Source: Vibrio tapetis subsp. tapetis (GTDB taxonomy: Bacteria; Pseudomonadota; Gammaproteobacteria; Enterobacterales; Vibrionaceae). From it: a stretch of DNA of 64,000 nt. Shown here piece after piece: positions 1 to 64,000 of this stretch; the first letter of the stretch is position 1; each line of letters begins with the position of its first letter. The notes under the pieces were generated by a model, which was given only the letters and a program-made list of their open reading frames with translations, was not told where the DNA came from and did not search any database. The stretch covers positions 992,001 to 1,056,000 of the forward strand of contig NZ_LT960612.1 in the NCBI RefSeq assembly GCF_900233005.1, read 5' to 3'. The position numbers were made by a program, and so were the translations under genes.

Positions 1-587
1 GCGGGCAATAATAGTGTGGTGGCTAACGCAATACAGGGCAGCAGGATCATAATGATCAAAGGTGCGAACGGCGAGATCTTGAGTGCCAAGAGAGAAATGA
101 TTGGCCCAACTAAGCGACCAGCACTTAAGCCGATACTGATTGACGTAATTGCTTGAATACGGGCTTTATCACCACAAAGAAGGATCGCCCAATGCTGGCT
201 TGCAGGAACCATCCCCGAAACCGTGCAGCCATAGATAATTCGAGCAACGATTAGCCCTATGAAGCATAGAAAGTAAGAAGCTTCGCCATTTTTACTGGTG
301 ATCGCAAACCAGCACAGCAATGAAAAGCTGACCGCCATGCCAATAAGAGCCTGAATGATCACCTTTTTGGGGCCATGCTTGTCACTATAGCGCCCCCATA
401 AGGGGGCTGATGGTAAAAACAGCACGCTGCCTATCGCGATGAAAATTGACCAAGTGGGCAAACTGAATGCCGAATGTTCAACAAGAAAAGGCAAAGAGAT
501 CAGTAGGCCGTTTTGGCCGATTCCCATCAATGCGGAAACCAGGCTGATGGCGATTAAGTGAAACCGTTTATTTTTTATAACTGACAT
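1..587 (-). CDS. MFS transporter, N-terminal part (runs off left edge)
   Basis: The reverse strand is open from an ATG at 587 down to base 1, giving about 195 residues of a hydrophobic protein with about six membrane segments. The loop between the second and third segments reads GRYSDKHGPKK, which is the MFS signature motif A. The protein is therefore a major facilitator permease of the inner membrane, and its C-terminal half lies outside the window. It diverges from vatC and shares a 149-bp promoter region that carries Fur-like boxes. That suggests an iron-related role, for example siderophore export, but the substrate cannot be read from the sequence. Family assignment is firm; the role is inference. 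Confidence 0.8.
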   Translation of the reverse strand, partial: MSVIKNKRFHLIAISLVSALMGIGQNGLLISLPFLVEHSAFSLPTWSIFIAIGSVLFLPSAPLWGRYSDKHGPKKVIIQALIGMAVSFSLLCWFAITSKNGEASYFLCFIGLIVARIIYGCTVSGMVPASQHWAILLCGDKARIQAITSISIGLSAGRLVGPIISLLALKISPFAPLIIMILLPCIALATTLLLP

Positions 588-640
588 AGGTTGTGGGTGC
601 TACAAAGTGTAAGAAAGCTCATTTATGATTATTTTAGGGT

Positions 641-684
641 AATGATAAGCTTATTGATTATGTGAATTATTATCATTATAATTT
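641..684. promoter_or_regulatory. Fur-like boxes between the MFS gene and vatC
   Basis: Two AT-rich imperfect palindromes resemble the Fur consensus GATAATGATAATCATTATC. One is centred on AATGATAAGCTTATTGATTA (641-660). The other is AATTATTATCATTATAATT (about 665-683). They lie between divergent genes, so iron-loaded Fur could repress both. Fur control of vatCDB is known in V. vulnificus; binding here is inferred. Confidence 0.6.
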
Positions 685-736
685 TAATGTGGTAACATTA
701 ACGTCTATTAGCCGATAACTCAACTTCATATTTGAT

Positions 737-1504
737 ATGTACCAGCTTACCAATACATCTTTCGATATCGACGGCAAGACGATTCTTGCTCCGACGAACC
801 TGACGTTTGAACCAAACCAGATAACGACCTTACTGGGTCATAATGGCTGTGGGAAATCCACATTGGTTAAGCTGTTAAGTCGACAAAATACGCCGACTCA
901 AGGCCAAGTATTCTTCGATAATCAGTTAGTTTCTTCGTACAGTCATCTTGAGTTTGCGCATCGTGTTGCTTACTTGCCACAACACCCACCCATCACTGAT
1001 GGTGTGACGGTTAGAGAGTTGGCGTGCTTTGGTCGGTATCCTTGGAAAGGGGCTTTTGGGCGTTACAGTAAAAATGATTACGCCATTGTCGATGACGCCA
1101 TTGAAAAAGTAGGCCTAAGCGCGTTCGCGAATCGATTTGTCGCAACTTTGTCGGGCGGTGAAAGACAAAGAGCTTGGGTTGCGATGTTACTGGCTCAACA
1201 AAGCCAATGCATTTTGCTTGATGAGCCGACTTCCGCATTGGATGTGGCTCACCAACACGAATTGTTAGCATTAATCCGAGATCTCAATCAGTCACTAGGC
1301 TTAACGGTCATCATGGTGCTTCATGATGTCAACATGGCCGCCAAATTCAGCGATCAGTTGGTTGCGCTTCATTCCGGAAATGTGATTGCCTCTGGCACCC
1401 CGAAAGAAATGATGACCCCCGACACGCTGATGCAAATCTACGGTATGGAACTCGCTCTATTTGAGCACCCCAAAACTGGGCAACCGATTAGCTACATCTC
1501 CTAA
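737..1504 (+). CDS. vatC: VatC-like ferric-aerobactin ABC transporter ATPase
   Basis: This is a 255-residue cytoplasmic ATPase of the FhuC/FecE family that powers uptake of ferric hydroxamate siderophores. Walker A is GHNGCGKST (residues 34-42), the signature is LSGGERQRA, Walker B is CILLDEPTSALD, and an H-loop histidine follows in VLHDVN. Length is normal for FhuC. It is the first gene of a tight operon with the binding protein and the permease, followed by a GntR regulator and an IutA-type receptor. That order matches vatCDB-iutR-iutA of Vibrio vulnificus, hence the name. Fur-like boxes upstream imply induction by iron starvation. Assignment to the family is firm; aerobactin as substrate rests on the neighbourhood. 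Confidence 0.85.
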   Translation: MYQLTNTSFDIDGKTILAPTNLTFEPNQITTLLGHNGCGKSTLVKLLSRQNTPTQGQVFFDNQLVSSYSHLEFAHRVAYLPQHPPITDGVTVRELACFGRYPWKGAFGRYSKNDYAIVDDAIEKVGLSAFANRFVATLSGGERQRAWVAMLLAQQSQCILLDEPTSALDVAHQHELLALIRDLNQSLGLTVIMVLHDVNMAAKFSDQLVALHSGNVIASGTPKEMMTPDTLMQIYGMELALFEHPKTGQPISYIS

Positions 1505-1535
1505 ATCCACACTCTTAAATCAAAAGGAATTTGTT

Positions 1536-2438
1536 GTGAATAAGCTTATTACGGCGCTGTGTGCCGTGTTCACTTTCAATGCTTATGCGCTTGAGGTAAC
1601 ACATGAAATGGGCACGGTTTCTTTCGATACGACGCCACAAAAAGTGGTGGCGTTAGACTGGGCTCTCACCGAAACCGTGTTGAGCCTTGGGGTTGAACTT
1701 GAGGGCGTTGCAGACGCAAAAGGTTATCAACAATGGGTTGTTGAGCCTGCGCTCGATGCTGGCGTCATCGATGTGGGTTCTCGACGTGAGCCAAATCTTG
1801 AATTGCTGACAGAGCTTAAGCCAGATGTAATCTTAATTAGCGCCCATATGGCGGCTGCATATAATCAACTAAACAGCATTGCTCCTGTTCTGGTGTTTAG
1901 TATCTACAGTGAAAAGAAACAGCCGTTAGAATCAGCCAAATCAGTCACTTTATCGTTAGGTAAACTGTTCAACAAAGAGAAGCAAGCCGAACAAGTGATT
2001 GCACTAACCAATCAGCGCCTGAAAGACAATGGCGCGAAAGTGCGAGCATCAGAAACGTCCAACAAACCACTGTTGTTTGCCCGTTTTATTAATGATAAAA
2101 CTCTGCGTATTCACAGCCAAGGCTCCTTAGCTCAAGCCACTGTTGATATTATGGGGCTTAAAAATGACTGGCAAGAACCAACAAATTTATGGGGCTTTAG
2201 CGCCGCTGGAACCGAGAAGTTGGCGGAGCACCAACAGACAAACGTGATGATTTTTGGCCCCCTTAAAGATGAACAACGTGAGCAGTTGACTCAGTCACCA
2301 TTATGGCAGCTTATGGAGTTTACTCGTACGGACTCGGTCTATGAGCTTCCTGCTATTTGGACTTTTGGTGGACTTATCGCTGCGCAAAGATTCAGTGATC
2401 ACATAGCACAACAACTTACCGGACAAATCACAAAATAA
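1536..2438 (+). CDS. vatD: VatD-like periplasmic ferric-aerobactin-binding protein
   Basis: This is a FhuD/FepB-type (cluster A-III) periplasmic binding protein of about 300 residues that delivers ferric siderophore to the VatBC importer. The frame is open from 1461, inside vatC, but the GTG at 1536 is chosen. It follows an AAAAGGA ribosome site at 1522-1528 and starts a clean signal peptide, MNKLITALCAVFTFNAYA. The mature part has the usual opening for this family (FDTTPQKVVALDWALTETVL). It lies between vatC and vatB with very short gaps, so it is translated from the same message. Confidence 0.83.
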   Translation: MNKLITALCAVFTFNAYALEVTHEMGTVSFDTTPQKVVALDWALTETVLSLGVELEGVADAKGYQQWVVEPALDAGVIDVGSRREPNLELLTELKPDVILISAHMAAAYNQLNSIAPVLVFSIYSEKKQPLESAKSVTLSLGKLFNKEKQAEQVIALTNQRLKDNGAKVRASETSNKPLLFARFINDKTLRIHSQGSLAQATVDIMGLKNDWQEPTNLWGFSAAGTEKLAEHQQTNVMIFGPLKDEQREQLTQSPLWQLMEFTRTDSVYELPAIWTFGGLIAAQRFSDHIAQQLTGQITK

Positions 2439-2440
2439 TA

Positions 2441-4438
2441 ATGACAACCTCATCGCTCTCAATCCCATCATCTGGGCGGGTCAATTTAAAAACAGCAGCG
2501 CTATTATGCGCTGCTGTTTTGGTCATCGGCTCATTACTTCATATTACGGCACCTTACTCTCAAGGGATTGGGCTCATTTGGGATACCCTTTTTCATTTCG
2601 ACGGGTCAAATTATCAACATCTCATTACTCAGTTAACCTATTTACCTAGGCTGACCGTGGCCTTAATTTGTGGCTTTGCATTAGCGGTAGCCGGGTGTGT
2701 GATGCAGTTCGTACTGCGTAACCCTATTGCATCACCGACGACCTTGGGCGTTTCTGCCGGGGCCGAGCTTGGCATGGTATTGGGCATTCTATTGTTGCCT
2801 GCCAACGTGATTATTCCCGGGTTTGTTCCTGCTTTTATTGGAGGCTGCCTTGCTACCGGCTTGGTCTTTGTCTTGAGTTCGGCAAGAGGTTTTTCTCCTT
2901 TACACATGGTGCTTGCAGGCATGGTGGTTAGCTTATTTTTGGGGTCGTTAAATACCATGTTGCTTATGCTGCATGAACAACGCTTAACTAGCCTCTTTGT
3001 TTGGGGGGCGGGGGCTCTGAACCAGAATGATTGGTCGAGTACTCAGGTTTTACTGCCGTTGGTTTTTGTTCCTACAGCTTTACTGCTGGTGCTGCAGCGT
3101 CCGTTAGCGGCGTTACAGTTTGGTGATAACGTCGCCACGTCACTTGGCGTCAATATTAAACAAGTGAAACTGTTGTGTTTATCATTGGCTATTTTTATTA
3201 CCGCCGCCGTGGTCAGTGAAGTGGGTTTGATTGGCTTTGTTGGTATTGTTGCGCCAGCCATTGCTAGGATGTTGGGCGCGCGAACTTTGGCGAAACAAAT
3301 CATGATCAGTGGTTGTGTAGGCAGCCTAATGCTATTGCTGGTCGATTTGGTGATTCAGCCATTTTCCGGTGTTGGGGGTGAGCTGTTACCGACCGGAGCA
3401 ATGACCGCACTGCTAGGGGCGCCATTCCTCTTGTGGTTGCTCCAAAGAACAAAGCTGCATTCAGATTTAAAAAGTCGCACGGAGCACACAGAGCAATACA
3501 AATGTGTTGATGCACCCAAAGTACTTATTGCTATGTCAGCACTGCTTGGGGTTGTGTCTGTCCTTGCCGTGACGTTGGGCAAGAATCAATACGGATGGAG
3601 TCTGGATCTTAACCAGCATTTATTTGACTTGCGTATACCACGCGTCATGGTCGCGTTGCTCGCCGGTGTGGGGCTTGCGTTTGCAGGCACAATCATTCAA
3701 CGAATTTCAAATAACCCAATGGCAAGCCCAGAAATTTTAGGGATTAGCTCTGGTGCTGCGTTGGCCTTGGTTCTGGGCACCATGTTTGGCACAGCTGTTG
3801 GCCGAGAGCAGCAAATGTTGCTCGGCACGTGTGGCGCGGTGGTGGTCACCGCGTTGGTGTGGTTAATGGGCAGGAAACACAATTTCGCCCCGACACAAAC
3901 CTTGTTAACCGGTATCGCATTGAGCGCTGGCTTAGACGCTGTGCTTCGAATTGTAATGAGTTCGGGAAATGACAATGCGACCGCGTTGTTGACTTGGCTC
4001 TCTGGTTCAACTTACTTAGTGGCTAACCAAGATGTGGTCTTGTTGGCGATAGGCGTTACCATTGTGGGGGCGCTCGCCCTGTCTTTACACCGCTGGATTG
4101 AGCTTATTGGATTAGGTGACGTTACAACGACCAGCATTGGCATGAACACCACCGCGGTGCGTTTGGTGTTGCTTTTGTTAGTCGCAGCGCTCACCACATT
4201 GTGTACTATTGTTATCGGCCCTCTGAGTTTTATTGGCTTGTTAGCTCCTCATATAGCCCGCTCACTTCATCAATATCGAGCCATTCCGCAAATGCTCACA
4301 GCCGCCTTGTTAGGAGCCATCATCATAGTCGCGGCAGACTGGATTGGTCGAACCTTGTGGTTTCCTTGGCAATTCCCAGCAGGGTTATTGGCATCGTTGA
4401 TCGGTGGCGGTTACTTCTTATACCTCATGAGGCGTTAA
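2441..4438 (+). CDS. vatB: VatB-like fused FecCD/FhuB siderophore permease
   Basis: This is a 665-residue inner-membrane permease made of two tandem FecCD/BtuC units fused in one chain, the FhuB arrangement. Each half has its own set of membrane helices and repeats the family motif: NPIASPTTLGVSAGAELG in the first half and NPMASPEILGISSGAALA in the second. The cytoplasmic loops GLIGFVGIVAPAIAR and GPLSFIGLLAPHIAR are the ATPase-coupling sites. The start is two bases after the vatD stop, so the genes are translationally linked. With VatC and VatD it forms the importer for ferric aerobactin or a similar hydroxamate. Confidence 0.85.
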   Translation: MTTSSLSIPSSGRVNLKTAALLCAAVLVIGSLLHITAPYSQGIGLIWDTLFHFDGSNYQHLITQLTYLPRLTVALICGFALAVAGCVMQFVLRNPIASPTTLGVSAGAELGMVLGILLLPANVIIPGFVPAFIGGCLATGLVFVLSSARGFSPLHMVLAGMVVSLFLGSLNTMLLMLHEQRLTSLFVWGAGALNQNDWSSTQVLLPLVFVPTALLLVLQRPLAALQFGDNVATSLGVNIKQVKLLCLSLAIFITAAVVSEVGLIGFVGIVAPAIARMLGARTLAKQIMISGCVGSLMLLLVDLVIQPFSGVGGELLPTGAMTALLGAPFLLWLLQRTKLHSDLKSRTEHTEQYKCVDAPKVLIAMSALLGVVSVLAVTLGKNQYGWSLDLNQHLFDLRIPRVMVALLAGVGLAFAGTIIQRISNNPMASPEILGISSGAALALVLGTMFGTAVGREQQMLLGTCGAVVVTALVWLMGRKHNFAPTQTLLTGIALSAGLDAVLRIVMSSGNDNATALLTWLSGSTYLVANQDVVLLAIGVTIVGALALSLHRWIELIGLGDVTTTSIGMNTTAVRLVLLLLVAALTTLCTIVIGPLSFIGLLAPHIARSLHQYRAIPQMLTAALLGAIIIVAADWIGRTLWFPWQFPAGLLASLIGGGYFLYLMRR

Positions 4439-4564
4439 GCCTTGGCGATCGTTGTATTGATACCTGCGTTTATTGTGTTTTCATGGCAAAAACACAATGT
4501 ATAGCAATGCACAGCGTTTGTGTTTACCATGGGGTTAAGAGCAATAACTATATTTAAGAATTTC

Positions 4565-5521
4565 ATGGACATGACCGCAATTACCCAACTTCAACAAGAT
4601 CTGTTATTCAAGGTTGTTGCCAGGCTGAAAGCAGAAAATGCCAGCGCCGGAAGCAGCTTGAACGAGTCCTCATTAGCGCAAGAATTTGAAGTGTCTAGAA
4701 CACCGTTACGAGCGATGTTAACTCACTTATCTGCACAGGGTATTTGTAAGGCCGTTCCGTATAAAGGCTTTGTTTTGCAGGTTAATGCTGCCGACATCAA
4801 CATTGAAAGTGGCGGCAGTAATGAGCAAGCTCGCCAAGAGCAGTTGTATCTACGCGTGCTGATGGATCTATTTTTTGGAGAACTTGGTGCGTCATTTTCT
4901 GAAAAAGACCTACAACAACGTTATCAAGCTAATCGAGGGGAAATACAGAGTGTATTGCGTCTGTTAGAAAGCGATGCCATTTTTCGCCGCAGTCCAGGCT
5001 ACAAGTGGCAACTCGACGGTGTGTTGAACACACAGGAAAGACACGCAGAGAGTTACCGATGTCGGTTAATCTTTGAGCCCGCAGGCTTACTAGAGCCCAC
5101 TTGGAAGCTAGATCTCGTCAAACTTGAACATTGTCGAGATAGGCACATAAAGGCAATAGCCGAGCCGGAGTCCGTTACTGCAAGTCAACTGTTTAGCTTG
5201 AGCGCCGACTTCCATGAACTTCTGGCAAGCTGTTCGGGAAACCGATTCCTATTGGGTGTGATGCAGCAGCAAAATCGCCTTAGAAAAGCGACGGACTTAG
5301 TTTCAATGCACATTCAGTCGTCGGTGAGTCGTTCTTGCCAACGTCGGTTAGACATCATGGAATTGGTGTTTGATGGCGATAATCAAGCCGCTGCAACCAA
5401 ATTGGCAGAGTTGCTCGAAAATGACATCCGAGTGATGAAACGCACCTATAAGGATGTGATGAATATTTCACAGCAACAACGTGAGAGCCTCATTAATAGT
5501 ATTGCTGAAAAGTTAAATTAG
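4565..5521 (+). CDS. iutR: IutR-like GntR-family transcriptional regulator
   Basis: This is a GntR-type DNA-binding regulator of about 318 residues. The N-terminal winged helix contains SSLAQEFEVSRTPLRAMLTHL, typical of FadR/GntR proteins. A second winged-helix-like stretch follows and then an all-helical FCD-like effector domain. The frame is open from 4520, but the ATG at 4565 gives the usual family N-terminus. It sits between vatB and iutA on the same strand. In V. vulnificus the gene at this place is iutR, a GntR-type repressor of iutA, so a local regulator acting in addition to Fur is likely. The exact start and the ligand are uncertain. Confidence 0.75.
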   Translation: MDMTAITQLQQDLLFKVVARLKAENASAGSSLNESSLAQEFEVSRTPLRAMLTHLSAQGICKAVPYKGFVLQVNAADINIESGGSNEQARQEQLYLRVLMDLFFGELGASFSEKDLQQRYQANRGEIQSVLRLLESDAIFRRSPGYKWQLDGVLNTQERHAESYRCRLIFEPAGLLEPTWKLDLVKLEHCRDRHIKAIAEPESVTASQLFSLSADFHELLASCSGNRFLLGVMQQQNRLRKATDLVSMHIQSSVSRSCQRRLDIMELVFDGDNQAAATKLAELLENDIRVMKRTYKDVMNISQQQRESLINSIAEKLN

Positions 5522-5543
5522 TCTTAGTCAGTCAAGCGCTAGA

Positions 5544-5572
5544 AGCAGCCGAAATCAGGCTGCTTTCTTTCT
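5544..5572 (+). terminator. Terminator after iutR
   Basis: AGCAGCC (5544-5550) pairs with GGCTGCT (5558-5564) across a 7-base loop, followed by TTCTTTCT. It ends the vatCDB-iutR transcript, so iutA needs its own promoter. Confidence 0.75.
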
Positions 5573-5914
5573 CTCCAAGATCATTCGTTGATTTACTTTC
5601 TTTTAAAGAACATCACGTACCTTTAAATTAATTCTTTATAAACAATTGTTTATTATCATATAGCCCTCTTCGAATACCGCTCCAAAATCTATAACTCTGG
5701 CTTTATAAAATAAAACTGTATTTTCATATTGTTTTTTCGATACGAAAAAGCAATAATAATGATTCTTATTTAGAATAAGATTAAAGCAAAGTCTCTCAGA
5801 GCGATATCCAAACCATTGACGAGGTGCCTCGCACGCTAATGGGGTAGGTATTTAAAGTTAGAGCACAATCAAATGGTGTTGTGCCGCCTTTTATTGATCA
5901 ATATAGAGAATAAA
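5573..5914 (+). promoter_or_regulatory. iutA promoter region with Fur-like box
   Basis: This 342-bp AT-rich stretch holds no gene. AATAATAATGATTCTTATT (5752-5770) matches the Fur consensus well and is placed to control iutA. A second AT-rich partial match (TTTATTATCATATAG) lies near 5648-5662. The region may also carry the IutR operator, which I could not identify. The weak upstream start at 5873 is not preferred for iutA. Confidence 0.6.
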
Positions 5915-8071
5915 ATGAAAACCGAAAAAGGACGTTTCAAGCTATCCACTGTTGCCCTCGCCGTTGCCGCAGTAAGCACTGTATTCACAGCTCAAGCGCA
6001 AGAGTCGGTATCTGAAGACAAAATGGTGGTCGTCTCTAGCCGAACTCCTAAAGCCATCAGTGATATACCTGGCACAGTCTGGTACATCGACTCTGAAAAA
6101 ATCGAACAAGAATACCGTGGTGGCAAGTCATTGGGAGAAATTCTTGCTGCAACGATCCCGTCTTTGGACATTAGCAGCGGTGGACGCACCAACTACGGCC
6201 AGAACTTACGTGGTCGAAAAATGTTGGTTATGATTGATGGTGTGTCACTGCAATCATCTCGCCAAATTAGCCGTCATTTAGATTCAATTGACCCATTTAA
6301 CATTGAGCGTGTTGAAGTCTTGTCCGGCGCGACCTCTATTTACGGTGCAGGTGCGTCTGGTGGTGTGATTAATATCATTACCAAAAAAGCACAAAGCGAT
6401 GATTTAGAGTTTGAGTCATTTGTTGGTGGTACGTCTGGGTTTAACTCCAGCGAAGATCTGGACTATAAAATCGGTCAGTCGATTGCGGGTGGCAACGAGC
6501 GTGTTCAAGCGCGTACATCGATTGTGTATACCGAAAACCAAGGTTTCTTTGATGCCAATGGCACCATTGTTACCCCTGATATTTCGCAAGGTTCGCTGCA
6601 ATTTAACAAAACCGTTGATTTCCTGACGACGGTCGGCGTTAATGTTTCGGATACGAAAAAGCTGAGCTTTTTGGCGCAATACTACGACAGCCAACAAGAT
6701 TCTCCATATGGGCTTTATATTGTGGGTCGTAACTTTGTGGATGTTCGTAAAGGGTTTGATTCCGATCGTGAACACGGAACAGAGCGAATCATGCTGAGTG
6801 CGTCATACGTGGATGAAGAGTTCCTTGGACACCAACTGATTGCCGAAGCGTCTTATCGTAAAGAAGACCAAACTTACACACCTTATTTCCAATCTTCTGG
6901 TCAGCAAATTACCGATGTCATTTCGTTAAAAGCAGCGCTTGCTAAAAACTTTGATAAGTTAAGCATCGTTTACGGTGTGGATGCGTATCAAGACAACCTT
7001 GATAGCAATCAAGCGCTTTATGATCCAACAATTGCCAATAACTCCGGTAATTTAACCAACAGGATCTATGCGAAAACTGGGCGCTATCCAGGTATTAGCG
7101 TGAGTTCCGTTGCTAGCTTTATTCAAGCTGATTACGCGCTTACAGATGATTGGTCTGTTGAAGGTGGGGTTCGCTACCAATACATGACGAATAAGATCGA
7201 TGACTTTGTCGGTTATACGCAACAGAAGAACATCGCAAAGGGAAGTGGAAAAACCGCAGACGCCGTTCCCGGTGGTGAGACCAGCTATAGCGTTGGTTTA
7301 TTTAACTTAGGCACGATTTATCATTTGAATAGTGATTCACAAGTGTGGGCTAATTTCTCCCAAGGTTTTGATCTTGCGGATCCGGCCAAATACTATGGCC
7401 AAGGGAGTTACACGCTCGTTGGCGATCATTGGAAACTCAACGACAGCATCAACGTAAAAGACTCGAAGATGTCGGGCATTAAAACCAACAGTTTCGAGCT
7501 GGGTTACCGTCTTGATTCTGGTGATTTAAGTGTGCAGTCCGCGGCTTATTACTCTCAATCTGATAAGTCTGTAGAGTACGATAAAAATACATTACTTATT
7601 AAAGAAATTGACGCTAAGAAACGCGTTTACGGCGTAGAGGCTATGGCGTCTTACTGGGTGAATAATAACATTCAGGTGGGGGCATCGGGTCATTACGTTA
7701 TTTCTGAAGTCAAAGGGGATAGCGGCTGGGAAGATTTCACAGCAGGCAAGGCAAGTACGTCAAAAGCGAGTGCGTGGGCTGGTTGGTCTGATTCAGATCT
7801 TGCCGTCAAGTTACAAAGCCAGACGATGTTCAGTTATGAAGATGCCGCTAAGAAAAAATTGGATGGCTATACGGTTTTCGACTTGGTCGGAAGTTACCAA
7901 TTACCTGTGGGCAGTTTAGGTTTCGGTATTCAAAACTTGTTTAATCAAGATTACACCACCATTTGGGGTCAGCGTGCTCAAATCGTTTACGCTGCTCACT
8001 ATGACGCGGCAGCATACGATTATAAAGGCCGTGGCCGAACCTATACGTTGAACTATCAGGTTAAGTACTAA
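5915..8071 (+). CDS. iutA: IutA-like TonB-dependent ferric-aerobactin receptor
   Basis: This outer-membrane receptor of about 718 residues imports ferric aerobactin using TonB energy. The ATG at 5915 is chosen because it begins a normal signal peptide ending TAQA; the ATG at 5873 would add 14 unlikely residues. A TonB-box-like stretch (DKMVVVSSRTP) is followed by a plug domain with LRGRKMLVMIDGVSLQ and VEVLSGATSIYGAGASGGVINIITK. A 22-strand barrel follows and ends in an aromatic-rich terminal strand (YTLNYQVKY). The sequence and the vatCDB-iutR neighbours point to the aerobactin receptor IutA. An upstream Fur-like box indicates iron repression. No aerobactin synthesis genes are visible, so this may be uptake of a siderophore made by others. 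Confidence 0.83.
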   Translation: MKTEKGRFKLSTVALAVAAVSTVFTAQAQESVSEDKMVVVSSRTPKAISDIPGTVWYIDSEKIEQEYRGGKSLGEILAATIPSLDISSGGRTNYGQNLRGRKMLVMIDGVSLQSSRQISRHLDSIDPFNIERVEVLSGATSIYGAGASGGVINIITKKAQSDDLEFESFVGGTSGFNSSEDLDYKIGQSIAGGNERVQARTSIVYTENQGFFDANGTIVTPDISQGSLQFNKTVDFLTTVGVNVSDTKKLSFLAQYYDSQQDSPYGLYIVGRNFVDVRKGFDSDREHGTERIMLSASYVDEEFLGHQLIAEASYRKEDQTYTPYFQSSGQQITDVISLKAALAKNFDKLSIVYGVDAYQDNLDSNQALYDPTIANNSGNLTNRIYAKTGRYPGISVSSVASFIQADYALTDDWSVEGGVRYQYMTNKIDDFVGYTQQKNIAKGSGKTADAVPGGETSYSVGLFNLGTIYHLNSDSQVWANFSQGFDLADPAKYYGQGSYTLVGDHWKLNDSINVKDSKMSGIKTNSFELGYRLDSGDLSVQSAAYYSQSDKSVEYDKNTLLIKEIDAKKRVYGVEAMASYWVNNNIQVGASGHYVISEVKGDSGWEDFTAGKASTSKASAWAGWSDSDLAVKLQSQTMFSYEDAAKKKLDGYTVFDLVGSYQLPVGSLGFGIQNLFNQDYTTIWGQRAQIVYAAHYDAAAYDYKGRGRTYTLNYQVKY

Positions 8072-8108
8072 GAATACGCAGTAAAATGTAGACGAACAGA
8101 AAAGACAC

Positions 8109-8134
8109 AAAACCCACCGATGCTGGTGGGTTTT
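8109..8134. terminator. Bidirectional terminator between iutA and the EamA gene
   Basis: AAAACCCACC and GGTGGGTTTT form a perfect 10-bp stem with a 6-base loop (8109-8134). T runs are present on both strands, and the stem lies between two convergent genes. Confidence 0.85.
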
Positions 8135-8140
8135 GTTGTT

Positions 8141-9052
8141 TTAGGCCTTTTTATTAATGTTCACCACTGAATACACCACCAGAGCCATGCCGAGCCCATG
8201 CCAGATGGTGAAAGCTTCACCCAGCAGGGTGATGGCAAATAAGGCGGTGACCGCAGGCCCTATGTTGCTCGTTAGACTTAACACGGATGGCGTTAAACGT
8301 GCCATCGCCGCTGCGACAAAGTAGGAAGGCAATACCGTACAGAACAGACCGATTGCGATGCCCATCCAAATTAACTCAGTAGACATGTCGGTAAATTGCA
8401 CGCCTTTTATTTGGTATTGAGCCATGATCACTATACCGGCACTGCCCATTCCAACGCTGGTAAATAATTGCGGCCCTATATTGCCGATGACTTTTTTGCT
8501 CAGCACAAGGTAAACGGCAAACACTAACGCAGAGCCAATCGCCATAATGCTCCCTAGCCACACCTGATAACCAAATGAGCTGAAATCATGCAACACGATC
8601 ATGGCAACACCCGCATAACCAAGCGAAATAGACGCGAACGTACCTTTCCGTGGTGTTTCTTTCATGACTATCCAACTAATGAATACCACGAAAGAAGGAA
8701 ACAAGAAGATCAACAGTCGCTCTAATTGTGCTGAGATGTATTCAAGCGCCAAAATATCGAGTAATGAGGCAAAGTAGTAGCCTAAAATACCAACAAGTGC
8801 AGCTTGCCAACCGTATTGTTGCAGTTTGTTTCGGTGGCCTATGTCTTTACACAGCCAAAGCAAAATTGCGACATAGAGGGGGAGGGACGACGCGGCGCGA
8901 AGACTCATTATCGTTGTAGCGTCACCACCTGCGGCATAGGCGAGCTTGACCAGTACCGGTTTGATGGAAAACAGCATGGTGCCGATCAAGGCGTAGATGA
9001 TCCCTGTTCGATAATCGGATGATTCTTGTGAGGTTGCCGTTGTGTCGTTCAT
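8141..9052 (-). CDS. EamA-family (DMT) transporter
   Basis: This is a 303-residue inner-membrane protein with about ten membrane helices in two EamA repeats (residues about 15-145 and 160-298). The first repeat opens with YALIGTMLFSIKPVLVKLAY and the second ends in TLLGEAFTIWHGLGMALV, both typical of drug/metabolite exporters of this family. The start at 9052 follows a GGAA-type ribosome site. It is convergent with iutA and shows no clear functional link to it. Substrates in this family range from amino acids to metabolites and cannot be told apart here. Confidence 0.8.
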   Translation of the reverse strand: MNDTTATSQESSDYRTGIIYALIGTMLFSIKPVLVKLAYAAGGDATTIMSLRAASSLPLYVAILLWLCKDIGHRNKLQQYGWQAALVGILGYYFASLLDILALEYISAQLERLLIFLFPSFVVFISWIVMKETPRKGTFASISLGYAGVAMIVLHDFSSFGYQVWLGSIMAIGSALVFAVYLVLSKKVIGNIGPQLFTSVGMGSAGIVIMAQYQIKGVQFTDMSTELIWMGIAIGLFCTVLPSYFVAAAMARLTPSVLSLTSNIGPAVTALFAITLLGEAFTIWHGLGMALVVYSVVNINKKA

Positions 9053-9414
9053 TTATTACTTCCTTGAATGTATTTATTTTACTGGGTTCAAGGCTGTGAG
9101 ATAAACGAAGTCCGGCTGTTCACTCACAGCCGGGTAGGAGTCACTCTACCGACTGATGGGCATAAGGAGGAGTAGCCAGAGTTGTAGAGGTTGAACGTTC
9201 ATAGGTGACTCTTTTTGGTGATGAATTTTTACACTAATGGATTGTAACGGATGAAGCAACCACTATTTTTGGCATCATCATGCGATTAAAATTGCTAGGA
9301 ATGGATACGTTGTTTTGCATGCTATCGGCTTATTTTATCGATCCATTTGTCTGTGGGTTGTCTTGTGACAAATAGGTATGCCAGACTCTACTGGCATTTC
9401 TACGGGTCAAAGAC
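9053..9414. other. Intergenic region without a supported gene
   Basis: This 362-bp stretch carries the EamA promoter on its left side. The rest lies downstream of the SRPBCC gene. A 64-codon reverse frame at 9330-9524 overlaps the end of that gene in another frame and is not supported. I see no RNA motif. Confidence 0.5.
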
Positions 9415-9921
9415 TTAACCGATAACCCAATCGGTAAGTTCTTCTTTAGCTGGCATTTTTTTATCAATTTGTCTACCCGTAGCGCAGTGGTAAGCCAAGC
9501 CTGCGAGTTGATTTTTAAACACACTTTTCATCATTGGTCGCATTAAAAATTGCCCCAATAACCAGCCTAACGGTCCAGCTTTTACTTCAAATTCCGTGCT
9601 CATGAATAATTCACTTTGCTTGTCATCGATGGCTGTCACTTTTATTTCAGCTTGCATGCTTTTTAGTGGCAGCGTGTAATCTGAAAGTCGCAGTGCGATC
9701 TTTTCGTTTTGTCGGTATTCGATGATTTCTTCAACGAGGCTAGATCCATCATGAAAGGTGCACTTTCGCTTGGTTCCAAGCCCTGATGTAATGTCGCCAA
9801 TGATAGGAGAAGATTGAATGGTTGCGGCGAAACGCTCGACGCTGCTGAAATCGTCTAGCACCTGCCAAATTTTGTCGGCGGGTAAGTTAACTGTGATGGT
9901 TTTTTCCGTGTAATGTGCCAT
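9415..9921 (-). CDS. SRPBCC-family protein (polyketide cyclase/dehydrase-like)
   Basis: This is a 168-residue soluble protein of the START/SRPBCC fold, which forms a deep hydrophobic ligand pocket. The N-terminus TITVNLPADKIWQVLDDFSSVERF is the standard opening strand and helix. GLGTKRKCTFHDGSSLVEEI matches the central strands, and a long C-terminal helix follows. It lies 33 bp downstream of the TetR gene and is probably co-transcribed with it. A plausible role is binding or modifying the hydrophobic compound that the TetR protein senses, but no substrate can be named. Confidence 0.72.
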   Translation of the reverse strand: MAHYTEKTITVNLPADKIWQVLDDFSSVERFAATIQSSPIIGDITSGLGTKRKCTFHDGSSLVEEIIEYRQNEKIALRLSDYTLPLKSMQAEIKVTAIDDKQSELFMSTEFEVKAGPLGWLLGQFLMRPMMKSVFKNQLAGLAYHCATGRQIDKKMPAKEELTDWVIG

Positions 9922-9954
9922 GTTGATATTCCTTTGTTTATGAGTGATGCGGTG

Positions 9955-10602
9955 TTAGTCGGCGGTTAAGCCTTTGATAATGACCTCAATCGAGCTTGTA
10001 AGATCTCGCTTAAAGTCTGGTCTGAGGGCTTGAAATTCTTCAAGCTGATAAATTTTTAAAAGTGCTTCATTGTGGGAGCCTGCTGCCCAAGAGTTTGCGG
10101 TGTCTGCATAACTCAGAGTTAAGAATTTAAACGCCTTTTCTCCTGCTATTTTTGGGTAGATTCTTGTGATCTCTTCGGCCAGTTGGAAAAGCAGTGCCAT
10201 GGATAATCGCTTAAATTCAAGCAGTTGATCATAGGCGCTGTTTTTTTCAAGTGAGGTGAACATCAAGGGGGTTAGATCTAAAAACCTTGGATGTGCAACC
10301 AGAGTATTAACCCAATGAGATGCGAAAGTTTCTGGCTCTGCATTGGTCGTTAATGTTTTTAAACTTGTCATACAGTCTGTAAACCAATCATTAAAAAGCT
10401 CTGCGAATATGGATAAGAATATTTCGTCTTTCGAGCTGAAATAACGGTACATATTTGATTTCGTGAACCCTGCTTCCGCAGCAATATTATTAAAGCTGAC
10501 GCCGTCATAGCCGTTTTGTTTAAAAAGCGTGAAAGCAGCCTGCGTGATGGCTTCTCGTCTTTGGTGTTTGGTTTCGTCGGTTCTTGCTCTTTGCCAGTTC
10601 AT
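9955..10602 (-). CDS. TetR/AcrR-family regulator
   Basis: This is a TetR-type repressor of about 215 residues. The helix-turn-helix covers residues about 25-65 with NGYDGVSFNNIAAEAGFTKSNMYRYF, and the C-terminal helices form a ligand pocket. The frame is open from 10662, but that start would put coding sequence across a perfect operator-like palindrome. The ATG at 10602 (MNWQRARTDETKHQRR) is therefore chosen. The palindrome overlaps the expected promoter and suggests autorepression together with the downstream SRPBCC gene. Confidence 0.8.
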   Translation of the reverse strand: MNWQRARTDETKHQRREAITQAAFTLFKQNGYDGVSFNNIAAEAGFTKSNMYRYFSSKDEIFLSIFAELFNDWFTDCMTSLKTLTTNAEPETFASHWVNTLVAHPRFLDLTPLMFTSLEKNSAYDQLLEFKRLSMALLFQLAEEITRIYPKIAGEKAFKFLTLSYADTANSWAAGSHNEALLKIYQLEEFQALRPDFKRDLTSSIEVIIKGLTAD

Positions 10603-10619
10603 TATTGTAAGTGTCCAGT

Positions 10620-10646
10620 GGTCTCTTATTGTTAATTTAAGAGACC
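10620..10646. promoter_or_regulatory. Palindromic operator for the TetR regulator
   Basis: GGTCTCTTA (10620-10628) and TAAGAGACC (10638-10646) form a perfect 9-bp inverted repeat with a 9-base spacer, 17 bp upstream of the chosen TetR start. A nested smaller palindrome, GACCGATGGTC, follows at 10643-10653. This is the size and place of a TetR-family autoregulatory operator; binding is inferred. Confidence 0.65.
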
Positions 10647-10854
10647 GATGGTCTTTTGTCAATGATGAATTAGAAATTTAGTGGGTATAAAGTACGCTTG
10701 TTAAAACTAGTTATGTGCCGTAAATTAGAAAAAACAATAATATCTCTATTATTATCAATGTATTAATTGCTCTTGGTTAATGAGGACGAAGGTTCTTGGT
10801 TATTGTTGTTATATGTCTAAAGGAATAAACGACGGTCTATGGTGGAGGGCTAGG

Positions 10855-11637
10855 ATGAACGTAGAATGCATTAATAAAGGGTTGGATCAACACGGATACA
10901 TTGCGAATACTTGCTCTGTCGAGCATATTCAAACCGAATTTAAGGGCGTACTAGGTGCCGTGATCAAGACGTTATTGGCGGAATTTACGGGGGAAATCCA
11001 TAGTATTTATCTGTATGGCAGTATTGCTCGTGGAACGGCGGTAAAAAATCGTTCTGATATGGATATCTCCGTGGTATTTCTTCGCCCGTTGACCGACGAA
11101 AATAAACGAAAGCTTGCTGTGATTTCTGCACGCATTCCAGAGCAATATTCCATCATCACTAAACTCGATTTGGATCCAGGGCATAAAATGGAAGTGCTCC
11201 AGCCCCAAGAGAAGTACCGTTGGCAATTCTGGCTTAAACACTGCTGCTGTTGCATCTGGGGTGACGATTTGTCGAAAGAATTTACACTTCTTAAGCCAAA
11301 CATCAAGATTGCGTTCGCATTGAATTCTGATTTGGAATCATGGGTGAATAGCATCCATTGCGATGCCTTTGAGTCGACGTCCGATCAACGAGGAAAAATC
11401 ATCGCTAAGAAGATCTTGCGAACGGCTTATTACTTGATCGCAGAGCAAGATCGCAGTTGGTATGTTGACTTAAATCAGTGCGGTGAGGTAGCGATACGCT
11501 ATTACCCAGAAAGCGTAGAGCACATTCACCAAGCGTTGGCGCTTTGCCAGTCTGATGAGGCATCGCTTGCCCAAGGGATGGCGTTATATCAAGCATTTGG
11601 CCAAAAGCTGGCTCTGATTATGAAAAATGCTAACTAG
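10855..11637 (+). CDS. Nucleotidyltransferase-domain protein (aminoglycoside adenylyltransferase-like)
   Basis: This protein of about 260 residues has the DNA polymerase-beta-like nucleotidyltransferase signature YLYGSIARGTAVKNRSDMDI near its N-terminus. The GS motif and the D-x-D pair bind nucleotide and metal. A helical C-terminal half follows, as in ANT-type enzymes. The frame is open from 10780, but the ATG at 10855 follows a strong GGAGGGCTAGG ribosome site and is preferred. The domain is found in antibiotic adenylyltransferases and in many proteins of unknown role, so resistance is not claimed. It stands alone, between a TetR operator region and a convergent pseudogene. Confidence 0.65.
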   Translation: MNVECINKGLDQHGYIANTCSVEHIQTEFKGVLGAVIKTLLAEFTGEIHSIYLYGSIARGTAVKNRSDMDISVVFLRPLTDENKRKLAVISARIPEQYSIITKLDLDPGHKMEVLQPQEKYRWQFWLKHCCCCIWGDDLSKEFTLLKPNIKIAFALNSDLESWVNSIHCDAFESTSDQRGKIIAKKILRTAYYLIAEQDRSWYVDLNQCGEVAIRYYPESVEHIHQALALCQSDEASLAQGMALYQAFGQKLALIMKNAN

Positions 11638-11659
11638 CAACTAGCAACTAGCAACTAGT
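11632..11659. repeat. Heptamer tandem repeat at the gene end
   Basis: Four head-to-tail copies of AACTAGC (the last ending T) start inside the stop codon of the nucleotidyltransferase gene. This is a slippage-prone microsatellite just past the stop, with no visible coding effect. Confidence 0.8.
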
Positions 11660-11686
11660 ATTTAGCGGTTAGTAAAAGAGTCGCGG

Positions 11687-11719
11687 CATCAAAGCAGCGT
11701 CGATTGCTGCTGCTTTGAT
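11687..11719. terminator. Terminator-like hairpin between convergent genes
   Basis: ATCAAAGCAGC (11688-11698) can pair with GCTGCTTTGAT (about 11708-11718) around a short loop. It sits between the nucleotidyltransferase gene and the convergent HAD pseudogene and could end both transcripts. T runs are modest. Confidence 0.55.
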
Positions 11720-11756
11720 CTTTGCGCTTTGATTTTGGTGCTCGATGGCAGACTAT

Positions 11757-12555
11757 CTACTCAATTAATGTCTTTATAACCTGAAAAACGCCAGCATCGC
11801 GATTACTTGGAGCACCAAAGCGCGCATGTTGTTTAACGCCTTCGTGTGCGTTTTCCATCGCATAGGAGTGGTAACTCGCTTTTAGCATCTCTACATCATT
11901 GAAGTAATCGCCAAAGCTCATGGTGTGCTCATAATCAAACCCCAACGATGTTTGCAAATGTTTAATGGCTGCCCCTTTTGACGCTTCAGCGTTCATGACA
12001 TCGAGCCAGATCTTGGCGCTGATCACTACTTGATGGATTTGCCCGAATTTTTCATTAATGCTTGGGTGTACGTGTTCAGCTGAACCCTCAAAATGACAAA
12101 TGGCCACTTTAATGAAATCGTCGTCTACCGAGATCAAGTCTTCTACGTATTGGCGGCGGTGGTAATACTTAGATATTTCGGCTAATGCTTGCGGATCTTG
12201 CGTTTCAATGTATGCAGACTTCTTACCACACAAGACAATATGAGCGCCTTTAACGAGTCGGGCTTGTTCGACGATGTCATAAATAGCACTTTTTTCTAGC
12301 TCACAGCTGTACAGTTCTTTACCTTGGTGCATGACTAAGGTGCCGTTATTCTGCAATAAACATCATCTCGTCTTTGAGCGGTGAAAATGTCTCTAGCAAA
12401 CTATGATATTGACGCCCAGAAGCGGCGGCGAAGATGATGCCTTGTTGCTTCAGTTTTGGGTAAATCTCGAAGAATTCAGGGTTGAGTTGGCTGTGTTCGT
12501 CTAATAATGTGCCATCCATGTCGGCGGCAATGAACTTGATGGTGTGTTGCGACAT
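11757..12555 (-). pseudogene. Cof-type HAD-IIB phosphatase split by a one-base insertion
   Basis: Two overlapping reverse frames together make one HAD phosphatase of about 267 residues. The first (12555 to 12346) has the nucleophile motif AADMDGTLLDE and ends MMFIAE-stop. The second continues immediately with NGTLVMHQGKELY and holds the final HAD motif MSFGDYFNDVEML. The expected join is MMFIAENGTL. On the reverse strand GCAGAATAACGGC carries one extra base, at about 12347-12350, which creates a TAA. The family hydrolyses small phosphate esters, such as sugar phosphates or pyridoxal phosphate. Either the gene is freshly broken or the base is a sequencing error, since the rest of both halves is intact. 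Confidence 0.8.
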
Positions 12556-12801
12556 TTAATCACTCTCTAAACAAAGGCCATTCCATTGTTTGAATAGCCA
12601 GCAGCAAAGATCACATAGTAACGACACTGACAAAAATTGCCATCATCAAGAATTCACGCCAAGCAGAGCACTTGTCGCTAGAAGAAAGTAAAAGGGTAAG
12701 TTTAGGCTGGGGGTTAAGTCGTGCAAAGCGCTACTTTATGCCCAGTGACCTATAGAGTAAATTAAAGAAGTAACTCAACAAACCGTTCAAAAGGAAAAAA
12801 G

Positions 12802-13119
12802 ATGATTTTTACTACGACAGAAAATATTCCAAATCGTGAAATTGAAGCAATTCTCGGTGTGGTCACCGGAAATGTAGTTCAATCAAAGCATGTTGGTCGA
12901 GACATTATGGCTGGTTTGAAAAGTATCGTAGGTGGTGAATTAAAAGGGTATACGGAAATGCTTGGAGAGGCGAGGGATACTGCTATTCAACGACTTGTAT
13001 CTGACGCTACCGATTTGGGAGCCGACGCGATAGTGGGTATTCGGTTTTCAACGAGTGCAATAACGGATGGTTCATCAGAAATCATGGCTTTCGGAACTGC
13101 GGTAAAATTACGAACTTAA
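12802..13119 (+). CDS. YbjQ/UPF0145-family protein
   Basis: This small 105-residue protein matches the YbjQ family over its full length. It shows the ILGVVTGNVVQSKHVGRDIM opening, the central GGELKGYTEM and the C-terminal LGADAIVGIRFSTSAI. These proteins form compact pentamer-like assemblies and have sometimes been called heavy-metal-binding, but their function is not established. A clear ribosome site (AAAAGGAAAAAAG) precedes the start. The gene stands alone. Confidence 0.85.
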   Translation: MIFTTTENIPNREIEAILGVVTGNVVQSKHVGRDIMAGLKSIVGGELKGYTEMLGEARDTAIQRLVSDATDLGADAIVGIRFSTSAITDGSSEIMAFGTAVKLRT

Positions 13120-13167
13120 TGTAAACATCCCTTTCGTAGTGACACTCAATTTCTCAATTTGCCAAAA

Positions 13168-13198
13168 GAAACAGGCACCGATTTAAGATGCCTGTTTT
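13168..13198. terminator. Terminator shared by the YbjQ and aldehyde dehydrogenase genes
   Basis: AAACAGGCA (13169-13177) and TGCCTGTTT (13189-13197) form a 9-bp stem, with T-rich flanks on both strands. It lies between two convergent genes. Confidence 0.75.
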
Positions 13199-13228
13199 GA
13201 TTTGCGTTGCCTATCTAGTTTATCTTTA

Positions 13229-14749
13229 CTAGAAGAAGCCTAGCGGGTTGACGTCGTAGCTGATTAATAGGTTTTTAGTATTTTGATAATGATCTAACAT
13301 CATTTTGTGGGTTTCTCGGCCGATACCTGATTTTTTGTACCCGCCAAATGCGGCGTGTGCAGGGTAGGCGTGGTAACAGTTTATCCAGATTCGGCCCGCT
13401 TCAATATTGCGGCCCATACGATAAGCAAGGTTAGCATCTCGAGTCCACAGCCCTGCGCCTAATCCGTATTCGGTATCATTGGCAATGGCGAGCGCTTCTG
13501 CTTCATCTTTAAAAGTAGTGACGGCGATAACGGGGCCAAAAATTTCTTCTTGGAAAACGCGCATCTTGTTGTTGCCTTCAAGCACGGTTGGTTGAATGTA
13601 GAAACCACTGCCAAGCTCTTCAGGTTGTTGTGCAACTTCACCACCAGTCAGTACTTTTGCTCCTTCTTTACGTCCGATTTCTAGGTAGCTTAAGATCTTA
13701 TCAAACTGCTCTTTAGAAGCTTGAGCCCCAACTTGGGTTTCAGTATCTAACGGGTTACCTTGTTTGATGGTTTGCGCACGTTCTATGACCTTAGCGATAA
13801 ACTTATCGTAAATGGACTCATGAACCAAAACGCGAGATGGGCAAGTGCATACCTCTCCTTGGTTAAAGAATGCCAGTAACATGCCTTCAATACATTTACT
13901 CAGGTATTCGTCTTCATGATCAAATACGTCTGGGAAGTAGATGTTTGGTGATTTACCACCAAGTTCAACGGTAGATGGAATTAAACTTTCTGCCGCGCAT
14001 TTCAGGATGTGGTGACCAATCTCAGTCGAACCCGTAAAGGCCAGTTTAGCAATACGGTTGCTGGTGGCGAGAGCTTGGCCAGCTTCACTACCAAAACCAT
14101 TGACCACATTGAGTACGCCTGCAGGAATCAGATCGCCGATTTTTTCCATTAGAACTAAAATAGAGACAGGCGTTTGCTCAGCAGGTTTCAGAACAACACA
14201 GCAGCCAGCGGCAAGCGCCGGAGCGAGTTTCCATGCGGCCATGAGCATAGGGAAGTTCCATGGAATAATTTGCCCGACCACGCCAACGGGTTCAGGGAAG
14301 TGATAGCTTGCGGTATTTACGTCTAGCTCTGCTGCGCTGCCCTCTTGGGCACGAATACAACCTGCGAAATAACGGAAGTGATCAACGACTAGAGGTAAGT
14401 CAGCGGCCAGTGTTTCTCTTACTGGTTTCCCGTTTTCCCATGTTTCTGCTACGGCGAGCTCTTCTAGGTTTTCTTCAATACGGTCGGCAATTTTTAACAA
14501 GATGTTAGAGCGCTCAGTCACGCTGGTTGCGGCCCAACTAGCGCGAACGGCATGAGCTGCGTCTAATGCCAGTTCAATATCAGCTTCAGTTGAGCGCGCA
14601 ACTTGGCAAAATGCTTCGCCATTAACCGGAGAGCTATTGCTAAAGTATTCTCCACCGCTTGGTTTTACCCATTCCCCACCAATGTAGTTATCGTAGTGAG
14701 ATTTGAAATTAATCACGGCGTTGTCTTTACCTGGTTGCGCATAAATCAT
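13229..14749 (-). CDS. NAD-dependent aldehyde dehydrogenase (AldB/ExaC type)
   Basis: This 506-residue enzyme oxidises aldehydes, typically acetaldehyde, to carboxylic acids with NAD(P). The cofactor loop reads [28 protein letters not shown] follows, the general base lies in VELGGKSPN, and the catalytic cysteine is C301 in [11 protein letters not shown]. The length and the GEVCTCPSR form fit the AldB/ExaC group linked to alcohol and acetoin use. The start has a good ribosome site. It diverges from a sigma-54 activator, and a -24/-12 promoter is placed at 14888-14902, so expression is probably switched on by that activator in response to an alcohol, aldehyde or acetoin. Confidence 0.88.
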
Positions 14750-14887
14750 GTTGAATTCCTTCCTTTTTTGAATCCCAAGCTCATTGGTATCAGAGTGATC
14801 CCCTGAACGAGTCGTTGTTATCGAATATGTTTAAGTAATTTGTTTAAAACGCACATAACGTCTTGTTCCAAAGACATAGGGAATAAC

Positions 14888-14902
14888 GCAAGTCACAGGC
14901 CA
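14888..14902 (-). promoter_or_regulatory. Sigma-54 (-24/-12) promoter of the aldehyde dehydrogenase gene
   Basis: Read on the reverse strand the bases are TGGCCTGTGACTTGC, matching TGGC-N8-TTGC with GG and GC in the -24/-12 register. It lies about 139 bp before the dehydrogenase start, with a sigma-54 activator gene next door. This is the best match in the intergenic region; transcription from it is inferred. Confidence 0.6.
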
Positions 14903-15004
14903 AGATGAAAAGATTGATGTTAATAAAATGTAAATATATGATTACAAAATGGTAAGTTTTGTCAGAGGCTGATGGCGACTAGCAGTACTTGTTGTTCATC
15001 CATG

Positions 15005-15033
15005 TTCAAGTGTTCCAAAGTGGCACACTTGAA
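15005..15033. promoter_or_regulatory. Inverted repeat, likely enhancer site for the sigma-54 activator
   Basis: TTCAAGTGT (15005-15013) and ACACTTGAA (15025-15033) form a perfect 9-bp inverted repeat with an 11-base spacer. It lies about 103 bp upstream of the -24/-12 promoter and 21 bp before the activator gene. That spacing suits an upstream activating sequence that could also autoregulate the activator. Confidence 0.55.
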
Positions 15034-15054
15034 CTGTGACAATATGGAGCAGTT

Positions 15055-16848
15055 ATGCAATTACGAAACGTGCAATCTAACAACTGGCTAACGACATCTT
15101 GGGATCGAAGCAGCGAGGCTGGGCTAAAGCGTCGTTGCTTGCCTGAAGACATTCGCCTGTCTTCATCACTTCTGAAACAGAGGTGTTATCAGTCGACCAA
15201 CCTCATTAAAGCGGTTGAGCACTTAGCTTTACCTCTGTTTAATCAAATGTTTGCTAGAACCGATAGCCGTTTGATCTTAACGGATATAGAAGGGGTGATC
15301 CTGGCGAGTTGGGGGCAAGAGACCTTTCGCGAAAAACTGACGGCTATTGCGCTCAGTACCGGTTCTTGCTGGCAAGAGCAACTCAAAGGAACCAATGCAA
15401 TTGGAACCGCCATAGTAGAAGCTAAGCCTGTGAGTATATTGGGCGAACAGCATTTCATACATCAGCATCGTTTTATCAGTTGCTCTGCGAGCCCGATCTT
15501 TGATCATCAAGGGCACATGTTAGGTGTGTTGGATGTGACGAGTGAGCAGTTAGAACATGAACTGTCCGTTCAAGTTCTGGTACAAAATATGGTTCAGCTT
15601 ATTGAAAATCAGTTACTTAACTACATTCCTAACGGTTCTATTCGAGTTGATCTTGCTTGCGAGAAATCATTATTGAACAGTGGATGGCAAGGCACATTGA
15701 TTGCCGATGAATCAGGTCAAATATTGGCGCAGAACCGAGTCGCGTGTCAGCTACTGGAGCAGTCCTCAGTATTAGGTGTCTCCATTGATGAATTATTTAA
15801 AAACAGAAGAGTGGACACCCCCTTTGTGTTTGAAAAGAAAGTTCTTGGGGCGACACACGTGACGAAAAAGCGGACATTGCAAACCAGTTGCGATTTGCAT
15901 TTTGGAGACGCCCAAATAGAACAGTCGTGGCAACAAGCAAACCGAGTGATTGATAAAGGAGTAAGCTTATTGATCCTCGGTGAAACAGGGGTTGGAAAAG
16001 GCGAGTTCGTAAAAGCACTGCACAAGCAAAGCCTGAGAAAATCATCGCCATTGGTTGCGGTTAATTGCGGGTCGTTGCCTAAAGATCTGATTGAGACCGA
16101 ACTGTTTGGCTATGCGCCAGGCGCATTTACGGGCGCAAATGCAAAAGGCTACCAAGGAAAGATCCGCCAAGCCGATAAAGGGATTCTGTTTTTAGATGAA
16201 ATAGCAGACATGCCGCTCGACGCCCAATGCCGTTTGCTGCATGTACTGCAAGACAAAGTTGTCGCGCCGGTGGGGTCGAATCAAACCTTTACCGTAGATT
16301 GTCAAATCATTGCGGCTACGCATAAAAATTTACCTGAATTGGTTAAACAAGGTGCGTTTAGGGAAGATCTTTACTATCGCTTAAACGGTTTGATTTTTAC
16401 TTTACCAAGCTTAAACCAGAGGCAAGATAAGCGGGCACTAATTGAAGCTATTCACAAAAAACATCAGCAGCAACAACAAAGAATATCCCCAAGCTTAATG
16501 AAAAAACTTGAGCAATATTCATGGCCGGGCAACGTTCGAGAACTCGACAACGTAATTAAGGTCGCGAGTTTACTGTCTTCCGACGAATCGGTTCTGATGT
16601 TTGAACATATCCCTACTCATCTTGCTGAGGATATTTTAGGAGAGCCAGGCCTTAACCCTGCAAAAGAGCCTTCTACTGGCGCTGCACATACCGATGAAGT
16701 GAACTTAAAAACCACAGTGGAAGAAAACGTATTGCAAACCTATCTCGCAAATAAGAGAAATATCAGTAAGACGTCACGCATATTAGGTATTAGCCGTAAC
16801 ACGTTATACAGAAAGCTAAGATCGATTGGCGGGATCTTATCTGAATAA
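15055..16848 (+). CDS. AcoR-like sigma-54-dependent transcriptional activator
   Basis: This 597-residue bacterial enhancer-binding protein has an N-terminal GAF-type sensor region (residues about 60-200). The AAA+ domain follows with Walker A GETGVGKGE at 309 and the sigma-54 contact loop GAFTGA at 356-361. LFLDEIADM is Walker B. The C-terminal Fis-type helix-turn-helix is SKTSRILGISRNTLYRKL. No response-regulator receiver is present, so it senses a ligand directly, as AcoR does for acetoin or acetaldehyde. It diverges from the aldehyde dehydrogenase gene, which has a matching -24/-12 promoter. The ligand is inferred from this pairing only. Confidence 0.85.
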   Translation: MQLRNVQSNNWLTTSWDRSSEAGLKRRCLPEDIRLSSSLLKQRCYQSTNLIKAVEHLALPLFNQMFARTDSRLILTDIEGVILASWGQETFREKLTAIALSTGSCWQEQLKGTNAIGTAIVEAKPVSILGEQHFIHQHRFISCSASPIFDHQGHMLGVLDVTSEQLEHELSVQVLVQNMVQLIENQLLNYIPNGSIRVDLACEKSLLNSGWQGTLIADESGQILAQNRVACQLLEQSSVLGVSIDELFKNRRVDTPFVFEKKVLGATHVTKKRTLQTSCDLHFGDAQIEQSWQQANRVIDKGVSLLILGETGVGKGEFVKALHKQSLRKSSPLVAVNCGSLPKDLIETELFGYAPGAFTGANAKGYQGKIRQADKGILFLDEIADMPLDAQCRLLHVLQDKVVAPVGSNQTFTVDCQIIAATHKNLPELVKQGAFREDLYYRLNGLIFTLPSLNQRQDKRALIEAIHKKHQQQQQRISPSLMKKLEQYSWPGNVRELDNVIKVASLLSSDESVLMFEHIPTHLAEDILGEPGLNPAKEPSTGAAHTDEVNLKTTVEENVLQTYLANKRNISKTSRILGISRNTLYRKLRSIGGILSE

Positions 16849-16852
16849 CTGA

Positions 16853-17593
16853 TTATAAAAATGGATTACTCAGCTTAATAACGCTTCTTTGGTTCAAACC
16901 TAGCCTTTCTATACATTCGCCGTAGTGAGCATCAAAAGTGGCTTGTATATGTTGTTCGGTGCAACGACGTTTAAGCTCTTTCGCCAATGCAGGATTGGCA
17001 GGATTAACGTAATAAACGAGTGGCATTGGGTACTGCAGCATGACGTTAGGCGCAATCACGATATCGGGATACTGCGCAGAAAATTGAGAAAGAATAGATT
17101 CGATTTCATTTGCGCCGAGAGAGATATAATCACACCGACCTTCAGATAAGTGACACATCATACTCGCCAGATCGCCTTGTTCTAGTACATTACAACCATT
17201 ATGGCGAAATAGGTCTGCATCTGCCCATGTAGCCGGAACACCTGAGCATAGTTGGGTAAATTGTTCTCGCGTGATTAATGGGTTTATTAGTGCGTTCTGC
17301 TTCTTTGATATGAGCAATAACCGTTTTCCAAGCAAACCTTGAGCAAGCGGTTGCTCAATTTTAATCACGTTACGATGTTCAAATTTGGGATTGCCAGCAA
17401 CGGTGACAAAGACATCAACGCCTGTTGTGAAGATCTTACTTTCATCTTCAGCTATTGGGTAATCCGTGGTGTCGTTAATCAGGGCTACCCCTTTATCGAA
17501 TAATGAACAAGTAAGATCCCATTCATAGGCTTGTCGAGCTTCCGATTTGTTGCCATTCCAAAAGTGTACCGTGTCCACTGCGTTATCCTGCAT
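16853..17593 (-). CDS. Signal-less solute-binding-like protein, beta-glucan regulon member
   Basis: This protein of about 246 residues resembles a type 2 periplasmic-binding fold, with MCHLSEGRCDYISLGANEIE and YPMPLVYYVNPANPALAKEL as in family 3 binding proteins. I see no signal peptide at the ATG at 17593 or at the TTG nine bases upstream, so it is probably cytoplasmic. Its promoter carries one copy of the GAAAGCGCTTTC operator shared with the ABC transporter and porin genes, so it belongs to the same regulon. It may bind a sugar or act as a sensor, but no function is established. The fold call is by motif and spacing and is moderate. Confidence 0.5.
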   Translation of the reverse strand: MQDNAVDTVHFWNGNKSEARQAYEWDLTCSLFDKGVALINDTTDYPIAEDESKIFTTGVDVFVTVAGNPKFEHRNVIKIEQPLAQGLLGKRLLLISKKQNALINPLITREQFTQLCSGVPATWADADLFRHNGCNVLEQGDLASMMCHLSEGRCDYISLGANEIESILSQFSAQYPDIVIAPNVMLQYPMPLVYYVNPANPALAKELKRRCTEQHIQATFDAHYGECIERLGLNQRSVIKLSNPFL

Positions 17594-17634
17594 AAAAATC
17601 AACCTAATCAGGGTGTCACGAAGTGAATCTCAAT

Positions 17635-17646
17635 GAAAGCGCTTTC
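17635..17646. promoter_or_regulatory. LacI-family operator, site 1
   Basis: GAAAGCGCTTTC is a perfect 12-bp palindrome and the shared core of five strong sites in the window. It lies 42 bp upstream of the start of the signal-less solute-binding-like gene. The even-length centre with CG in the middle is typical of LacI-family repressors. Confidence 0.75.
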
Positions 17647-18097
17647 TATGTATTCCAGTAAATTACGTGGTGATTGTTCGATTTTGATAAATGAATCTGT
17701 TTATTTACTTAATAAACAATAGGTTAATTATAATGATGTGTTTTTGTCTATATAGGATAGATAAATTGTTTGCTCCGTATTACGATGGAATTACTGGCTA
17801 ACATTCTGTTATCTAGTGCTATTTTTGACTGGTGAGACGATTGGCTTAGAGTGGTATTTCGCTAATATGAATTGCCGTTGTGACTCGCATCATAGTTTGC
17901 GTAATCGTTTAACTAGAGCTAAGTCATTGATATATATTGAGTCAGTCAATTCGTCTTTTAGCTGATGCAGCTGTTTAACTTACTGAAAATTAAAGATAAG
18001 TATCTAAATTACCCTAATGTTATAGGAACTTGTGATCATCGTATGACTTTTAGATAAACCGCCTTGTCGGACCTGGATTCCTTACATATTATCCCAA

Positions 18098-18115
18098 AAA
18101 GAAAGCGCTTTCTTT
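18098..18115. promoter_or_regulatory. LacI-family operator, site 2
   Basis: AAAGAAAGCGCTTTCTTT is a perfect 18-bp palindrome, 56 bp before the chosen start of the ABC binding protein. It is probably the main repression site for the transporter operon. Confidence 0.8.
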
Positions 18116-18171
18116 CTAAAATTGCTGCCGGAAGAGAGCGCTTATTTCAATCGCTGATTAAGGACAATATG

Positions 18172-19806
18172 ATGCAAAAGAAGAGCAAAATAAGCTTGAT
18201 GGTAATGGGTGTGATGTTAGCGGCTTCTAGCCAAGCTGCTGAGATCAAGCAAGGGGGCACTCTAACGGTTCCAATTATCAATACTGGTTTTGTTGAGAAC
18301 TACAACCCATACACAACCAAAGACTTATTGCATGGGATCATGTTCGAGCCGTTACTTGTATTTAACAATATGACCGGTGAGACAGATTTTCGATTGGCTG
18401 AGTCATACCAATATTCAGATGATTTAAAAACAATCACATTAGTACTTCGCGATGGTGTGAAATGGTCTGATGGCTCAAAACTAACCGCAGACGATGTGGT
18501 ATACAGTTTTCTTCTTACTAAAGACGCTCCAGCGTTTGATCAGAAAGGCATTTGGTCTGGTAAAAACCTAGCAGAAGTTAAAGCAACCGATGAACGTACC
18601 GTTGTATTTGAACTAAACGAAGCGGACTCGACGTTTGTTTGGAACCTAGAGCGTTACCACATCGTACCAAAACACATTTGGGACAAAGTAGAGAACCTCA
18701 CTACTTTTACGAATCCTAACCCAGTGGGCAGCGGCCCAATGACCACAGTCAAATACCTAAAGCCACAACAAATGGAACTGTGTCGTAACCCGCATTACTA
18801 CATCGAAAATCGTCCATACCTTGATTGTGTCAATCTACGTTCGTACAACGACAACTCTCAAATACAGCCAGCACTTATTAAAGGTGAAATCGATTGGGGT
18901 TCTAATTTCATCGCTGATGTTGAAAGTACGTTTGTTGGTGCAGATAAAGATAACAACCATTTTTGGTATCCAGCCAACGATGCTATCCACCTTTATGTGA
19001 ATACGAAAGTCGCTCCGTTTGATGATCTTAAAGTGCGTCAAGCGCTATCGATGGCACTCGATCGCGACATGATCGTAGACGTTGCGGCGTATGGCTACCC
19101 TACAGCTAACTTCAACGCTGGTGGTATCGGTGAGCTTTATAAGCAGTCTATCAACCAAGATATCAGTGATAAATACAAATCCATCACAACGTACAACCCA
19201 GAAAAAGCCAAAGCAATGCTAAAAGAAGCGGGCTTAGTTGACCGTAATGGCGATGGTTTCCGTGACGGTGCAGATGGCAAAACGGTTGAATTTGATATCG
19301 AAGTCGTGAATGGCTGGACAGATTGGATTCAAGTGGTGCAAATGGTGACCGAATACTTCGAAGAAGTGGGCATCAAAGCAAACGTGAAAACGGTCGATTG
19401 GGCAGTTTACGACAGTAACTTGAAAAAGAGTGATTACACCATGTCGATCAACTGGTCGATGGTAGCGACAAACCCAATTCTGGCTTACCAAGAGTACTTC
19501 TCTACGTCTCGCATCGGTAAAACTTGGCATGCTGGTCACGGTGTTCACTCAGAAGCAATCGACGACTTGATTGATAGCTTTGGTAAGACGGGTGATAAGC
19601 AAACTCAGCAAAAAATCCTAGATGAACTGCAAGAGTTTTCGGCTCAGAACATGCCGTTTATTCCATTGTTCTCCAACCCAACGTGGTTCCAATACAGCAA
19701 TAAGAAAATTGTTGGTTGGCCGAGTGAGAAAGACCCATACGTTCAGCCAGTTTGGTACGACGGAGGCAAACGCGTCATCATTTTGAACAACTTGCACCTT
19801 AAATAA
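18172..19806 (+). CDS. ABC transporter substrate-binding protein, family 5 (oligosaccharide/peptide)
   Basis: This periplasmic binding protein of about 545 residues is of the OppA/DppA class (SBP_bac_5). The chosen ATG at 18172 (or 18169) follows an AAGGA ribosome site and begins a signal peptide ending SSQAAE. The family opening GGTLTVPII and the mid-region GSGPMTTVKYL are present. In vibrios, relatives of this class bind oligosaccharides; the chitobiose-binding protein is the known case. Being next to a phosphorylase-like enzyme, GH16 and GH3 makes a beta-1,3-gluco-oligosaccharide the likely ligand here. Two operator sites precede it. Ligand is inference; family is firm. Confidence 0.82.
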   Translation: MQKKSKISLMVMGVMLAASSQAAEIKQGGTLTVPIINTGFVENYNPYTTKDLLHGIMFEPLLVFNNMTGETDFRLAESYQYSDDLKTITLVLRDGVKWSDGSKLTADDVVYSFLLTKDAPAFDQKGIWSGKNLAEVKATDERTVVFELNEADSTFVWNLERYHIVPKHIWDKVENLTTFTNPNPVGSGPMTTVKYLKPQQMELCRNPHYYIENRPYLDCVNLRSYNDNSQIQPALIKGEIDWGSNFIADVESTFVGADKDNNHFWYPANDAIHLYVNTKVAPFDDLKVRQALSMALDRDMIVDVAAYGYPTANFNAGGIGELYKQSINQDISDKYKSITTYNPEKAKAMLKEAGLVDRNGDGFRDGADGKTVEFDIEVVNGWTDWIQVVQMVTEYFEEVGIKANVKTVDWAVYDSNLKKSDYTMSINWSMVATNPILAYQEYFSTSRIGKTWHAGHGVHSEAIDDLIDSFGKTGDKQTQQKILDELQEFSAQNMPFIPLFSNPTWFQYSNKKIVGWPSEKDPYVQPVWYDGGKRVIILNNLHLK

Positions 19807-19835
19807 GTGCATCTTAAGTAGTTGACTAAAAAGAG

Positions 19836-19866
19836 CCGCAGTGAGGCTGACACTGTTTTACTGCGG
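19836..19866 (+). other. Stem-loop between binding-protein and permease genes
   Basis: CCGCAGT (19836-19842) pairs with ACTGCGG (19860-19866). Hairpins at this place in importer operons often stabilise the upstream message, so that the binding protein is made in excess over the permease. That role is inferred. Confidence 0.5.
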
Positions 19867-19882
19867 TATCTAAGGATTTGTT

Positions 19883-20857
19883 ATGTCGTTTATTTTTCGC
19901 CGATTTGGCTTTTATTTTACTGCGTTTTTAATCGCAATCTCCTTCAATTTCATGTTACCGCGGTTAATGCCGGGTGACCCTGTAGATGCTTTATTTGCGG
20001 CAGCTCAAGGCCGTATGGATCCCGCGCAAATGGATGCGGTTCGTGAAATGTACGGTTTCCTTGATGGCAATGTCTTTGAGCAATACCTTGCTTACATCAA
20101 AAGTGTGTTTACGTTGGAGCTTGGCCCAAGCGTGCTGATGTTCCCGATTGATGTCTCTGAAGTGATTGCAATGGCACTACCGTGGACTATGTTTCTAGCG
20201 CTCGGTTCACTCATTGTTGCTTTGATCATTGGGGTCAGTATCGGTACTTACGCTTCTTACAATCGTGATGGTTGGTTCGGTAAAGTCGTGCCGCCTATCT
20301 TGGCCTTTGTGAGTAACTTTCCTTACATCGTTACTGCGCTACTGCTGTTTTACGTCTTTGGTTTGAAACTTGATTTGCTGCCTTTGGCGTACACTTATGA
20401 CCCATCTTTAGAACCTGCTTTTAGTTGGGAGTTTATCTCTAGCGTAGCAAAACACGCCATTCTCCCTGTTGGTTCGATGATGCTCGTCGGGATCTCTACT
20501 TGGGTGTTCAATATGCGTAACGCCATGATCAATGTATTAGGTGAAGATTACGTCACCATGGCTGAAGCGAAAGGACTAAGCAATTACCGTGTCATGTCTC
20601 GATATGCAGGCCGAAATGCAATTCTTCCTGTCGCGACAGCGATTGCCATGGCGATTGGTTTCTCGTTCGCAGGTTCAATCATGACTGAGGTGGTGTTTAA
20701 CTACCAAGGGCTTGGCAACATTCTGCTAAAAGGCATTGTGGCTCGTGATTATCCGCTTATCCAAGCCATCTTGCTTATTCTTGTTACTGCCGTTCTTACG
20801 GCGAACTTCATTGCTGACCTGCTGTACGTATGGTTAGACCCTCGAATCTCAAATTAG
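19883..20857 (+). CDS. ABC transporter permease (DppB/OppB type)
   Basis: This 324-residue inner-membrane permease has about six helices. It has the family N-terminus RRFGFYFTAFLIAISFNFML followed by LMPGDPV, and the ATPase-coupling EAA loop near residues 225-245 (VTMAEAKGLSNYRVM). It pairs with the downstream DppC-type permease. In a sugar-degradation setting it is probably an oligosaccharide importer, like the chitobiose permeases of Vibrio. Confidence 0.85.
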   Translation: MSFIFRRFGFYFTAFLIAISFNFMLPRLMPGDPVDALFAAAQGRMDPAQMDAVREMYGFLDGNVFEQYLAYIKSVFTLELGPSVLMFPIDVSEVIAMALPWTMFLALGSLIVALIIGVSIGTYASYNRDGWFGKVVPPILAFVSNFPYIVTALLLFYVFGLKLDLLPLAYTYDPSLEPAFSWEFISSVAKHAILPVGSMMLVGISTWVFNMRNAMINVLGEDYVTMAEAKGLSNYRVMSRYAGRNAILPVATAIAMAIGFSFAGSIMTEVVFNYQGLGNILLKGIVARDYPLIQAILLILVTAVLTANFIADLLYVWLDPRISN

Positions 20858-20866
20858 GGCTGACTC

Positions 20867-21832
20867 ATGGAAAAGATAATGAATACCGAACTTGTGATTG
20901 AACAACAAAAGCCCATGGTGAAAGTGAAGGCGTTTTTTAGCAAATTGTATGCTTTCTTCTATGGGAACCCGCCAGCCATTATTGGTGGCTTTTTACTCAC
21001 GGTTGTATTGGCTGGGGCGTTATTTGCCCCTGTGCTTTCAACTCACAATCCAGAAAAACGAGTCGCAAGACCGCACGTTGCTCCTAGTGCCGAACACATT
21101 ATGGGAACGACACGCAGTGGCCGCGACGTTTATAGCCAAGTATTGCATGGAGCGAGAAAATCGCTCAGCGTCGCCATCTTTGCGGGTGCGATTGCAATGA
21201 CACTAGCGGTACTTGTAGGCGTATCGTCAGGTTATTTTGGTGGAAAAATTGATGAACGTCTTAACTTCTTAACCAACGTATTTTTGGTTTTTCCGCAGCT
21301 CCCCTTATTGATCGTACTCGCCGCATTTTTAGGCCAAGTCGGATCGTTAGTGATTACCATTTTACTCGGGGTCACGTCATGGCCTTGGGGGGCAAGGGTA
21401 ATACGTGCTCAGACCATGGCGATTCGAAGCAAAGAGTTCATTATTTCTGCTGAGGTAATGGGAGAGTCTAAATGGCGCATCATCTTAGTTGAAATTCTGC
21501 CTAACCTTGTCTCTATCGTATTTGGTGGCTTTCTTGGCGCGGTGCTTTACGCCATGGGAGCAGAAGCAGGACTCGGCATTCTCGGTTTGGGCGATGCAAC
21601 TGAAGTGAGTTGGGGCTCTATGCTGTACTGGGCACAAACCTCTTCAGCACTTTATACCGGAGCATGGTGGGAAATGATGGTGCCTGCCATTGCGTTGGCG
21701 ATTACCGGTGGTGCATTGGCTTTGATCAACATGTCTATCGACCAAGTAAGTAACCCGAAACTGCGTACTGGCCCTCACATGAAATTGTGGCGCCAACTTA
21801 AAAAACAAGCTGATAAGCGTCGAGGTCTATGA
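20867..21832 (+). CDS. ABC transporter permease (DppC/OppC type)
   Basis: This 321-residue second permease subunit has an extended N-terminus and about six helices. The family motif HIMGTTRSGRDVYSQVLHGA follows the first helix, and the coupling loop is EFIISAEVMGESKWRIILVE. The first ATG at 20867 is kept; an ATG at 20879 is possible. The gene starts nine bases after the upstream permease and overlaps the next ATPase by four bases, so the operon is tightly coupled. Confidence 0.85.
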   Translation: MEKIMNTELVIEQQKPMVKVKAFFSKLYAFFYGNPPAIIGGFLLTVVLAGALFAPVLSTHNPEKRVARPHVAPSAEHIMGTTRSGRDVYSQVLHGARKSLSVAIFAGAIAMTLAVLVGVSSGYFGGKIDERLNFLTNVFLVFPQLPLLIVLAAFLGQVGSLVITILLGVTSWPWGARVIRAQTMAIRSKEFIISAEVMGESKWRIILVEILPNLVSIVFGGFLGAVLYAMGAEAGLGILGLGDATEVSWGSMLYWAQTSSALYTGAWWEMMVPAIALAITGGALALINMSIDQVSNPKLRTGPHMKLWRQLKKQADKRRGL

Positions 21833-22803
21833 TGAGCAATCTACTAGAAATTAATAACCTCTGTGTCGACTACGTTTCACCAAATGGTGTGGCTCGTGCA
21901 GTAAACAACGTGAGTTTAAGTATCGCTCCGGGCGAAACACTGGGCATTGCTGGTGAATCTGGATGTGGGAAAAGCACCCTAGCTTTTGCTATCTCTCGTT
22001 TGCATAAAGCGCCAGCACTGATTTCTGAAGGGGAAATTTTATACAAAGGTGAAGACGTTCTGAAAATGAACGATAAGCAGCTACGTAATTTCCGTTGGAA
22101 TGATGTATCGGTGGTGTTTCAAAGTGCCATGAACTCATTAAACCCAGTGATCACCATTGGTGAGCAACTAACAGATGTGATCATCGCTCATAAGAAAATA
22201 TCGCAGAAGCAAGCAGACGAGCGTGCCATCGAGTTATTGAACATTGTCGGTATTCATGGCGATCGCCTGAACAGCTTCCCACATCAACTTAGTGGCGGTA
22301 TGCGTCAACGTGTGGTTATCGCTATCGCGTTAGCGCTAGAACCGAAACTGATTATTATGGATGAGCCCACCACGGCACTGGATGTGGTGGTTGAGCGAGA
22401 GATCCTAAATGAACTGTATGATTTGAAAACCAAGTTTGGCTTTTCAATTTTATTCATCAGCCATGACTTGAGCTTGATGGGCGAAATCGCTGACCGCATC
22501 GGCGTTATGTACGCTGGCAACCTTATTGAACTGGGCGATGCGAAGGAAGTGTTTGGTAAGCCGCAGCACCCATACACGAAAGGCTTGATTGCCTCTTTCC
22601 CGACGATTCATGGTCCGAAAGAGCGTTTGTATGGCATTCCCGGAAATCCTGTCAATTTATTAGAAATCCCACAAGGGTGTAATTTTCAAGCTCGTTGTAC
22701 TGAGTGCTTCAAACCCTGCACCAGTGCGGAACCAAGGTTACAAATGACCAATCCTGGCCATCAAGTATCGTGTCATCTGACTGAAGAGGTAGCGTCATGT
22801 TAG
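21829..22803 (+). CDS. ABC transporter ATPase (DppD/OppD type)
   Basis: This 324-residue cytoplasmic ATPase has Walker A GESGCGKST (residues about 44-52), the Q-loop VFQSAMNSLNP, the signature LSGGMRQRV and Walker B LIIMDEPTTALD. The C-terminal oligopeptide/dipeptide extension with four cysteines (CNFQARCTECFKPC) is typical of DppD proteins and may hold an iron-sulfur cluster. It overlaps both neighbours by a few bases. Confidence 0.87.
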   Translation: MMSNLLEINNLCVDYVSPNGVARAVNNVSLSIAPGETLGIAGESGCGKSTLAFAISRLHKAPALISEGEILYKGEDVLKMNDKQLRNFRWNDVSVVFQSAMNSLNPVITIGEQLTDVIIAHKKISQKQADERAIELLNIVGIHGDRLNSFPHQLSGGMRQRVVIAIALALEPKLIIMDEPTTALDVVVEREILNELYDLKTKFGFSILFISHDLSLMGEIADRIGVMYAGNLIELGDAKEVFGKPQHPYTKGLIASFPTIHGPKERLYGIPGNPVNLLEIPQGCNFQARCTECFKPCTSAEPRLQMTNPGHQVSCHLTEEVASC

Positions 22804-23777
22804 CTAACAATGAAAAAGAAGTCATTCTGTCGGTTGATAATTTGGTGAAGGATTTCCCTGTTGGGTCATCTTCTAAAAAGAACCTGATGCGTGCGGTTAA
22901 CGATGTTTCATTTGAGCTCAGAAAAGGCGAGGCATTAGCTATCGTTGGCGAGTCTGGTTCAGGAAAAAGTACCGGTGCGCGTATTTTAACTCGCATCTTC
23001 GAACACACAGAAGGTGATATTGAATTTAAGGGGCAACCGCTAAAACAATACATTGAAAAAAACGGTGAGCTTGAATATGCCCGTCAGGTACAAATGATTT
23101 TTCAAGACCCGTTTGGCTCGCTAAACCCGGTCCATACGATTTATCACCATATCGCAAGACCGTTACTGATACATAAGCGTGCAGATAAACACTCAGTGCC
23201 ACGTTTAGTGTATGAATTACTTGAGCTAGTCGGCTTGTCACCGGTTAAGGAAACAGCAGAAAAGTTCCCACATGAACTGAGCGGGGGACAAAGACAGCGT
23301 GTTGCGATTGCTCGCGCTATTGCAGTAGATCCGGAAGTTATCTTGGCCGATGAGCCAATTTCTATGCTTGATGTGTCGGTACGTTTAGGCATCTTGAACT
23401 TGATGTCCGATCTAAAAGATAAGCATGGCATTTCGTTTATGTACATTACTCACGACATTGCGACAGCGCGATACTTTGCGGAGAAAACTGCGGTGATGTA
23501 CGTCGGGCACATGGTGGAGTGGGGCGCAAGTGATAGCGTGACACAAAACCCACAGCATCCGTATTCACAATTACTTCTCTCTGCTGTTCCTGAAGTCGGC
23601 AAAAGTGGCCGCCGTGATTTGGCTGTGAAAAAGGGCGAGATCCCTATGTGGAAGCCAGATAGTGTCGGTTGCCCATTCGCGACTCGTTGTCCTAAGGCAA
23701 GTGAGGTATGTGAACAAACCATGCCTAATACCGTAAAAGTATCTGATGAGCACTTTGTACGCTGCCATAACATGTAA
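22797..23777 (+). CDS. ABC transporter ATPase (DppF/OppF type)
   Basis: This 326-residue partner ATPase has Walker A GESGSGKST, the Q-loop IFQDPFGSLNPVHT, the signature LSGGQRQRV and Walker B VILADEPISMLD. The C-terminal cysteine motif is reduced (CPFATRCPKASEVC). It starts inside the end of the preceding gene, so the two are translated together. It is the last transporter gene; an operator follows before the phosphorylase-like gene. Confidence 0.87.
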   Translation: MLANNEKEVILSVDNLVKDFPVGSSSKKNLMRAVNDVSFELRKGEALAIVGESGSGKSTGARILTRIFEHTEGDIEFKGQPLKQYIEKNGELEYARQVQMIFQDPFGSLNPVHTIYHHIARPLLIHKRADKHSVPRLVYELLELVGLSPVKETAEKFPHELSGGQRQRVAIARAIAVDPEVILADEPISMLDVSVRLGILNLMSDLKDKHGISFMYITHDIATARYFAEKTAVMYVGHMVEWGASDSVTQNPQHPYSQLLLSAVPEVGKSGRRDLAVKKGEIPMWKPDSVGCPFATRCPKASEVCEQTMPNTVKVSDEHFVRCHNM

Positions 23778-23794
23778 TTAATTATTTAGCGCTC

Positions 23795-23812
23795 CAAGAA
23801 AGCGCTTTCTTG
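23795..23812. promoter_or_regulatory. LacI-family operator, site 3 (inside the operon)
   Basis: CAAGAAAGCGCTTTCTTG is a perfect 18-bp palindrome in the 45-bp gap between the last transporter gene and the phosphorylase-like gene. It marks either a second promoter or a roadblock that limits read-through when the repressor is bound. Confidence 0.75.
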
Positions 23813-23822
23813 AGGTTTTATC

Positions 23823-26800
23823 ATGCACCATACACACAAGGTAACTGGCGGCTTCACCGAAATGGGTGATGATCGTTATTATAAAATTGAAAATGTCGAT
23901 TCAATGGCACCATTCTTTATCAGTGTTGTTTCTTCGAGCGATCACTGGTTGTTTATTTCATCGACCGGTTGTTTGTCTGCTGGGCGTATTCGTCCGGAAA
24001 ATGCCCTGTTTCCATATCGCTCTGTTGACCATATTCACGAGAGTGCTGAAAACACCGGTTCCAAAACTGTATTTCGCGTACCAACCAAAGCAGGAGTGGT
24101 CAACTGGGAACCGTTCAATCCTCAACATGATGGCATCTATAATTTACAGAGAAACTTGTACAAAAATGTAGTGGGTGACAAAGTCTTGTTTGAAGAGATT
24201 AACCACACTCTGCAATTGCGCTTTTGCTACAGCTGGTCTACGAGTGAGCAGTTTGGTTTTATTCGACGCAGTGAGTTGACGGATCTATCGAGCGTGAGTC
24301 GCTCTATAGAAATGTTAGATGGTATACAAAATATCTTACCACCAGGCGCTCCATTACCTGCGTTACAAACACGTAGTGCATTAGTGGACGCGTATAAGTG
24401 GAACGAACGAGTTGAACATAGCTCATTGGCACTGTACAGCATGTACGCTATGTTGAGTGACAAAGCGGCACCGGCGGAATCGTTACTTGCAACCAGTGTA
24501 TTCAGTCTTGGGTGTGACAGTGCCAATATCTTACTTTCGTCGGGTCAATTGCAAGCATTTAGGCAAGGTAAGCCTGTTCAAGCTGAGCCACTAACCAAAG
24601 GGCTTCGTGGTTCATACCTAATCAATAAAACCGTTGATCTCAAAGCGGATCAAAGTGCTAGCTGGTACATAGTGGCGGATATTGATAAGAGTCATTCTGA
24701 TATTGCTCGTTTTATGCTTCAGCCGTGCAATGAAATAGACATAGAGCGCAGTATTACGGCCAATAAACAAGAGCTTATCAGCTTAATGTCTGGCGCTGAT
24801 GCTTGGCAGTTGACCAATAAAGAAGAAACCTGCGTCCACCATTACGCTAACGTACTTTTCAATAATATGCGTGGTGGTGTGTTTGTTGATGGTTATCAGC
24901 TGGATATTCAAGACGTTCGAAAAACCATTACACACTCAAATAGCGTTGTAGCAAAAAGGCACCAAACGTTTTTTGACCAACTTGAAAATAAGTTAAGTCA
25001 TCAAGAATTAATTGCCTTAGCAAAATTACAAGATGACCCTCAATTGCTGCGCCTATGCTATGAGTACTTGCCGCTCACATTTGGCCGTCGTCATGGTGAT
25101 CCAAGCCGCCCTTGGAACCATTACGAGATTAAGGTCAAAGATGAAAATGGTGACAGACTGCTTTCTTACCAAGGCAACTGGCGTGATATTTTCCAAAATT
25201 GGGAAGCCAGTGCATTAAGTTATCCGGAGTTTATCTCCTCATTCATTGCTAAGTTTACTAATGCCTCAACCATCGATGGTTACAACCCGTATCGCATCAC
25301 TAAAGATGGCATTGATTGGGAGATATTAGACCCAGAAGACCCGTGGAGTAATATCGGCTACTGGGGCGATCACCAGATCATATATTTGCTTAAATTCTTA
25401 GAGTTAGCGAATAACTACCAACAGACCGAACTCATTAAGTTACTAAACCAAGATTGCTTTAGTTACGCCAACGTTCCTTATGAGCTTTGTGACGAAAAAG
25501 GCTTGTTTGCGAACCCGAAAGATACCGTCAGCTTTAATGGAAACACTCAAAAAAGAGTGGAACAAAAAGTAGATGAGATCGGCAGTGATGGACGTTTGAT
25601 CTTAGATAGCGATGGTGAGGTTTACCTCGTTAACCTAACAGAAAAACTGTTGGTTCCTTTGCTTTCAAAGTTAAGTAACTTAGTGCTAGACGGTGGTATT
25701 TGGCTAAATACACAAAGACCTGAATGGAATGATGCGAATAATGCGATAGTCGGCAACGGTCTCTCCATGGTTACGCTCTATTACATGCGTCGTTATGTGG
25801 CCTTCATGCAAGAGCTATTGTGTAAAGCGCCGTCTACTGTGTCTTTATCTACCGATGTCCTCGACTGGTTAACGAGTACGATGAAAATTCTGGAATCAGC
25901 AGCCAAAGAGATCAGACAAAACACAGTGACTCGCCAAACTCGCCGCGCAATTTTGACGCGGTTAGAAAAAGCGGCGAGTGATTATCGTCAACGAGTTTAT
26001 AGGACTGGCGGGTTTAGCGGGAAGACTCAGGTTGAGCTGGGTGCCATTACTGAGTTAATGGATGTGAGCCTAACGGTGCTAGATGACACCATTGCAAACA
26101 ATAAGCGTGAAGACGGTCTGTTTAATGCTTATAACATCATTAATTACTCTGCTGAAAACCTAGAAGTGAGTGAATTGTACCCAATGCTTGAAGGGCAAGT
26201 TGCCATTTTGAGTGCTGGTGTATTGCAGCCCAAGCAAGCGGTAACGCTATTAGAGCGTCTATTTGCAAGCGAGATGTATCGTGACGATCAGCAAAGTTTC
26301 ATGCTTTACCCAGATAGAAACTTAGCCCCTTTTATTAATAAAAATAGTATCCCGTCGGAACGTCTTGTGGACAACGAGCTTATTCAATTGATGCTGGCTA
26401 AAGGTGATACTCGCGTTGTCAATATGGATGTAAATGGTAGCTATCACTTCAACCCATCCTTTGAGAATAGTGAGGCATTGGACTCAGTATTAGCTAAGTT
26501 GGAATACAGCTGCGCTACTGATGAAGCAAAACAGCAGATCCGCGATACGTATGAAATGGTCTTTACTCATAAAGAGTTTACCGGGCGTTCTGGCACCATG
26601 TTTGGTTATGAAGGTTTAGGCAGCATCTACTGGCACATGGTTTCTAAGTTGTTGCTAGCGGTACAAGAAAACTACCACACCGCGTACACACTCGACTCAA
26701 ATAGTGAAGAAACGCGTAAGTTGGCTGAATTCTATTACCGAGTTCGTGAAGGCATTGGGTTCAACAAAACGCCTCAAAACTATGGCGCATTTCCAACTGA

Positions 26801-27236
26801 TCCGTATTCGCATACACCAAAGCAGTCAGGCGCTCAGCAACCAGGCATGACGGGGCAAGTTAAAGAGGAGATCTTAACGCGTTTCCGTGAGCTGGGCCTG
26901 TATGTTCATGACGGTGTTATTGCTATTAACCCTTCCTTGTTAAAACAAGACGAGTTTTTGGACTCTTCCCAGTCATTCAAATTTGAGAATGTAGCTGGAG
27001 AATCTCAGAGCCTTTGGGTTAGCGAAGATGGTATTGCGTTTACCTATTGTCAGGTTCCATTCATCTATCAATTGACTGACGATAACGCGATGTTAATAGC
27101 GGTGGAATACGTGAATGGAGATACTGAGGTGCGTTGCGGTGCTGAGTTATCAGGGGCGGAAAGCCAAGCGATTTTTGCCAGAAGTGGAATCATTAAGCGG
27201 GTTAGAGTTCATGTACCTGTGAATCATTTGCTGTAA
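23823..27236 (+). CDS. Very large phosphorylase-like enzyme, candidate beta-1,3-glucan phosphorylase
   Basis: This is a 1137-residue cytoplasmic protein without a signal peptide. It looks like a GH94-related inverting phosphorylase: a beta-rich N-terminal region (about 1-330), then a long helical (alpha/alpha)6 part. The motif DPEDPWSNIGYWGDHQ at about residue 500 is a good candidate for the catalytic aspartate region. Late motifs are GYEGLGSIYWHMVSKL and TPKQSGAQQPGMTGQ. The length is much greater than that of chitobiose or cellobiose phosphorylases (about 800) and fits the GH149/GH161 beta-1,3-glucan phosphorylases (about 1100-1200). The surrounding GH16, GH3 and importer genes support phosphorolysis of laminari-oligosaccharides to glucose-1-phosphate. 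The exact family could not be settled by reading. Confidence 0.6.
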   Translation: MHHTHKVTGGFTEMGDDRYYKIENVDSMAPFFISVVSSSDHWLFISSTGCLSAGRIRPENALFPYRSVDHIHESAENTGSKTVFRVPTKAGVVNWEPFNPQHDGIYNLQRNLYKNVVGDKVLFEEINHTLQLRFCYSWSTSEQFGFIRRSELTDLSSVSRSIEMLDGIQNILPPGAPLPALQTRSALVDAYKWNERVEHSSLALYSMYAMLSDKAAPAESLLATSVFSLGCDSANILLSSGQLQAFRQGKPVQAEPLTKGLRGSYLINKTVDLKADQSASWYIVADIDKSHSDIARFMLQPCNEIDIERSITANKQELISLMSGADAWQLTNKEETCVHHYANVLFNNMRGGVFVDGYQLDIQDVRKTITHSNSVVAKRHQTFFDQLENKLSHQELIALAKLQDDPQLLRLCYEYLPLTFGRRHGDPSRPWNHYEIKVKDENGDRLLSYQGNWRDIFQNWEASALSYPEFISSFIAKFTNASTIDGYNPYRITKDGIDWEILDPEDPWSNIGYWGDHQIIYLLKFLELANNYQQTELIKLLNQDCFSYANVPYELCDEKGLFANPKDTVSFNGNTQKRVEQKVDEIGSDGRLILDSDGEVYLVNLTEKLLVPLLSKLSNLVLDGGIWLNTQRPEWNDANNAIVGNGLSMVTLYYMRRYVAFMQELLCKAPSTVSLSTDVLDWLTSTMKILESAAKEIRQNTVTRQTRRAILTRLEKAASDYRQRVYRTGGFSGKTQVELGAITELMDVSLTVLDDTIANNKREDGLFNAYNIINYSAENLEVSELYPMLEGQVAILSAGVLQPKQAVTLLERLFASEMYRDDQQSFMLYPDRNLAPFINKNSIPSERLVDNELIQLMLAKGDTRVVNMDVNGSYHFNPSFENSEALDSVLAKLEYSCATDEAKQQIRDTYEMVFTHKEFTGRSGTMFGYEGLGSIYWHMVSKLLLAVQENYHTAYTLDSNSEETRKLAEFYYRVREGIGFNKTPQNYGAFPTDPYSHTPKQSGAQQPGMTGQVKEEILTRFRELGLYVHDGVIAINPSLLKQDEFLDSSQSFKFENVAGESQSLWVSEDGIAFTYCQVPFIYQLTDDNAMLIAVEYVNGDTEVRCGAELSGAESQAIFARSGIIKRVRVHVPVNHLL

Positions 27237-27272
27237 GTCTCAGTGAAAAATTAGCTTTCGAAAGACGTTATA

Positions 27273-27303
27273 GGCCCATTCGACTAAGGTGGGCTTTCTC
27301 TCT
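27273..27303 (+). terminator. Weak terminator after the phosphorylase-like gene
   Basis: GCCCA (27274-27278) pairs with TGGGC (27290-27294), followed by a T-rich run. The stem is short, so read-through into the GH16 gene is possible. Confidence 0.5.
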
Positions 27304-27367
27304 GTCTTAGCTTTAATGCATCGATGGCTCACAAACCGGAATTATCAAAATTAAAGGATTAAGAAGT

Positions 27368-28963
27368 ATGAGGACGAAACAGAGTTTGTTATTGCACGCT
27401 TCCACTTTAACGGTGTTAGGGGTGCTTTCAGGTTGCAGTGCGACTACCGAAGACAGCATGAGTACCACTGAGCTGGTTCAAACCAAAAAGCCAGTATTAT
27501 TGACCAATTCGCCAGTAACACCGAGTGCCGACTGGCAATTGGTATGGAGTGATGAATTCGATGGAGATACTCTCAATAAACGCAATTGGAGCCTAGAAGA
27601 AAACTGTTGGGGCGGTGGTAACAACGAGCAGCAGTGTTATACCGATAGCCCACGAAATGCATTTGTAAAAGATGGCAACTTGCACATTGTAGCCATAAGG
27701 GAAAATCATACAGGGCCAGATAATGCAGAAGGAAAAACTGGCGGTGCAGTTAAAACTTTACCATACACCTCGGCAAGGCTGCGTACGTTAGATAAACGAG
27801 ATAATAAATATGGTCGATTTGAAATCCGAGCCAAGCTCCCTTCAGGGCAGGGTACATGGCCTGCCATTTGGATGTTGCCAACGGAATATAAATACGGGAC
27901 TTGGGCTGCGTCAGGTGAAATTGACATCATGGAAGCGGTTAACTTAAAAACGCAGTCAGACGTACAAAACACACAAGAAGGTGATGAAGAAGCTCGCGTT
28001 TACGGAAGCCTTCATTTTGGTAAGGCGTGGCCGAACAACGTATATAGCGGGCAAGGTGCCGTTTTACCTGAAGGGATAAACCCTGCAGACGACTTTCATA
28101 CCTATGCCATTGAATGGGAAGAAGGTGAGATCCGTTGGTATGTCGATAACCTTCACTACGCAACCCAAACTCAAGATGGATGGTATAGCCAATATGAGGC
28201 TGATGGCGAATTGGTGAATGCAAAAGGCGCAGCGCCATTTGATGAAAAATTCCATTTGTTATTGAACCTAGCGGTTGGAGGATCTTGGGCGGCGAACGCA
28301 AATCAGAAAGGAATCGACGAAGATATATTCCCACAAACCATGCTGGTGGACTCAGTTAAAGTATACCGCTGCTCGTTGGATCGCTGGAAAGGCAAAGGTT
28401 GTGCAAGCCGCTCTGAACAAGCAAAGTTAGTTGAAGGGCACCAAGCCCCTGCAATTTTAGCGGCAGACGACAGCTACGCAGACGGACCAACATTAGACAT
28501 CTTTACCGATGCCCTTAATAGCAGCTTGGCTTACGCTAGCTACGATCCTGTAGACATCGTTGAGCATAAAGAACGAGAAGAAGCAGGAGGTGGCACGGTG
28601 CTGCAAGTAACTAAAAAAAATGGTTCGGGTAATATCTATTTCCGTTCACCGGTGACCGACGTGAGCCATTGGCGTGAATCCGGTATGCTGGTATTTGATA
28701 TTCAAGTTGAAAGTATGGGTGACAGTGCTGAGCTACTGATCAAAATGGACAGTGGTTGGCCAAAAACCAGCGACTACACCGTTCCACTGCCAACGTTAGG
28801 TGAATGGGGCACGGTTCGTATTTCAATCGATGATATTTTAAGCAGTGATAACCGTTTTGAAGGCGGCAATCAAGCAGATCCGAAAGCCATTAGTAACCTT
28901 TTAGTATTTGAACCACAAGGTGCGATGAGTTTTAAGCTTGATAACATTCGTTTCGAAAAGTAG
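27368..28963 (+). CDS. GH16 beta-1,3-glucanase (laminarinase-like) lipoprotein
   Basis: This 531-residue protein has a lipoprotein signal ending LSGC (acylated Cys near residue 24), so it is anchored to a membrane and probably faces outward. The GH16 domain spans about residues 55-340. Its catalytic motif is GEIDIMEA, with E184 (nucleophile), D186 and E189 (acid/base) in the ExDxxE form typical of laminarinases. The C-terminal 150 residues are a beta-sandwich resembling the tail of the GH3 enzyme in this locus. It would cut beta-1,3-glucan into oligosaccharides for the LamB-type porin and the ABC importer. No strong LacI-type operator lies directly upstream, so it may depend on read-through. 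Confidence 0.85.
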   Translation: MRTKQSLLLHASTLTVLGVLSGCSATTEDSMSTTELVQTKKPVLLTNSPVTPSADWQLVWSDEFDGDTLNKRNWSLEENCWGGGNNEQQCYTDSPRNAFVKDGNLHIVAIRENHTGPDNAEGKTGGAVKTLPYTSARLRTLDKRDNKYGRFEIRAKLPSGQGTWPAIWMLPTEYKYGTWAASGEIDIMEAVNLKTQSDVQNTQEGDEEARVYGSLHFGKAWPNNVYSGQGAVLPEGINPADDFHTYAIEWEEGEIRWYVDNLHYATQTQDGWYSQYEADGELVNAKGAAPFDEKFHLLLNLAVGGSWAANANQKGIDEDIFPQTMLVDSVKVYRCSLDRWKGKGCASRSEQAKLVEGHQAPAILAADDSYADGPTLDIFTDALNSSLAYASYDPVDIVEHKEREEAGGGTVLQVTKKNGSGNIYFRSPVTDVSHWRESGMLVFDIQVESMGDSAELLIKMDSGWPKTSDYTVPLPTLGEWGTVRISIDDILSSDNRFEGGNQADPKAISNLLVFEPQGAMSFKLDNIRFEK

Positions 28964-28985
28964 TACTTATCTGCTTTAGTTCTGT

Positions 28986-29008
28986 TAGCCCCTTTCATTA
29001 AGGGGCTA
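28986..29008 (+). terminator. Terminator after the GH16 gene
   Basis: TAGCCCCTT (28986-28994) pairs with AAGGGGCTA (29000-29008), with a 5-base loop and a TATTT tail. It ends the glucan operon before unrelated genes. Confidence 0.8.
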
Positions 29009-29151
29009 TATTTCATATTTGAATAAAAAACGACAAATTTAAACAAAATTACAATATCCGTTAATAATTGATTAACTTATTGACGTTCCTCACGGTGATT
29101 ATTTGAAGAAACCGTTATAGTCCTGCTCCGTTTTTATAACTCCTTGTTTGA

Positions 29152-29544
29152 ATGAACTGCACCTCGTTACGCCGAATGATGATCATTGCCAGCTTATTTA
29201 GTTGGATGTTGATTGCATTAATGCCTGTGATTAATGCGCATGGTCAATCGGCTGGAGTATGGGCAACACTCTGTACTGCAAATGGGTTTGAGCGTGTTCT
29301 TGTTCGTGATGCGGTGACGAGTCCTTCATCAGAAACGTCGTCTTTAGAGACAAGTAATAACCATAACGGACCGTCTTGCCCTGCGAGTCAGTTTTCGTAT
29401 CACCATGATTTTGCCATTCAACCTGCGTCGAGATTGGGCCAAGCATGCTTGATTAAGGCTCGTGGTGATCAGCCAGTTCTTCAATCTAGTTATCGTAAAT
29501 TCCGTTTCCCTCGTGCGCCACCTATCGTTGCTTCCTTCGCTTAA
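29152..29544 (+). CDS. DUF2946-like small membrane or exported protein
   Basis: This 130-residue protein starts with a hydrophobic helix (MMIIASLFSWMLIALMPV) that could be a signal or anchor. It continues with GVWATLCTANGFERVLV, as in DUF2946 proteins. The middle is low in complexity and it ends in a basic, proline-containing tail. DUF2946 genes often sit next to TonB receptors or PepSY proteins for copper or iron handling, and a PepSY protein follows 100 bp downstream here. Function is unknown; a metal link is inferred from context only. Confidence 0.6.
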   Translation: MNCTSLRRMMIIASLFSWMLIALMPVINAHGQSAGVWATLCTANGFERVLVRDAVTSPSSETSSLETSNNHNGPSCPASQFSYHHDFAIQPASRLGQACLIKARGDQPVLQSSYRKFRFPRAPPIVASFA

Positions 29545-29644
29545 TTCACATTAGTAAATGATTTACTCAATTCAAAGCTGCGTGCTTTGCTGCTGTTTTT
29601 TATTCAAAAAACAGCATGCCTGTACGCCATAAAAGGAAAATTCG

Positions 29645-31072
29645 ATGTCTGATTCATCAAAGACACTCGCTACGGAAGCTCAACAGTTAAAATCTCGCTA
29701 CTTTCTAACTTGGCGTTGGCATTTTTATGCCGGGTTATTTGTTATCCCTTTCATGTTGATGCTGAGCCTTACCGGCTTAGTTATGCTGTTCGACCAGGAA
29801 ATAGAAGAGCTCCGCTATGGCGATGTGATTCAAATTCATGCACAAGAAAAACAGCAACCGTTAACGGTTTCTGCTCAATTAGAGGCAGTGAAACAAGCGT
29901 TCTCCTCACATACTGTGACTCAGTTTATCCCTGCCCAGTCTGCAGACGTTGCTAATCGTTTCTCGATTAAAAACTCAGAGGGGGTAACCTTGTTTGTCAC
30001 GGTCGATCAATATAGCGGTGAGGTGTTAGGAACGATAGATCGCAGCGACAGTTGGTATCGACTTGCGAATGATATTCACGGAACATTGTTAATTGGTGAT
30101 TGGGGCGATCATTTAGTCGAAGTTGCGGCCAGTTTAAGTATTTTGCTATTGGTGACTGGTATTTATCTGTGGTTACCACTGGACAATGCTCGTAGGACGG
30201 GCTTTTTGAAACTAAGAACCCATGCTGGACTTCGAATTTTAATGCGTGATCTTCATGCTAATTTAGGCGGAATACTGTCTCTTGTGTTGTTGTTCTTTAT
30301 TCTGTCGGGGCTAGCATGGGCGGGTGTTTGGGGTGGTAAGTTCGTTCAACCATGGAGCAGTTTCCCTGCACAAAAATGGGCAGACGTACCGCTTTCAACC
30401 TTAACACACCAGTCACTGAATCATGGTCAGGAAGAGGAGCTTCCTTGGAATTTAGAACAAACTCCGCTGCCCGCATCCAATCATGACCACAGTAAAATGG
30501 ACGATGGCGATCATTCTGTTATGGCCTCTATTCACAATATCGACCAAGTTGTGCTAACGATCCAACAGTTAGGTTATGGCAATTTTAAACTGCACTTTCC
30601 CCGCAGTGAGACGGGCGTATTTACTGCGTCTGCTAATACCATGAGTGGAGACATAATCAACCCAACTCAAGACCGTACGACACACATTGACCAATACTCT
30701 GGTGAGGTATTGGCTGATGTAACATGGCAAGATTATGGGGTGGTCGCGAAAATGATGGCTGCAGGAATAGCATTGCACCAAGGTGACATCAGTATTGTGA
30801 ACAAGCTACTCAATACACTGTTCTGCCTGATGTTTATTTTGATTTCAATTACGGGTGCCGTTATGTGGTGGATAAGACGTCCTAAGCAGAGCAAAGCGCT
30901 TGGAGCACCCGCTCGCTTTGCTCACAACGGTGTATGGAAAGCGGCACTAATCACATTGGTGTTTATTTGTCTTGCGTTCCCACTTGCAGGGGGAAGCATT
31001 GTGGCGGTGTTGTTACTTGATTGGCTGCTGTTCAGCCGATTTAAAATGCTAACACTGGTGCTTAAGAACTGA
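29645..31072 (+). CDS. PepSY-associated membrane protein (putative siderophore-iron reductase type)
   Basis: This 475-residue inner-membrane protein has four main helices: near residues 25-50, 165-185, 210-235 and 385-410, with a further hydrophobic C-terminal pair. The opening YFLTWRWHFYAGLFVIPFML and the HxxG-like RDLHANLGGILSL are hallmarks of the PepSY-TM family. The two periplasmic PepSY segments each contain a DQYSGEVL motif. A histidine-rich loop (SNHDHSKMDDGDHSVM) may bind metal. Relatives reduce ferric siderophores or handle copper in the membrane. With the DUF2946 gene it forms a two-gene unit closed by a terminator. Confidence 0.8.
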   Translation: MSDSSKTLATEAQQLKSRYFLTWRWHFYAGLFVIPFMLMLSLTGLVMLFDQEIEELRYGDVIQIHAQEKQQPLTVSAQLEAVKQAFSSHTVTQFIPAQSADVANRFSIKNSEGVTLFVTVDQYSGEVLGTIDRSDSWYRLANDIHGTLLIGDWGDHLVEVAASLSILLLVTGIYLWLPLDNARRTGFLKLRTHAGLRILMRDLHANLGGILSLVLLFFILSGLAWAGVWGGKFVQPWSSFPAQKWADVPLSTLTHQSLNHGQEEELPWNLEQTPLPASNHDHSKMDDGDHSVMASIHNIDQVVLTIQQLGYGNFKLHFPRSETGVFTASANTMSGDIINPTQDRTTHIDQYSGEVLADVTWQDYGVVAKMMAAGIALHQGDISIVNKLLNTLFCLMFILISITGAVMWWIRRPKQSKALGAPARFAHNGVWKAALITLVFICLAFPLAGGSIVAVLLLDWLLFSRFKMLTLVLKN

Positions 31073-31179
31073 GCGATGTTCTATCTGGTACGGTAGTTTT
31101 CGTGGTTTTATCGGCTATGTGCCCGTTTCTTAATCCAGATTAAGGAATAGAACACATTTAGAAGGCAACATCCGCCTGC

Positions 31180-31216
31180 AAAGAACAGCCATGCTAGTAG
31201 TGTGGCTGTTCTTTTT
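31180..31216 (+). terminator. Terminator after the PepSY gene
   Basis: AAAGAACAGCC (31180-31190) pairs with GGCTGTTCTTT (31204-31214), followed by T residues. An upstream in-frame start for the next gene would overlap this hairpin, which supports the internal TTG start chosen there. Confidence 0.85.
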
Positions 31217-31271
31217 CATGTCGCTATCACACCAGAAGATCGCGCTAACATTGATTGTAAGAGGATTGGCC

Positions 31272-32378
31272 TTGAGTACTTTGTTTACACAAACCCGTAT
31301 TGGCAATATGACACTGAAAAACCGTTTTATCCGAAGCGCTACGTGGGAAAACATGGCAACAGAAGAGGGTCGCATGACCGATCAACTGTATGACATTTAT
31401 GAGGAGCTAGCAAAAGGAGAAGTGGGTTTAATCGTAACGGGTTATGCGAACATCGTAGAAGAAGAAAAGCCGAATGCAGGCATGATGGGCATGTATAACG
31501 ACTCCTTCATTGCTGAGTACCAAAAACTGACAGACTTGGTTCATCGCTACGATTCAAAGATTGCTATGCAGCTTGCCTATGGTGGAACCAAAACCACCTA
31601 CAACGTGGGTGAACGCGTGATTTTCGCACCAAGTGATGTGTGTGAAATTGGTACGCAAACTCAAGGCAAAGCGATGACTCAAAGCGACATTGATTACATT
31701 GTTGAAGCCTTTGCGTTGGCAAGTAAACGCGCTCAGCTTTCAGGTTTTGATGGGGTAGAAATTCACGCGGCTCATACTTATCTTATTAATCAGTTTCTCA
31801 GCCCATATTACAATCAACGTAACGATCAATATGGTGGTAGCTTAGACAATCGTATGAGGTTTTTACTTGAAATCTACCGAGAGATCAGAAAACAAGTGGG
31901 AGATGATTTTCCTATTCTCGTTAAGCTTACCGCTTCTGAATTCTTTGAGGGTGGGCTCACGTTTGATGAAACCCGCCTTATTTGTAAAAAGCTAGAAGAG
32001 ATCGGTGTCGACGCGATCATTATATCGGGCAATATACACGGAAAAGCCAATGCAATGATCGGACAATCCTACGACGGTTATACCCTTCAAGAAGAAGGTT
32101 ATTTTCATGAATATGGTGATGTAATCAGCCAAGACGTGAGTGTACCTGTTATTACTGTCGGTGGGCTAAGTGATATTGATGCGATTGAAAACATTGCGCA
32201 GAACACAGGTATTGAATACTTTGCACTGTCACGTCCTCTATTAGCTGAGCCTCAATTGATTAAGCGTTGGAAAGAGGGGAGTGATGCCCCGGTTGATTGT
32301 GAGCGATGCTCAAAATGTCGTACCAAACGAGGCAATTTCTGTGTGGTGTATAAAAAGAGAAGAAAAATTAGCGCGTGA
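31272..32378 (+). CDS. Old yellow enzyme family NADH:flavin oxidoreductase
   Basis: This FMN-dependent TIM-barrel reductase of about 368 residues starts at a TTG preceded by AAGAGGA. The core shows NRFIRSATWENMATEEG, the substrate-binding H-x-x-H of GVEIHAAHTYLINQFLSP, the following YGGSLDNRMRF, and the phosphate-binding GGLSD. The end is rich in cysteine (CERCSKCRTKRGNFC), so a metal-binding tail is possible. Relatives reduce activated C=C bonds. The 3' end overlaps the convergent sugar dehydrogenase gene by 11 bp. Substrate is unknown. Confidence 0.82.
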   Translation: MSTLFTQTRIGNMTLKNRFIRSATWENMATEEGRMTDQLYDIYEELAKGEVGLIVTGYANIVEEEKPNAGMMGMYNDSFIAEYQKLTDLVHRYDSKIAMQLAYGGTKTTYNVGERVIFAPSDVCEIGTQTQGKAMTQSDIDYIVEAFALASKRAQLSGFDGVEIHAAHTYLINQFLSPYYNQRNDQYGGSLDNRMRFLLEIYREIRKQVGDDFPILVKLTASEFFEGGLTFDETRLICKKLEEIGVDAIIISGNIHGKANAMIGQSYDGYTLQEEGYFHEYGDVISQDVSVPVITVGGLSDIDAIENIAQNTGIEYFALSRPLLAEPQLIKRWKEGSDAPVDCERCSKCRTKRGNFCVVYKKRRKISA

Positions 32379-33480
32379 TTTGATAAAGATTGCCACTGTC
32401 GGTAATAAAGAAAATATTTCCGTCTGGTGTGGTTTCGATGTCTCTGATGCGTTCGTTTAATTCTTCAAACAAACGATCTTCAGCGGCCGCTTGATAGGGG
32501 TGTTTTTCATTTTTATCGGTCTGATTTTTTGTTACGTCGATTGTGATGACATTAATGTGAGTGAGCTTCAAGGCACCAGCGAGAAGCTTGCCGTTTAACT
32601 CAGGAAATTTTTCTCCTCGGTATAAGACTAAACTGCTTGGGGCAATGGACGGTATATAAACCTTAACAGGGGATTCAATGCCGTCTTTTTCTTCCGCTTC
32701 CCCTACGCGAATCGGCCCCCAGTATTCTTTTCCATGGGAGGTCACAGGCCAGCCATAGTTAGCGCCTTTTATAATACGGTTAATTTCATCACCACCGCGG
32801 GGGCCATGTTCAATTGACCATAATTGCTGGCTGTCAAAATCAAAAAATAAACCTTGCGGGTTACGATGCCCGTAACTCCAAATCTCATTTAGAGCGGAAC
32901 TGTTTGTAACGTATGGGTTATCTTGAGGCACGCTACCATCAAGGTTTAAGCGTAAAATTGAACCGGCATGAGTTAACGTATTTTGGCCGTTTTCTCGCTC
33001 GCCTCTGTCGCCGATTGAGAAATAAAGATGGCCGGCATCAAAGGTAATACGGCTGCCAAAATGACGGCTGGTATCGGTGCGTGATTTCGAAATAAATACG
33101 TCTTGCCAGTCGGTTATCTTCTGGTTTTGATACTGCGCTGTCGCAAGGGTAGTGACACCGTCGCCGTCGACTGATTTGCTGTAGGTGAAGTACAGTGTGT
33201 GGTTGTCTTTTGGGGAAAGGGTGATATCAAGCAACCCTCCTTGGCCATTGACCCAGACATCGGGGGCTTTGAATAAAGTGTGCCGAGTGCCTGTTGCCAG
33301 GTTTATGTGTTTGACCTCGCCCCCTTTTTGGGTCACCAGCATGGTCTCTGAATTGATATAGGTGAGCCCCCAAGGGGCATCTAAATCGCTCGTGATTTTC
33401 TTTGCTTGCAACGCATAGGCAGAGTTTGCGCTTACGCAAGTAAGAGTTAATAAGCCGAATTGCAGTAACTTTCTCATCAC
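32368..33480 (-). CDS. PQQ-dependent sugar dehydrogenase (GSDH family), periplasmic
   Basis: This 370-residue protein has a signal peptide ending NSAYA and a six-bladed propeller of the glucose/sorbosone dehydrogenase family. The family opening LDAPWGLTYINSETMLVTQ, the blade motif SIGDRGERENGQN with a metal and PQQ site, and IWSYGHRNPQGLFFD are all present, followed by HGPRGGDEINRI. It resembles YliI/Asd-type aldose dehydrogenases that oxidise sugars with PQQ. PQQ synthesis genes are not in the window. It is convergent with the OYE gene. Confidence 0.85.
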   Translation of the reverse strand: MMRKLLQFGLLTLTCVSANSAYALQAKKITSDLDAPWGLTYINSETMLVTQKGGEVKHINLATGTRHTLFKAPDVWVNGQGGLLDITLSPKDNHTLYFTYSKSVDGDGVTTLATAQYQNQKITDWQDVFISKSRTDTSRHFGSRITFDAGHLYFSIGDRGERENGQNTLTHAGSILRLNLDGSVPQDNPYVTNSSALNEIWSYGHRNPQGLFFDFDSQQLWSIEHGPRGGDEINRIIKGANYGWPVTSHGKEYWGPIRVGEAEEKDGIESPVKVYIPSIAPSSLVLYRGEKFPELNGKLLAGALKLTHINVITIDVTKNQTDKNEKHPYQAAAEDRLFEELNERIRDIETTPDGNIFFITDSGNLYQITR

Positions 33481-33510
33481 TTTTCCTGTGTTTGTGAAAT
33501 ACCGAACAGG

Positions 33511-34026
33511 TTACTTAATTAAGTTAGCATCAAAATCGTCGGTATCAACCTGGAGCCCGAGCAAATCTATTTGCTGTTGTAATTGTTGGATGTTCGTCTC
33601 GAGTTCAGGAAGGGTCAAGGTGTTGTTATCAAGCGAATAAACCAACTTTAAGCTGTGGTAGTAAAAGTGCAGAACAACGATGGCATCCCGATCATTCTTG
33701 CTCGCTTGCTGTTTGATGGTTTTGACTCGTCGGTATATACGGTTTTGTAACGCTTTTAAGCGCCAAACATAATAGACTTCTTCAAAATAGGGGGTGTGTT
33801 TTAAGTAAGAAAGAGCGATACCACAAACGAGAGCAGCACCGATGACACCTATGAGGTTTAAATGGAAGTTTCCTGTCGATTCACCCGATGCTGATGTGGC
33901 ACCAAACAAAGCAATGAGTATGCTTCCAAAAGCAATGGCAAGTATTGCCAAAGCGCCGACCAGAACAACGGTAATTAAATTCAGGCGCTTTTTATAAGTC
34001 GTTTTGTCTACATTGATAAGTTTCAT
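33511..34026 (-). CDS. DUF3087-family membrane protein
   Basis: This 171-residue protein has two membrane helices (about residues 18-42 and 54-70), a positively charged middle (RRVKTIKQQASKNDR) and a C-terminal coiled-coil-like part with leucine and glutamine repeats. It fits the DUF3087 family common in Vibrio and relatives, whose function is unknown. It precedes the sugar dehydrogenase gene on the same strand with a 30-bp gap and may be co-transcribed with it. Confidence 0.7.
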   Translation of the reverse strand: MKLINVDKTTYKKRLNLITVVLVGALAILAIAFGSILIALFGATSASGESTGNFHLNLIGVIGAALVCGIALSYLKHTPYFEEVYYVWRLKALQNRIYRRVKTIKQQASKNDRDAIVVLHFYYHSLKLVYSLDNNTLTLPELETNIQQLQQQIDLLGLQVDTDDFDANLIK

Positions 34027-34119
34027 GGATTCAATATTTTAGCGAGTAATAATCCCATGATAACTCAAGCGCATAAATTCCGACTACTTATCGCGGCCAA
34101 AACTAGATGTGACGATGGT

Positions 34120-34186
34120 TAATTTGCAGTAGTACCTAATTTGCAGTAGTACCTAATTTGCAGTAGTACCTAATTTGCGATGGTGC
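34120..34186. repeat. 17-bp tandem repeat, about four copies, overlapping a gene end
   Basis: TAATTTGCAGTAGTACC repeats exactly at 34120, 34137 and 34154. A diverged fourth unit, TAATTTGCGATGGTGC, lies at 34171-34186. The fourth unit is the 3' end of the small reverse-strand gene, including its stop codon. The repeat looks like a slippage expansion of that gene tail. Confidence 0.9.
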
Positions 34187-34418
34187 TAGACAGTTTGCTA
34201 ATGATCGACTCGCGTCGAATATCGAGAATCTCTTCAATCAGCTTCTCTTGCGCCTTAATGCCAAAGTGGGTTGCGTAGCGTTTTATCTTGAGGATCTCGC
34301 ACGGTTGAAGCTTATAGACTTCTTTCTTCAAAAACACCTCGACTTCATTTTTGATGAATCCTTTATCACTTAAAAGCCTAGCGATAACTTTATCTAGGTG
34401 ATGATTTTTCTTAGCCAT
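34170..34418 (-). CDS. Small hypothetical protein, 82 residues
   Basis: I do not recognise this gene. It encodes 82 mostly helical, charged residues (24 Lys plus Arg or Glu pairs by eye), with no signal or membrane segment. The start has a plausible ribosome site (AAGGATAAG). The segment LKKEVYKLQPCEILKIKRYA looks like a structured helix pair. It stands between the DUF3087 and LacI-type genes. Its 3' end matches the 17-bp tandem repeat just past it. It could be a small regulatory or RNA-binding protein; nothing proves it. Confidence 0.55.
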   Translation of the reverse strand: MAKKNHHLDKVIARLLSDKGFIKNEVEVFLKKEVYKLQPCEILKIKRYATHFGIKAQEKLIEEILDIRRESIISKLSSTIAN

Positions 34419-34568
34419 GGGTCTGTACTTATCCTTTGTATTCGCCGTTAAAAAGGTTTTTCTAGCTTTTGGGCGATAAGATATAGAGTCAATATGACAG
34501 GCGGGTTACTGAATGAGGAGTGTGGTGTAATTATTTGCTATGTGAGGGTAGAACAAAGATAAATTAAT

Positions 34569-34593
34569 AAGGAGCAATGCGGTGTTGCTCCTT
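34569..34593 (-). terminator. Terminator after the LacI-type gene
   Basis: On the reverse strand AAGGAGCAA and TTGCTCCTT form a 9-bp stem with a 7-base loop, followed by TTATTAATTT. It lies 12 bp past the repressor stop. Confidence 0.75.
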
Positions 34594-34604
34594 GATGACC
34601 CATG

Positions 34605-35606
34605 CTAAGCGAGGCTTTTCACTGATCCGCGTTTAATCAGTGTTGGGTTCAGTTTAGTGGTAATGCCTACTGTACCTTGCCCCTTAATAATATTAAGTAC
34701 GCCTTTGGCGGCCTCTGTTGCCATTTCTGACTTAGGGTAATTTACCGTTGTTAAACTCGGGCTCATGTAGGCGCTGTGGCTATCGTTATCGAAACCAACG
34801 ATTGAAATGTCGTCACCGACTTTAAGCCCGCGCTCATGACAGACTCCGTATGCCGCCATGGCGATGTTGTCATTCATACAAAATAGAGCGGTCAAGTTGG
34901 GGGCGCGATCGAGTAATCTGCTGATTGTTTCGTGGTTACCATTGTGATCAAACCGTCCTTCAATGACATAGTTTGGATCATAGTTCACACCGTACTTGCT
35001 TAATGCACTGCGATATCCTTGCAAGCGATCTCGGCTATCGTTTTTGCTTAACTGGCCAGTTATACAGCCTATATGCTGATGTCCGCTTTCAATCAAGTGC
35101 TCGATGGCAATCACTGCGCCAAATTCATTGTCTACGCAAATGCAGCGGTCAGCGATTTCAGGAATATAACGGTTCATTAGAATGGTTGCTGGGGTCTTCT
35201 GTGTAATCGCTAGGATATCGCTATCACTTAACATATCGGCAGTCAGCACCAAGCCATCCACTTTTTTCGAACTAAGAAACCGCAAAGACTCTTGCTCTTC
35301 TTCATAACGTTCTTGGCCACTGGTGATAATAAGGTGGTAGTTGTCCTTACGGACAATGTTCTCAACCGTATGCATGAGCGGACCATAGAAAGGCCCGTCT
35401 AAAGTGCCGACTAACATCCCAATGCTATAAGAGCGGTTTGATGCCAATGCCTGAGCAAATGCGTTGGGTTGATAACCGAGTGCTTCTATAGCGTCAAACA
35501 CTTTTTGACGGTTTGCTTCTTTGACCGACGCATGTCCGTTTAATGCTCTAGACACAGTAGATTGTGAAACCTTAGCAAATTCAGCAACTTCTTTAATTGT
35601 AATCAA
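34605..35606 (-). CDS. LacI-family repressor of the beta-glucan regulon
   Basis: This repressor of about 333 residues starts at TTG 35606, preceded by a TAGGA ribosome site. A TTG at 35627 is possible but has no ribosome site. The N-terminal helix-turn-helix ITIKEVAEFAKVSQSTVSRA and the hinge helix (YQPNAFAQAL) are standard LacI features, followed by a sugar-binding periplasmic-fold domain (GFDNDSHSAYMSPSLTTV). The family binds even-length palindromes with a central CG pair, exactly what is seen five times here, including between this gene and the porin. It probably represses the transporter, porin and itself until a gluco-oligosaccharide binds. Its pairing with these operators is inferred. 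Confidence 0.85.
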   Translation of the reverse strand: MITIKEVAEFAKVSQSTVSRALNGHASVKEANRQKVFDAIEALGYQPNAFAQALASNRSYSIGMLVGTLDGPFYGPLMHTVENIVRKDNYHLIITSGQERYEEEQESLRFLSSKKVDGLVLTADMLSDSDILAITQKTPATILMNRYIPEIADRCICVDNEFGAVIAIEHLIESGHQHIGCITGQLSKNDSRDRLQGYRSALSKYGVNYDPNYVIEGRFDHNGNHETISRLLDRAPNLTALFCMNDNIAMAAYGVCHERGLKVGDDISIVGFDNDSHSAYMSPSLTTVNYPKSEMATEAAKGVLNIIKGQGTVGITTKLNPTLIKRGSVKSLA

Positions 35607-35772
35607 ACCTTGTTTCCTACCGAGCAATGTAAAAGCAGCCTCTATGTTAACGTTATAAAGCCCACTCGGGGAGCGCTTTACTGAAGATATGAAGCAATTA
35701 AATGAAAAAGTGGTTAGCCGTCACATTTACAAGCTGACTCATTGAACTATCCAGACTAAATGTGAAGTCATA

Positions 35773-35792
35773 CAAAGAAAGCGCTTTCTTTG
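35773..35792. promoter_or_regulatory. LacI-family operator, site 4
   Basis: CAAAGAAAGCGCTTTCTTTG is a perfect 20-bp palindrome, the longest of the set, 167 bp upstream of the repressor start. It may serve autoregulation or looping with site 5. Confidence 0.8.
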
Positions 35793-35946
35793 GTGATGGT
35801 GTTCACGGTTTATTCAAATGGGCGATTATATACTCAGCTTCACGGTTAAGGGATGAATAAAGCCGACAGATAAAGGGAATTTCTCAGTTTAATCCGCTGC
35901 CTTCCTGTTTTGTCACCTCGTCTTCTAGTCGAATATTTTAATTATA

Positions 35947-35964
35947 AAAGAAAGCGCTTTCTTT
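35947..35964. promoter_or_regulatory. LacI-family operator, site 5
   Basis: AAAGAAAGCGCTTTCTTT is a perfect 18-bp palindrome, identical to site 2, ending 25 bp before the porin start codon. Binding here would block porin transcription. Confidence 0.8.
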
Positions 35965-35989
35965 TTGGCGCAAATAACATGGAGTTAAT

Positions 35990-37267
35990 ATGAAGATTTC
36001 CAAAGTATCTTTGGCGTGCTTGCTAGCCCTTTCTACTCAGGCAACACAGGTAATGGCAGAAACTGAAGACGGGTTTGAATTTCACGGCTATTTCCGAGCA
36101 GGGGTGTTGGTGAGCGCTGAAAATGACTTTAAACGAGCAAAGTTTCCAGCATCAAAAGAGCGTTTGGGCCGATTGGGTATAGAGTCGGATAATCACTTTG
36201 AGCTGGCATTGCAGAAAAATTTTAGCATGGATAACGGCCAAAAAATCCGCATCAAAACTCGTGCCGGTGCTGATAATAGCCAATCTGCGATGAACCAATT
36301 GGGTGCTAATGCTGATGCTGCTAATTCTCAAATTGGTCTAATGGAAACATTTGTAGAGTTTGAAGGTGTTCTGAGTGATACAGGCGTACTTTGGGCTGGT
36401 AAACGCTTTTACGGTAAAGATAACTACATTTTCATGACCGATTTCTTCTATACCGATATGTCTGGCACGGGTGTTGGCATTGAAGGTGTCGAGTTAGGTG
36501 GAAACAAGTGGGATTTCGCCTACATAGGCAGTGATAATTCTCAAGATACTGCGAACTTTTGGAGCGATGAAAACAACCTGATGCATGCGTTCCATACCAG
36601 CGTAAACTTTGGCACCTTTGAAGTGCACGGCATGGCAAAACATCTTCCTGATAATATTGTGGGTGGTGAAACTTACGCGAGCAGTGGCGCTGAAGTAACG
36701 GGTATTTACCATTCAGAGTCAGTATTTGGTTTGTCTGATAAAGGGTTTACAAAATACATTGCACAAGCAGGTAAAGGTCTAGGTTCAGGCCAGTTATTGG
36801 GTGGCACGCTCACTACTTATAACGCATATAAGCCGGGTAACGGCGCGCTTGAAGGGCCATCGAAAATGAAGAAAGTTCAATCAGGAGACACGTCTGCTCG
36901 TGCCTTAATATGGGGCGGTTACTTCTTCGAAAATGGTGTAAATGTGTTCCACTCTATCCAAGGTCAGTATAACGACATGGAAGACGGAGCGACAGATTAC
37001 TGGACATCGGCAATGGTACGTCCGTCATTCCCAGTGGTAGAAAACTTCTTCATCGCAACGGAATTTGGTTATCAGTACAACAACTGGAAAGACGCAAGTG
37101 GTTCTGGTGACAATGCAACACAATACAAAGCAACCATCGCACCGACCATTATTGTACCAACGGGTATGGGGCCGGCGCCTGAGATTCGATTCATGGCTAC
37201 GTACTTAGATGGCGATAAACGTGACAAAGATTTCATTGTAGGCATTCAAGCTGATATGTGGTGGTAA
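35990..37267 (+). CDS. LamB/ScrY-type outer-membrane sugar porin
   Basis: This 425-residue outer-membrane protein has a signal peptide ending VMAE. The mature start FEFHGYFRAGVLVS and the internal WAGKRFYGKDNYIFMTDFFY with DMSGTGVGIEGVEL match maltoporin-family strands. It ends in a WW pair, suitable for barrel assembly. In this locus it is likely to pass beta-gluco-oligosaccharides released by the GH16 lipoprotein. An operator lies just upstream and a strong terminator just downstream, so it is transcribed alone. Confidence 0.85.
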   Translation: MKISKVSLACLLALSTQATQVMAETEDGFEFHGYFRAGVLVSAENDFKRAKFPASKERLGRLGIESDNHFELALQKNFSMDNGQKIRIKTRAGADNSQSAMNQLGANADAANSQIGLMETFVEFEGVLSDTGVLWAGKRFYGKDNYIFMTDFFYTDMSGTGVGIEGVELGGNKWDFAYIGSDNSQDTANFWSDENNLMHAFHTSVNFGTFEVHGMAKHLPDNIVGGETYASSGAEVTGIYHSESVFGLSDKGFTKYIAQAGKGLGSGQLLGGTLTTYNAYKPGNGALEGPSKMKKVQSGDTSARALIWGGYFFENGVNVFHSIQGQYNDMEDGATDYWTSAMVRPSFPVVENFFIATEFGYQYNNWKDASGSGDNATQYKATIAPTIIVPTGMGPAPEIRFMATYLDGDKRDKDFIVGIQADMWW

Positions 37268-37305
37268 TTTAGGGATTCTTTATGCGGGGGAGCATTAAGA
37301 TGTTT

Positions 37306-37331
37306 GGCAGCCAGTGATGGCTGCCTTTTTT
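37306..37331 (+). terminator. Terminator after the porin gene
   Basis: GGCAGCC (37306-37312) pairs with GGCTGCC (37319-37325) across a 6-base loop, followed by six T residues. This is a strong intrinsic terminator that separates the porin from the GH3 gene. Confidence 0.9.
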
Positions 37332-37462
37332 CGTTTGCCGAGGAGAAGAGATGGAATATCGCTCGCAATCTAATAATTAACCAAAGTAATCGCTATTCAA
37401 TAGCAAGAAAACAGAACAAACAAGCCTTATTATGAATCACGTTTATAGAGTAAGAGTCCGTT

Positions 37463-39973
37463 ATGGAAACATGCCCATACTTTGCCGATTGGCCAAAAAT
37501 TAATATCAAAAAAGACCCGAAAATAGAGCAGACAATTGCGGAAATACTGGCGCAAATGACTCTGGAAGAAAAAATAGGCCAAATGATTCAGCCTAATCTA
37601 AGAGACGTTACCCCGGAAGAAGCAAAAGACTATAAGCTTGGTTCTATTTTAAACGGAGGAGGCGCTTGGCCAAATGAAAATAAACATGCGAGTGCACAGT
37701 GTTGGGCCAACAAAGCAGACGAGTTCTGGCTCGCTGTTGAAAACGCATTTTCAGAACGTCCATTTCGAATTCCATTTATGTGGGCGACCGATGCGGTACA
37801 TGGCCATAACAATGTGTTTGGAGCAACGGTATTTCCTCACAATATAGGGCTTGGTGCTGCCCGCGATAGTGGACTTGTTCGTAAAATTGGCGAAATTACC
37901 GCCCGAGAGATTGTCGCAACAGGCTTGGATTGGACATTCGCACCGACTGTTGCCACGCCTCGAAATTTGCGTTGGGGGCGAGTGTATGAAGGCTACTCCG
38001 AAGATCCGACCATTGCTTATCATTATGCGGAACAAATGGTATTGGGCTTACAAGGTAACTTACAAGAACTTAAAACGGATTTAAAAGTGCTTTCTAACGT
38101 TAAGCACTGGCTGGGAGACGGCGGAACGATTAATGGTGTCGATCGTGGAGTGAATGGCTATTCTGAGGAACTACTTCGTAATATTCACGGCCCCGGATAC
38201 TTTAGTGGCTTACAAGCTGGGGCACAGGTGGTGATGTCATCCTTTAACAGTTGGCGAAACGAGGCCAATTATGACCATTCAATTACCGATGTTGATTATA
38301 ATCATAAAATTCATGGTAGTAAGTACTTGCTAACCGATGTTCTAAAGAAAAATATGGGATTTGATGGTGTTGTAGTAACAGACTGGCATGGCCATGCTGA
38401 AATAAGTAAGTGCTCTGACGGTGATGCAACTTATGCGATAAATGCCGGTAACGATGTACTGATGGTTCCAGTTAGGGAACACTGGAAAAATGTCTGGCAG
38501 CAAACCTTGTTTGATGTAAGAAATGGCGGCATTCCAATGACACGTATCGATGATGCTGTAACGAGAATTTTGAGAATTAAATCTCGTGCTGGCTTGTGGG
38601 AAAAGGTTCAACCAAGTAAACGTCGATTAGCCGGAGATTCCACCGTATTGGGATCTGATGAGCATCGATCTGTGGCACGTGAAGCGGTACGAAAATCGTT
38701 GGTTTTGTTAAAAAACGACAATAACCTGCTCCCTTTAGCTGCCAATCAAAAAGTGTGGTTAACAGGCAGCGCTGCAGATGATTTACAAAAACAAGCAGGG
38801 GGCTGGAATTTGACGTGGCAAGGTGATGAAAATTCAGTCTCTGATTTCCCTGGTGCTACAACGTTAAAAATGGCTCTGGAATTGGAAATGCCTAACCTTA
38901 AATTCGATCCTAATCAACAAGGCGATTATCAGGCAGGAGATGTGGCCATTGTGGTATTTGGCGAAGATCCATATGCAGAAATGATGGGAGATATAAAAAC
39001 GTGGCAAAGCTTAGAATATTCTAGTTTGAAACGCAGCTACGCTAAGGATTGTGCTCTTATTGAAGCGCTCAATTCAAAAGGAGTAAAGGTCGTTTCGGTG
39101 TTCTTTAGTGGCAGACCTTTGTATCTTAATAAAGAAATAGACTTGTCTGATGCATTTGTTGCGGCGTGGTTACCTGGGAGCGAAGGTTTAGGGATCACTG
39201 ATGTGTTGGTTGGAGATCCAGTAGTCGAACAACCACTGGGAGTAACGGATGAGTGTTACAAATTGAAAGTAACACCACGATTTGATTTCCAGGGTAAGTT
39301 GTCATTCAGTTGGCCAAATAAAATGCGCAGTGATGCGGTAAACGCCATTCCATCTCACGTGCCAGATTATGTACTGCCGACTCAAGAACAAGATCCAGAG
39401 GGAGAGCATAAACCACTATTTGACCTAGGTTACGGCCTAACGTATCAAGATAATGTCCAGGTGTACCTTGAGTTGGACAAAGGTGAAGTTGATGATACAG
39501 CGCAGAATAAACCACTTGAACTGTATGGAATAAAAGCAAACGTTGGCGACTATCAACTTAAGCTCAGAGACGGTGAACATATCATGGGGATAGACGTTTC
39601 TCGTAATAACCCGCTCATTCTTAAAAGTGTTGAGACTGCACCTTATAATTACCAACAACAGCAAGATGCAATTCGTTGGGTGTGTCATGATGGTGGGGGT
39701 GAGTTATATCTTCAGTCGAATGATTGCAGCGTAGATAACTTATCTGGATTTTCAAATGGACTGAAATTTGATATTAAGATCATCAATTATAATGCTGAAA
39801 TTTTGGTTGGAGTTTCAGATGGAATGGGAACGGGTATCGACATTAGTGACTTAATTGATGCAAATCTAATAGAGAGTGGCGAGTTTCAAACTATTGAACT
39901 TCCTATGAGTGCGTTTGGGAAGCAGGATATGCGTTACATTGAACATTATGCTTGCGCAATCTCGCCCTTTTAA
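37463..39973 (+). CDS. GH3 beta-glucosidase, C-terminus replaced by an IS insertion
   Basis: This 836-residue product has no signal peptide and is probably cytoplasmic. The GH3 (beta/alpha)8 domain holds the nucleophile D307 in GVVVTDWHGH, and a C-terminal beta-sandwich of the ExoP type follows. It would remove glucose from laminari-oligosaccharides. The last eight residues (YACAISPF) come from the left end of an IS200/IS605 element. After RYIEH the original reading continues across the element at 41966 with TPFVIGSRQALECVIGNI and then SWY-stop. The original protein was therefore about 849 residues and has lost its final 21. These form the last strands of the sandwich, so stability may be reduced while the catalytic domain is intact. 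Confidence 0.87.
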   Translation: METCPYFADWPKINIKKDPKIEQTIAEILAQMTLEEKIGQMIQPNLRDVTPEEAKDYKLGSILNGGGAWPNENKHASAQCWANKADEFWLAVENAFSERPFRIPFMWATDAVHGHNNVFGATVFPHNIGLGAARDSGLVRKIGEITAREIVATGLDWTFAPTVATPRNLRWGRVYEGYSEDPTIAYHYAEQMVLGLQGNLQELKTDLKVLSNVKHWLGDGGTINGVDRGVNGYSEELLRNIHGPGYFSGLQAGAQVVMSSFNSWRNEANYDHSITDVDYNHKIHGSKYLLTDVLKKNMGFDGVVVTDWHGHAEISKCSDGDATYAINAGNDVLMVPVREHWKNVWQQTLFDVRNGGIPMTRIDDAVTRILRIKSRAGLWEKVQPSKRRLAGDSTVLGSDEHRSVAREAVRKSLVLLKNDNNLLPLAANQKVWLTGSAADDLQKQAGGWNLTWQGDENSVSDFPGATTLKMALELEMPNLKFDPNQQGDYQAGDVAIVVFGEDPYAEMMGDIKTWQSLEYSSLKRSYAKDCALIEALNSKGVKVVSVFFSGRPLYLNKEIDLSDAFVAAWLPGSEGLGITDVLVGDPVVEQPLGVTDECYKLKVTPRFDFQGKLSFSWPNKMRSDAVNAIPSHVPDYVLPTQEQDPEGEHKPLFDLGYGLTYQDNVQVYLELDKGEVDDTAQNKPLELYGIKANVGDYQLKLRDGEHIMGIDVSRNNPLILKSVETAPYNYQQQQDAIRWVCHDGGGELYLQSNDCSVDNLSGFSNGLKFDIKIINYNAEILVGVSDGMGTGIDISDLIDANLIESGEFQTIELPMSAFGKQDMRYIEHYACAISPF

Positions 39974-39980
39974 GGGCGAG
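39961..39980. repeat. Perfect palindrome at the IS left end
   Basis: CTCGCCCTTTTAAGGGCGAG is a perfect 20-bp palindrome. It lies about 11 bp inside the left junction, suited to the subterminal hairpin recognised by TnpA. It also provides the new GH3 stop codon (TAA 39971-39973) and could act as a terminator. Confidence 0.75.
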
Positions 39981-39995
39981 TCAAGCAAGAGGTAA

Positions 39996-40460
39996 CTAGT
40001 CTTTTCTCTGACTTAAAGCGCGTGACGTTTTTACGGCGCTTTCACTTGGTGGTGTACTTTGGTTTTCGATGTACTGTTTAACAACGTCCAAACTCGCACC
40101 ACCACATGACACAACACAATAGCTAGGCGACCAAAAGTGATTACCCCAAAGCATTGTCTTTATGCGCTCCCAATACTCGCGCCTTAGCATGTATGACGAT
40201 TTCCCTTTCAGCTTACCAACCAAGTTCGATACAGCTACCTTCGGGTGAATAGACACCATCAAGTGAACGTGATCATGTTCACCACCGAACTCTAATAGTT
40301 CACAATCCATTTGCTTACACGTTTCCTTCATTATTTCTTTGGTTCTATCCAACATCTCTTTGGTGAAAACACCTCTACGATATTTAGTAACAAAGACTAG
40401 GTGCGCATTGTTCTTAAAAAGGCAGCTTCTGCCTGTTCTCCATTCGTACATATTAACCAT
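39996..40460 (-). CDS. tnpA: IS200/IS605 transposase TnpA (Y1 HUH enzyme)
   Basis: This protein of about 154 residues is the single-strand transposase. The HUH metal motif is GGEHDHVHLMV and the catalytic tyrosine lies in DVVKQYIENQ. The N-terminal stretch KNNAHLVFVTKYRRGVF is the standard family strand. The ATG at 40460 is chosen; 40451 is possible and the frame extends to 40514. It diverges from tnpB, as in IS605 itself. The enzyme appears intact, so the element could still move. Confidence 0.88.
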   Translation of the reverse strand: MVNMYEWRTGRSCLFKNNAHLVFVTKYRRGVFTKEMLDRTKEIMKETCKQMDCELLEFGGEHDHVHLMVSIHPKVAVSNLVGKLKGKSSYMLRREYWERIKTMLWGNHFWSPSYCVVSCGGASLDVVKQYIENQSTPPSESAVKTSRALSQRKD

Positions 40461-40528
40461 AGACTTGATTGACAATTTACCATTAAGTGTAATAATATTC
40501 GCTGCGAATGACAACCAATGGAACTATC

Positions 40529-41921
40529 ATGCTAACTGGCATCAAGCTACGCGCTAACCCTACACCAAAATCAAAAACTGGTACTAAGCCAGTGGATGGG
40601 CTGTGCGCGTAGTATTTGGAATGCCAAAGTCGATGAAGAAAGGTATTACCGTACTTTTGCGCGTAAGTATTATCCAATTGGCACTTATGCCCCTATTGAT
40701 CAGAAAGCATCGCAGTTCAAATCTAAAGAGCTATCACCTTGGCTCTATCAGTGTCCTAGCCAGATAATCCGCAACAGTGCTGTTAACTGGTATCAGACTT
40801 ACCAAAAGTTCATGAAAGGCGCGTGTGGGAGACCTAAGCGCAAACCTAAGACTGATCGCGGAAGTATCTACCTTACTCGTGAAGTGTTCCGCTTCGACCG
40901 TTGCGAAGATGGCAATTTACGCCTATTTATCGGTACGAAGACCAATAATATTGGTTACTTATCTTTTAAGGCTCATAGTAAGTTCGAGATCCCAAACTCG
41001 CTTTATGTGCGCAAAGAGCGTGGTCAATATTATGTGTCTTTCTGCTATGGGAACGGCAAGGATGAGTCAGAGCTACCTAGCAATGCTGAACACTTAGCAT
41101 TCCTGCAAGGCTCAACAAAAGAATATCTGGAAGAACACACCATTGGCGTAGACCGTGGTGTGGCTATCCCTGTACACGCTGGCTCTATGACGTTCGACTT
41201 TTCTGACGAAGAAGGCGATAACCAGAAAAAGAACATGACCAAAGCTGATCGCTACATTAAGCGATTACAACGCAAATTGGCGCGTCAAACTAAAGGCTCA
41301 AATCGCAGAAATAAAACCAAGTACCGCATTGCTACGCACCACGCTAAAAAGGCGAATATCCGTAACGATTTCGCCCACAAGACAAGCCGCGAGCTTGTCG
41401 ATAGCAAAGCAAAGGTTATTGTGTTCGAGGCTTTACGAACCTCAAGTATGACGCGCAAGCCAAAGGCAAAGCAGGACGAACAAGGCCGATATGTGTCAAA
41501 CAGAGCCAAGCAAAAGGCAGGGCTAAACAAGTCCATCTTAAACGTTGGTTGGCACATCATAGAAACGTACACCAAATACAAGGCTTACCAAGCAGGAAAA
41601 GCCGTATTCAAAGTAAATCCAGCCTACACCAGTCAGGAGTGCGCCAAGTGCGGTCACACTCACCCCGACAACCGAGACTCACAAGAACTATTTGTGTGCG
41701 GTAACTGTGGAAATTCTGACAATGCAGATAACAACGCATCACTGGTCATTAAGAAACGGGCAATTAATCTAATATTAGACACTGGAACGGTGTTGTCTGG
41801 CGATGGGGTTCTAAGAACCAAGTCAGATAGTGGACGTGGAGGCAATCGTAAGACTAGCCGAGCCAAAAGCTCGACTAGCGGTGTCCAACGAAGCGTCAAA
41901 AAAGAAAAGTTAGCGGCTTAG
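40529..41921 (+). pseudogene. tnpB: TnpB RNA-guided nuclease gene with a one-base insertion near the start
   Basis: The gene opens at ATG 40529 (MLTGIKLRANPTP), but the frame stops at 40610-40612. The continuing frame (to 41921) encodes KLVLSQWMGCARSIWNAKVD onward, as expected one base later. CCAAAATCAAAAACTGG at about 40565-40580 has one A too many; CCAAATCAAAAACTGG would read PNQKLV. The rest is full length. The RuvC triad is D186, E278 and D378, counted from ATG 40596, and the zinc finger is CAKCG with CGNCG. TnpB is an RNA-guided nuclease that helps the IS persist. Initiation at 40596 would lose about 23 N-terminal residues of the wedge domain. Slippage on the A run could restore some product. 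Confidence 0.82.
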
Positions 41922-41937
41922 GTTGTTATCTTAGAAG

Positions 41938-41957
41938 CTCGCTGCTTTAGCTGCGAG
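41938..41957 (+). ncRNA. IS right-end hairpin, probable 3' part of the TnpB guide RNA (omega RNA)
   Basis: CTCGCTGC-TTTA-GCTGCGAG forms an imperfect hairpin (one T/T mismatch) just after tnpB, then TAGTTCAC marks the IS end. In this family the transcript of the tnpB 3' end and right end is the guide RNA, with its guide in the flank. Here the guide would be the GH3 remnant beginning at about 41966. Extent upstream is not defined. Confidence 0.5.
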
Positions 41958-41965
41958 TAGTTCAC

Positions 41966-42031
41966 ACTCCTTTTGTCATAGGCAGTCGACAGGCCTTAGA
42001 GTGTGTGATTGGAAATATATCGTGGTATTGA
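41966..42031 (+). pseudogene. Displaced 3' end of the GH3 gene
   Basis: From ACT at 41966 the frame reads TPFVIGSRQALECVIGNI followed by SWY and a TGA at 42029-42031. Joined after RYIEH, it restores a normal ExoP-type end. It parallels the end of the nearby GH16 protein (NLLVFEPQGAMSFKLDNI). It has no start of its own. Confidence 0.82.
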
Positions 42032-42103
42032 TAGCTTTGACGATTAGAAAAGATGATGAAAAATGTAATTAGATCTATTAGGCATCAATAATTAGGAGAG
42101 AAT

Positions 42104-42508
42104 TTGACCATTAAATGTATCAGCTGGCAGCAAGCTCTGCCAGTTAGGCACCAAGTACTCTGGCCGACGAAGGCTCCAGATTTTTGCAAAATCGAAGGGG
42201 ATGAATTGGCGTATTACTATGGTTATTTTGTAAAAAATCAATTGGTTGCTGTAGCATCTATTTATCTCGATGGAAATAAAGCTCGTCTCAGAAAATTTGC
42301 GACCTTAAGTGCCTATCAATCACAAGGGATTGGGACGAAGTTGATCTCTCATATTCTTAAGGAACTTAATTCTTCGGATGTAACAACATTTTGGTGCGAT
42401 GCGAGAGCCAGCGCTGTCGGGTTTTATCAACGACTTGGGTTCATCGTGGAAGGAGAACTCTTTTATAAAGAACAGGTTTCTTATTATAAAATGTCTCGGC
42501 GCATTTAA
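42104..42508 (+). CDS. GNAT-family N-acetyltransferase
   Basis: This 134-residue protein has the acetyl-CoA motif RKFATLSAYQSQGIGTKLI (Q/RxxGxG/A) and the family C-terminal ARASAVGFYQRLGFIVEGE. The start is TTG at 42104, preceded by an AGGAGAG ribosome site; no better ATG exists. It is a single-domain GNAT of unknown substrate that stands alone between the IS insertion and the chitinase gene. Confidence 0.78.
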   Translation: MTIKCISWQQALPVRHQVLWPTKAPDFCKIEGDELAYYYGYFVKNQLVAVASIYLDGNKARLRKFATLSAYQSQGIGTKLISHILKELNSSDVTTFWCDARASAVGFYQRLGFIVEGELFYKEQVSYYKMSRRI

Positions 42509-42819
42509 AATGGTATTATTTTTTGTTTCAGGCGCTCATGTAATTAAATATGAGCGTTTTATGTTTTTGATTTTACTAATATATAGTTGAATGAATGTCA
42601 CATAATTATTCAAAGTTATTAAATTTGTAAAATTAATAAATTAGATGCTTATTCAAAAATAATAGAGACCCTTCTCAGTATTACGCTAATTATTTGACTC
42701 AGAGTCATAATGTTAGATTTTCCGTGTCGTATTTCCATCAAAATCGAGCGATCTTAATTAGGTGGTTAAATAAACCTCGTTTTTCATTGGAAGAATTAAA
42801 GCGAACTACGGAGCAATTT
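42509..42819. other. AT-rich leader region of the GH18 gene
   Basis: This 311-bp region is very AT-rich. The GH18 frame is open back to 42694, but that extension lacks a ribosome site and would hide the signal peptide. It presumably carries the chitinase promoter; no operator is recognised. Confidence 0.5.
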
Positions 42820-45167
42820 ATGAAAAAGACAGCCCCAAAAACACGGATTGCCAGTGCAATTGCTGCACTGTTATTTTCAGCTATTTCACCCTCCATTCAC
42901 GCAGCACCAACACACGATAAAGTAGTGATAGGCTATCTAACACAGTGGGAAGCATGGAAAGGCTCCGACTCTGGTTTTAGTGTTAAAGGTGAAGCTACGC
43001 ATCTTAATGTCGACATGGACATATATTCCATTCTTAACTTCTCTTTTTTCGGTGTCGCGAAAGATGGCTCGTTACACAGTGGTGATTATCGAAACAAGAA
43101 TATATATCAAGAAGGCTCGGTTCAAGAGCCTGCCGAGCTTATTAATACTGGCGTTTACGATAGCTGGGAACTGCACATTCTTTGGGGGGAATTAGAATAT
43201 CTATGGGAATATCCTGGCAATGAACCCTGGCAAGCGGAGCAGTTAAAAAAGGTTCAAGAGCAGGGCTTCATTGCCTATAACGGGGGCTGGAAGCATGAAC
43301 CAAGTGGTATTTCAGGCGGCTTCCCTATGCCACTAAAAAAAGCGGGTGGCGCACCAGGATTGATTGACCTTGCTCATCAAAAAGGCGTCAAAGTCATGGC
43401 GTCGATCGGCGGTTGGAGTATGTCCAAACACATGCCAGAAATGGCGGCAGATCCGGTCAAAAAAGCCCGCTTCTTAGCCGACGTTGATCGTTTGATAGCA
43501 TTGGGTTTTGACGGCATTGATATTGATTGGGAATACCCAGGTTACGGGGGCATGAACTTCCAAGGTTCGCCAGAAGATTACGCTAACTTTGAACAGCTTA
43601 TGGAAGACATCAGAGAACGCATTGGTGATGACAAGCTGATCACTGCAGCCTTTTCGGCCTCTACCGCTAAGTTAGAAGGGTATAATTGGGCTCGACTTTC
43701 CCGTTCTATGGACTATTTCAACATGATGACTTATGACCTTAATGGCGGTTGGTCTAATGTTGCCGGGCATAATGCTCCTTTGTATCCTTACCCTGAAGAA
43801 GAATATCAAGGATTAAACTTAGAGCATTTACGCACTTGGATGTCGGCTCAGGGAATTGCTTCGAATAAGATTAACTTCGGCGCGGCGTTTTATGGCCGAG
43901 GGGTACAGACCTCAGAAAGTACTGCGTATGTGGGGGCACCAACAGATAAGCGCTTAGTGAAGTTTACAGTAGATGGCCCGACCGAATCTGCGGTTGATAT
44001 TGATAACTGGGTGAAGTTTGAAGGGCAACCAAGTTACAACTATATCGTGCAGCAAAGTGGTTGGTCACATCAATGGGATGTTAACGCTCAAGTCCCTTAT
44101 GCGGTGAAAGGTAAGTATTTCTTAAGTTATGACGATGTTCCGTCAATTGAAAAGAAAGCTCAGTATATCGTTGATAATGATCTGGCGGGTGTGATTGTCT
44201 GGCAAGTCGCAGGAGATATTAAGTGTGAAGGTTCGTTTGTTAGCTACGGTAGCAAGCTTAAGCAATGTACCAATTTAAGTTCACCACTGGCCGAAGCGAT
44301 AGACAAGGTGTTTAACCAAGGAAGTACGCCAAATGAAGCACCGGTATTGACGGTACCGTCTACTCAACAGGCTGAATCAGGTCAAACGATTACCTTTAAT
44401 GTGTCAGCGACCGATACAGATGGCGACAGCTTGAGTTTCAGTGCGACGGGAGCGACGGTTACGGATCTTGGGGCGGGTAACGCGCAAGTCACTTACTCGG
44501 CACCAGCGACGGTTCAGGATAAACAAGTAAGTGTTGTGGTGACCGTTTCTGACGGACGAGCACAATCCACTAAGACCGTGGTGGTCAATGTGAAAGGGAC
44601 TGGGGTTGCGGAGAATCACCCTCCAGTGATCACTGTTCCAACGACTGCAAACGTGAAAGCGGGTGAGTCTGTCACTCTTGCTATTACAGCTTCGGATGCA
44701 GACGCAGACACTTTAACGTTCAGCGCGAGTCAAGGTACTTTGGTGTAAACAGGAAATCAAGCCAGCTTAACCTTTGATGCACCGGCATCAGACAGCGATA
44801 GCACGGTTACGATTTCAGTAACGGTAACGGATGGGCAAGCTTCGGATAGCGGCACTGTGACCATCAGTGTTAAAGGCCAAAGCGGCGGCGGTGAAACGAC
44901 GTGGGATGCCAGTCAAGTCTATGTTGGCGGTGTACCGTAGTACACAACGGAACACAATACACGGCTAAGTGGTGGACTCAGGGGAATGAACCTGGCACCA
45001 ATGACGTGTGGGAAGCATTCGACGATGGTAGCGTGCAAGGATGGAATGCAAGTAAAGCCTATGTTGGTGGTACGCAAGTGACTCATCAGGGGGTTACTTA
45101 TAAGGCAAAATGGTGGACTCAGGGAAATGAGCCGGGTCAATCTGATGTTTGGGAGCCAATTAGCTAA
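42820..45167 (+). pseudogene. GH18 chitinase with C-terminal chitin-binding modules cut off
   Basis: The ATG at 42820, after a GGAG site, opens a signal peptide ending SIHAA. A complete GH18 domain follows, with FDGIDIDWEYPG (catalytic E238) and MTYDLNGGW. A cadherin-like repeat follows (NEAPVLTVPSTQQAESGQ, then DTDGDSLSF). A second one (NHPPVITVPTTANVKAGE) ends abruptly at TAA 44746-44748. Beyond it the frame continues as TGNQASLTFDAPASDSD and WDASQVYVGGV to a TAG at 44938. A one-base loss at about 44932 shifts the rest. Restored, it holds two CBM5/12 modules, each with YxAKWWTQGNEPG, up to 45167. A secreted catalytic enzyme of about 643 residues can still be made, without these binding modules. 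Confidence 0.85.
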
Positions 45168-45222
45168 CGATTGACAATATTCGTCAACATGATCCGGGCT
45201 GTAATAAAACACCGAGCAGCTC

Positions 45223-45260
45223 AATCCCCTTATTACGAAAAGGTAATAAGGGGATTTTTT
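45223..45260 (+). terminator. Strong terminator after the GH18 gene
   Basis: AATCCCCTTATTAC (45223-45236) and GTAATAAGGGGATT (45243-45256) form a perfect 14-bp stem with loop GAAAAG and a T run. Confidence 0.92.
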
Positions 45261-45426
45261 ATGCACGGTACGTAACTGTAGGTTAAGGGATTACATGTAA
45301 CTGACTGTAAGGATATAACCATATTAAGGTCATGATTGTGAAATATATTGGTGGCAGAATGAGACGGAATATAAAAATAAATCCTATAAGAAACAATGAC
45401 AAGTACCCAATAGATAGGTGGCGATT

Positions 45427-46302
45427 ATGTTTGAACGTTTTATCAGTACGTGGTTGAAATCGACAAATAAGGTCACGATGAAACTGGTGTTTTCTAGTCA
45501 GTATATGCAGTTACCTAACATGTCAAACCAACAGTTTATTGCCAATCAATCGGCTTTGGCTCCTAGTTACGATTGGTATTCAAGTAAACAGACGGTTGAC
45601 TCTGACCTGTTTGAAAATGGAGGGCATTTTGCACTCACACATGAAAATAGGTTCGTGAATCAATTGTGGTTGCAGAATTTAGAAACTTGGCTAGAAGGTG
45701 AGCGTCTGCCCGTCATTATGTCGAATTGTCACGATACGATTAATACGAATATAGAACCGATTGCAAAGAAAGGCAGTGTGGGGGTCATTAGTATTGGTCG
45801 AGATTTTCACATGTCTGTTGATTCGAAGCTACAGACGGGATCGGCGTATCATCGAGTTTTGAGTCAGTATGATCAATTGCAATTTTTGGGCTTGGGTATT
45901 GATGAAGATAAACTCAGTGCGTCCGAGCTTGAATACGCGGAAGACATGAATTGCTATTGGTTGACAAAAGCAGAGTGCAACCTGCGCTATCGTCATCAAA
46001 TCAAAGAACAGTTGTATAGTTTCGGTGCCAAAGTAGAGCAGTTAGTGATAGATATCGATCTCGCGTCAATCATTGCACATTACCGAAATCAAACCACCGT
46101 CGGTATTGATTTACCCTGGTTGCTTCAGGTGCTTCGATATTGCATTTCATCAGGTAAATTAAAGTTGGTGCAGCTGGTGGGGGATAGAGAATATTTGGTG
46201 TACTCAAAACAAGTGTTGACACTATTAGAAACAATGTTGACGAGTGATGCCCCAACGGTTCAATCTGAGTGGCCTTTGATCGCCCCGCCTCTCGCTCGGT
46301 AG
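45427..46302 (+). CDS. Degenerate ureohydrolase (arginase/formiminoglutamase)-like protein
   Basis: This protein of about 291 residues starts at ATG 45427 after an AGGTGG site. Its layout follows the formiminoglutamase/arginase fold, with segments at the positions of the metal motifs. They read IMSNCHDTIN in place of GGGHE, ISIGRDFHMS in place of NFDAHFD, GTAY-like GSAYHRVL, and VIDIDLASII in place of SIDLDVFP. Several metal-binding aspartates and histidines are therefore missing, and catalysis is doubtful. It could be a non-enzymatic relative. It stands alone between the two chitinase genes. The family call is by fold pattern and is moderate. Confidence 0.55.
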   Translation: MFERFISTWLKSTNKVTMKLVFSSQYMQLPNMSNQQFIANQSALAPSYDWYSSKQTVDSDLFENGGHFALTHENRFVNQLWLQNLETWLEGERLPVIMSNCHDTINTNIEPIAKKGSVGVISIGRDFHMSVDSKLQTGSAYHRVLSQYDQLQFLGLGIDEDKLSASELEYAEDMNCYWLTKAECNLRYRHQIKEQLYSFGAKVEQLVIDIDLASIIAHYRNQTTVGIDLPWLLQVLRYCISSGKLKLVQLVGDREYLVYSKQVLTLLETMLTSDAPTVQSEWPLIAPPLAR

Positions 46303-46347
46303 GGATCCAGTTCGGTAGAGATTTGTTAGAATCAATCGACAGGAAAA

Positions 46348-46375
46348 AATGGGTATTCTATTAGGAATACCCATT
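46348..46375. terminator. Bidirectional terminator between convergent genes
   Basis: AATGGGTATTC (46348-46358) and GAATACCCATT (46365-46375) form an 11-bp stem between the ureohydrolase-like gene and the convergent GH19 gene. Confidence 0.85.
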
Positions 46376-46410
46376 ATGGTGACACAATTTTGATTGGCTA
46401 AGTTGCCGAC

Positions 46411-47856
46411 TTATACTACTTTCCAAGGACCCCATTGGCCACTTTGTTCAGGATCATCACCTTGGGTATACCATTTCGCTTCATAGGTAACGCCATTGAT
46501 AACGACTTGATCACCGCCATTATAGACTTTTGACGCACTCCACCCATTAGGTGTTGGATCTGGGTTTGGACCAGGCCCTGGATCTGGGGTGATCGTGTCA
46601 ACCACTCGAACTTCTGGCCAGTTAGCATGAGACTCGTAAAAATTGGTCACACACTTTTCATAGTCTCCAGGAACAAGCGCTGAATAGGCGGTTTGAAAAC
46701 CAACCAATTCACATTCAAAAGAGGCGCCTTCTGGCCTGTCAGCGTAGTATTTCCAGTTACCGTCCCAATTGGTGTAAAGCACGTCAGTGGCACCATTAAG
46801 GTTCAAGCTGCCGTAAGGGGTCTGCTGCCAGCATGTATTGGTTTCATCGGCTTCGATTGGGATTTGGTAATGGTTAGATAATCCTTCCCAATAACGAATT
46901 CGGTTAACGGGTTGCCCCTTTGTTTTGTTTTGCTCACCACATTCAATGCCGCCATTAATGACGTTGATGGTCGTACCAAATCCGTAACCGATATTGGCCT
47001 GTATTTCTCGCTGTGATGGTGCCCAAGTTCTGTCTATGACGTGTAGCATAGCTGGTTTAGGCGCTTGTGGTGTCAGGAAAAACCAGATGGCCGATGCAAG
47101 GTTTAGCCAAGAATCGGCGACTAAACCGGGCTCGTTTAACAATACTGTGGCGTCGCCATCAAACATGACCTCAGAGAATGCGCCGTAGTTAAAGTGGTAA
47201 GACAGTTGCTTGGCACCACGACCAAAATAGCCTTGGTTTGCAGCGCACGGCCAGCGTTTGTTTTGCCAGTCATTTTGCCCGCAGCCAGTCGTATAGCCCG
47301 GTTGACCTTCCGACCAGCCCATTTCACGAACATGAACAAGAGCCTGCTGCCACTCTTCAAGCCCTAGCGGGTTATCCCAAGTATTGTCGATGGCAATATG
47401 ACCCCCTGTTTCTTGAGCGAAGTGAGCAAATGCTGTGACAATGGATTTTTTACAAATGGCGTCTGAATCGCGTCCATCCGTGTAATCTCCACAGAAAGCA
47501 GGAAACTTACCTATAGCGCGAAGGAAGCGAGTATAAGTGTATTCAGGGGCTGCCATATGGGTAAGAAAATCCCATTGAGCTTGTGGGAAGACGCGTTCAA
47601 CTCGTTTGACGTTAACCGGATTACTCGCTAAACCAGCATCAATGGCTTCAACGACTGTGTTAGAGCGAGTTTCGAGTGCTTTTGCCCAAATAGCGTACAT
47701 TGGGTCACTGGTTTTTGAGGCTTCAAGTGCTTGAATTTCAGCTCGTGAAACAATGTAACCCGTTGGGTTAAGAGGATCTGGCTGTGGGTTCATGGTGGCT
47801 GCGTTAGTGGCAAAACTACAACCAATGAGTACAGGAATAAGGCCAACTTTTAACAT
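46411..47856 (-). CDS. GH19 chitinase with C-terminal CBM5/12
   Basis: This 481-residue secreted enzyme has a signal peptide ending TNAA. The lysozyme-like GH19 domain spans about residues 75-330. The catalytic acid is E149 in HFAQETGGH, and the conserved YFGRGAKQLSYHFNYG and INGGIECG motifs are intact. A proline-rich linker (PDPGPGPNPDPTP) leads to one CBM5/12 module (WSASKVYNGGDQVVINGVTY, then AKWYTQGDDPEQSGQWGPW). Unlike the GH18 gene nearby, it is complete. It would hydrolyse chitin outside the cell with inversion of the anomeric centre. Confidence 0.9.
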   Translation of the reverse strand: MLKVGLIPVLIGCSFATNAATMNPQPDPLNPTGYIVSRAEIQALEASKTSDPMYAIWAKALETRSNTVVEAIDAGLASNPVNVKRVERVFPQAQWDFLTHMAAPEYTYTRFLRAIGKFPAFCGDYTDGRDSDAICKKSIVTAFAHFAQETGGHIAIDNTWDNPLGLEEWQQALVHVREMGWSEGQPGYTTGCGQNDWQNKRWPCAANQGYFGRGAKQLSYHFNYGAFSEVMFDGDATVLLNEPGLVADSWLNLASAIWFFLTPQAPKPAMLHVIDRTWAPSQREIQANIGYGFGTTINVINGGIECGEQNKTKGQPVNRIRYWEGLSNHYQIPIEADETNTCWQQTPYGSLNLNGATDVLYTNWDGNWKYYADRPEGASFECELVGFQTAYSALVPGDYEKCVTNFYESHANWPEVRVVDTITPDPGPGPNPDPTPNGWSASKVYNGGDQVVINGVTYEAKWYTQGDDPEQSGQWGPWKVV

Positions 47857-48134
47857 GATTTAACTCCTTGTTTATCTTATATGCGATCCGCAAATCACGG
47901 CGTATAAATGAAACAGTGTTATGTCAAAAATTATCCTAGTCGTGCTGTTAGCAAACATACAACGGCGTTGGTTGAGGTTTTGTCAGCATGCGGCGCGATT
48001 CAAATCTTATTTGGTAACGGCGTGTTGGCTCATGGCTGTGGTGCGATATTGCTACAAACTAAGTTAGCGAGTGACGAAAGCAGATTTTTAAACTGTGAGA
48101 ACTCGTTATCAATCTATCGAGCACTTACATTGAA

Positions 48135-48150
48135 GTGTAAACGTATCAAC
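48135..48150. promoter_or_regulatory. GalR/GalS-type operator, upstream site
   Basis: GTGTAAACGTATCAAC agrees with GTGKAANCGNTTNCAC except in its right arm. It lies 87 bp upstream of the stronger site, so repressor looping is possible. Confidence 0.55.
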
Positions 48151-48221
48151 TATTTACGTAATAAATCAAGAAAATGGTGATGTATAACCTTTACACCGCA
48201 ACTTATGTAATGGTTTATTTT

Positions 48222-48237
48222 GTGTAAACGTTTCCAC
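48222..48237. promoter_or_regulatory. GalR/GalS-type operator, downstream site
   Basis: GTGTAAACGTTTCCAC fits the GalR/GalS consensus GTGKAANCGNTTNCAC at every fixed position. It lies 139 bp before galT and predicts galactose induction. No galR gene is in the window. Confidence 0.75.
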
Positions 48238-48376
48238 AAATTGTGATGTGAACGCCAGTTTACCGCTTAACGAGCTGCTAGTATTTATCCATTGAAGCAA
48301 GATTGGTTCATCGGTGGGAGCGAATAGTGACAACTATCATCGAAAAATGGCTAACTTAACGAAATGAGAATATTGA

Positions 48377-49432
48377 ATGTCGCAGAGCAAATTTGACCCA
48401 CTTGATCACCCTCATCGAAGATACAATCCGCTAACTGGCCAGTGGATCCTTGTGTCTCCGCATCGTGCGAAACGTCCTTGGAGTGGGCAAGATGAAACAC
48501 CAAACACTGAAACACTAGCGTCATATGAGCCTGAGTGTTTCCTTTGCCCTAGTAACACTCGGGTTTCCGGTGATGAAAATCCTGACTATGACGGAACGTA
48601 TGTATTTGGTAATGACTTTGCCGCGTTAATGCCAGACTCTCCTGCAGCCCCTGAATCAAATAATCCTTTGTTTAAAGCCCAAGGTGTACGAGGTCTTAGT
48701 CGTGTGATCTGCTTTTCTCCTGATCACAGTAAAACGCTACCAGAGCTTCCTTTGGGGGGCATCCGCAATGTCATTGATACATGGAGCGAGCAAATTGAAG
48801 AGTTGGGTAAAGATTACCTGTGGGTTCAGGCGTTTGAAAACAAAGGCGAAACGATGGGGTGCTCACAACCACACCCGCACGGTCAGATTTGGGCAAACAG
48901 TTTTTTACCTAATGAAATTGAAAGAAAAGACAGTAACTTAAGAGATTACTATCAGAAATATGGTAGTAACTTGTTGGTGGACTATGCCAATCAGGAGTCG
49001 TCTGACGGGGCTCGTACTGTTGTTGAAACGGAGCATTGGATTGCAGTCGTGCCGTACTGGGCTGCGTGGCCTTTCGAAACTATGTTGTTACCAAAAGTGC
49101 ATATTCGCCGTATGAGTGAGCTGTCAGAAGCGCAACGAGATGATCTCGCAGTGGCGATTAAGAAACTGACCAGTCGCTACGACAACTTATTTGAGTGCTC
49201 CTTCCCGTATTCGATGGGGTGGCATTATGCGCCATTCTTTGAACAAGGGACAGATATCGAATATTGGCAATTACACGCGCTGTTTTACCCTCCTTTATTG
49301 CGTTCTGCGTCGATTCGTAAATTTATGGTTGGCTATGAAATGTTAGCTGAGTCGCAACGCGATCTTACTGCGGAACAAGCTGCTCAACGGTTGAGAGATG
49401 TGAGTGATGTTCATTATAAAGAACAGCAGTAA
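48377..49432 (+). CDS. galT: Galactose-1-phosphate uridylyltransferase
   Basis: This 351-residue Leloir-pathway enzyme moves UMP between UDP-glucose and galactose-1-phosphate. The active-site H166-P167-H168 lies in [14 protein letters not shown], and H166 carries the UMP in the known mechanism. The N-terminal [20 protein letters not shown] and the zinc-site cysteines (CFLCPSN) are also seen. It is followed by galK 86 bp downstream. galE and galM are not in the window. GalR-type operators precede it. Confidence 0.95.
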
Positions 49433-49518
49433 GCAAATAATGCATTGGGTTATGAAAGAAAATTGGATTACGAGATAAACATTGGGCGAAAAGAACCAAG
49501 AAATTTAAGGAAACACGC

Positions 49519-50673
49519 ATGATAGATTTGATCAGAAATGTTAAAGCATCATTTGAAACGGCTTTTGGCTATGAAGCGAGCCACGTCGTTCAAGCTCCGG
49601 GGCGAGTCAATTTAATCGGTGAACATACTGATTACAACGATGGGTTTGTATTGCCTTGCGCGATCAATTATCAAACCGTTGTTGCTGCTTCAAAACGAAC
49701 AGACTCCCTGGTTCGTATCGTTGCGGTAGATTTTGATGAAGAGACCGATCAATTCGATTTGAATCAAGATATTGCATTTTCACCTGATAAAATGTGGTCA
49801 AACTATATTCGCGGCGTTGTTAAATGCTTACAAGAACGTGGCTTGGTATTTTCTGGTGCTGATATCTCTGTTAGTGGCAACGTTCCCCAAGGGGCTGGTT
49901 TAAGTTCGTCTGCTGCGTTAGAAGTGGTGATTGGCCAAACCTTTAAAGTACTGTTCGATTTAGACATCAGCCAGACAGACATCGCGCTGAATGGGCAACA
50001 GGCTGAAAATGAGTTTGTTGGCTGTAAGTGCGGAATTATGGATCAACTTATTTCAGCGCAAGGTCAGGCTAACCATGCATTGCTGATTGATTGCCGAAGC
50101 CTCGAAACAAAAGCGGTATCAATGCCAGAAGACATGGCTATCGTTATCATTAATTCTAATAAAAAGCGCGGCCTTGTTGATAGTGAATACAATGCTCGTC
50201 GCCAACAATGTGAAGAAGGCGCACGTGCTTTTGGGGTGAAAGCCTTACGCGATGTGACGATAGAACAATTTTCACAACGTGAAAGTGAGTTGGATGTTCA
50301 GGTTGCCATGCGAGCGCGTCATGTGATAACTGAAAATACGAGGACTCTCGAAGCTTGCGAAGCGCTTGTCGCTCACGATATGAAGCGTTTGGGAGAGTTA
50401 ATGGCACAATCACATGCCTCCATGCGTGATGACTTTGAAATTACGGTGCCGGAAGTAGATGCGTTAGTCGATATGGTAAAAAATGTGATTGGTGATAAAG
50501 GCGGCGTACGCATGACAGGCGGTGGCTTTGGTGGTTGCATTGTTGCGGTTATACCGCCAAGTTTGGTCGCCGAAGTTACGGCAACGGTTGAAGATAAGTA
50601 CCAAGCGATAACCGGCCTAAAAGAATCGATTTATATCTGCCACGCTACATCGGGGGCAGGAGAAGTCGAATAA
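49519..50673 (+). CDS. galK: Galactokinase
   Basis: This 384-residue GHMP kinase phosphorylates galactose to galactose-1-phosphate. The galactokinase signature [19 protein letters not shown] is at about residues 29-47, the ATP loop [12 protein letters not shown] at about 131-142, and the C-terminal GGGFGGC motif is present. A good AAGGAAA site precedes the start. It forms the galTK operon. Confidence 0.95.
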
Positions 50674-50739
50674 GCTTGGTTTCAATAATGAAGCTTTCTA
50701 TTTTTAGTAACAAAAGGGTCATACTGTTTATCTGAGATC

Positions 50740-50807
50740 CACGCTCTGACAGGGAGCGTGACGGGCAACAGATTCAGTATGGCTCCTTCCTTGCTGGGTA
50801 ACGTTGC
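50740..50807 (+). terminator. Tandem hairpins after galK
   Basis: CACGCTC/GAGCGTG (50740-50760) forms a first stem. GGGCAAC/GTTGCCC (50763-50807) can form a second, wider one. T runs are weak, so this may be an attenuating or RNA-stabilising structure rather than an intrinsic terminator. Confidence 0.4.
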
Positions 50808-50919
50808 CCAATGGCCTCGCTTTTTCTTCTCTTCAATTCAATTCAATTTGCGTTTTATGCCGCATTTATCGGTCAAATTTTTTTTTATACTGAAGATCAT
50901 TCGATTGAGAGGTATGCCG

Positions 50920-51177
50920 ATGTTAAATGAAAACCACGCTTTTATTTTAGATTTCCCAGAACTCAAATTAGACATTGTCCAACTCAACCACGACGATCCA
51001 ACGTTTAAAGCTGATCTCCAAGAATACCACCTGCTTGATTACAATATTCGTGAATTAGAAGTATCAGGTAGCCCTATTGACGATGAAAGTATGCATGATC
51101 TCAAAGTTAAGAGAATGGAGCTAAAAGACACGCTTTATAAGCAGCTTACTAAGCATCACGACGAAGCGGAAAGTTAA
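50920..51177 (+). CDS. DUF465 (YdcH-like) small protein
   Basis: This 85-residue charged helical protein has the family start MLNENHAFILDFPELKLDI and the C-terminal VKRMELKDTLYKQL. The frame is open from 50758, but the ATG at 50920 gives the family start and follows GAGAGGT. These small hairpin-like proteins are common in proteobacteria; their function is not established. Confidence 0.8.
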   Translation: MLNENHAFILDFPELKLDIVQLNHDDPTFKADLQEYHLLDYNIRELEVSGSPIDDESMHDLKVKRMELKDTLYKQLTKHHDEAES

Positions 51178-51195
51178 TTCAGTTTGGGGCATTTT

Positions 51196-51250
51196 CATAA
51201 ATCGCTAATTGTGGCCAGCGCTAATTGTGAGCACCAATTAGCGATTTATG
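51196..51250. terminator. 16-bp inverted repeat between convergent genes
   Basis: CATAAATCGCTAATTG (51196-51211) and CAATTAGCGATTTATG (51235-51250) are a perfect inverted repeat with a 23-base loop. The loop contains a second GCTAATTGTG. It probably ends both the DUF465 and NicO transcripts, although it lacks a T run. Confidence 0.6.
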
Positions 51251-51268
51251 GTAGAGCTTGCTTATTGG

Positions 51269-52177
51269 TTAAATAACACTGGAAAATGCGGGAGCTGTCG
51301 ATTGCATCAACAGTATTCCAAAGGCTGCAACTAAGATCCCACCCACGAGTTTGAACACCTGAGGTAAGTTACTTCTTACCGGTTTCGTTGAGTGCTTCAT
51401 ATACCCCAAGACCACTTTTTTACCACTTAATGTCATCAATGCGATGCATGATGTTGTGATACAGGTGCCAATGGCCATGATCAGTGCACTGACAATACCG
51501 ACCCAATATAAGCCGACCATGTTAGCGAACAATAGAATCATAATGGCCCCTGTGCAGGGTCTTAGCCCAATAGCCAAAATAATGGCTGCTTTTTCTCTAT
51601 AGCTGGAGTCTGTGCACGATCCATTCTGAGTGTTTGATGCTTGTTGCTGGAGGCCTTTTTCTCTCTTAACGAATACAAGCTTACGCAGTGCTTTGTAGCA
51701 AAGAGTGAACCCCAGTAAAGCAACACAAAAGTAACTCAATTTCATCACCACTTCTGCGTGTGAATGTATCTCTCTCATAGAGGATTGAAATACGGCGAGC
51801 AAAGTCGTGACCAATGCAATCGCGACAACGGCTTGTAAAATGGACGATAGCACGGTTATGTAAAGGCTACTTTTTGCGTTACTAGGTTGGGTCATCAAGT
51901 AGGTAGCAACAATGACCTTTCCGTGTCCTGGCCCCATAGAGTGCAATATCCCATAGCCAAAGCTCACTACAATAAATGTCGACCAAGCGTGACTCTTATT
52001 TTCTTGAATATCGTACAATAAATCGCTTAACTGGCTATTTAGATCTCGCTGCCAGTGGATCGCCTGCAAAAGCAATTCTGGCCAGTAATGCCATAATATA
52101 TACGTTAGAAAGATGACAATGACAGTCATTAACCGCAGTACGATTGAGTTAGGCTCGTTTTTGGTGTCACAATTCAT
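51269..52177 (-). CDS. NicO/RcnA-type nickel/cobalt (or zinc) membrane transporter
   Basis: This inner-membrane protein of about 302 residues has about six helices. The family motif HSMGPGHGKVIVATYL lies in an early helix, and GLRPCTGAIMILLFANMVGL further on. Two bases separate it from the upstream DUF1007 gene. The ATG at 52177 follows a GGAG site; an earlier TTG at 52192 is not preferred. In many gammaproteobacteria the DUF1007-NicO pair is a metal transport unit. The direction and metal are not settled by sequence. Confidence 0.78.
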   Translation of the reverse strand: MNCDTKNEPNSIVLRLMTVIVIFLTYILWHYWPELLLQAIHWQRDLNSQLSDLLYDIQENKSHAWSTFIVVSFGYGILHSMGPGHGKVIVATYLMTQPSNAKSSLYITVLSSILQAVVAIALVTTLLAVFQSSMREIHSHAEVVMKLSYFCVALLGFTLCYKALRKLVFVKREKGLQQQASNTQNGSCTDSSYREKAAIILAIGLRPCTGAIMILLFANMVGLYWVGIVSALIMAIGTCITTSCIALMTLSGKKVVLGYMKHSTKPVRSNLPQVFKLVGGILVAAFGILLMQSTAPAFSSVI

Positions 52178-52179
52178 AC

Positions 52180-52839
52180 TTATTCTCCGCAAGTGAGGTA
52201 AGCGTGTTGGGTAAATAATTGACCAAGTGCATTGTCTGGATCGGCATCAATAGGTAGAGCGAGTGCGTAGGCCATTTGCTCGGAACATGGCGTAGGTTCA
52301 ACTAAATCAATTTGGCAGTGCGCTTGTAGAGCTGGGCTTAAAGACAGAGATTGTTCTCCTTTCCAGCTCATATCGACGTAATAACTAGGTTCGAAAATCA
52401 TCAACTTTAGCCGGTTGCCAAATACTGACTTGGGTTCAGCTAAGGGGAGATTAAATGTCAGAGTAAATTTTCCTCTGTGCTGGGTAAGTTCGGCATCGAA
52501 AACCTCTTTGTAGCGTATCGGTGAATCACCGTCGAAAAAATAGGTAAAGTAATGGTCTTGTAGCATATTCCTGACAATAGACTGCGCTAGATTCTTGAGT
52601 GTTTTTTCTTTGTTTTCTGGGGACATGTCTTCGCCATCGATCATGTATGCAGAAGTCATTGCATCGAATGTCCATTCCATCGAAAAGCCCGTCACGACAT
52701 CATCTATTCCGTTGACTCGAGTGTTCATTTCGATCCAAGAGTGGGGATGGGCGGCAGATAAACCAGAGAAAACCAAGCAGGTACTGGTGAGAAGGCTAAG
52801 TAACAATACCTTGAAGGTGCGATAAGAGTGCGAACGCAT
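52180..52839 (-). CDS. DUF1007-family periplasmic protein
   Basis: This 219-residue protein has a signal peptide ending LSAA and the diagnostic start HPHSWIEMNTRVNGID, followed by GFSMEWTFDAMTSAY. It is a DUF1007 protein, an extracytoplasmic partner of NicO-type transporters. The HPH start could bind metal. It is the first gene of the pair and its promoter carries an inverted repeat. Confidence 0.82.
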   Translation of the reverse strand: MRSHSYRTFKVLLLSLLTSTCLVFSGLSAAHPHSWIEMNTRVNGIDDVVTGFSMEWTFDAMTSAYMIDGEDMSPENKEKTLKNLAQSIVRNMLQDHYFTYFFDGDSPIRYKEVFDAELTQHRGKFTLTFNLPLAEPKSVFGNRLKLMIFEPSYYVDMSWKGEQSLSLSPALQAHCQIDLVEPTPCSEQMAYALALPIDADPDNALGQLFTQHAYLTCGE

Positions 52840-52896
52840 GTCGGTTCCAAAAGATGTTTTATATGGAACCTTGAAGAGTAAGATATCAATTATAAA

Positions 52897-52916
52897 ATAA
52901 CAAGATTAATTGTTAT
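52897..52916. promoter_or_regulatory. Inverted repeat upstream of the DUF1007/NicO operon
   Basis: ATAACAA-N6-TTGTTAT (52897-52916), about 58 bp before the DUF1007 start, resembles a metalloregulator site. It does not fit Zur or NikR consensus closely, and the regulator is unknown. Confidence 0.4.
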
Positions 52917-52939
52917 GTTATCACACAAACATGACCTGG

Positions 52940-53254
52940 TTATGTGGTTCTAATTTCGTTTTCGCAAAAGCTTAATGGGGCGGCACTTAGCCTTTTACCT
53001 TGATTAAGATAAGTCGTACACGCCACCCTTAAAATGGAAGTGAAGTTCTTTATTTCACCATTTCGTGCGATAACTTCTCGGTAAATCCGAGTAAGAAACA
53101 ACCCGATGGTGAGGCTATCTTCTCGAGCGATGGTTTCTAGAATTTGCCAAAATACGCCTTCTAATCGAATACTGGTGACAACACCATCGAGTCGAATTGA
53201 TCGTGTTTTGAGTTCAAATAGCTCATCCTCGACGCCTGAATAGATCTCGCACAT
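52940..53254 (-). CDS. Ribbon-helix-helix domain protein
   Basis: This small protein of about 104 residues has an N-terminal MCEIYSGVEDELFELKTRSI and the RHH signature VVTSIRLEGVFWQILETIA, then a short helical tail. It is the RHH_4 type found in many proteobacteria. The ATG at 53254 follows AAGGA; the frame extends to 53272. It may be a DNA-binding regulator; the target is unknown. Confidence 0.7.
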   Translation of the reverse strand: MCEIYSGVEDELFELKTRSIRLDGVVTSIRLEGVFWQILETIAREDSLTIGLFLTRIYREVIARNGEIKNFTSILRVACTTYLNQGKRLSAAPLSFCENEIRTT

Positions 53255-53512
53255 TGGTCTCGTCCTTTTCATTAGATTTAAGACATAATAAGGGAATATA
53301 GCTGTATGTCGAAAATTACTGTGAATTATGTTATTAAATATTTGTGTTTAAAAACAGTATATTAAATGTTTCATTGGTCGTTGTGATAAAAGGTTTTGTT
53401 GATTTTATGAAATGACTCGCATCTTCGGTCTCCTTGTTACTTATCTTGCATAGAAAGACTTACTATCTCGCGAGTGTCGCACGAACATGACTAGATATGG
53501 TGTAAATCAAAG

Positions 53513-54832
53513 ATGACATCTCGAGTACTAAAGGTCGTTACATTAGTAGAGCAAAAGCTGCCATACAGCTGGGCACTTGATGACTTAGCTGCGAAGGTGT
53601 CTGTTTCAAAATGGCATTTACAAAGAGAGTTCAAAGCGAACACGGGCATGTCGATAGGCCAGTATGCAAGAACGCGTCGGCTTGGCATGGCTGCTTATGA
53701 AATCGCGAATACCGAGAAGCGCATTATCGATGTCGCGATGGATTTTGATTTCGAGTCTCAAGAAGCCTTTGCTCGTGCGTTTAAACGTCAATACGGCATA
53801 TCCCCTAAACACTTGAAACTTCAACCTACCTGGGCTAACAATTTATTTTCTCGGCCAATTTGCCAAGACTATATAGATTGCTTCCATTATTGCTCTGCTA
53901 ATCCACCTACGATCGTGGACTTCCCCGATACGCATTTTTATGGCTTGTACGACTATTTTGAAGCGATTCGATTCGATAGTGAGAGTTTTCTTAGTCAGTT
54001 AAGAGGACTGTGGGACAAGTTTTTGGCCTATATTCCGGACGATGATAGGGGAGATTGGGCTGAGTATTATTCAGTAGAGACCTTCGAGCGAGGTTCTCAC
54101 CAAATGCAGAAGTTTACCATGATGGCGGCTCGGACTCGTTCATTTAGTCCCGAAGTTGAATCAATAAGCTTTATGCCAGCTCATCAAAGGTTGCGGTTTT
54201 CGGTACCGAAACCTGAATTGACGGAATATTTTCTGGAATATTTATATTACGTGTATATGCCGCAATCTAAACGGAGTGTTATGAAATTGCCAGTGCTGTG
54301 GCAGATGGATCTGGATGGCAATCTATGTGGTTTGTACGCTTTGGAATATGCGGATGAGCAAACCTTGCCTAAGTCAATCGTATCGATTTTGCCTGATCTC
54401 GTGTGTAAACCGACGAAAGAAATGAGCGCAATAAGACATGATGTCAGCATCGACTTACGGGAAACAGGGTTAAGAATCAAAAACTTGCTCCGACGGTGGG
54501 AAGCAGACTTTGACTCGAATTCAGACATCATCGTTGGCGATTATTCAGGGAAGGAGTTTAAAGTTGATCATCAGTTCATTAGTCACTTTGTTGTCAATGA
54601 AGGGCTGAGTGAGCAAAACAAGAATATGATCAACGTTGCGAAAAATCATTACTTGCAAGTCGAATTAGTAGGCACTGTTATCGAGTTAGCAGAAGCGGTG
54701 GATTATATCTTGTTCGCTTACATGGATGCTTCTGCTTATTACTCTAGTGCTGGTTGCGAATGGTTGTGTGATATAGAAAAAGTGCACAGTACTTACCGTG
54801 TTACGGCACTTTTTCCTGTCAAGAAACGTTAA
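53513..54832 (+). CDS. AraC-family regulator (Rob/SoxS-like N-terminus with long effector domain)
   Basis: This 439-residue protein has its two AraC helix-turn-helix motifs at the N-terminus (residues about 5-100: LDDLAAKVSVSKWHLQREF and DVAMDFDFESQEAFARAF), as in Rob. The roughly 340-residue C-terminal part is long and I recognise no family in it beyond a possible GyrI/SOUL-like region. It overlaps the convergent OpgC-like gene by four bases. The target genes are unknown. Confidence 0.75.
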   Translation: MTSRVLKVVTLVEQKLPYSWALDDLAAKVSVSKWHLQREFKANTGMSIGQYARTRRLGMAAYEIANTEKRIIDVAMDFDFESQEAFARAFKRQYGISPKHLKLQPTWANNLFSRPICQDYIDCFHYCSANPPTIVDFPDTHFYGLYDYFEAIRFDSESFLSQLRGLWDKFLAYIPDDDRGDWAEYYSVETFERGSHQMQKFTMMAARTRSFSPEVESISFMPAHQRLRFSVPKPELTEYFLEYLYYVYMPQSKRSVMKLPVLWQMDLDGNLCGLYALEYADEQTLPKSIVSILPDLVCKPTKEMSAIRHDVSIDLRETGLRIKNLLRRWEADFDSNSDIIVGDYSGKEFKVDHQFISHFVVNEGLSEQNKNMINVAKNHYLQVELVGTVIELAEAVDYILFAYMDASAYYSSAGCEWLCDIEKVHSTYRVTALFPVKKR

Positions 54833-55959
54833 TTCACTGAAGTTTTCGCAGACGCCACACGTACTTTTCTTGCTAGCCATAGTTGATGTAGTTTGGCTGG
54901 GATCCACAACGTGCTGGCAAATAGAATGAGTAGCCAGTCATAGTGAGCTTCGCCGCGAGAGAAGTACAAAGTCGGAGCTGCGAAGAAAATCAGCAACGAT
55001 TGCCACGCAAATACTTGTAACGAATGTTTGCCAATAAATGAAAAGAACGGCAAGTTGAGGGCATTCGGGTATCGGTTTATCAGCGCACCAATCAAATAGA
55101 CCCACACAAATAAATGTACAACTCTTAACCAACCCATTTCAGGCTTGTCTGCAAGAGGATAGGTGATGCCTTGATGAAGTCCATATTGCCCCAACACACT
55201 ATGATGAACTAGGGCCATAATGAAGGCGATACTAGCAATAGTCGCAACTAATAGCTTAGATGGATACCAGTTGATCGGTTGGTGGCGATGGAAATAGCCA
55301 ATGGTTACCCCTACAACAAAAATGAATTGCCACGCAAAGAAATCAAAATACCCTAAGCTGGCGGTTAGGTTGGGTGATAGCGATTGATATAAAGGCTCTA
55401 CAAGAGCAATAGTAATGTGTCCACTACTGGCCCAAACTACACCGCTGATAGCGAGAGCTAACCACCATAAATTACGGCGTAACCCTGCAAGAATCAGCGG
55501 TAAAAACAACATTAACAGGACGTATAATGGCAAGATATCCAGATATGCTGGGCGGTTGAGCAACAATAAAGAAAGCCAGGCACTATGGAGCGGCTCGTGA
55601 ACAAAGTTAGCGTTAATGAATAGGGCGCTATCAAGGTAGCTCGGTTCTACTTGCATCATGCACCAGCCGTAAGGTACGAGAATCGCCAAGACGATGATAT
55701 GGTATTTGTAAATGGTGAAGGCGCGCCACCAAGCTTTGCGTCTAGAAGCGTTTTCGGTGAGTTTATTCGAACTGTACACCATCCCTGCGAGTAAGCCGGA
55801 GAGAAGGATGAACCCTTCTGCTGCACCGACTTGCCCGAACGGTTGTAGGGTAAAATACTGTAACTTGGTTTGACCAACACTCATCCAAACTAGATGATTG
55901 ATGGTCATTAAAAATAATAGAATGCCTCTAATTCCGTCTAATGATCCTTGTCTTTTCAT
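54829..55959 (-). CDS. OpgC-like acyltransferase-family membrane protein
   Basis: This 376-residue membrane protein has about ten helices. It starts RQGSLDGIRGILLFLMTINH and GAAEGFILLSGLLAGMVY, the opening motif of the OpgC family that succinylates periplasmic glucans. The substrate here is not proven. No opgGH genes are nearby. Confidence 0.75.
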   Translation of the reverse strand: MKRQGSLDGIRGILLFLMTINHLVWMSVGQTKLQYFTLQPFGQVGAAEGFILLSGLLAGMVYSSNKLTENASRRKAWWRAFTIYKYHIIVLAILVPYGWCMMQVEPSYLDSALFINANFVHEPLHSAWLSLLLLNRPAYLDILPLYVLLMLFLPLILAGLRRNLWWLALAISGVVWASSGHITIALVEPLYQSLSPNLTASLGYFDFFAWQFIFVVGVTIGYFHRHQPINWYPSKLLVATIASIAFIMALVHHSVLGQYGLHQGITYPLADKPEMGWLRVVHLFVWVYLIGALINRYPNALNLPFFSFIGKHSLQVFAWQSLLIFFAAPTLYFSRGEAHYDWLLILFASTLWIPAKLHQLWLARKVRVASAKTSVN

Positions 55960-56045
55960 ATTAACTCCTTATGGTTAACGCAAGGATAATTCAACAGGAA
56001 AATAAAGATCTGACAGAAAGTGCACCTGTATTACTTGTTTTTAGA

Positions 56046-57707
56046 TCAATTTGATTTGATCCACAGCTTATAGAAATCACTATAACCGGTCTTTCCTATC
56101 TGGATACCGCTGACTTCTTTGGCACTTGTAACGCTTTCTTGTCCCCAAAAAAGAGGCAACACCGTGCAGTTTTTTCTGAGGCTCTTAAGTAGTTTTTCAA
56201 GCTGAGATTTTATATCACCGTGACTAAGGGTGTGCTGAACGTTGCTAACATGATGTTCTAATGCTTCCTCATTAAATGCGAACCGCATGGCCGAGCCGGT
56301 TAGCAGCCAGTCATAGAAGCCAAACTCTGTAGGCTGCTCGACGAGGTCCTCGACGAAAAATAGGTCAGCCTGCTCTCTCATAATTTGCGGCCTGCTAGCA
56401 TCGGATAATTCAACGGTACTGATTGTTAGCCCGGTCTCTTCAATAACACCGATTAGCCACTGAGTTAGTTTGTCTAAGTAATCTATCGTCCATTTGGGAT
56501 GGGTTAACACGATATGACCTTCGAGTTGTGGAACAGGGTGATGCTCGCTGTGTCCATCTTCATTACTCACTAAGCACGTTGGCTTGAGGTCACAATGGCC
56601 TTTAAATTCATAGCGTTTATGTTCGATATAGTTAAACAGTGCTTGCCACGTTCCGAGCGGTACAGGATTTTCTTGTCTGTGATTCACCGATAAGTAAGAG
56701 AAGGCTTGAATAAGGTGGCTTTCGGTTTCACTTTCTTGCTTGTTATAACGAATATGTTTGCTTAACTCTTCGCCTTGGTGTGACAAGGTGATTTTTTGTA
56801 GTAATGCACGTTTAGAAAAGTAGTTTTGGTGTTTAGTCAGGACTAATTTATCGTTATCCCAATGCTCTAAGCTAAATGGTCCAGAGCCTATGGCTGCGCA
56901 ACGCTGGTCGTTGTGATCTATTGTCCGCTTTGCATAAATAGAGGCATTTGCGATTGCCAAACAGTATACGAACAAGGGGTTAGGTCGTTCCAAACGAATG
57001 ACAATAGCGCCCTTGCTAGCGTCGAAGCTCACCTCTTCTATTTGATTAAATAGTCCCTTGACGGGGCCATCTTCTTCTTTAATGTTAACTAGGCTATGTA
57101 TCACGTCTTCAACAGTCAAAATGAGACCGTCGTGGCAGCGAATGTCAGGTCTTAGCCATAAATATATGCACGCATCAACAACTTCGTACTCACAGGCCAA
57201 GTGGGTTCTGATTTCTCCACTAGAATCGATTTTGAGCAAGGTGTCGTACAAACTTCGTATTACTTGTAATTCAGAAAATCGGTAAGTTTTTGCAGGGTGC
57301 AGTTGATTTACCCAAGGGTACTGGCTAATGATGAGAGCGTTACGTTCTTCTTGGCTGCGAGTTGCTTGCTCCATCGCTTGGTTGAGAGCACTCGCTGCGA
57401 CGGCTTGGTAAGTTTCCACTAACTTACCTATTTGATCAAAATTTCCTGATTTCAGCTCTTTTTCAATTGTTTTGAATACAGCTTGGTGTAATGAGATCGT
57501 TATCTTGAGTGTGCTTGCTTTTCCTCTGCCGATACCGGGTTTCCAGTAAATCCAACCGAGATTATTGAGCATCTTAAGTATATTGGATGTGTTACGGCGA
57601 GAAGTGGAAAACGCGCATTCTAAATCGTCAAGGCTAGTAGAGTATATATGCGCCTGGTTGTATTTCTTTAGTAATTGATTTAGTCGGCGAAGACATGTTT
57701 CGGTCAT
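56046..57707 (-). CDS. SgrR-like transcriptional regulator with solute-binding domain
   Basis: This 553-residue protein has an N-terminal winged helix (residues about 15-75: DDLECAFSTSRRNTSNILKM), a linker helix, and an SBP_bac_5-like domain without a signal (QLHPAKTYRFSELQVIRSLY and CHDGLILTVEDVIHSLV). This is the SgrR architecture, known in Escherichia coli to sense sugar-phosphate stress. No sgrS-like RNA is recognisable in the next 387 bp. The OpgC-like gene follows 86 bp downstream on the same strand. Confidence 0.8.
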   Translation of the reverse strand: MTETCLRRLNQLLKKYNQAHIYSTSLDDLECAFSTSRRNTSNILKMLNNLGWIYWKPGIGRGKASTLKITISLHQAVFKTIEKELKSGNFDQIGKLVETYQAVAASALNQAMEQATRSQEERNALIISQYPWVNQLHPAKTYRFSELQVIRSLYDTLLKIDSSGEIRTHLACEYEVVDACIYLWLRPDIRCHDGLILTVEDVIHSLVNIKEEDGPVKGLFNQIEEVSFDASKGAIVIRLERPNPLFVYCLAIANASIYAKRTIDHNDQRCAAIGSGPFSLEHWDNDKLVLTKHQNYFSKRALLQKITLSHQGEELSKHIRYNKQESETESHLIQAFSYLSVNHRQENPVPLGTWQALFNYIEHKRYEFKGHCDLKPTCLVSNEDGHSEHHPVPQLEGHIVLTHPKWTIDYLDKLTQWLIGVIEETGLTISTVELSDASRPQIMREQADLFFVEDLVEQPTEFGFYDWLLTGSAMRFAFNEEALEHHVSNVQHTLSHGDIKSQLEKLLKSLRKNCTVLPLFWGQESVTSAKEVSGIQIGKTGYSDFYKLWIKSN

Positions 57708-58094
57708 AATTGAGCTCTGCCATTTTTAGGCTTATTTGGCTTTTAGTTACTCGAGTTAGCAACAAAGCACTTTATATATTAGATGGTGTTTATGTAAAGC
57801 AAGCTTGAAAATAAATAAAAAGGCGAAACATAAAAGTGTTCTACTTTTATTATAACTAAAATATTTCAATCAAACGGAGTAAATGTAGCAATATTTTCAA
57901 ATAATTAGGTTAACAATAAGGTGATAAGGCTGATTAAATCAGGTTAATTTAATTTCGTAATACTAATGATTATTCTTTTTATATACATTTTCATTATGAT
58001 TGTAACTTGTTTAATTGATTCCTGTTTTTCCATTCTGTATATGTTTCAATAAATAGAATGTGGATGAGCGACACCCACACTCTATGCCCGTCAA
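57708..58094. other. AT-rich intergenic region
   Basis: This 387-bp region is very AT-rich. It holds the SgrR promoter side and the 3' flank of the OmpA-family gene. I looked for an sgrS-like RNA and other motifs and saw none. Confidence 0.5.
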
Positions 58095-58714
58095 TTAATC
58101 TTGCTTTGGGATAGTGGTAAAGATCGTCCATTCATCTTTGACGTTCCCTTTATGCCCTACAACGGTTGCTGTGACGCGTCGATTTCCCGCGTGGGTCGCT
58201 TCATCAGATCCTAAGCGACTTAAGACTGTATCGCCATAGCCGACAATCTTTACACGTTGTTCATCGATGCCAAACCCAATTAACGTGTCACGAACACTAT
58301 TAGCCCGACGAATTGACAGTTCTAGATTGTGAGCAGCGCCGCCGACTCTGCTTGCGTAACCTTGTATTTCTACAGACGTTGATGAATAGATCTCCAAAAA
58401 ATTAGCAAGCCCTTTGATTTGTTGCTCAAACCCTCTTTCAATCTTATCTGAATCATTATTGAACAAAATTTTAAGCTGATATGTTTCCTCTGATTCGACG
58501 TAGGCTTCACACCCATCGTTGTCGACTTCTGCACCCGTTGGCGTTTGCAAGCATAAGTCGGAGCATTGATTACCCCATCGTTGTCATCATCATTTAAATC
58601 GGCAATTTGTACGGCACTTGGTGTTGGAATATAGTCAATCTCATTTGCGATGGCGCTTGTGGCAAGGCAAATACTGATCAGGGAAGTCGTGTGTAGGGCT
58701 AATTTGTTATACAT
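58095..58714 (-). pseudogene. OmpA-family protein, frame broken by a one-base loss
   Basis: The gene starts at ATG 58714 with a signal peptide (MYNKLALHTTSLISICLATS). A calcium-binding type 3 thrombospondin-like stretch follows (DLNDDDNDGVINA). After that the frame drifts. The other frame continues DLCLQTPTGAEVDNDGC, exactly what should follow, and then a full OmpA C-terminal domain (IEIQGYASRVGG-like, LSIRRANSVRDTLI, GNRRVTATV). One base is missing between 58562 and 58563. The upstream TolC-type gene ends three bases earlier, so the two form one operon. Restored, it is a lipoprotein-free peptidoglycan-binding protein of about 206 residues. Confidence 0.82.
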
Positions 58715-58716
58715 GA

Positions 58717-60030
58717 TTAATATTCTTCCTTTTGATTCCATTGTTTAGGAATGTCGACTCTTAGTGCGCTCAATAACATGCCTGTAGACGTTAGAATTCG
58801 GTACTTTGCGTATTGTTCTGCGTAGTGTGCTTCGACGTAGCCTTTTCGTGATTCGAACAGCTCGTTTTCCGTATTGAGTAAATCGAGTAGTGTTCGTTTA
58901 CCTATTCGATATTGTTTCTCGTAAGCGATGACTGTGTCTGATGCCGCATCAACATGCTGCGACAAGAATATTTTTTGCTGAGAGGTCAAATCTAATGCAC
59001 TCCATGCCAACTGCAGCCCTTCATCTACATTGCGAAAAGCACTCGCCCTTAGATCTTTCGCTTTGTTGATTTGGTAAGCATTTTTATCAATGTTGGCAGA
59101 ATCACTGCCACCGTTGTATAGATTGTACCGAAGACGCAACATTGCAGAGAGTTCATCGCTGCTACCTTCAATACCTCCGGCATCATCCCTCCAGGTTTGT
59201 GCTGCTTCAAATGAAATAGCTGGAAAGTTATTGCCCTTGGATTGTTGGTACTGAAAGTTTGCAGACTCTACATCGGCCTGAGCTATCTTGATTACTGGGT
59301 GATTCTCATGTGCGAGCGCTATGGCTTGCTCTAAGTCTGTTGGAACAAAGTTCTGATCAACCTTAGGAAATACTAATGATTGAGGATGCTGCCCAACCAA
59401 ACGTATGTACATTGTTTGTGCATCGCGCAGATTATTCTTTGCCGCTAAAACATTACTGTTTGCTTTCGCTAAACGAGCTTTTACTTGTGTTAAGTCCGCT
59501 GTTGAACCGATACCTGAATCTGTTCGTCTTTTTATATCTTTATAGATTTTTCTATGAGTGCTTAGATTGCTTTCAGACAGTGCTAATACTTCAGTTGACT
59601 TCAAGATTTCCAAATATACTTGAGTAACTTCTAATGAAGTGTTTTGTGCTGTGGTTAATAGTTGATAGCGTACTGATTCGGCATCCGCAGTGGTTCGATT
59701 AATATCATTTAATGTTTTTGAACCATCCCAAATGAGTTGAGATAAAGTCAGTGACGCATCTTTTCTTGTTAAATCAGTAGATTTTCTCGATGTTGAATCC
59801 GCTGGGTTAATGTGCTCATATCCAACGCCAGCATCAAGGTTGATGTCGGGTTTATACGCTCCGGACGAGATATCTATCGTATGTTTAGAGCTCATGTATT
59901 CATTGAAGGCACTCTTGATCTGAGGGTTGGTTGCCAACGTTATAGATACGGCTTGCTCTAAGGTTTGCGCATTGTTTGATAGGGAAATCAATAGCCCACA
60001 AAGCAATACACTAAGAGAAGAAAACTTCAC
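58717..60030 (-). CDS. TolC-family outer-membrane channel of a type I secretion system
   Basis: This 437-residue protein has a signal peptide ending SNNAQ and tandem alpha-helical hairpin repeats (residues about 20-230 and 235-420) typical of TolC/LapE. Motifs include YLEILKSTEVLALSESNL and the tandem counterpart, and GKRTLLDLLNTENELFESRKGY. It diverges from the giant adhesin gene and is followed by the OmpA-family gene, the usual order near LapA/BapA-type adhesins. The matching ABC and membrane-fusion genes are not in the window. Confidence 0.85.
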   Translation of the reverse strand: MKFSSLSVLLCGLLISLSNNAQTLEQAVSITLATNPQIKSAFNEYMSSKHTIDISSGAYKPDINLDAGVGYEHINPADSTSRKSTDLTRKDASLTLSQLIWDGSKTLNDINRTTADAESVRYQLLTTAQNTSLEVTQVYLEILKSTEVLALSESNLSTHRKIYKDIKRRTDSGIGSTADLTQVKARLAKANSNVLAAKNNLRDAQTMYIRLVGQHPQSLVFPKVDQNFVPTDLEQAIALAHENHPVIKIAQADVESANFQYQQSKGNNFPAISFEAAQTWRDDAGGIEGSSDELSAMLRLRYNLYNGGSDSANIDKNAYQINKAKDLRASAFRNVDEGLQLAWSALDLTSQQKIFLSQHVDAASDTVIAYEKQYRIGKRTLLDLLNTENELFESRKGYVEAHYAEQYAKYRILTSTGMLLSALRVDIPKQWNQKEEY

Positions 60031-60385
60031 TGGATGTCTCCAAATATAAAATAATAAATTTATTATTAAGCTCTAATTTCTAGGGGGTTAAATCACCTAA
60101 GGTTAATTCTTTTTGGGAATTAAGTTTTAATTACTTGCTGCGAGGTAAGTAATTATTTAAGTACGAGCCTAATTAGATTCGGTGTTGCCTTATTAAAATA
60201 TGTTTTTATGAGGAAGATTTAAACGAATTTAAAACATGAAATTTATTTAACCCAAAAGTGCATGTTTTAAGTGGTGGACTTAATGATAAATTACGCGTTA
60301 TTCAAATAATGATTATTTAATAGACGCTAAATATTTATATTTAGCGATTTTTAGTTTTATTTTGGTTCTACCGGGGTACAAGATT
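60031..60385. promoter_or_regulatory. Divergent promoter region of the TolC-type and adhesin genes
   Basis: This 355-bp AT-rich region separates the two divergent genes. The adhesin ribosome site is weak (CGGGGTA about nine bases before TTG 60386). No operator could be assigned. Confidence 0.5.
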
Positions 60386-63300
60386 TTGATCAAAAAAACA
60401 GAATTAGCTTTAAAAACAGTTGTTGTTATCGGGTTGGACGGAAACATTAAAGTTTTGGAGCAAGGAGAGATTCTGTATCCTGGGGAAGTCATTGTTGAGA
60501 CTCTCGCTGATCAAACCTTTGTCGGAGCCGAAGTTGTTCAAGATGAAGGTAGTACGAATATATCGTCCGACATTGCCGCTATTATAGATGCATTACAATC
60601 GGGAGAGGATCCAACCCAACTGGGGGAAGAGTTTGCGTCCGCTGCAGGTGCAGAGAGTGGATCGAGCTTAACGACTTCAGGCACGATAGAGCGAACTGGA
60701 GCAGAAGTACTAGCAAGTACATTTTTTGAAACATCCGGTTTTCCTGTAGCACAGCAAAGCGCTTTGTTTGATTTGTTTCGTGGGGAAATAACAAACACTG
60801 AAATCGGTGCAACTCCCGCTATTGTAAAACCAAGTATTAATGGCGGTGATCAAGGCAAAGTCGTAGAAGACGAAATTTTGTTAACGGGCGGGAAACTAGA
60901 CGTAATTGATCGTAACCCAAATGAAGCGGTATTTAATACTCAAACTGATGTCGCTGATGGTAACTACGGTTCCTTTAGCATTGATAGGAACGGTAATTGG
61001 ACATATCAGCTAAATAATGATCACGTTGATATTCAATCATTGAATTCCGATAGTGACCCGATTGTTCGTACCATTACCGTATCCTCTGTCGATGGCACGA
61101 CCCACGACGTGACGGTCACCATCACAGGCACCGACGATAAAGCCGAACTTACACCGAGCTCGCCAAATGACGATGCAGGCGCAGTGCAAGAAGACGTGAC
61201 GTTAACGACATCAGGCAACCTGAACGTGGTTGATCCAGACGCAGGTGAAGCCGTCTTCATCACTCAAACTAACGTGACCGATGGCAACTACGGCTCGTTC
61301 AGCATCAATGAAACAGGCGAGTGGACATACACACTCAACAACACTCATGCAGACGTACAAGCGCTAGACGCCGACAGCAAGCCAATTGTTCGCACGATCA
61401 CAGTATCCTCTGCCGATGGCACGACCCACGACGTGACCGTGACCATCACAGGCACCGACGACAAAGCGGTGATCACACCAAACAGCCCGGCGGATGATGC
61501 CGGTGCGGTGCAAGAAGACGTGACGTTAACGACATCAGGTAACCTGAACGTGGTCGACCCAGACGCAGGCGAAGCGGTGTTCGTTGAGCAAACCAACGTG
61601 GCCGATGGCAATTACGGCTCGTTCAGCATTGACGAAACAGGCGAGTGGACATACACACTCAATAACACTCATGCAGACGTACAAGCGCTAGACGCCGACA
61701 GTAAGCCAATTGTTCGAACTATCACCGTATCTTCGGCCGATGGCACGACCCATGATGTGACGGTCACTATCACAGGTACCGATGACAAAGCGGTGATCAC
61801 ACCAAACACCCCGACGGATGATGCTGGCGCAGTGCGAGAAGACGTGACGTTGACCACTTCTGGCAACCTGAACGTGGTTGACCCAGACGCAGGCGAAGCC
61901 GTGTTCGTTGAGCAAACCAATGTGGCCGATGGCAACTACGGCTCGTTCAGCATCGATGAAACTGGCGAGTGGACATACACGCTTAACAACACTCATGCAG
62001 ACGTACAAGCGCTAGACACCGACAGCAAGCCAATCGTTCGTACTATTACCGTATCTTCGGCTGATGGCACCACTCACGACGTGACGGTCACCATCACAGG
62101 TACCGACGACAAAGCGGTGATCACACCAAACAGCTCAACGGATGATGCTGGTGCAGTACAAGAAGACGTGACGCTGACCACTTCTGGCAACCTGAACGTG
62201 GTTGACCCAGATGCAGGCGAAGCCGTCTTCATTACTCAAACCAACGTCGCTGATGGCAACTACGGCTCATTCAGCATCGATGAAACTGGCGAGTGGACAT
62301 ACACGCTCAACAACGACCATGCGGATGTTCAAGCGCTCGACGTCGACAGCAAGCCAATCGTTCGTACTATTACCGTATCTTCGGCTGATGGCACCACTCA
62401 CGACGTGACGGTCACCATCACAGGTACTGACGATAAAGCGGTGATCACACCAAACAGCCCGACGGATGATGCCGGTGCAGTGCAAGAAGACGTGACGCTG
62501 ACCACTTCTGGCAACTTGAACGTGGTTGACCCAGACGCAGGCGAAGCCGTGTTCATCACTCAAACCAATGTGGTCGATGGTAACTACGGGACGTTCAGCA
62601 TCGATGAAACAGGCGAGTGGACATACACACTCAACAACACTCATGCAGACGTACAAGCGCTAGACGCCGACAGCAAGCCAATTGTTCGTATTATCACCGT
62701 ATCTTCTGCTGATGGCACCACTCACGACGTGACGGTCACCATCACAGGCACCGACGACAAAGCGGTGATCACACCAAACAGCCCGGCGGATGATGCTGGC
62801 GCAGTGCAAGAAGACGTGACGCTAACGACATCAGGCAACCTGAACGTGGTTGACCCAGATGCAGGCGAAGCCGTGTTCATCACTCAAACCAATGTGGCCG
62901 ATGGCAACTACGGTTCGTTCAGCATCGATGAAACAGGCGAGTGGACATACACGCTAAACAACGCTCATGCAGACGTTCAAGCTTTGGATGCCGACAGCAA
63001 GCCAATCGTTCGTACTATTACTGTTTTGTCAGCCGACGGCACGACGCACGAAGTGAAAGTAACCATCACAGGCACCGACGACAAAGCGGTGATCACACCA
63101 AACACCCCGACGGATGATGCCGGTGCAGTGCAAGAAGACGTGACGCTGACCACTTCTGGCAACTTGAACGTGGTTGACCCAGACGCAGGCGAAGCCGTCT
63201 TCATCACTCAAACCAACGTCGCTGATGGCAACTACGGCTCGTTCAGCATCGATGAAACTGGCGAGTGGACATACACGCTTAACAACACTCATGCAGACGT

Positions 63301-64000
63301 ACAAGCGCTAGACGCCGACAGCAAGCCAATCGTTCGAACGATCACCGTATCTTCGGCCGATGGCACGACCCATGACGTGACGGTAACTATCACGGGTACT
63401 GACGATAAAGCGGTGATCACACCAAACAGCTCAACGGATGATGCTGGTGCAGTACAAGAAGACGTGACGCTGACCACTTCTGGCAATCTGAACGTAGTTG
63501 ACCCAGATGCAGGCGAAGCCGTGTTCGTTGAGCAAACCAATGTCTCCGATGGCAACTACGGCTCGTTCAGCATCGATGAAACAGGCGAGTGGACATACAA
63601 ACTCAACAATACTCATGCAGACGTACAAGCGCTAGACGCCGACAGCAAGCCAATCGTTCGAACGATCACCGTATCTTCGGCCGATGGCACTACGCACGAC
63701 GTGACGGTAACTATCACGGGGACTGACGATAAAGCGGTGATCACACCAAACAGCTCAACTGATGATGCTGGTGCAGTACAAGAAGACGTGACGCTGACCA
63801 CTTCTGGCAACCTGAACGTGGTTGATCCAGACGCAGGCGAAGCCGTGTTCATCACTCAAACCAACGTCGCCGATGGCAACTACGGTTCGTTCAGCATCGA
63901 TGACACAGGCGAGTGGACATACACGCTAAACAATACTCATGCAGACGTTCAAGCTTTGGATGCAGACAGCAAGCCAATTGTTCGTACTATTACTGTTTCG
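60386..64000 (+). CDS. Giant LapA/BapA-like repeat adhesin, N-terminal part (runs off right edge)
   Basis: The forward frame is open from TTG 60386 to the window end without a stop: 1205 residues, with the end outside. An in-frame TTG at 60362 is possible. The first 110 residues (KTVVVIGLDGNIKVLEQGEI) are a LapA-like retention module. EEFASAAGAESGSS contains A86-A87-G88, a match to the di-alanine site cut by the LapG protease. From 60818 on, ten VCBS-like repeats of 108 residues follow (ending TITVSSADGTTHDVTVTITGTDDK in a typical unit). Such adhesins are exported by type I secretion, held in the outer membrane and released when c-di-GMP falls. The lapG/lapD genes are not seen here. Confidence 0.82.
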   Translation, partial: MIKKTELALKTVVVIGLDGNIKVLEQGEILYPGEVIVETLADQTFVGAEVVQDEGSTNISSDIAAIIDALQSGEDPTQLGEEFASAAGAESGSSLTTSGTIERTGAEVLASTFFETSGFPVAQQSALFDLFRGEITNTEIGATPAIVKPSINGGDQGKVVEDEILLTGGKLDVIDRNPNEAVFNTQTDVADGNYGSFSIDRNGNWTYQLNNDHVDIQSLNSDSDPIVRTITVSSVDGTTHDVTVTITGTDDKAELTPSSPNDDAGAVQEDVTLTTSGNLNVVDPDAGEAVFITQTNVTDGNYGSFSINETGEWTYTLNNTHADVQALDADSKPIVRTITVSSADGTTHDVTVTITGTDDKAVITPNSPADDAGAVQEDVTLTTSGNLNVVDPDAGEAVFVEQTNVADGNYGSFSIDETGEWTYTLNNTHADVQALDADSKPIVRTITVSSADGTTHDVTVTITGTDDKAVITPNTPTDDAGAVREDVTLTTSGNLNVVDPDAGEAVFVEQTNVADGNYGSFSIDETGEWTYTLNNTHADVQALDTDSKPIVRTITVSSADGTTHDVTVTITGTDDKAVITPNSSTDDAGAVQEDVTLTTSGNLNVVDPDAGEAVFITQTNVADGNYGSFSIDETGEWTYTLNNDHADVQALDVDSKPIVRTITVSSADGTTHDVTVTITGTDDKAVITPNSPTDDAGAVQEDVTLTTSGNLNVVDPDAGEAVFITQTNVVDGNYGTFSIDETGEWTYTLNNTHADVQALDADSKPIVRIITVSSADGTTHDVTVTITGTDDKAVITPNSPADDAGAVQEDVTLTTSGNLNVVDPDAGEAVFITQTNVADGNYGSFSIDETGEWTYTLNNAHADVQALDADSKPIVRTITVLSADGTTHEVKVTITGTDDKAVITPNTPTDDAGAVQEDVTLTTSGNLNVVDPDAGEAVFITQTNVADGNYGSFSIDETGEWTYTLNNTHADVQALDADSKPIVRTITVSSADGTTHDVTVTITGTDDKAVITPNSSTDDAGAVQEDVTLTTSGNLNVVDPDAGEAVFVEQTNVSDGNYGSFSIDETGEWTYKLNNTHADVQALDADSKPIVRTITVSSADGTTHDVTVTITGTDDKAVITPNSSTDDAGAVQEDVTLTTSGNLNVVDPDAGEAVFITQTNVADGNYGSFSIDDTGEWTYTLNNTHADVQALDADSKPIVRTITVS
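60818..64000 (+). repeat. Ten 324-bp VCBS-like coding repeats
   Basis: Repeat units start at 60818, 61142, 61466, 61790, 62114, 62438, 62762, 63086, 63410 and 63734, each exactly 324 bp (108 codons). The last is cut at 64000. The first unit is diverged, while units 2 to 10 are near-identical in DNA. Reverse-strand open frames in this stretch are shadows of the repeats. Confidence 0.92.

What the first reader, a model, noticed from the sequence alone, without database searches (positions are those of the whole stretch)
37463..42031. IS200/IS605 element sits inside the 3' end of the GH3 gene and the lost tail can be read on the far side
Seen: the GH3 protein ends after RYIEH with eight residues from the IS left end. 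Right after the IS right end, an open stretch reads TPFVIGSRQALECVIGNI then SWY-stop. The join ATTGAACA + CACTCC restores the frame exactly. This gives the ancestral end and the insertion site to within a few bases and shows an enzyme whose last 21 residues were swapped for a foreign tail. Inference: activity or stability may be altered.
Basis: seen in the sequence. Interest (0 to 1): 0.75.

Follow-up and report, generated by a model that had tools for sequence, protein, structure and literature searches.

The report
Jumping gene clips sugar-enzyme tail
In a Vibrio bacterium, a small mobile DNA element sits inside a gene for a predicted sugar-cutting enzyme and replaces the protein's last 21 amino acids with nine of its own, which likely damages the protein's third domain; the event is ordinary, but the element's ends can be placed to the base.

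Summary
The insertion is real and the lost tail can be read beyond the IS, but the exact join changes. Five copies of the IS in this genome, and empty sites in a relative for two of the other copies, put its ends at 39944-41965, inserted 3' of TTGAA without target duplication. The join is ATTGAA + ACTCC. The protein keeps 827 native residues, loses 21 and gains nine (HYACAISPF), not eight.

Of 119 other listed homologues, 118 carry the tail; the exception is a 632-aa protein, apparently a fragment. In a predicted model of the intact homologue the tail forms the last two strands of the ExoP-type third domain, so its loss likely destabilises that domain (untested).

The GH3 copy alone has a frameshifted tnpB; the other four read 463 aa. 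By analogy with ISDra2, the displaced GH3 tail would be the guide with which TnpB, supplied in trans, cuts the empty allele (inferred). Ordinary IS605-type biology, cleanly documented.

The parts
37463..39943 (+). Native part of the GH3 gene, predicted exo-beta-glucanase (residues 1-827, ending RYIE)
   Evidence: PF00933 and PF01915; aligned with homologues through residue 827
39939..39943 (+). Insertion target and presumed TAM, TTGAA
   Evidence: 5 of 5 genomic copies; 2 of 3 related copies in other genomes, the third not aligned there
39944..39973 (+). IS-coded foreign end of GH3: HYACAISPF + stop
   Evidence: Translation; the same nine residues end a chemoreceptor-like ORF (own reading) interrupted by another copy
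39944..41965 (.). IS605-type element, 2022 bp (2021 bp in the other four copies)
   Evidence: Comparison of five copies; empty sites for two other copies in a relative
39944..40000 (+). Left end with a hairpin (39961-39980); the GH3 stop codon lies at its loop
   Evidence: DNA fold of 39930-40000, z -2.85, 2 of 200 shuffles as stable
39996..40460 (-). tnpA, Y1 transposase
   Evidence: PF01797, E 3e-45; 100% identical over 154 aa in 5 of 5 copies
40529..41921 (+). tnpB; in this copy one extra A near 40567 shifts the frame, leaving a 27-codon stub and a 441-aa ORF from 40596 without the N-terminal part
   Evidence: The four other copies read 463 aa from the same ATG; PF12323 at residues 1-32 of an intact copy, not found here
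41760..41965 (+). 3' end of tnpB plus right end; presumed omega-RNA scaffold
   Evidence: Analogy with ISDra2 (PMC8612924 passages); RNA fold of 41760-41985 z -1.87, 9 of 200 shuffles as stable; right-end DNA hairpin z -1.54, 14 of 200; no Rfam match
41966..41981 (+). Presumed 16-nt guide, from the displaced GH3 tail
   Evidence: Directly 3' of the right end; the guide role is inferred
41966..42031 (+). Displaced native GH3 end: TPFVIGSRQALECVIGNISWY + stop
   Evidence: Translation; homologous to intact tails
42104..42508 (+). GNAT acetyltransferase gene beyond the IS
   Evidence: PF13673, PF00583; a similar sequence, judged by eye, follows the intact GH3 in L045

Best explanation
An IS605-type element inserted just after TTGAA in a predicted GH3 exo-beta-glucanase gene, so that the protein now ends with nine IS-coded residues instead of its own last 21, which likely weakens or unfolds its third domain. 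Shown by sequence comparison: the exact ends, no target duplication, empty-site homology at two sister insertions, five nearly identical copies in the genome, and a frameshifted tnpB in this copy only. Inferred: TnpA placed it recently by peel-and-paste; the two catalytic domains remain but the ExoP-type C-terminal beta-sandwich lacks its last two strands; an omega-RNA made at the right end would carry the displaced GH3 tail as guide, and TnpB from an intact copy could cut an empty GH3 allele behind TTGAA, favouring retention. The confidence given is for the insertion, its ends and the join; damage to the domain is about 0.6 and guide action about 0.4.
For: Five copies share TTGAA|C...GTTCAC|. 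Flanks joined at these ends match a relative's empty site over 500 bases without a gap for copy L061, and with no gap near the junction for L062 (4 gap positions elsewhere in 487 columns). The joined GH3 is 848 aa, as is the closest intact homologue, RYIETPFVIGSR. 118 of 119 other listed homologues have the tail. Model of that intact homologue: strands 830-834 and 838-847, pLDDT blocks 90-94, aligned with full-length ExoP 3ut0_D to model residue 848; PF18559 Exop_C covers 697-847. Model of the present protein: residues 824-836 below pLDDT 50. Element: PF01797, PF07282, PF01385. Guide precedent: PMC8612924 passages.
Against: No empty-site DNA from the same species was available, and the window-versus-L045 comparison broke into pieces and gave no usable DNA alignment. 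The two models used alignments of different depth (20 vs 48 rows) and their overall confidence differs (74.5 vs 87.0), so they are not a fair pair. PF18559 is also missed in the intact P0004. ExoP entries with only about 620 residues in the structure, one titled 'truncated', exist, though their deposited sequences are 822 long, and RmBgl3C, without domain 3, is active on laminari-oligosaccharides (PMC6987092 passages), so domain 3 may be dispensable. RNA-fold support is weak. No expression data.
Confidence: 0.9

Rival explanations
1. The join is the reader's (ATTGAACA + CACTCC), so the ancestral protein had an extra His and 849 residues.
For: Also in frame.
Against: The closest homologue lacks the His (P0002), and the empty sites of two other copies fit TTGAA|flank without a gap at the junction.
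Confidence: 0.03
2. The truncation is harmless: the enzyme works without the last two strands because catalysis needs only domains 1 and 2.
For: PF00933 and PF01915 are matched end to end; ExoP structures of about 620 residues exist; a GH3 exo-glucanase without domain 3 is active (passages of PMC6987092).
Against: The tail is kept in 118 of 119 other listed homologues and is confidently placed in the predicted fold of the intact homologue.
Confidence: 0.35
3. The tnpB frameshift is a sequencing error in a short A-run, and all five copies are intact.
For: It is a single homopolymer difference, and no other position is peculiar to this copy.
Against: The four other copies in the same assembly all read the shorter run.
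Confidence: 0.35

Closest known systems
ISDra2, IS605 group of the IS200/IS605 family (PMC8612924, passages seen)
   Same: TnpA and TnpB, insertion 3' of a five-base motif, flank directly 3' of the right end in guide position
   Different: Motif TTGAA rather than TTGAT; this copy's tnpB is frameshifted
Related IS copies in three other genomes of the genus (L057, L058, L059) and tnpB homologues on plasmids
   Same: 85-87% DNA identity, same outer ends in L057 and L058; plasmid TnpB up to 83% identical and mostly annotated as RNA-guided endonuclease
   Different: Other flanks; L058 and L059 matched only from the tnpB side
ExoP, GH3 exo-1,3/1,4-beta-glucanase of Pseudoalteromonas sp. BB1 (3ut0, 3usz)
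   Same: Best sequence and fold match
   Different: The present protein lacks what is predicted to be the last two strands of domain 3
GH3 of V. tapetis subsp. quintayensis (L045, P0004) and P0002 (source not named)
   Same: 82% and 86% identical, same register up to residue 827
   Different: Uninterrupted, with the native tail

Membership tests
IS200/IS605 (IS605 group) | Y1 (HUH) transposase | tested here: met
   PF01797, E 3e-45
IS200/IS605 (IS605 group) | tnpB with TNB/OrfB domains | tested here: met
   PF07282, PF01385 and N-terminal PF12323 in an intact copy; the window copy keeps the first two, not PF12323
IS200/IS605 (IS605 group) | Insertion 3' of a fixed short motif without target duplication | tested here: met
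   TTGAA in 5 of 5 copies; gap-free empty site for L061 over 500 bases and no gap near the junction for L062
IS200/IS605 (IS605 group) | Subterminal hairpins at both ends | tested here: inconclusive
   Left clear, z -2.85 (2 of 200 shuffles); right weak, z -1.54 (14 of 200)
IS200/IS605 (IS605 group) | omega-RNA from the right end guides TnpB | not testable with these tools
   Needs RNA and cleavage assays; no Rfam match at E <= 1
GH3 ExoP-type exo-beta-glucanase | GH3 N and C domains | tested here: met
   PF00933, PF01915
GH3 ExoP-type exo-beta-glucanase | Complete Exop_C third domain | tested here: inconclusive
   PF18559 found in P0002 to residue 847, not in this protein, but not in intact P0004 either; two predicted strands are missing here
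GH3 ExoP-type exo-beta-glucanase | Exo-1,3/1,4-beta-glucanase activity | not testable with these tools
   Needs an enzyme assay

The most novel reading that the evidence does not exclude
The GH3-borne copy, with broken tnpB, is a guide-only element: its right end turns the displaced GH3 tail into an omega-RNA that TnpB from sister copies uses in trans to destroy any empty GH3 allele, locking in a truncated metabolic enzyme against the host's interest.
Probability: 0.25. Interest if true: 0.5.

Novelty: new member of a known kind. Interest (0 to 1): 0.3.

Why it matters
It is a base-exact case of an IS605-type insertion that swaps a conserved protein end, with an intact close homologue for comparison. 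If the trans-guided retention holds, a host gene's own lost tail would be the address that keeps it broken, which can be tested in E. coli.

Tried and rejected
A copy of the empty GH3 site elsewhere in the genome was sought with a 19-base TTGAA+guide pattern and up to 3 mismatches: three hits, one of them the IS flank itself (2 mismatches) and two with 3 mismatches; the reversed control pattern gave two. Rfam gave nothing for 39500-42500. A dN/dS estimate against L045 was useless: dN 0.117, dS not estimable. The absence of PF18559 as proof of damage was rejected because intact P0004 misses it too. The VIA-align output says that a fifth or more of its rows cover only residues 16-664, so the third domain rests on the 3ut0 row. 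Paper searches were made; I saw no report of this insertion in their listings, which does not show that none exists. The original ExoP structure paper (Nakatani 2012) was seen only as a reference-list entry.

Full report
Source. The genome holding the window has three contigs, 5,725,871 bases in all; two are 3,788,452 and 1,855,153 bases, leaving 82,266, the size given for plasmid pVT1 of Vibrio tapetis CECT4600T in the abstract of PMC3033894 (start of abstract in a search listing). The window is therefore very likely from that strain, linked to brown ring disease of clams (inference). PMC5825899 (passages only) gives chromosomes of 3.7 and 1.8 Mb and a plasmid of 88 Kb, which for the plasmid agrees only roughly.

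Observation. The GH3 ORF is 836 aa (37463-39973); then come an IS with divergent tnpA and tnpB and an open stretch that ends in SWY-stop. The IS occurs five times in the genome. Aligned, all five copies share TTGAAC at the left and GTTCAC at the right. Whether the C after TTGAA belongs to the IS is settled by empty sites. Copy L061 joined at TTGAA|flank matches relative G127 over 500 bases, 82.2% identical, without a gap; copy L062 matches over 487 columns, 72.5% identical, with 4 gap positions, none in the 91 columns shown around the junction. G127's GH3 coordinates equal those of the V. tapetis subsp. quintayensis contig, so it is probably that genome. The third comparison, window against L045, broke into pieces and gave no usable alignment. 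Of three related copies in other genomes, L057 and L058 show the same left motif and right end; L059 aligned only to near the right end.

Join. With these ends GH3 reads ...MRYIE|TPFVIGSRQALECVIGNISWY, 848 aa. The closest intact homologue, P0002, is 848 aa and 86% identical and reads ...MRYIETPFVIGSRKPLECVIGNISWH. V. tapetis subsp. quintayensis reads RYIDTPLILGCVGDLECVIGNVSWY. In a 48-row alignment the 47 homologues all continue for 21 or more residues. Over the 120 listed proteins (of 7572 matches), only the present one and P0077, 632 aa and apparently a fragment, have fewer than 18. Of 49 loci examined, 46 align to residue 845 or beyond of the joined protein; L055 gave no hit, and L051 and L053 stop aligning earlier, both in draft contigs. 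Several of these loci are the same genome under two ids.

The element. TnpA has PF01797 and is 100% identical over 154 aa in five of five copies. tnpB reads 463 aa from the same ATG in four copies; in the GH3 copy one extra A shifts the frame and leaves a 441-aa ORF in which PF12323 is not found. Apart from that base, three single-base differences separate the five copies, so the spread is probably recent. In a search of 227 genomes of the genus, four, this one included, matched the IS at E <= 1e-50; only two candidates per genome were scored, so copies may be missed. Of the five insertions, four interrupt frames of 60 aa or more that are open when the flanks are joined, and one (L063) does not. 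In a chemoreceptor-like ORF (L061, own reading) the IS supplies the same nine residues, HYACAISPF.

Guide logic. In ISDra2, TnpB binds an RNA of about 150 nt that matches the 3' end of tnpB and the right end and whose last ~16 nt come from the flank; it cuts DNA next to the insertion motif, and the authors propose that this reinstates the element at the donor joint (PMC8612924, passages). PMC11870625 (a preprint; abstract, introduction and start of results seen) reports gene drive in plasmids by the same route. Here the motif would be TTGAA and the guide ACTCCTTTTGTCATAG. The subsp. quintayensis allele has TTGAT and 6 of 16 mismatches, so the guide would suit only close alleles. Everything about RNA, guide and supply in trans is inference; the RNA fold is only a little better than shuffles (z -1.87, 9 of 200).

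Surroundings. A LacI-type regulator, a LamB-type porin and a GH16 gene lie upstream, which suits a beta-glucan-use locus (inference). The GNAT gene beyond the IS has a similar-looking sequence after the intact GH3 of the relative (by eye).

Verdict.

Noticed in passing
window 40529-40607: tnpB of this copy alone carries one extra A in a short run, giving a 27-codon stub; the four other copies read 463 aa.
   Followed up: partly
L061 4932-6479: Another copy interrupts a chemoreceptor-like gene (own reading) and gives it the same nine-residue IS-coded tail, HYACAISPF.
   Followed up: partly
L064 307-6779: Another copy interrupts a phosphoribosyltransferase-like gene between a P-loop ATPase-like ORF and a DNA-methyltransferase-like ORF (own reading, no family search); possibly a defence island.
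   Followed up: no
L062 1952-6612: Another copy interrupts a permease-like gene of what looks like an iron-type ABC importer (own reading); its empty site in G127 was used for the IS ends.
   Followed up: partly
window 23823-27236: ORF of 1137 aa with no Pfam match at E <= 0.01, next to a GH16 gene.
   Followed up: no
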